Origin: Fidelibacterota bacterium
GTDB lineage: Bacteria; Fidelibacterota; UBA8477
Assembly: GCA_021734045.1 (NCBI GenBank)
Contig: JAIPJR010000051.1
Coordinates: forward strand, 1 to 21,498
Direction of reading: 5' to 3'
DNA: 21,498 nt
The translations under genes were made by a program, and so were the position numbers. The notes under the pieces were generated by a model. It was not told the DNA's origin. It made no database searches and was given only the letters and a program-made list of their open reading frames with translations. This document shows positions 1 through 21,498 of this stretch, piece by piece (the first letter of the stretch is position 1; each line of letters starts with the position of its first letter).

Positions 1-460
1 CCATCTCCCAGGTATAGTCCAGATACGCGGCTGCCCATTCCACATAATCTGGTACTCCGGATAAATCGCTGTCGGTAGCGGGAACCGCATTGGTACCGGT
101 GGTGGAATAGCTGAATCGAAAATGGCCGCCCGGGCTGTCGTACAATGCCCGATTATCCATGGTCGGCAAAAGATAGCCATCCACGATCTCCGTCGTCTCC
201 GGCGCTAAACGGGAGCGCGATTGCTCGTATTCATGAATAATCAGCGTCCCGCACTTCAGGATCGCCGTGCTCTCCGGACGAAATTGGGGTGCCATTCGGG
301 ATTGATCGAAAATGAGATAGACCTTATTGAGGATTTTTTCATCCAGGCTGATGTTGCCGTTTCGGTAGGCTTCTTCAATATTGGCAACCGCCTGTAATGC
401 ATTGCCCCAGGCTACACCGGTTACCATAATAAGACTAAGTACAAGAATCCTGATTCGCAT
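1..460 (-). CDS. Secreted protein, N-terminal part; MXAN_6640-type putative metalloprotease (cut by window edge)
   Basis: The first 153 codons of a gene that continues past the left edge. It starts at the ATG at 458-460, which has a near-ideal AGGAGG at 465-470, four bases upstream. Residues 1-19 form a signal peptide (basic MRIR, hydrophobic stretch, then AWG-N), so the product is exported. Residues 112-141 read GGHFRFSYSTTGTNAV followed by DSDLSGVPDYVEW. This matches the pattern (hydrophobic strand, TTG..AV, D.D..G.PDYVE) near the start of the secreted family named after MXAN_6640, whose members carry HExxH farther downstream and often end in a sorting domain. The catalytic motif would lie outside the window, so the protease call rests on this N-terminal pattern from memory. 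It lies 127 nt after the small membrane protein gene and may share its transcript or have its own promoter. Confidence 0.6.
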   Translation of the reverse strand, partial: MRIRILVLSLIMVTGVAWGNALQAVANIEEAYRNGNISLDEKILNKVYLIFDQSRMAPQFRPESTAILKCGTLIIHEYEQSRSRLAPETTEIVDGYLLPTMDNRALYDSPGGHFRFSYSTTGTNAVPATDSDLSGVPDYVEWAAAYLDYTWEM

Positions 461-464
461 CAAT

Positions 465-470
465 CCTCCT
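465..470 (-). promoter_or_regulatory. Strong Shine-Dalgarno site for the secreted protein gene
   Basis: AGGAGG on the minus strand, four bases upstream of the ATG at 460. It is the strongest ribosome-binding site in the minus-strand cluster at 1-5835 and supports this start. Confidence 0.75.
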
Positions 471-587
471 AAAAATCAATCCCCCGTTTACATGGTATCT
501 ATGTGCTGTCCCGACACCGCTGGCGCTCCTGTAGCATTTCAAGTTGGAAAGTGTCGGCTGACTCGCCTCTGCCTATGCGATTTCCCT

Positions 588-968
588 TTAGATTAATTTA
601 CCCAGGATGTAGCCAATCACAACGCCAACCAACAGAACAATGGTAAGCACCCGGCTATTGACGACCTGAGTGCCATAGCCCTTGCGTACAAAAAAGATTG
701 AGACAAAATAGCCCAGCGCATTGAGAATCCAAAAGAACGGGATCGACAATACTTTGATGAGCAGCGGTCCCAAAAACGGAATTAAGCCCAGCAAGGCAAC
801 TACGCCGGCAAATGCATTGGACAAAATACCCACCAGCACCACCAGGCCGGCCATTAGTTTCTTATCCCAGTGGAATTGCAAACCCACCAGCACAAACGCT
901 ACCGTGGCCAGAATGAAGACAATGGGTTTCCAGTTGGATTCAAAAATGTCTTTTATGCGCGCGAACAT
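588..968 (-). CDS. Small integral membrane protein, unknown function
   Basis: A 126-residue, strongly hydrophobic protein that I do not recognise. A short basic N-terminus (MFARIKDIFESNWK) is followed by about four membrane segments, roughly residues 15-31, 38-62, 64-95 and 106-124. The third stretch is long and rich in P and G (LIPFLGPLL), so it may be a re-entrant or kinked pair. No catalytic or metal-binding motif is visible. The ATG lies 10 nt after the stop of the DUF3108-like gene with only a weak ribosome site, which suggests translation follows from the upstream gene and that the two are co-transcribed. A role in the envelope is implied only by position, after an exported protein and a membrane glycosyltransferase. 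Confidence 0.7.
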   Translation of the reverse strand: MFARIKDIFESNWKPIVFILATVAFVLVGLQFHWDKKLMAGLVVLVGILSNAFAGVVALLGLIPFLGPLLIKVLSIPFFWILNALGYFVSIFFVRKGYGTQVVNSRVLTIVLLVGVVIGYILGKLI

Positions 969-978
969 GGTGGCAAAA

Positions 979-1752
979 TTAATCGGTTTCGCGTGTCATC
1001 ACATCTTTTTTAACCAGCTCCAGGACCACGGCTTTTGGGAATTCCCCCACCTTGGCACGCACGATCCGGGGCGTCTCATCAATCCACAATTCCAGGGTAC
1101 TACCGGGTGTGGTCAGAAATTCCATCAATATGTCTGTGCGCCCGGTGAGACGCTTGGCGTTTTGCCCATCCGGCTGCAGGGTTGCACGCAAATGGCGTGT
1201 CAATATGGCCTCTCCGGTGATAGAAAGGCTGGTCGTACCTAAATCCACAATTTCCGCTCGCCACTGTGCGCCTTCAATCAAAATCGCCAGGCGTGTTGGA
1301 TAGGTAATTTCGCTACTAAATCGTTCCAAATAATGCACAGCGCTGAAAACACTGCGAAACCCTTGGGGCCAGGGGAGCCGTTCGCCAGAATCAACAAGGA
1401 GCTGCCGGCTCGGCTCATCATAGGTGGCGGAAAAGGATTGGGTAAACGCTCCTTCGCTGATTTCCTTGGCATCGTTCCGGGGTAAAAAATCTGCAGTGGT
1501 AAAAGTTGCCGCGTAAATATTGTGGACATCGGAGAATTTCGCCCAAAACGGCTTAATCTGGTTGTCGTAAACCACCGTAATCAGGCTGTCCTTGACACGA
1601 AAATCCTGGTAACAATCCAAAACCGGAATACCCAGGTAAGATACAAGAAAATGACTTTTACGAACCGGCAGTTCCGGGGGATTGGCGCTCAGGGTGACGG
1701 GAATGACATTGAGGCATAAAAATATAATCAGGGGCGTTAAAAGTCTGCGCAT
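979..1752 (-). CDS. Exported DUF3108-like protein
   Basis: A 257-residue protein read from the internal ATG at 1750-1752. A longer reading frame begins at 1830, but the shorter start overlaps the stop of the upstream glycosyltransferase as TAATG, has a GGAAAG ribosome site, and places a proper signal peptide (MRRLLTPLIIFLCLNVIPVTLSA) at the N-terminus. The mature part starts with a strand-rich YLGIPVLDCYQDF region, continues through FWAKFSDVHNIYAATF, and has a later VFSAVHYLERF motif. This layout (an 'intermediate G' strand, a Y..TF block, then 'S.V.YLR') resembles DUF3108 periplasmic beta-rich proteins, whose function is poorly defined. Similar proteins may bind lipids or glycolipids. Its coupling to a membrane glycosyltransferase fits a role in making or moving an envelope glycan, but this is inference. 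Confidence 0.65.
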   Translation of the reverse strand: MRRLLTPLIIFLCLNVIPVTLSANPPELPVRKSHFLVSYLGIPVLDCYQDFRVKDSLITVVYDNQIKPFWAKFSDVHNIYAATFTTADFLPRNDAKEISEGAFTQSFSATYDEPSRQLLVDSGERLPWPQGFRSVFSAVHYLERFSSEITYPTRLAILIEGAQWRAEIVDLGTTSLSITGEAILTRHLRATLQPDGQNAKRLTGRTDILMEFLTTPGSTLELWIDETPRIVRAKVGEFPKAVVLELVKKDVMTRETD

Positions 1753-2852
1753 TACACTTTCCATTTGAACCGACCCAATAATCCCATCACCGTCACATAC
1801 GGGATATAGATTGGTTGGAGAATAAACCACACCGGAAACAGCGGTAATAAACGCGATTCCTGAAATCGGACCGCAGCCAGTGTAGTGACAATTAGTTCAG
1901 CAACGAATTTTGCAAGCGCCCAGGTTAGCACCATAGGAAGGAATAACACGCCCCCCACCAACAATGCCAGATTAGAAATAAACGCGGAGAGCAGAAAAAA
2001 CCAAAACAGCTTATCCACCTTTTCAAGCCCCCGAGCATTAGAGGCCCAACGAATCCGTTGGTTTAGGAAACCGCTGAGTGTGGTATCGGTACCGGATCTG
2101 ACCCAGGCATCCGGAGATACATTGACGCGGGCTTGATACTGCGGCAGGCGGGGAATCTGCTGCACCAGATACATGTCATCATCGCCAATTTTCTGCGCCA
2201 CCGGTTCATAACCCCGAATATCCGTAAATGCCGCGCGCTGAAAAGCCAGGTTTGTCCCGGACCCACTCCAGGGCTTGCCATTCAGCAGCATGCCATAATT
2301 GGCGGCATTTAACGCCAGATAGTCCAGTGCGTCGTATGTCGCCAGAAATCCAGGTGCTGACAACCGGCCTGAGTAACCTACCACAATTCCGGTTTCCGGG
2401 GTGAATGCCTGAGCCATCGACCGCACCCATGCCGACCCCACCCGGCAATCGGCATCGGTCTGCAGAATCAGTGGTGCACGAGCCTTGCGAATACACTGGG
2501 TGAGGGCGTTTTTCTTGCCCGTCATGGCCGGATTGGCTTCACGAATGCGAATTCCCTGCAGGTTCGGCATTTTTCGCATAAAACTTGTAATAATTTGCCA
2601 GGTGTCATCGGTGGAGCGATCGTCCGCGACCCAGATTTCCAGATTGCTCTGAGGATAAGTTTGTCGGGCAAGGTCATCCAACAACGCCGGAAGATTTTCC
2701 GCTTCATTCCGGGCGGCTATCACCACTGCAACCGATGGCGTTTCCTGGCCCGTGGGAATGTGGTTTTTTCGCATCAACCCCCGCATGATTACCAACGTGA
2801 AGACGAGATAAATTCCCAGAAAAAATGAAAAGAGAATACTAAGGATAATCAC
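1752..2852 (-). CDS. Membrane-bound family 2 glycosyltransferase
   Basis: A 366-residue processive-type GT2 enzyme that would transfer sugar from a nucleotide donor at the inner face of the membrane. An N-terminal membrane helix (2-24) is followed by the GT-A domain: VVIAARNEAENL (43-54), the donor-binding ADDRSTDDT (76-84), the metal-binding TDAD (132-135), a GSGTNLAF acceptor-site loop (197-204), GDDD (223-226) and the QRIRW signature (265-269) of cellulose/hyaluronan-synthase-like enzymes. Three to four C-terminal helices (about 282-305, 306-326 and 336-358) would form the membrane part. All expected catalytic residues are present. Its stop overlaps the start of the DUF3108-like gene, and it begins 35 nt after mgtE. 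The sugar and acceptor cannot be told from sequence; lipid or polysaccharide glycosylation are both possible. Confidence 0.88.
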   Translation of the reverse strand: MIILSILFSFFLGIYLVFTLVIMRGLMRKNHIPTGQETPSVAVVIAARNEAENLPALLDDLARQTYPQSNLEIWVADDRSTDDTWQIITSFMRKMPNLQGIRIREANPAMTGKKNALTQCIRKARAPLILQTDADCRVGSAWVRSMAQAFTPETGIVVGYSGRLSAPGFLATYDALDYLALNAANYGMLLNGKPWSGSGTNLAFQRAAFTDIRGYEPVAQKIGDDDMYLVQQIPRLPQYQARVNVSPDAWVRSGTDTTLSGFLNQRIRWASNARGLEKVDKLFWFFLLSAFISNLALLVGGVLFLPMVLTWALAKFVAELIVTTLAAVRFQESRLLPLFPVWFILQPIYIPYVTVMGLLGRFKWKV

Positions 2853-2887
2853 AACGAATTCTAATCGGGCATACCGGATGGGTGAGG

Positions 2888-4267
2888 TCAGAGAACAAAG
2901 AGACTGGCAATGAGAAAATAGAGTAAAACGCCAAATATATCCACCGACGTGGTGACAAAAGGACCTGTGGCGATGGCTGGATCCAGTTTGAGTTTATCCA
3001 GGATTAAGGGAACAAGCGCACCAATCGTTCCCGCTGCCAGCATTGCTGATAAAATTCCGGCACACACGGTGAATCCCAGCGCCATGGGAACCATGGATTC
3101 CAGTTCCAGATACCCCATTACTGCCATGAAATATGCAACCACACCCAGCAGGAGTCCGTAAAACAAACCCAGCAACAGCCCCACGCGTAATTCTTTGAAA
3201 ATGATTCGCCAGGCTGATTTTTGCTCAACCCGTCCGGTGGCCAATCCGCGCACAATAATTGTGGCCGTCTGGGTACCCACATTACCCGCCATACCGGTAA
3301 TAATTGGCAGGAAAGAAGCCAGGGCTAACACCTTGGCCAGGGTGAGATGAAATTCCGAAATAATTGAGGCGGCCAGTAACCCGCCGATCCAACTGGCGAA
3401 CAACCAGGGCAGGCGGACTTTGACATTTCCCATCACGCTCTTGCTGATGATTTCACTGTCGGTACCGGCACCGGCCATCTGCAGAAAGTCCTCGGTTGCT
3501 TCATCCCGAATCACATCAATTACATCGTCCACAGTGACGATACCCAATAATTTGTTGGCATGATCCACCACCGGCACCGCCAGGATGTTGTAACGCGAAA
3601 CCACCTGCGCCACCTCCTCCTGATCCATCTCCGGATGTACCGCGTGGACACGGGTAATCATGATATCTTTTAGAATGCGATTGGGTTTGGCCATGATCAG
3701 ATCCCGGAGAGAAATCACACCCACCAGATGCTGACGGTCATCCACCACATATAAATAGAAGACCATCTCCTGGTCTTCATTGTTTTGAATCGAGGCAATC
3801 GCCTCTTTGGCGGTGATATTTTCATGCAGGGCGAAAACCTCCGTCGTCATCAACGCTCCGGCGCTATTCTCCGAATAGGCCATGAGCTGCTCCATCTCCT
3901 TAGATTCACTGGCCTTTAATCTGGCCAGCAATTCGGCTGCCTGATCATCCGGGAGTAGCCGCAGGATATAGGCTTCGTCATCGGACGAAAGCTCTTTCAA
4001 TAAGGTGAGTGTCTTCTGGACCGGCAGATCGGCCATGAGCTCCTGAATAATGGTGTCATCCAGCTCTGAGAGGACCTCTGCGGCTTGTTGTACCGTGGGA
4101 ATAATGAGAAAGACATCCGAGCGTTCTTCATCTGTAAGATGACGAAAAATCAAGGCCAGATCAGCCGGGTGGATCTTGGTAAGTAAATTTTCTAAGTGCG
4201 ATTTGGCGTGCCGGCGGAGCAGGCGTCTGACGGTATCAACATGGAGATGAAGATCGCGGGAGGTCAT
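2888..4267 (-). CDS. mgtE: Magnesium transporter/channel MgtE
   Basis: A full-length 459-residue MgtE, a Mg2+-gated Mg2+ channel of the inner membrane. The cytosolic N domain (about 1-135) has the superhelical HPADLALIFRHL repeat. Two CBS domains follow (about 137-195 and 200-258; LYVVDDRQHLVGVISLRDL and VPVVDHANKLLGIVTVDDVIDVI). The connecting helix contains DEATEDFLQMAG. The membrane domain (about 285-459) has five helices, the signature GMAGNVGTQ (325-333) and the pore segment GPFVTTSVD, with Asp443 equivalent to the selectivity aspartate of the family. Nothing is missing. No M-box-like structure was recognised in the 97 nt upstream, so Mg2+ control is probably at the protein level through the N and CBS domains. 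Its position between two glycosyltransferase genes is unusual. Confidence 0.96.
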   Translation of the reverse strand: MTSRDLHLHVDTVRRLLRRHAKSHLENLLTKIHPADLALIFRHLTDEERSDVFLIIPTVQQAAEVLSELDDTIIQELMADLPVQKTLTLLKELSSDDEAYILRLLPDDQAAELLARLKASESKEMEQLMAYSENSAGALMTTEVFALHENITAKEAIASIQNNEDQEMVFYLYVVDDRQHLVGVISLRDLIMAKPNRILKDIMITRVHAVHPEMDQEEVAQVVSRYNILAVPVVDHANKLLGIVTVDDVIDVIRDEATEDFLQMAGAGTDSEIISKSVMGNVKVRLPWLFASWIGGLLAASIISEFHLTLAKVLALASFLPIITGMAGNVGTQTATIIVRGLATGRVEQKSAWRIIFKELRVGLLLGLFYGLLLGVVAYFMAVMGYLELESMVPMALGFTVCAGILSAMLAAGTIGALVPLILDKLKLDPAIATGPFVTTSVDIFGVLLYFLIASLFVL

Positions 4268-4364
4268 GGGCGCAAAGTTAGCTTTCCAGCTGATTCAAGT
4301 CAATTGAGGGCTGGCGTAAACGGGAATAAATATTGTCCGTCTAATCGCTTAAAAATTAAATCAC

Positions 4365-5228
4365 TTAGCTCATTTTTCCGGAAAGCTCGCCCAACAGTTT
4401 GCGGTACGCTTTCTGTTTCGCACCATAGGTCTGCGCCAATGCGCTGTTCCCGCGTTTTTCCGCCCCCTGTGCGACAATTTTACACTTCATTTCAAGCGTG
4501 GATAACAACGCTTCCTGCCAATCGGATGGTAGGGATGCATTAAGATGTTTCTCCATGGCAGATATCCGGTAGCGGTCCATGGCCGGGTAAGCCTGGCTCA
4601 ATTGGTCCCGGTGACCACCTGTTTTCACAATAAGCGGCTCATCCAGAAAGCCGATGGGATATTTTCGGGCGATTCGCAACCACAAATCATAATCTTCACA
4701 CACCGGTAACGCTTCATCGAACCCACCCATTTCTGACCAGAGGGATTTTTGAAAGATGACCGCTGAAGGACTCACGATGCAGAGTGGTAAACAAGCCGGG
4801 AAAATCCAGCCGCCCTGCTTGCGGTGCTTCTTTCTTGGATTCACGCGGCGGCCGTTACGAAACCAGATTTCCTCACACTGACTGATTCGCAGTTCCGGAT
4901 TGCGGAGATGATAATCAGCCTGCCTTGCCAGCTTCGTTTCATCCCAATAGTCATCCGAGTCCAGCAGTGCAATCCACGCGCTTTTTGCGCGTTCAATTCC
5001 CCGGTTCCGGGCATGGGATACACCGTAATTTTCGGACAAATTAAGGATGGTGATGTTTTCGCTGAATGTCTCCAGAACAGAGGCAGTTTCGTCGGTAGAA
5101 CCGTCATCCACCACAATAATTTCCTGCGGGGGAAGGGTTTGTTTTAACACCGATTGAATCGCTCGTCCCAGAATGTGCTGGCGATTAAAGGTGGGAATGA
5201 CCACCGTGACTTGAAATTTAACGCCCAT
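4365..5228 (-). CDS. Soluble family 2 glycosyltransferase
   Basis: A 287-residue GT-A fold glycosyltransferase with the classic N-terminal sequence VVIPTFNRQHILGRAIQSVL (9-28), the donor-binding DDGSTDET (41-48), the NYGVSHARNRGIERA segment (68-81) and the metal/nucleotide-binding LDSDDYWDE (89-97). The second half has the CEDYDLWLRIARKYPIGFL block typical of enzymes decorating lipopolysaccharide, exopolysaccharide or other glycolipids. There are no membrane helices, so it probably works as a peripheral cytoplasmic enzyme. Its ATG lies 11 nt inside the end of the nucleosidase gene, which implies translational coupling. Substrate specificity cannot be read from the sequence. Confidence 0.9.
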   Translation of the reverse strand: MGVKFQVTVVIPTFNRQHILGRAIQSVLKQTLPPQEIIVVDDGSTDETASVLETFSENITILNLSENYGVSHARNRGIERAKSAWIALLDSDDYWDETKLARQADYHLRNPELRISQCEEIWFRNGRRVNPRKKHRKQGGWIFPACLPLCIVSPSAVIFQKSLWSEMGGFDEALPVCEDYDLWLRIARKYPIGFLDEPLIVKTGGHRDQLSQAYPAMDRYRISAMEKHLNASLPSDWQEALLSTLEMKCKIVAQGAEKRGNSALAQTYGAKQKAYRKLLGELSGKMS

Positions 5229-5835
5229 TCAATTCGACCCAATTCTCCAAAATCTTGCGTTGTAACGCTGCAGCCTGGCTTCGGAACTCCCGCATAAAGG
5301 TAGGGATGGCCGTTTCATCGGCCAGATCCGACACAATCCGCAAAGACAGCAACGGCAGGTTGTGATGCTCACAAAATTTTGCCACGGCGAATGATTCCAT
5401 GTCCGTGACGCCAGCCCCGGTTTTTTGACTCAGGTGCTGACGCACCGCATGGGATCGAACAGCCTCGGTTACGGATAAAAAGACCGTTTCCTTTCCCCAA
5501 TAACTCCCTCTGGAAATTGGCCACGATAAGGGTGTCACGGTTGCGCCGGCTTCATTCACATAGGCGCTGGCCCGCACCACATCACCCACCTGGAAGTGAC
5601 TGGTGAGGGCACCGCAAACGCCGATGTGAAGGATTCTTTGCGGTCGTTTATTTTGAAAGTGGTTAAGCACTCGCGCCGTCTTCGCCAGACCCACGCCCGT
5701 GCGCAGAATTTGAATATCATCGCTGCAGTGATATTTGACAGCGTGTTTTTCCACCGCTTCTTCATGCGTAATCCCCCAGGTCTTAAGGAGAATTTTCACC
5801 TCACTTTTCAGCGCCGCCACAATCAGAACAGACAT
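5218..5835 (-). CDS. Nucleoside phosphorylase/nucleosidase superfamily protein (MTAN, futalosine hydrolase or HpnG-like)
   Basis: A 205-residue protein of the PNP/UDP phosphorylase family, which cleave N-glycosidic bonds of nucleosides. Visible family elements are the N-terminal VAALKSEV (6-13, like the G..EEE region of MTA/SAH nucleosidases), TGVG (46-49), the GVCGAL strand-turn (72-77), the catalytic-site TDMESFAVA (144-152, with Glu147 as the ribose-binding Glu) and SD (169-170, equivalent to the purine-contacting Asp). It is slightly shorter than typical nucleosidases (about 220-230 residues), mainly in the middle. Sequence alone does not separate MTA/SAH nucleosidase, futalosine hydrolase (menaquinone) and hopanoid phosphorylase HpnG. 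It is the first gene of the minus-strand operon and overlaps a glycosyltransferase by 11 nt, a context like that of the hopanoid-type enzyme, but no other hopanoid gene is in view. No good ribosome site is seen. Confidence 0.8.
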   Translation of the reverse strand: MSVLIVAALKSEVKILLKTWGITHEEAVEKHAVKYHCSDDIQILRTGVGLAKTARVLNHFQNKRPQRILHIGVCGALTSHFQVGDVVRASAYVNEAGATVTPLSWPISRGSYWGKETVFLSVTEAVRSHAVRQHLSQKTGAGVTDMESFAVAKFCEHHNLPLLSLRIVSDLADETAIPTFMREFRSQAAALQRKILENWVELNGR

Positions 5836-6299
5836 GCTGCAAACATAATGACCAGACCACCAAAATCCGCTGTCGATTCATGCCGAAGTCCTTGAAATTC
5901 CATCCGTTCAAGACTATACTGGCTGCTTGATGACACGCACACCCACCCACCAAACAACCATTCCCGGATATGAGAATTTCCGGTGAAATGAGCGTCTTGT
6001 GTATGGTTAATCGATTGCAAATAAAAATAGCATCATTGGGGTTAGTACATTTACTGTACAAACACTGCTGCCACTCCGGCATGCGTAACCTTGTCCTGAG
6101 TTACTACCGTGGCATTAATTTTGTTTCAACCCGGTACGCATGGCAGCTAATACCGGTGAAGATCATTGGGAACGATGAATTTGGCAGGTAGAAGTGACAA
6201 TTCCCCAAGGGAACAATCCCGGTTAGCGGGTGGAGAGATTTTGCTTAGAACAAATGAATTGAATTAAATGCAAGTATGTAAGCACAGAAAGAGGATGAG
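5836..6299. promoter_or_regulatory. Divergent intergenic region between the nucleosidase operon and ppdK
   Basis: 464 nt with no convincing gene, between two genes transcribed away from each other, so it must hold at least two promoters. On the ppdK side a weak sigma-70-like pair is visible: TTGCTT at 6241-6246 and TTAAAT at 6264-6269, with a 17-nt spacer. A GAGG ribosome site at 6291-6294 precedes the ppdK ATG. The region also holds two short inverted repeats (GTACA/TGTAC around 6045-6059 and TTCCC/GGGAA at 6201-6213). The short open frames here lack start signals and protein-like composition. Confidence 0.5.
6045..6059. promoter_or_regulatory. Inverted repeat, possible operator
   Basis: Perfect 5-bp arms GTACA and TGTAC separated by TTTAC, in the divergent promoter region about 240 nt upstream of ppdK. 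The size fits a dimeric regulator site, but the spacing does not match the cyanobacterial-type LexA box, and no regulator is known. Confidence 0.25.
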
Positions 6300-8999
6300 A
6301 TGAAGACGGTCTATTTTTTTGGTGACGGCAAAGCGGACGGCGGCGCATCCGATAAAAATTTATTAGGTGGTAAGGGCGCAAACCTTGCCGAAATGACCAG
6401 CCTGGGAATTCCGGTACCGCCGGGATTTACCATCACCACCGAAGTGTGTGTGAAATATCTGGAGGATGGCTCCTACCCGGGAAGCCTGGAGCAGGAAGTG
6501 AACGATGCGCTGGCTCGGGTGGAGAAAATCATGGACCAGAAGTTTGGGAATCCGGAAAACCCATTACTTTTGTCTGTACGTTCCGGTGCCCGCCAGTCCA
6601 TGCCCGGTATGATGGAAACCGTCCTGAATGTGGGACTCACCGGCAGCACCATCGCTGGTCTGGTGAAAAAAACCGGGAATGAACGCTTCGTCTACGATGC
6701 TTACCGGCGGCTCATCATGATGTACGCTGATGTGGTAATGGAAAAAGCCGCTGGCATTGAGCCACCGGACGGTGAAGGTATCCGCGCCCAATTGGAAAAG
6801 CTTATGGAGGCCATGAAGGAAAAACGTGGCGTGCAGCTGGACACCGAATTAACCACCAGTGACTTGAAAGAATTGGTGGAGCAGTTCAAGGACAAGGTCA
6901 AAGCGGTACTGGGTAAACCTTTTCCTGATAACGCCCGTGATCAGCTATGGGGCGGGATTGAAGCGGTATTCCGCTCCTGGACTGGCAAGCGCGCCATCAG
7001 TTACCGTAATATCGAAAACATTCCCCACAAATGGGGTACAGCAGTAAATGTACAGTCCATGGTATTTGGCAATATGGGTGATTCTTCCGCCACGGGTGTG
7101 GCCTTTACCCGGAATCCTGCCACCGGCGAGAATGCATTTTATGGTGAATGGCTGGTGAATGCCCAGGGTGAAGATGTTGTGGCCGGTACCCGCACGCCAA
7201 ATCCCTTGAATGAAGCCGGAAAAACCGAGGACACCCAATCACTGCCCAGCCTGGAAACGGCCATGCCGGAGGTTTACCAGCAGTTAGTCGATATCCGCAA
7301 CCGGTTGGAACGACATTACAAAGATATGCAGGATATTGAATTCACCATTCAGGAAGGCCGTCTGTGGATGCTCCAGACCCGTACGGGAAAACGCAATGGT
7401 GTGGCCGCGATTCGGATGGCCGCAGAGATGGTGGAAGAGGGACTGGTTGACAAGAAAACAGCAATCATGCGGGTTCGACCCAATCAATTAGACGAAATCA
7501 TGCATTCCATGGTGGACCCGAAAGCTGAACTGAAAGCCGGTGCCATTGCCAAAGGACTGCCCGCCGGTCCCGGTGGTGGAACCGGTCAAATCGTCTTCAC
7601 CGCTGATGACGCGGAAGCTTGGGCCAAGGCTGGCAAGCAGGTGATTCTGGTGCGGAATGAGACATCGCCGGAAGATGTCCATGGCATGCACGCCGCCGCC
7701 GCCATTCTCACGGCCAAAGGTGGCATGACTTCCCACGCGGCCCTGGTGGCGAGAGGTTGGGGGAAATGCTGTATCGTGGGTTGTTCAGCGCTGAAAATCA
7801 ATGCCCGTGAAAAGACCATGACCGTAGGCGACAAGGTAATGAAAGAGGGCGATTGGATTACCCTGAATGGTACTGTCGGCAAAGTTTATGAGGGTCAACT
7901 GGAGCTTATTGAGCCTGATCTCGCCACCAATAAGCATTATAAAATCCTCATGGACATTGCCGATGAATTACGCACTCTGAAAATTCGCACCAACGCGGAT
8001 CGTCCCGAGGATGCGCAGCAAGCCCGAGATTTTGGCGCTCAGGGAATCGGTCTGTGTCGCACGGAACACATGTTTTTCGATCCGGAGCGCATCAGCGCCA
8101 TGCGGGAGATGATTGTGGCGGAAGATGAGACCGCCCGGCGCAAAGCCATCATGAAACTGCTTCCCTTCCAGCGGGATGACTTTAAAGGCATTCTGGCAGC
8201 CATGTCACCCCATCCGGTGACCATTCGTCTGCTGGATCCGCCGTTACATGAGTTCGTAACGCTGGAGGATAAGCAGGTCACCGAACTGGCCAACGACCTG
8301 GGCCTCAGCGAAGCTAAATTACGGGACCGCATCAGCTCACTGCACGAGTTGAACCCCATGCTGGGTCACCGTGGCTGCCGGCTGGGTGTGGCCTATCCTG
8401 AAATTACCGAAATGCAGGCACGAGCTATTTTTGAAGCCACCGCCGAACTGACCAAAGCCGGGACGGAGGTTTTCCCAGAGGTCATGGTGCCATTGGTGGG
8501 CAGAGTGAGTGAATTAGCCCATCAAAAAACGATCATCAACGACATGGCTGCCGCAGTGAAGAAGGAGACTGGCGTTGATTTCGAATATCTGGTGGGAACC
8601 ATGATTGAGTTGCCCCGGGCCTGTGTCACTGCCGATGAAATCGCACAGGAAGCAGAATTTTTCAGCTTCGGCACCAATGATCTCACCCAGACGACCTTTG
8701 GCTTTTCCCGGGATGATATTGGCGGGTTTTTACCCATCTATCTGGAGGGGAAAATTCTGGAACGCGATCCATTCCAGTCCATCGACCAGAATGGTGTGGG
8801 CGAATTGGTGAAAATGGGTGTGGAAAAAGGTCGCAGCACGAAAACAGACCTCAAAATCGGTGTGTGCGGTGAACACGGTGGCGATCCCGATTCCATCGAT
8901 TTCTTCCACCGCGCCGGGTTGAACTATGTAAGTTGTTCACCTTACCGCGTACCCATTGCCCGTCTCGCTGCCGCCCAGGCTGCCATGCGAAATGGATAG
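6300..8999 (+). CDS. ppdK: Pyruvate, phosphate dikinase
   Basis: A full-length 899-residue PPDK that interconverts pyruvate + ATP + Pi and PEP + AMP + PPi in the cytoplasm, giving PPi-linked glycolysis or gluconeogenic PEP formation. The N-terminal nucleotide-binding domain (about 1-345) has LLGGKGANLAEM (21-32) and SVRSGARQSMPGMM (92-105). The swivelling phosphohistidine domain holds KGGMTSHAALVARGWG (473-488) with the phospho-accepting His479. The PEP/pyruvate TIM barrel (about 540-899) includes GLCRTEHMFF (584-593), NPMLGHRG (685-692), SFGTNDLTQTTFG (789-801) and GVCGEHGGDP (854-863) with the acid/base Cys856. Every catalytic residue is present. It starts at an ATG five bases after GAGG and appears monocistronic, ending at a strong terminator. 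No regulatory-protein partner gene is in view. Confidence 0.98.
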   Translation: MKTVYFFGDGKADGGASDKNLLGGKGANLAEMTSLGIPVPPGFTITTEVCVKYLEDGSYPGSLEQEVNDALARVEKIMDQKFGNPENPLLLSVRSGARQSMPGMMETVLNVGLTGSTIAGLVKKTGNERFVYDAYRRLIMMYADVVMEKAAGIEPPDGEGIRAQLEKLMEAMKEKRGVQLDTELTTSDLKELVEQFKDKVKAVLGKPFPDNARDQLWGGIEAVFRSWTGKRAISYRNIENIPHKWGTAVNVQSMVFGNMGDSSATGVAFTRNPATGENAFYGEWLVNAQGEDVVAGTRTPNPLNEAGKTEDTQSLPSLETAMPEVYQQLVDIRNRLERHYKDMQDIEFTIQEGRLWMLQTRTGKRNGVAAIRMAAEMVEEGLVDKKTAIMRVRPNQLDEIMHSMVDPKAELKAGAIAKGLPAGPGGGTGQIVFTADDAEAWAKAGKQVILVRNETSPEDVHGMHAAAAILTAKGGMTSHAALVARGWGKCCIVGCSALKINAREKTMTVGDKVMKEGDWITLNGTVGKVYEGQLELIEPDLATNKHYKILMDIADELRTLKIRTNADRPEDAQQARDFGAQGIGLCRTEHMFFDPERISAMREMIVAEDETARRKAIMKLLPFQRDDFKGILAAMSPHPVTIRLLDPPLHEFVTLEDKQVTELANDLGLSEAKLRDRISSLHELNPMLGHRGCRLGVAYPEITEMQARAIFEATAELTKAGTEVFPEVMVPLVGRVSELAHQKTIINDMAAAVKKETGVDFEYLVGTMIELPRACVTADEIAQEAEFFSFGTNDLTQTTFGFSRDDIGGFLPIYLEGKILERDPFQSIDQNGVGELVKMGVEKGRSTKTDLKIGVCGEHGGDPDSIDFFHRAGLNYVSCSPYRVPIARLAAAQAAMRNG

Positions 9000-9051
9000 A
9001 TAAATAAACAGATAAACGATTCCCCACTCCGGGGATCCAAATCATAAACAG

Positions 9052-9090
9052 CGCCTCGATTTGATGAAAAATCGGGGCGTGTGTTTTTTT
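9052..9090 (+). terminator. Rho-independent terminator of ppdK
   Basis: An 11-bp stem (CGCCTCGATTT at 9052-9062 pairing with AAATCGGGGCG at 9069-9079, one G-T wobble) with a 6-nt loop and a following TGTG + T7 tract. It lies 53 nt after the ppdK stop codon. Confidence 0.9.
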
Positions 9091-9830
9091 GCCACAGATA
9101 AACGCAGACAATCACAGATGAAGAAATTTTGGCCGCGGATGGCGCAGATTGGGCGGATTACGAAACCACCGTGAACCTGGAGCAAGGACCGAGGCCACAG
9201 CGTGAAAGACCTAAATTGATGTAAAGACTGGATTTCTATTTTTAGAATAAAGATTTAGCGAGTTGGGATTTGTTTGTGTTTTGATGCTTGTGATTTGGGA
9301 ATTCTCTCACTTTTGCCACAGATAAACGCAGACAAACACAGATGAAGAATTTTAGCCGCGGATGACGCGGATTGGGCGGATTACGAAACCACCGTGAACC
9401 TGGAGCAAGGACCGAGGCCACAGCGTGAAAGACCTAAATTGATGTAAAGACTGGATTTCTGTTTTGTAGGAATTGAGATTTACGATTTGGGATTTGTTTG
9501 ATATTTGGTGCTTGTGATTTGGGAATTCTCTCACTTTTGCCACAGATAAACGCAGACAATCACAGAGGAAGAATTTTTGGCCGCGGATGACGCAGATTGG
9601 GCGGATTACGAAACCACCGTGAACCTGGAGCAAGGATCGAGGGCACAGCGTGAAAGACCTAAATTGATGTAAAGACTGGATTTCCGTTTTGAAAATTGAA
9701 AATTGCGATTGGGGATTTGTTTGAGTTTTGATGCTTGTGATTTGGGAATTCTCTCACTTTTGCCACAGATAAACGCAGACAATCACAGATGAAGAATTTT
9801 TAGCCGTGGGCGACGCGGATTGAACGGATT
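9087..9830. repeat. Tandem repeat of about 224 bp, 3.3 copies
   Basis: Copies begin with TTTTGCCACAGATAAACGCAG; the GCCACAG landmark falls at 9091, 9315, 9539 and 9762, giving periods of 224, 224 and 223. The fourth copy stops after about 70 bp. Each unit has a GCCACAGATAAACGCAGACA start, a GCCGCGGATG-CGCAGATTGGGCGG block, a roughly 100-bp core (from CCACCGTGAACCTGGAG to AAAGACTGGATTTC) that is almost unchanged between copies, and an AT-rich stretch (GATTTGGGATTTG) that has diverged. The opening blocks resemble intergenic repeats seen in several other phyla. It directly follows the ppdK terminator. No protein-like frame is believable here. Confidence 0.92.
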
Positions 9831-10118
9831 CTGGCTTTGAGATTTACACCGAGGTGAAAAGAAGATGCAGAGCTTGCTAAGATTGAATGATGCTTTCTGT
9901 GCCGGTCCAGGGAATGTACCGATGGGAGACAGACAGTTCTCTTCTCCACTGATGCCCGCTCATCCGCAATCCGACAAACGAAGCAGAGCGAAGTAAGAGG
10001 AGCAAAGCGACTCAATCCACTCAACCGGCTTCATTCGGTTCGTTTGGTGTTCTTGTAAAACGAAAGCGGCGAGAAACACCGGCGGTGTTTTTATCTGTAG
10101 CAGCGTTTCCCGGTGTAT
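9831..10118. other. Intergenic stretch, no gene recognised
   Basis: No convincing coding frame. It contains a 7-bp stem hairpin AAACACC-GGC-GGTGTTT at 10074-10090 followed by two more T, possibly a weak terminator, and the 12-bp word TTCATTCGGTTC (10030-10041) that recurs twice beside the tRNA-Pro fragments at 21172 and 21331. The region is probably remnant repetitive DNA. Confidence 0.5.
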
Positions 10119-10352
10119 CACATGAACCCTGTAGGGGTTTCCTGAAATCATTAAGGATGGAAAATAGAAAAACCCTTACGGGGTTGAATTTTTTCTGGGT
10201 CAGTTTTTTCTACAGAGAGAGAACCCCTGACGGGGATACACCCCGCGCTTTCCCGCTGATTCAACGATAGGTCGAACCCCTCCTGACCGGGTGAAATACG
10301 CAACCAAAGGTTGAATGTCACTGGGCCAGGCTTCCCCCTTATCTCAAGGGGA
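10119..10352. repeat. Cluster of short palindromes (REP-like array)
   Basis: At least six small hairpin-forming units of the form AACCC(C)-N-GGGGTT occur in the same orientation: 10125-10140, 10171-10185, 10222-10236, 10275-10292, AACC-AAA-GGTT at 10302-10312 and CCCCTT-ATCTC-AAGGGG at 10335-10351. A further CGGGG-ATA-CACCCCG lies at 10231-10245. The first four start 46, 51 and 53 bp apart, with TTTTTTCT-like stretches before the palindromes. Similar arrays of AACCCCTACGGGGTT units with TTTTTTCTATAGA spacers are, as I recall, dispersed in FCB and cyanobacterial genomes. They look like REP elements, not a CRISPR, because the units are too short and too variable. Confidence 0.65.
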
Positions 10353-10521
10353 GGAACAGCCATTCGTTTCATCCGTCCTGTCAAAGTGATTTTTTTACGA
10401 AAGAGAATCTTCGATCACCCGCCAGTAATCGGGTACCTCAGACTGACAGGAAAGCTGTTTCTGGTAGCGTATTAATATTGCGGGACCATTGCACCTGAAA
10501 TTCGCCCATCCGATAATCCGA

Positions 10522-10570
10522 CAATTCGCAATTCGCAATTCGCAATTCGCAATTCGCAATTCGCAATTCG
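10522..10570. repeat. Perfect 7-bp microsatellite, 7 copies (CAATTCG)n
   Basis: Seven uninterrupted copies of CAATTCG, 49 bp. It ends 67 bp before the ATG of the DUF72 gene. A frame on the opposite strand translates it as repeated NCELRIA, a well-known spurious peptide, so it is a DNA repeat and not coding. Confidence 0.97.
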
Positions 10571-10637
10571 AAAATCCACCCATCCGCCTGCGTTGATTCC
10601 ATCTTTCTCCTCTCCCAATAATGCCTATTTTTTCACC

Positions 10638-11519
10638 ATGCCTCAACTTGGCACACTCAAAATCGGCACCTGTAGCTGGAAATATGATTCCTGGCAAGGC
10701 TTGGTTTATTCTGCTGACATGAAAAAAGCCCAATACCTGGCTGAATATGCGCGTCAATTCGACACAGTTGAAATTGACCAGTGGTTTTGGTCACTGTTCG
10801 GCGCGGACAAGGTGGTGCTACCGGATGCGGGTGTGGCGGAACAATACGCCAACGCCGTTCCGGATTCATTTCGGTTTACCATCAAAATGCCCAACAGCCT
10901 TACCCTTACGCATTTCTACAAGAAGCAGAAATCCGATCCGCTGGAGCCCAACCCCCATTTTTTGTCACCGGATCTGCTGCAGACAACACTGCAAAATCTG
11001 GAACCGTTACAAAGCAAAATCGGCGCATTGCTCTACCAATTTGAATATCTGAACAAACAGAAAATGCCGGGGCAGAATGACTTCCAGCAACAATTTGAAA
11101 AATTCGCCCAACACCTGCCAAATGACCTGACTCACGCCATTGAAATCCGCAATCCCAACTACCTGAATCGTCCCTTTTTTGACTGGCTGAGAGACCTGGG
11201 GTTGCGACCTGTGTTGCTACAGGGTTATTACATGCCCAACATCGTGGAGACCTATCGCAAGATCTATCCGTCACTGGAAAAAGCCGTCGTCATCCGGCTG
11301 CACGGCCCGGACCGACAGGGCATCGAAGTGGAGAGCGGCGGTGACTGGAGCAGCGTGTTACGCCAGAAAGATAGTGAACTGGAAACTATCGTGAAAATGA
11401 TTCAGCACCTGCGTCAGCGACAGGTAAATGTCTTCCTGAATATCAACAATCATTATGAAGGCTCGGCACCCGTAACCATAAAAAAGGTACGTGATCTACT
11501 TGAGCGGCTGCCCGGCTAG
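10638..11519 (+). CDS. DUF72 family protein (YecE-like TIM-barrel)
   Basis: A 293-residue protein of the DUF72/YecE family, a TIM-barrel-like fold of unknown biochemical role. The N-terminal IGTCSWKYDSWQGLVY (residues 8-23) is the family signature, followed by FDTVEIDQWFW (equivalent to the 'F..vE.n..FY' strand), FRFTIKMPNSLTLTH (the 'F.F..K.p..ITH' strand), a HAIEIRNPNYL segment ('..EfR...W') and a C-terminal VFLNINNHYEGSAPVTI ('v.vyfNN...G.a..na'). All core strands are present. The reading frame extends upstream to a TTG at 10593, but the ATG at 10638 starts directly before the conserved domain and is preferred; neither has a clear Shine-Dalgarno site. The stop overlaps that of the convergent mscS-like gene within a shared CTAG. 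Confidence 0.9.
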   Translation: MPQLGTLKIGTCSWKYDSWQGLVYSADMKKAQYLAEYARQFDTVEIDQWFWSLFGADKVVLPDAGVAEQYANAVPDSFRFTIKMPNSLTLTHFYKKQKSDPLEPNPHFLSPDLLQTTLQNLEPLQSKIGALLYQFEYLNKQKMPGQNDFQQQFEKFAQHLPNDLTHAIEIRNPNYLNRPFFDWLRDLGLRPVLLQGYYMPNIVETYRKIYPSLEKAVVIRLHGPDRQGIEVESGGDWSSVLRQKDSELETIVKMIQHLRQRQVNVFLNINNHYEGSAPVTIKKVRDLLERLPG

Positions 11520-12268
11520 TGTGTGTTCAGCTCGCCATATTGGGCTGTTTTAATCGCCATCTCAATGGCATTCCGCCGACTCGGATCCAGTGCATAGACT
11601 GTTACCTCATAACGATTGTGTCCCGAATCCTCCACTGCACCCAGCCAGGTCACTGCCGGTGACCGGTTTACCGCTGACCAGATATGATTAGCAGCTGTGA
11701 GTCGAATCCACCGGGCTGCCTCATCCGGGGAAATATTGACCGGTAATTCTATCTGAAATGTGTGTGTCCAGACTGATTCGTCCACATCCGCCTTGATAAC
11801 CTGACTACGGGCCAGTTTTGCATAGGGCATTTTGACGCGCTGTCCCTCCGGGGTCTCAATTTCCAACGACCGGTAACCGATTTTAAGAATTTTCCCGGAG
11901 GTGCCATCCACTGAGAGCGAATCCCCCACCATGTAGGTGTCTTCCCATTTCAGGATGAGTCCGCTGACAAAATCCTGGATCGCGAACCAAAAACTCCAAA
12001 TCACCATGAGCATCAGCGCGCTGAATAAAATCATGAGATAAGTGGGTTGGTCTTTGAAAATGGCATGTATGGCAGCCATGAGGAATAACAATCCTACCAG
12101 CGCTTCAATTAGCGGCAATGCGCGATTGAGCCGATCACGATTGACCGGTCGAAGCCGGGTCAGTCCAAGTCCCTTGCGCAATGCAGCCAGGATGACAATC
12201 AACACCAGCCCCAGTAGGACATATTTCACGATCAGCAATTCGGAAATATCAAATGTCAGGATATCCAT
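11516..12268 (-). CDS. MscS-family mechanosensitive channel-like protein
   Basis: A 250-residue small-conductance mechanosensitive channel homologue in the inner membrane, expected to open under membrane tension and release ions or solutes after osmotic downshift. Three membrane helices (about 12-30, 52-70 and 76-107) end in the pore-lining IWSFWFAIQDFVSGLIL, which lies where MscS has its TM3. The Sm-like beta domain (about 110-160) reads YMVGDSLSVDGTSGKILKIGYRSLEIETPEGQRVKMPYAKL, matching the 'R.GD.V...G..G.V..I....T.irt.dG..v.iPN' pattern, although the usual PN is PY. The C-terminal alpha/beta domain runs to the end. Pore packing glycines are less obvious than in E. coli MscS. Its ATG overlaps the stop of the upstream transporter-NTPase as TAATG, so the two are translated together. 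Confidence 0.85.
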   Translation of the reverse strand: MDILTFDISELLIVKYVLLGLVLIVILAALRKGLGLTRLRPVNRDRLNRALPLIEALVGLLFLMAAIHAIFKDQPTYLMILFSALMLMVIWSFWFAIQDFVSGLILKWEDTYMVGDSLSVDGTSGKILKIGYRSLEIETPEGQRVKMPYAKLARSQVIKADVDESVWTHTFQIELPVNISPDEAARWIRLTAANHIWSAVNRSPAVTWLGAVEDSGHNRYEVTVYALDPSRRNAIEMAIKTAQYGELNTH

Positions 12269-15200
12269 TACAGGTACCCCCGTGATTTTAAATGCCGGAT
12301 GATGAATGACTCCAGGTAGGGATTAATGACCCAGATGCCCTGTCCCTGTTTTTGGATTACGCCTGAATTTTCCAGAAATTGGACCTGACTCCGGATATCT
12401 TCCTCCTGCCAGCGGGTGATGCGACCCATCTTCTCCCGCGTGAGTCGTTTATGCAGGACAAATTGAAGCAGTAACGCGATGGTTTCCACATCCAATCCCT
12501 GCAATGCTGTTAAATCCGGTTCGGAAGGCAATTCGACGATTATCCGCCCCTTTTCGTGCTTTTGTATCGCCGCTATCCAGGCCCGCAACGCCGCGCCTAC
12601 ATTGCCGTGGGAATAATCAAACAGGCCAGTGAATAACTTGGCCATTTTCCATTCCGACAATTCCGCTTCGGGTGTCCCTTCCCATTCGAATTGCAGACCA
12701 GTAGAGCGATGGCGCAATAAAATAATATTCTTCAAATCCTCTGCGTCATACGGCTGACATTCAATCATGCTCAATGCCAACTCCTGCAAATCATACAACG
12801 GAGCCAGCGTATTGTAGGCGTAGCGATTCAGATTCAGGATAATAAACATCTGCCGCCCGAAGCGTCGAATCAAATCCAACAGCATGTTCAAAACCGCCTG
12901 TCCCTCAGGGCTACGCTCCCACCATAGTTCCACATCATTAAATATCAACGCATGCGCTGGCGTCAACCGGCTCATCAAATGATCCGGATCTCCTGTAGCG
13001 CGTGTGGCGGCCTGCAAATGGCGGGTGAATTCCTCCACCGAAATACTGCCGCTTTCGGGTGGGGCCACGGTAAAAATATGGTCTTTATCAAAATGCTGAC
13101 GGGCGGCAAATTGTGCTAGTGCTGATTTGCCCATGTGCTCCTCGCCCACGATGAACAACGCACCACCAAACCCCCGGTTAAAGCGTTCCACCGCCCGGGC
13201 AGCCATCTCTAATTCCGTCTCCCGACCAATCCAGAAATCGTTGGTAATACTTGGTTTACCAAGGAATAACTGTTTGTAGTAAAATGGCAGGCTGTTGAGC
13301 ACTGCCGGCCTGGGTGCCACCTGCTCCAACATGTTTAGTAGTTTGTCTGAAATGGTTGGCTCTATGCGTGTTCCGGTCTGCAGACGCCGAGCGAATAGCA
13401 CCCCTTCACTCCGACGGTACAACAACTGAACGAGTCGTTTGCTGGTAAAACGCTCCACCTGTTGTTTCACCCGCTGAAAACGGCTTACCACACCGCGGGT
13501 ACGCCGGTCCCTGATGTACTGCTGATAGTCTTGCGCCGAATGGACAATGTTATAGGGATTCAGTTGCTCACGGGTCTTTTTGAATTGGCGCTGGATAAAT
13601 TCCACCAGTTTGTTCTGTAGCTGCGTGATACGCTCAATTTCTGTTTCCAGACGCTGAACGCCGTTGTTAAGAATATTCTCCTTCGTTTCCAACTCATCCG
13701 ATTGGGATAATGCCTCATCACCCTCGGCTTCGGTGAGGTCAAAAGCCGCCAGTCGCAGGACATCCTGTGCCACCGTTTGCGCACTCTGAAATCCCTGCGG
13801 CAAATGGTTCATCTCCTCCTGCAATGGTCCGAGAAATTCCGATTCTACAATGAATTCGGCCAACCGCCGCAGCGCGACCGTGAGCATCTCCTGGTCATCA
13901 AACTGATTGCTCTCCAGTTCATTCAGCGCCGCTTCGCTGATAACCGCCACACTCTCCGGCAGATCATTGGTGGCCAGGCGAATTTCAGATAACAATTCGC
14001 CCATGACAGCAACCGGATCAATGGGATCGGACGCGTCGTAGTTGAGCTGAATCTTGTCATTTTCCCCCGCTACCGGATCCGGTTTTAACAGGGCGTTTAA
14101 TCCGTCCCGCAAGGTGATAAGTTCATCCAGAACCGTATTCTGAATACTTAGCATCACCTCATCCTGCATACGCTCCACAATGGTGCCCAGCCGGTTTTGG
14201 AGGGAAAGCAACTGAATATCCAGAACCGCCATATCCAGAAAAATAGCCTGGTTATGGTACCAGAATTCCGGGATATCGTTAAGTTTTTCCGAGACCTCTT
14301 GCGCGTGAGCGGTAACTTTGAACTCCTTGCGCAGCCGATGATTGGCATCCACGCGGTTCACTACCTGACTCAACCCTACCAAAATCTCTCGCGTCCCTTT
14401 CAATAACAAATGGCGGATTTGATTCTGGTGATTTTCCAGCAAATCGGTCAGTGACGTGCTCTCACTACTTGCCACTTCGCCCTGCTCTGCCAGCATTTTC
14501 TCCGGGAAACCTTCACCAGCGAGAATGCGGTTTTCCAATTTGCCAAATCCTTCCCGAATATGATCGACACAAGCCTGCATATCGGAGATAGTCTGATAGC
14601 TGTAAACACCGAACCGCTCCAGCACACCCAACAAGACCGGATCGTATTGATTGGTTAGATGCCCCTTCACCAGTGCCCGGAATTTCATCCGGTAGGAAAC
14701 CGGTTTGCGGGTCACCATTGCACCGAGCCGCTTCAGGAACTTGTATTGCCGGTTCCAAATACTGTCGGATTTGACAGCTCTAAATTCATCGGGTGGGTAT
14801 TCCAGCACGATGTGTTCAGGCTGCGAAAGAATCAACTCGAATAATTCGTGGCGATGGTGCTCCAGTCCGTCGGCAAGCGCGGCCTTCTGAAGCTCCAAAT
14901 CAGTCTGACGGAAATTAGCCAGCAATCGTTGAGACTGGAAGAGGAAGTCACTCTGCACTCGCAGCATGGCACGGCGATTTTTTAACCGGGCTTCTTTACG
15001 AAAATTCCGCTCCAGCGTTTCAAAGCTGCGTTCCACCAATTCCTGGAATTGTTCAACCAGCGCTTGTTGGTGATTCATTACCTTTTTTAACTGTTGGTCA
15101 GTGAAGCGGATATTCAATTCATCCAGCGTCGCTACCAGCCGCTCCATGGAACCAGCCGTGACCTCCGCTTCCGGCAGGATCACGCTGGGCAGTGTTGGCG

Positions 15201-17436
15201 TCTCACCGGCTAAAACCTGTACCTCATCCGGCGCTGCCGGCCCCTTCATTTCGATACCCACATACAAATCCTGAAAAAACCCGGAGGCGTGGATAAGCAG
15301 TACCGCACCCAGATCATCCGCCATTTGATTCACAAAAGCCACATATTCAAGGGGATCACGTGTATTCAGCGGCGGAATTCCGGTGATGGTGAGATCCGCA
15401 TGCACCGATTCTACCCGCACGATTTCAAGAAAATCTTTTTTCTCAATGGCATTATTAATGACCTTCACCTCTGCATCAATCCGGTAATCCTCCAGAATAT
15501 TGTGAGCATGCTTCAGAATGGTCTCGCGCATGGCGCTTTCATCTTCATTCACAATCAACAACCGGATTTTCGCCTCACGCCATTCATCCGTAACCGCCAT
15601 AAAACGAATCAGTGCCAGGGCTAAACTGATGTTATTGCCGCCACCACGCCACCAGATATCAACACGCTCCCGGGAGCCAAAACCGGTCTCCTCATCATGA
15701 TCCAGCAGAAGTATGTTATAATCCATTTCCTGCAAGGTCTTCAGTACACCGATGAATTTTCCCGGCTCGCGGCTATTCCGTGCCCATCCCAGCAGAACGG
15801 AATTGGGATCTACGCTTGCGAACCCGTAAAACTTGACCACGTCCTCCATGCAGGCATAAACATCATTGGTTTCCACCTGGCGGATAAAGCGACCAGTGAA
15901 ATTTTCCCCACCATACACCGCCGTCTCCGGTTTCACCTTACGAACGGAATTACGAATCACCATTCTGGAGACTTTTGGATTTTCAATCAGTTCAAAATCA
16001 GAGAGAATGCCCCGCCGATTCACCAACCAGCGTCCCAATTCCACCAGGTGGGGCCGTGCCTCCCGGCCGCCGCTAAAGAGAATGATATTGGGTCGCCAAT
16101 TTCGCTGATGGACCTGACCGTGGCTCAGACGATGTAGGGCTGAGCGCAATAAGGAGGACCAAACACCCTCCCACGTATCGCCCGACTCCAGCGTCAATTC
16201 TTTGCGTTTCAGGTAAAAAAACAGGGTACCCAATATGAGCGTCGCCCCGATCATGGCCACAAAGTCAATCTGAATCATGACCAGAAAAGCTGCAAGAGCC
16301 CCGATGATGCTAACGGTTTTAGGGATTTTAAAATCAGGGCGAAAATCAGGACTGGCCCAACTCTCGATGGCGCAGCTGGTGTTAAGGAAACCGTATGTGA
16401 CAATGAAAAACATGGTCACTACCCGGGCAATGACATCCAATTCACCCATAAGGACGCCGGTTTCAGCGATAATGAATGTAAGTAAAAGGGCATTGCGAGG
16501 CTCATTCTCTTTACCCTTCCCTTTGGCAAAAACCCGTGGTGTAATTTTATCGCCAGAAATGGCCTGGAGAATCCGCGGGGCTCCCAGGATACTGCCAAAT
16601 GACGAAGAAATGGTAGCACCCCAGATGCCCGCCAACACCAGCGGAGGGAAAAAGGAAATTTCCAGCAGAATATTGGGGTTGTTCACCAGTTCATAGGGAT
16701 CCACGCGATAGGCGAAAAACGCCGCCATGAAGATATATACCACCAATCCCACCACGATAGCAGAGACGGTTCCTACGGGAATGGAGCGCTTGGGATCTTT
16801 CAAATCCCCGGACATTGAAACACCCGCTTCAAAACCGGTCACGGCCGGGAAGTAAATGGCAAATAACACCACCAAAGGCACGGTTGATTCCGGTAAAGAT
16901 ACATGGGGCATGCTCTCTGTGCCGTGGGAGCCCATGAAAATGCTCACCAGCGATAAAGCGATGGCAGCCATGATAAAATACTGGGTCTTAATGGCTAATG
17001 CCGTGCTGATGAAGGTGACGGTAGTGACGGCCATCAGGACGACCGATCCTACCAGGCGAATGGTATTCTTATTAGCCTCCCAACCCCAGAAATTGATAAA
17101 ACTTTCAGAAAAACCGATGACATACAAACTCACACTGAAGGAGAGCCCCGCGAAGAGTGCTAAGCCCAGCGTCCCCCCAATGGGTAGTCCCAGACTGCGG
17201 GAAATCATGTAATAGGTGCCCCCGGCCCGAACCTTTTTGTCCGTGGCGATGGACGAGACACTGAGTCCGGTAGTGATGGAGATAATATGTGCCACCAGGA
17301 TAATGCCAATTGTGGCTAATAAACCGGCCTGTCCCACGATCTGGGGCAGACGCATGTACATTATCACACCCAAAATTGTCAGGATGGCCGGTGTGAAAAC
17401 GCCCCCAAATGTGCCGAACTTTTTCGCGAGTGCCAT
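12268..17436 (-). CDS. SLC12-type cation-chloride cotransporter fused to a helical region and an AAA+/Orc-like NTPase
   Basis: A single 1722-residue frame. Residues 1-410 form a 12-helix APC-superfamily transporter closest to SLC12 cation-chloride cotransporters: GVIMYMRLPQIVGQAG (23-38), YYMISRSLG (75-83), FPAVTGFEAGVSMSGDLKDP (196-215) with SIPVGT (218-223), and SSSFGSILGAPRILQAI (277-293). Residues 447-730 resemble the SLC12 cytosolic domain, starting WRPNIILFSGG..RPHLVELGRWL. Residues about 760-1385 are mainly helical and charged, with no family I recognise. Residues 1400-1620 are an AAA_16/Orc-like NTPase: GRETELE (1404-1410), Walker A GEEHMGKS (1431-1438), Walker B LIFNDVE (1497-1503), sensor-1-like ILNLNR (1533-1538) and GNVGAALRAW (1611-1620). 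Residues 1640-1722 look like a winged helix. Eukaryotic and bacterial SLC12 proteins end after the cytosolic domain. The start ATG has a modest AAGG upstream. The stop overlaps the MscS-like start. Confidence 0.9.
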   Translation of the reverse strand: MALAKKFGTFGGVFTPAILTILGVIMYMRLPQIVGQAGLLATIGIILVAHIISITTGLSVSSIATDKKVRAGGTYYMISRSLGLPIGGTLGLALFAGLSFSVSLYVIGFSESFINFWGWEANKNTIRLVGSVVLMAVTTVTFISTALAIKTQYFIMAAIALSLVSIFMGSHGTESMPHVSLPESTVPLVVLFAIYFPAVTGFEAGVSMSGDLKDPKRSIPVGTVSAIVVGLVVYIFMAAFFAYRVDPYELVNNPNILLEISFFPPLVLAGIWGATISSSFGSILGAPRILQAISGDKITPRVFAKGKGKENEPRNALLLTFIIAETGVLMGELDVIARVVTMFFIVTYGFLNTSCAIESWASPDFRPDFKIPKTVSIIGALAAFLVMIQIDFVAMIGATLILGTLFFYLKRKELTLESGDTWEGVWSSLLRSALHRLSHGQVHQRNWRPNIILFSGGREARPHLVELGRWLVNRRGILSDFELIENPKVSRMVIRNSVRKVKPETAVYGGENFTGRFIRQVETNDVYACMEDVVKFYGFASVDPNSVLLGWARNSREPGKFIGVLKTLQEMDYNILLLDHDEETGFGSRERVDIWWRGGGNNISLALALIRFMAVTDEWREAKIRLLIVNEDESAMRETILKHAHNILEDYRIDAEVKVINNAIEKKDFLEIVRVESVHADLTITGIPPLNTRDPLEYVAFVNQMADDLGAVLLIHASGFFQDLYVGIEMKGPAAPDEVQVLAGETPTLPSVILPEAEVTAGSMERLVATLDELNIRFTDQQLKKVMNHQQALVEQFQELVERSFETLERNFRKEARLKNRRAMLRVQSDFLFQSQRLLANFRQTDLELQKAALADGLEHHRHELFELILSQPEHIVLEYPPDEFRAVKSDSIWNRQYKFLKRLGAMVTRKPVSYRMKFRALVKGHLTNQYDPVLLGVLERFGVYSYQTISDMQACVDHIREGFGKLENRILAGEGFPEKMLAEQGEVASSESTSLTDLLENHQNQIRHLLLKGTREILVGLSQVVNRVDANHRLRKEFKVTAHAQEVSEKLNDIPEFWYHNQAIFLDMAVLDIQLLSLQNRLGTIVERMQDEVMLSIQNTVLDELITLRDGLNALLKPDPVAGENDKIQLNYDASDPIDPVAVMGELLSEIRLATNDLPESVAVISEAALNELESNQFDDQEMLTVALRRLAEFIVESEFLGPLQEEMNHLPQGFQSAQTVAQDVLRLAAFDLTEAEGDEALSQSDELETKENILNNGVQRLETEIERITQLQNKLVEFIQRQFKKTREQLNPYNIVHSAQDYQQYIRDRRTRGVVSRFQRVKQQVERFTSKRLVQLLYRRSEGVLFARRLQTGTRIEPTISDKLLNMLEQVAPRPAVLNSLPFYYKQLFLGKPSITNDFWIGRETELEMAARAVERFNRGFGGALFIVGEEHMGKSALAQFAARQHFDKDHIFTVAPPESGSISVEEFTRHLQAATRATGDPDHLMSRLTPAHALIFNDVELWWERSPEGQAVLNMLLDLIRRFGRQMFIILNLNRYAYNTLAPLYDLQELALSMIECQPYDAEDLKNIILLRHRSTGLQFEWEGTPEAELSEWKMAKLFTGLFDYSHGNVGAALRAWIAAIQKHEKGRIIVELPSEPDLTALQGLDVETIALLLQFVLHKRLTREKMGRITRWQEEDIRSQVQFLENSGVIQKQGQGIWVINPYLESFIIRHLKSRGYL

Positions 17437-17498
17437 AGCAGATTACCTTGCCTGGTTCAGTGGTTGCTCTTTCATAATGAGACGGAATTTAGGATGAC

Positions 17499-17516
17499 CA
17501 TCTGAGAATTCAGATG
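17499..17516. promoter_or_regulatory. Inverted repeat in the leader of the transporter-NTPase gene
   Basis: Perfect 7-bp arms CATCTGA and TCAGATG around a GAAT loop, in the 117-nt gap between the response-regulator gene and the transporter-NTPase start. Read on the plus strand it is followed by CTTTTT, but no plus-strand gene precedes it. On the minus strand it would be a hairpin in the leader or a regulator site. Confidence 0.35.
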
Positions 17517-17553
17517 CTTTTTAGGTGTATTCACCAGTTTTTTTCTCAGGTGA

Positions 17554-17958
17554 TTAACTGTCCAGAACAGACCGTACCTTCTCCGCAAGACCTTTCACGG
17601 TGAAGGGTTTTTGCAGGAAATGGGTCCCCGATTCCAGAATACCGTAGGGTGCGATTAAATTATCGGTGTACCCGGACATGTACAGGACCTTCAGTGTGGG
17701 ATAGGAAATGGCCATTTGACGATAGAGTTGTTTCCCGTTCATACGGGGCATTATAACATCGGTGAGGAGTAAATCGATATCACCCTCAAAATCTTCCGAC
17801 ATCTTTAACGCGGCCTCGGCGTCAGGCGCATTAAGAATGTAGTAGCCCTGTTTGGTTAGAATCTCCACCACCAGTCCTCGGGCCAATTCTTCATCTTCCA
17901 CAACCAGAATGGTTTCGGTACCCCTGGGAATCGCATTGGATTGTTCTACTGTAGCCAT
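17554..17958 (-). CDS. Single-domain response regulator receiver (CheY-like)
   Basis: A 134-residue protein with only a receiver domain: acidic pair ED (21-22), the phospho-accepting Asp67 in LLLTDVIMPRMNG, the conserved Ser95 in YMSGYTD and Lys117 in FLQKPF. The whole phosphorylation machinery is intact. There is no output domain; the ETILVVEDEE..ARGLVVEIL opening and MSGYTD are typical of receivers found on hybrid histidine kinases, so this may be a stand-alone relay partner. A ribosome site (GGGAGGGAGAG region at about 17966-17976) precedes the ATG. No kinase gene is in the window, so it is an orphan. It lies 117 nt upstream of, and in the same direction as, the transporter-NTPase gene, and may or may not share its transcript. 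Confidence 0.93.
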   Translation of the reverse strand: MATVEQSNAIPRGTETILVVEDEELARGLVVEILTKQGYYILNAPDAEAALKMSEDFEGDIDLLLTDVIMPRMNGKQLYRQMAISYPTLKVLYMSGYTDNLIAPYGILESGTHFLQKPFTVKGLAEKVRSVLDS

Positions 17959-18302
17959 ATTGCTGCTCTCCCTCCCCCTGTCACCTCCGAAAAATGCCTT
18001 TCAGATAGTGCTCAAATATCCATTCCGCCAAATTGAAGGGGAATGAAGTACTGGTTCGCTGGTCATCTTTTTACCATTTCCCAAGACCAAGCCCCCACGC
18101 TGAAACCGATCGCAATATCTGAGCACCTGCTTCTTGCCCGGCACATTCTCCCACCCGTAAGTCTGCCCGGGGAATAATCGGTATGTTTGTTTTGCTAAAG
18201 CACACTTTGACAATGTCCTGCGACCGTCCGTGGATTTTTTCGTTTGTTTACTTAAAAGGAATGTATAAAGATGAGGAATCTAATCAAAGTCCATTCGACC
18301 CA
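17959..18302. other. Intergenic region upstream of the response regulator, no gene supported
   Basis: 344 nt between the response regulator and the MazG-like gene. A 70-codon minus-strand frame (18001-18213) is present but shows no family features, no ribosome site and an implausible composition, so it is not called. The AT-rich part around 18235-18290 probably holds the response-regulator promoter, but I could not pick out a convincing -35/-10 pair. Confidence 0.5.
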
Positions 18303-18665
18303 TTATAAGTCAGTGTATTTCCGGGCATTTCCTTTTGATTTCGCCACGGGATATTTGGCCTCATTCTTAACCATTTTTTCAGCGGCGGCGCTCACAGGAT
18401 TAATCTCCAACACATCGCAAAGTCGTAAAAGATAAACCAGCACGTCCCCGATCTCATCCCGGACCCGGCCCAATGCTTCCGGGGTTAATTCGCGGCTTTC
18501 ATCGTTGGTAAGCCACTGAAAATGCTCCATTAATTCCGCTGCCTCCACACCGAGGGCCATGGATAGGTTTTTTGGGGAATGGAACTGCTCCCAGTCCCGG
18601 GCGGTCATAAAAGCCCGAATGGTCGCTATCAACTGCTGTAAATCGTCATTGTCCGGCATATTCAT
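18303..18665 (-). CDS. MazG-like nucleotide pyrophosphohydrolase (RS21-C6/dCTPase type)
   Basis: A 120-residue all-alpha NTP pyrophosphohydrolase that would hydrolyse (d)NTPs to the monophosphate and PPi, removing unwanted nucleotides. The metal-binding motif is complete: EAAE (41-44) in SMALGVEAAELMEHFQWL and the paired EIGD (71-74) in RVRDEIGDVLVYLLRLCDVL. The RDWEQFHSPKNL segment (23-34) before the first motif is characteristic of the single-domain RS21-C6/DCTPP1-like subgroup, and the C-terminal NEAKYPVAKSKGNARKYTDL is likewise typical. It is a normal length for the subgroup. There is no strong ribosome site; a second Met at residue 3 is an alternative start. It lies 67 nt after the secreted propeller gene in the same direction, with no visible terminator between them. 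Confidence 0.93.
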   Translation of the reverse strand: MNMPDNDDLQQLIATIRAFMTARDWEQFHSPKNLSMALGVEAAELMEHFQWLTNDESRELTPEALGRVRDEIGDVLVYLLRLCDVLEINPVSAAAEKMVKNEAKYPVAKSKGNARKYTDL

Positions 18666-18732
18666 TGATTTAAAGGTAAGTCAAAAACCATGCAGAAGCA
18701 GCAGAAACAGCGCGTCTTCTTTTACAATAAAG

Positions 18733-20874
18733 CTATTTCAGTAAAATCATCCGGCGCGTCTGTGTAAATTCGCTTGCCTCCAGCCGATAGAAATAGGTCC
18801 CCGACGGCACCATCAATCCCGCTGAATTACGACCATTCCAGATAACTTGATGACGTCCCGCCTGATAAATGCCCTTTGCCAGCCGCGTCACCTCCTGTCC
18901 CAACAGGTTATAAATCGTGATTGTCACGGGTGATTCCTCGGGCACCCGAAAATCAATCCGGGTTTCGGGATTAAGTGGATTGGGATAGTTCTGTCCTAAA
19001 GCAAATTTCCGGGGAATTGATGTCTCGCCCCGAGTAGCTGTTATACTTTCCACCGTTCCGCTCCAGATGCCGCCATCGTAAACCGCAGCCCAAACCGTAC
19101 TTCCGGTTGTACTAAACTGAAAATAATCCACCGGAGAGACCGTGGGCGCATCAATGGCTTCCCAACCGGATTCGGCGAATTGATAGAAAATATTGGTATT
19201 GTTATCGTGCATATATAGCATGCTGTCTTGCACAACAAAGCGCAGTCCGTAGCCATTCACAAAATCCTGCAGGCCGGCTGACACATCTTCCCACTGCACG
19301 GAAGACGGCGAACTCACCTTGACACCGTAATAGGTCGCTGTAAAAATTTGTCCGTTGTAACTGATAAACTGTTGAGGGCGCTCATATTCCGCCAGCCCAT
19401 TCTCGAAACGACTCCAACTCCCACCGCCATTGAGACTTCGGAATGTCCCATCAATAGTGTTAGCAATCAGGACATCATCATCCACATAAAAATCGTAGAT
19501 AGGCACAAAAACACCACCCTGATTGGGTAAACCACTGGACGCTACTGTCCAACTCGCTCCCTGATTGGTGGACTTATAAATGCCACCGGCCTCCCATACC
19601 GGACTTAAATGCGTTCTGGCACGGGATCGGCTGAAACCGATGTACAGTGTGCCATTATCAGAACGTATCTGATTGATAGACGGGAGATAGGCGTCCGGGA
19701 TTCCTGAATTCCGGCTGGTCACGGTCTGGCCCCAATCACTGGACATCTGCACACCACTTCCGCTGGCAAAATATAATTCATCATCCATCTGAGCCACCCG
19801 GGTCACCACGCGTGGGAAGGGTTGCCAGGTAACACCATTATCCTGTGTGAAATAACCTGCCCGGCCGGGATTGTACGCCAGTGCCGATTCATTGTCGATG
19901 CCCAGAACAAAGGTGGAAGTGGCAACGAGATTCGCTGAAATATCCACTGTCGTGGCCGTGGTCAAATCATAGGTGTAGATGCGATCATTGGATGAATACA
20001 CAAAACCAGCCTGGAAAGGATGTATGGCATAGGTATCGGGAACCGGAGCTACGGCCACCCAGGTTGTGTCTTCCAATCGATAGAGCATGGATGAACCGGC
20101 GCTTAATCCATACAGACTGTCATGGTACAGAAAAAGATCATTCAGGTAGGAATTCTCCGTCGGTATCCCATGCATCACCCGATACCAATTCTGCCCCAAA
20201 TCCTCTGAGATATACAAACCTGTGGTGGTATTGTTAATGAATTTGCCATTCCAATTGAGCAGGTCGAGGGTTTGGCTGAAAGATGCGATACCCGCCGGTT
20301 CATACCAGGACTGCCCCAAATCATTGGAGACATAAATTCCCTTTTGTGTCGTGGAAAACTGGCCAGTACAAGCCAATACATAATTTGAATCCGCTTGAAG
20401 AATCTGTTTCGGATTCATCAGAACCTGATTCAGCGTATCACCAAAGAAGGCGATCTGTGATACCAGTGAATCAAAGGTGCTGGTCCAGGTAAAACCGTCC
20501 GATGAATGGTAGACCGAATCGGTGGTCATGACATAAAGTCTATCATTCGCCTGGGATGCAAAACGGACCTGGACATTGTGGGTTCCGTTCCATTGCTGGG
20601 AATCCATGTCCAGATAGAAAACGCCTGAATAACCATAGCTGAATAATTTGCCTGCAAAATGGATAATGCCATTAGCATCGGCTGGTGCTGGCAATCGCGA
20701 CCACTCACCGTCAACATATTGAAACAGGGTATTGTATGAGGTTAGACCATACAGCGTATCACTGTGACTGGCCATTGAGCGAAAATTGCCGCCGGTGGGA
20801 CCATTGGTTTGACTGAATTCAGCCTGGAGCAGACCGGTGGAAAGCACCAGGATAAGGAGTACTTTTTTATACAT
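18733..20874 (-). CDS. Secreted beta-propeller (BNR-repeat) protein with type IX-like C-terminal sorting domain
   Basis: A 713-residue exported protein. Residues 1-18 are a signal peptide (MYKKVLLILVLSTGLLQA). The body repeats Asp-box-like turns: YVSNDLGQSWY, YISEDLGQNWYR, YFTQDNGVTWQP, YKSTNQGASWTV and FRSLNGGGSWSRF, which mark a sialidase/Ycf48-like propeller; no catalytic residues were identified. Residues 624-713 form the sorting domain FALGQNYPNPLNPETRIDF, then a FlgD-like Ig fold (VTITIYNLLGQEV, WNGRNSAG, VPSGTYFYRLE), ending RRMILLK. This tail directs transport over the outer membrane in Calditrichota, Ignavibacteria and related groups, and is the main taxonomic clue here. The ATG has an AGAGGG six bases upstream. 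It is the first of three consecutive minus-strand genes. Its role outside the cell (adhesion or binding) is unknown. Confidence 0.92.
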   Translation of the reverse strand: MYKKVLLILVLSTGLLQAEFSQTNGPTGGNFRSMASHSDTLYGLTSYNTLFQYVDGEWSRLPAPADANGIIHFAGKLFSYGYSGVFYLDMDSQQWNGTHNVQVRFASQANDRLYVMTTDSVYHSSDGFTWTSTFDSLVSQIAFFGDTLNQVLMNPKQILQADSNYVLACTGQFSTTQKGIYVSNDLGQSWYEPAGIASFSQTLDLLNWNGKFINNTTTGLYISEDLGQNWYRVMHGIPTENSYLNDLFLYHDSLYGLSAGSSMLYRLEDTTWVAVAPVPDTYAIHPFQAGFVYSSNDRIYTYDLTTATTVDISANLVATSTFVLGIDNESALAYNPGRAGYFTQDNGVTWQPFPRVVTRVAQMDDELYFASGSGVQMSSDWGQTVTSRNSGIPDAYLPSINQIRSDNGTLYIGFSRSRARTHLSPVWEAGGIYKSTNQGASWTVASSGLPNQGGVFVPIYDFYVDDDVLIANTIDGTFRSLNGGGSWSRFENGLAEYERPQQFISYNGQIFTATYYGVKVSSPSSVQWEDVSAGLQDFVNGYGLRFVVQDSMLYMHDNNTNIFYQFAESGWEAIDAPTVSPVDYFQFSTTGSTVWAAVYDGGIWSGTVESITATRGETSIPRKFALGQNYPNPLNPETRIDFRVPEESPVTITIYNLLGQEVTRLAKGIYQAGRHQVIWNGRNSAGLMVPSGTYFYRLEASEFTQTRRMILLK

Positions 20875-20880
20875 GTTGAA

Positions 20881-20886
20881 CCCTCT
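20881..20886 (-). promoter_or_regulatory. Shine-Dalgarno site of the secreted propeller gene
   Basis: AGAGGG on the minus strand, six bases before the ATG at 20874; it decides this start. Confidence 0.75.
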
Positions 20887-20940
20887 CAGATTTGATCAGG
20901 AAAGTAATGTGTTACACGGCTGGGTAGTTATTGCAATTTT

Positions 20941-20957
20941 ATGACATGATTTGTCAT
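20941..20957. promoter_or_regulatory. Inverted repeat upstream of the secreted propeller gene
   Basis: Perfect 6-bp arms ATGACA and TGTCAT around TGATT, 67 bp upstream of the start codon, in an AT-rich stretch suited to a promoter. The size fits a dimeric regulator operator; no regulator can be named. Confidence 0.3.
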
Positions 20958-21121
20958 GTATTGGTTTTTGCCGCCTGCGGGCAAGAATATTTAGAGAGGT
21001 GAGCATGCAAATTGATGACGAAATCAAGAGCTAAATGATGGAATCTTCTACTCACTGATGCAGCAGTAAACGAAGAAATATCGCTGCCCGTGCTGCAACC
21101 TCTCCGTGCGCTTTGTGATTT

Positions 21122-21168
21122 ACCCCCTGCTCCCAATCCGTCAGCCGACGGACTACCGGGCTGAGCCA
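21122..21168 (-). pseudogene. tRNA-Pro fragment (second, distal copy)
   Basis: Contains the D-arm block (minus-strand TGGCTCAGCCCGGTAG, 21153-21168) and the 3' anticodon arm (TTGGGAGCAGGGGG, on the minus strand at about 21123-21136). The 5' anticodon-arm segment is replaced by a 16-nt perfect hairpin (TCCGTC-AGCC-GACGGA on the plus strand, 21137-21152). The acceptor 5' strand and the T arm are absent, so it cannot be a working tRNA. It is the start of a 101-bp direct repeat (21122-21222 and 21281-21381, two mismatches). Confidence 0.85.
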
Positions 21169-21206
21169 TCATTCATTCGGTTCTTTCAGTCAGGAAAAAA
21201 TAAGTG

Positions 21207-21327
21207 TCGAGGCGGCAGGATTGACGGAACATCGCTCCACGCTGTGGACCGATTTCGTCTGTCTTTGGCTTGAACCTGCGACCCCCTGCTCCCAATCCGT
21301 CAGCCGACGGACTACCGGGCTGAGCCA
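21207..21327 (-). pseudogene. tRNA-Pro fragment (first copy), interrupted
   Basis: Carries the D arm, the 3' anticodon half, the T-arm 5' half and the 3' acceptor end with discriminator A of tRNA-Pro. The anticodon 5' strand is replaced by the same 16-nt hairpin (21296-21311), a 48-nt insert (21222-21269) splits the T loop, and the 5' acceptor strand is missing. It lies 39 nt downstream of the intact gene. Confidence 0.85.
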
Positions 21328-21365
21328 TCATTCATTCGGTTCTTTTAATCAGGAAAAAATAAGTG

Positions 21366-21439
21366 TCGAGGCGGCAGGATTTGAACCTGCGACCCCCTGC
21401 TCCCAAAGCAGGTGCTCTACCGGGCTGAGCCACGCCTCG
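21366..21439 (-). tRNA. tRNA-Pro(UGG)
   Basis: A 74-nt cloverleaf on the minus strand. The 5' acceptor CGAGGCG pairs with the 3' CGCCTCG and the discriminator is A. The D arm is GCTC-AGCCCGGTA-GAGC, the anticodon stem CCTGC/GCAGG closes loop TTTGGGA (anticodon TGG), and the T arm is GCAGG-TTCAAAT-CCTGC. No CCA is encoded. All invariant positions seen are consistent with a working tRNA-Pro. Confidence 0.97.
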
Positions 21440-21459
21440 TGTTACAAAAAAGCACAGCG

Positions 21460-21487
21460 AATATAGCCGTTCCCGTCCCGCCTTCAA
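21460..21487 (-). promoter_or_regulatory. Promoter of tRNA-Pro
   Basis: On the minus strand, TTGAAG (-35, 21482-21487) and TATATT (-10, 21460-21465) are separated by 16 nt. The expected transcription start near 21453 is about 14 nt before the mature 5' end, and a GC-rich spacer is present, as is common for stable RNA promoters. Confidence 0.65.
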
Positions 21488-21498
21488 GCGAATTTTCT

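Follow-up and report, generated by a model that had tools for sequence, protein, structure and literature searches.

The window analysed here is a stretch of 21,498 nucleotides covering positions 1 to 21,498 of contig JAIPJR010000051.1 from a member of the Fidelibacterota. It contains a gene on the minus strand that starts with an ATG at 17436, ends with a stop codon at 12268-12270 and encodes a protein of 1722 residues. Over the same interval, 12268-17436, the plus strand contains many stops, and only the minus strand can be read through. The original prediction, which had given no strand, was thus correct in describing a single uninterrupted frame of 1722 codons. The protein comprises, in order, an SLC12-type cotransporter, a long helical region (the arm), an Orc/STAND-type P-loop NTPase and a winged helix (Table 1); we refer to everything beyond the SLC12 unit as the tail. 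A gene for an MscS-family protein follows directly, and the two genes overlap at TAATG, where the ATG of the second begins on the final base of the preceding stop codon. This second gene had received no mention in the original prediction.

Table 1. Features of the fusion gene and the adjoining gene, in coordinates of the window
Feature	Residues	Positions	Strand	Evidence
SLC12 membrane domain	1-415	16192..17436	-	Profile and structure matches, ion-site residues
SLC12-type cytosolic C-terminal domain	416-730	15247..16191	-	Alignment of KCC/NKCC structures up to residue ~661
Long helical region (arm)	~735-1385	13282..15234	-	AlphaFold2 models; free of transmembrane segments
Orc/STAND-type P-loop NTPase	~1386-1640	12517..13281	-	AAA_16, E 1e-6 (Pfam), and fold matches
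Walker A, GEEHMGKS (K1437)	1431-1438	13123..13146	-	Lys invariant in 8 fused homologues
Walker B region, ALIFND	1496-1501	12934..12951	-	Degenerate among fused homologues
GNVGAALRAW, sensor-2 position	1611-1620	12577..12606	-	G-N, A and W positions kept across the family
Winged helix	1641-1722	12271..12516	-	DSSP of models; ORC2 alignment to residue 1722
MscS-family protein	250 aa	11516..12268	-	PF00924, E 1.7e-11

The SLC12 unit and the Orc/STAND-type tail

The first 730 residues had been described as SLC12-like helices followed by a cytosolic domain, and this is borne out by profile and structure searches. The region matches the NCBIfam model TIGR00930 with an e-value of 5.9e-117, though under the strict curated cut-off of that model, Pfam AA_permease is recovered over residues 13-449 (E 2.8e-44) and the KCC4 structure 7d99 is matched with an e-value of 2e-75. 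Using the coordinating residues assigned in KCC4 (PMC7200160), we located the K+ site at Y105, P197 and T200 and the Cl- site at Y348. The Na+ site, based on the assignments for human NKCC1 (PMC7889885), falls on A274, S277 and S278 in TM8, which align with A610, S613 and S614 of NKCC1. All these positions are invariant in the eight fused homologues described below. The KCCs have Gly-Ala at the positions of S277/S278. Since TM8 carries residues of the Na+-dependent (NKCC/NCC) type, a K-Cl cotransporter, as the name of TIGR00930 would imply, is unlikely. Judged from these residues, the N-terminal unit is predicted to be a Na+/K+/Cl- symporter with NKCC-like ion sites.

The tail has a peak hydropathy of 1.38, against the value of 1.6 used for transmembrane segments, and contains no such segment; no Pfam family was matched by the arm in searches with the window protein and its tail relatives. 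Two AlphaFold2 models, in which the arm extends to residue ~1385 and is followed by the NTPase and the winged helix, reached modest overall pTM values (0.46-0.48), for which reason the placing of the arm relative to the NTPase is not to be trusted, while the local pLDDT of the NTPase and winged helix is mostly 75-90. In Foldseek searches the best match was Cdc6/Orc1 (2qby_A, E 1.1e-6), and the matches included RuvB, clamp loaders, TnsC and Apaf-1. VIA-align gave ORC2 of A. pernix (1w5t_C) as the best match, with a Z of 15.6 and an rmsd of 5.3 over 320 residues, spanning residues ~1382-1722 of the protein. The winged helix shows the DSSP order HHH-EE-H in both models and contains a histidine, His1662, which is invariant in the tail family. 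The C-terminal NTPase and winged helix that had been proposed are thereby upheld: when modelled, the region has an Orc/Cdc6-like fold.

The predicted motifs of the NTPase differ in their conservation. Walker A, GEEHMGKS, is found as proposed, with its Lys1437 invariant in the eight fusions, and the sensor-2-like segment GNVGAALRAW retains its key positions across the family. The proposed Walker B, LIFNDVE, is present at 1497-1503, but a canonical Asp-Glu is not found in it: the window protein has N1500-D1501, and among the fused homologues position 1500 is N, H, D or E and position 1501 is D or E. Likewise, the proposed sensor-1 Asn, though present, is not conserved among related proteins. At the location of the STAND GxP motif and the Orc sensor-2 Arg, the window protein has GNVG and the homologue from genome G348 has GNPG, with no sensor-2 Arg. 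In the stand-alone tails of G008, G056 and G501 the Walker A Lys is replaced by Arg. Given the degenerate Walker B and this Arg in several stand-alone relatives, in some cases dependence on nucleotide may be weak or may have been lost. The NTPase is likely to have slow or absent hydrolysis and to act as a switch rather than a motor. A winged-helix domain is part of the switch in STAND proteins. We obtained no positive evidence for the suggestion that the winged helix could bind nucleic acid, and the domain is near neutral in charge (11 K/R vs 9 D/E); this, together with the membrane-linked chain, argues against a role in origin recognition proper of the Orc/Cdc6 kind.

Recurrence and ancestry of the fusion

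Full-length fusions of 1701-1724 residues, free of internal stops, were recovered from eight genomes in four phyla. A scan of a contig collection with the full protein matched the 86% identical relative alone, as its patterns were too specific, and profile searches of genomes did better. Two of the fusions are from the same genus (G001, 86% identical, public record JAIPJQ010000065.1 of Candidatus Neomarinimicrobiota; and G002, 71%), and a third (G220), of 1707 residues with a tail identity of 32%, comes from a different family within the phylum. Outside the Fidelibacterota, G348 (1715 residues) and G392 (1724 residues) represent one phylum, G322 (1705 residues) another and G399 (1701 residues) a third. 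The architecture is rare: within its own phylum the tail occurs in 7 of 245 genomes and is fused in 4 of them. Recurrence with conserved Walker residues, which had been put forward as a check of the fusion, is thus seen in all eight genomes for the Walker A Lys. The alternative named in the original prediction, namely that homologues are always two separate genes joined here by an assembly or annotation artefact, draws on the existence of genomes where the tail is encoded by its own gene, but is ruled out because these full-length, monophyletic fusions come from eight independent assemblies.

Among the fusions, identity to the window protein is 60-95% in the membrane domain, which is the slowest-evolving part, 40-85% in the cytosolic domain, 17-80% in the arm and 33-90% in the NTPase; across phyla the NTPase retains 33-45%, as against 17-28% for the arm. 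Between the window protein and that of G001 we obtained dN/dS values of 0.03-0.09 in every domain, with dS near saturation in some, and these sequence comparisons indicate strong purifying selection on the fusion protein.

In a tree of SLC12 domains that includes 14 stand-alone bacterial SLC12 proteins, the eight fused domains group as a single clade (100/100), separated from these by a long branch. An unrooted tree of the NTPase splits the fused clade from all other tails (100/100), and the MscS partners of the fused loci likewise form their own clade (100/99), with long branches that require the support to be read with care. As the SLC12 unit, the NTPase and the MscS partner each constitute one clade in the fused loci, the parts appear to have been joined once and inherited together. 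Most simply, the join would have happened once, long ago, and been kept by selection.

The MscS-family partner and reuse of the tail

Of the 22 tail loci examined, 21 have an MscS-family gene next to the tail gene. The MscS-family gene lies directly downstream and overlapping in six of the fused loci (G000, which is the window, G001, G002, G220, G348:C144 and G399), downstream across a gap of 146 bases with an unclear start in G322, and upstream in divergent orientation in G392. It is also found downstream of the tail, overlapping or within ~45 bases, in G008, G056, G013, G348:C86, G388, G431 and G399:C21, as well as in G501, G523, G424, G425, G428 and G455. The sole exception is G348:C169, where no MscS neighbour was found. 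With only 1-8 MscS genes in each of these genomes (two in the window genome, and one in G056, namely the partner itself), adjacency by chance can be neglected, also when relatedness is taken into account.

The partners of the fused loci share with MscS-family channels the beta-domain (PF00924 in the window gene) and differ from them in having lost the Gly/Ala-rich pattern of TM3, the region being four residues shorter after the motif (window ILFSALMLMVIWSFWFAIQDFVS----GLIL vs canonical VALTASAGIAVGFASQDILKNIFGGIMIL). Going by this loss, the partners of the fused loci may not conduct. The stand-alone tails are ~800-1080 residues long, and the partners of most of them look canonical.

The tail is also found behind other membrane units. 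In G424, G425, G428 and G455 it follows an S1-S4 voltage-sensor-like unit and is in turn followed by the MscS gene. This unit matches PF00520 in G424 with an e-value of 3e-6 over profile positions 3-112 of 241, which leaves out the pore part, and more weakly in G455. In G424 a gene for a CASTOR/POLLUX-type channel comes after the tail and MscS genes. At G348:C169 the tail follows ~440 residues of a membrane domain in a protein of 1544 residues (L058), whose N-terminus gave no informative match in Pfam, NCBIfam or the PDB and only a weak one to a CPA2-type protein (E 0.011); for this reason we call it antiporter-like only. The arms of the fused forms and those of the stand-alone and antiporter-like forms align in hhalign with a probability of 98.5 and an e-value of 2.9e-15 over 494 columns. 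The arms are therefore homologous and the tails constitute one family, as opposed to a chance likeness of coiled coils. Since the tail is also seen with MscS in the absence of SLC12, MscS was probably its older partner. On the unrooted tree, the union with SLC12 would have come later or in a side branch.

Interpretation and comparison with known systems

We propose, with a probability of roughly 0.5, that a nucleotide-state switch sets the SLC12 transporter and the MscS-family protein together, in the control of ions or cell volume. The fusion gene might plausibly come first in a module of two genes for ion homeostasis. The cytosolic domain of the transporter would be extended by the arm, which ends in the switch and its winged helix. 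The NTPase would bind nucleotide and read its state, and the arrangement of arm and winged helix would differ between the empty, ADP-bound and ATP-bound switch. Such a rearrangement, relayed through the arm to the SLC12 cytosolic domain, could alter how the symporter works or assembles, with regulation presumably running from switch to transporter, and could by putative physical contact change the state of the MscS-family protein encoded alongside. Uptake and release of salt would in this way follow one signal, which may be energy charge, ionic strength, crowding or turgor. Four observations sit uneasily with a coupled switch, namely the degenerate Walker B, the Arg in Walker A of stand-alone tails, the loss of the TM3 motif in the partner and the locus G348:C169.

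A different, rather less probable reading is that the tail mainly regulates MscS and that the SLC12 unit is its membrane anchor or an ion sensor (transceptor) reporting the load of Na+, K+ and Cl-. This accords with the many genomes in which the tail occurs with MscS in the absence of SLC12, and with the S1-S4 unit that takes the place of the anchor elsewhere without the pore part of its profile; however, the conservation of all SLC12 ion sites and the slow evolution of the membrane domain (60-95% identity) fit a working transporter. A role of the tail in scaffolding or assembly, in which its arm and winged helix oligomerise to cluster transporter and MscS protein and the bound nucleotide is structural, with no switching cycle, strikes us as unlikely. 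The long arm, the degenerate Walker B and the Lys-to-Arg replacements in three genomes speak for a scaffold, whereas the invariance of the Walker A Lys in all fused homologues and the better conservation across phyla of the NTPase than of the arm speak against it. STAND/Orc-like NTPases are common in defence, where ion-leak effectors are plausible, and the tail could on this general ground be thought to sense invasion and open ion leaks via SLC12 and MscS. We consider this very improbable and set it aside: a PADLOC comparison of the tail, two stand-alone tails and the MscS partner was negative throughout, there was no plasmid match, purifying selection is strong, and tail-MscS pairs lie among apparent housekeeping genes, judged from sequence to encode an aminoacyl-tRNA synthetase, outer-membrane assembly and lipoprotein-type proteins.

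Returning to the coupled switch, we would more tentatively generalize it to the tail as a whole. The tail possibly represents a family of membrane ion-flux switches of the Orc/STAND type that is so far undescribed, nearly always accompanied by an MscS-family protein and attached, depending on the lineage, to an SLC12 symporter or to a voltage-sensor-like or antiporter-like unit. It would link transport state with mechanosensitive release and be a bacterial counterpart of the WNK control of SLC12. Each domain belongs to a known family, but neither their combination nor the pairing of tail and MscS was found in PADLOC or the open-access papers searched, consistent with the earlier view that an Orc/STAND NTPase is not a described partner of SLC12. 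The arrangement, present in at least four bacterial phyla, points to an undescribed control of cell salt content. As a compact two-gene system it makes the link between uptake, release and nucleotide testable through single residues (K1437 and S277/S278), and the tail family, with an arm that has no Pfam model, marks unstudied ion-control operons in several phyla.

The fusion protein shares with NKCC1, KCC4 and the archaeal MaCCC the membrane domain, the residues of the K+, Na+ and Cl- sites and the cytosolic C-terminal domain, and differs from known SLC12 proteins, which are controlled by kinases, in its ~990 additional C-terminal residues, which include an NTPase and a winged helix. Nucleotide control of an SLC12 protein is not strange in principle, given that ATP and ADP bind the cytosolic domain of human SLC12 itself, as opposed to an added P-loop domain (PMC8280820). 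With Orc/Cdc6 and STAND NTPases such as A. pernix ORC2, Cdc6 and Apaf-1 the tail has in common a P-loop NTPase followed by a C-terminal winged helix; unlike them, it is joined to a membrane transporter via a long helical arm, has a degenerate Walker B and gives no sign of origin binding. In the Trk and Kef systems with RCK/TrkA domains, a channel or secondary transporter is likewise under a cytosolic nucleotide-binding unit. The fusion protein resembles these in being an ion transporter with a predicted unit of this type, but RCK is a Rossmann fold that binds NAD or adenine nucleotides, whereas the tail is a P-loop NTPase of the Orc/STAND class. In animals, SLC12 transporters set cell volume and chloride through kinases; bacteria appear to meet the same task by an NLR/Orc-class nucleotide switch covalently joined to the transporter, together with a relative of mechanosensitive channels encoded in the same operon.

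Membrane units joined to the tail

The proteins encoded on stretches L080-L083 (819-876 aa) carry a voltage-sensor-like S1-S4 unit in which the profile's pore part is missing; after this unit come the arm, the NTPase and the winged helix that also make up the tail of the SLC12 fusion protein. At these loci an MscS gene comes next after the S1-S4/tail gene, and in genome G424 a CASTOR/POLLUX-type channel and two further MscS genes additionally follow the tail gene. The same tail is joined on L058 to an N-terminal antiporter-like membrane domain; this is the sole locus without an MscS neighbour among the tail loci examined. Because the MscS-like partner in G431 has about one membrane segment ahead of its beta-domain, it is probably not a channel by itself.

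Genes beside the tail loci

A trio of genes, which we read as retropepsin-like, ATP-grasp (RimK-like) and AstE-like, appears close to the tail-MscS pair in two phyla, and in G424, G425 and G428 it lies directly upstream of the pair. A receiver-domain gene is found upstream of the fusion gene in the window, on the same strand. The upstream neighbour of the fusion in G002, a genome of the same genus, is a divergently oriented hybrid sensor kinase of 1433 aa, whose receiver is 47% identical to the receiver-domain protein of the window.

Features and their coordinates (trio names by sequence reading only)
Feature	Location	Genome	Remarks
Trio	L022:802-3678	G008	
Trio	L080:259-2622	G424	
Trio	L082, L083		
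S1-S4 + tail	L080:2676-5246	G424	
S1-S4 + tail	L082, L083		
S1-S4 + tail	L081:2316-4775	G455	
Antiporter-like + tail	L058:8729-13363	G348 (contig C169)	1544 aa
MscS-like partner	L079:3134-3667	G431	177 aa
Receiver-domain protein	17554-17958	window	minus; PF00072
Tandem repeat	9087-9830	window	intergenic; 223-base unit, 3.3 copies, 91% matches
CAATTCG repeat	10522-10570	window	7-base unit, seven perfect copies
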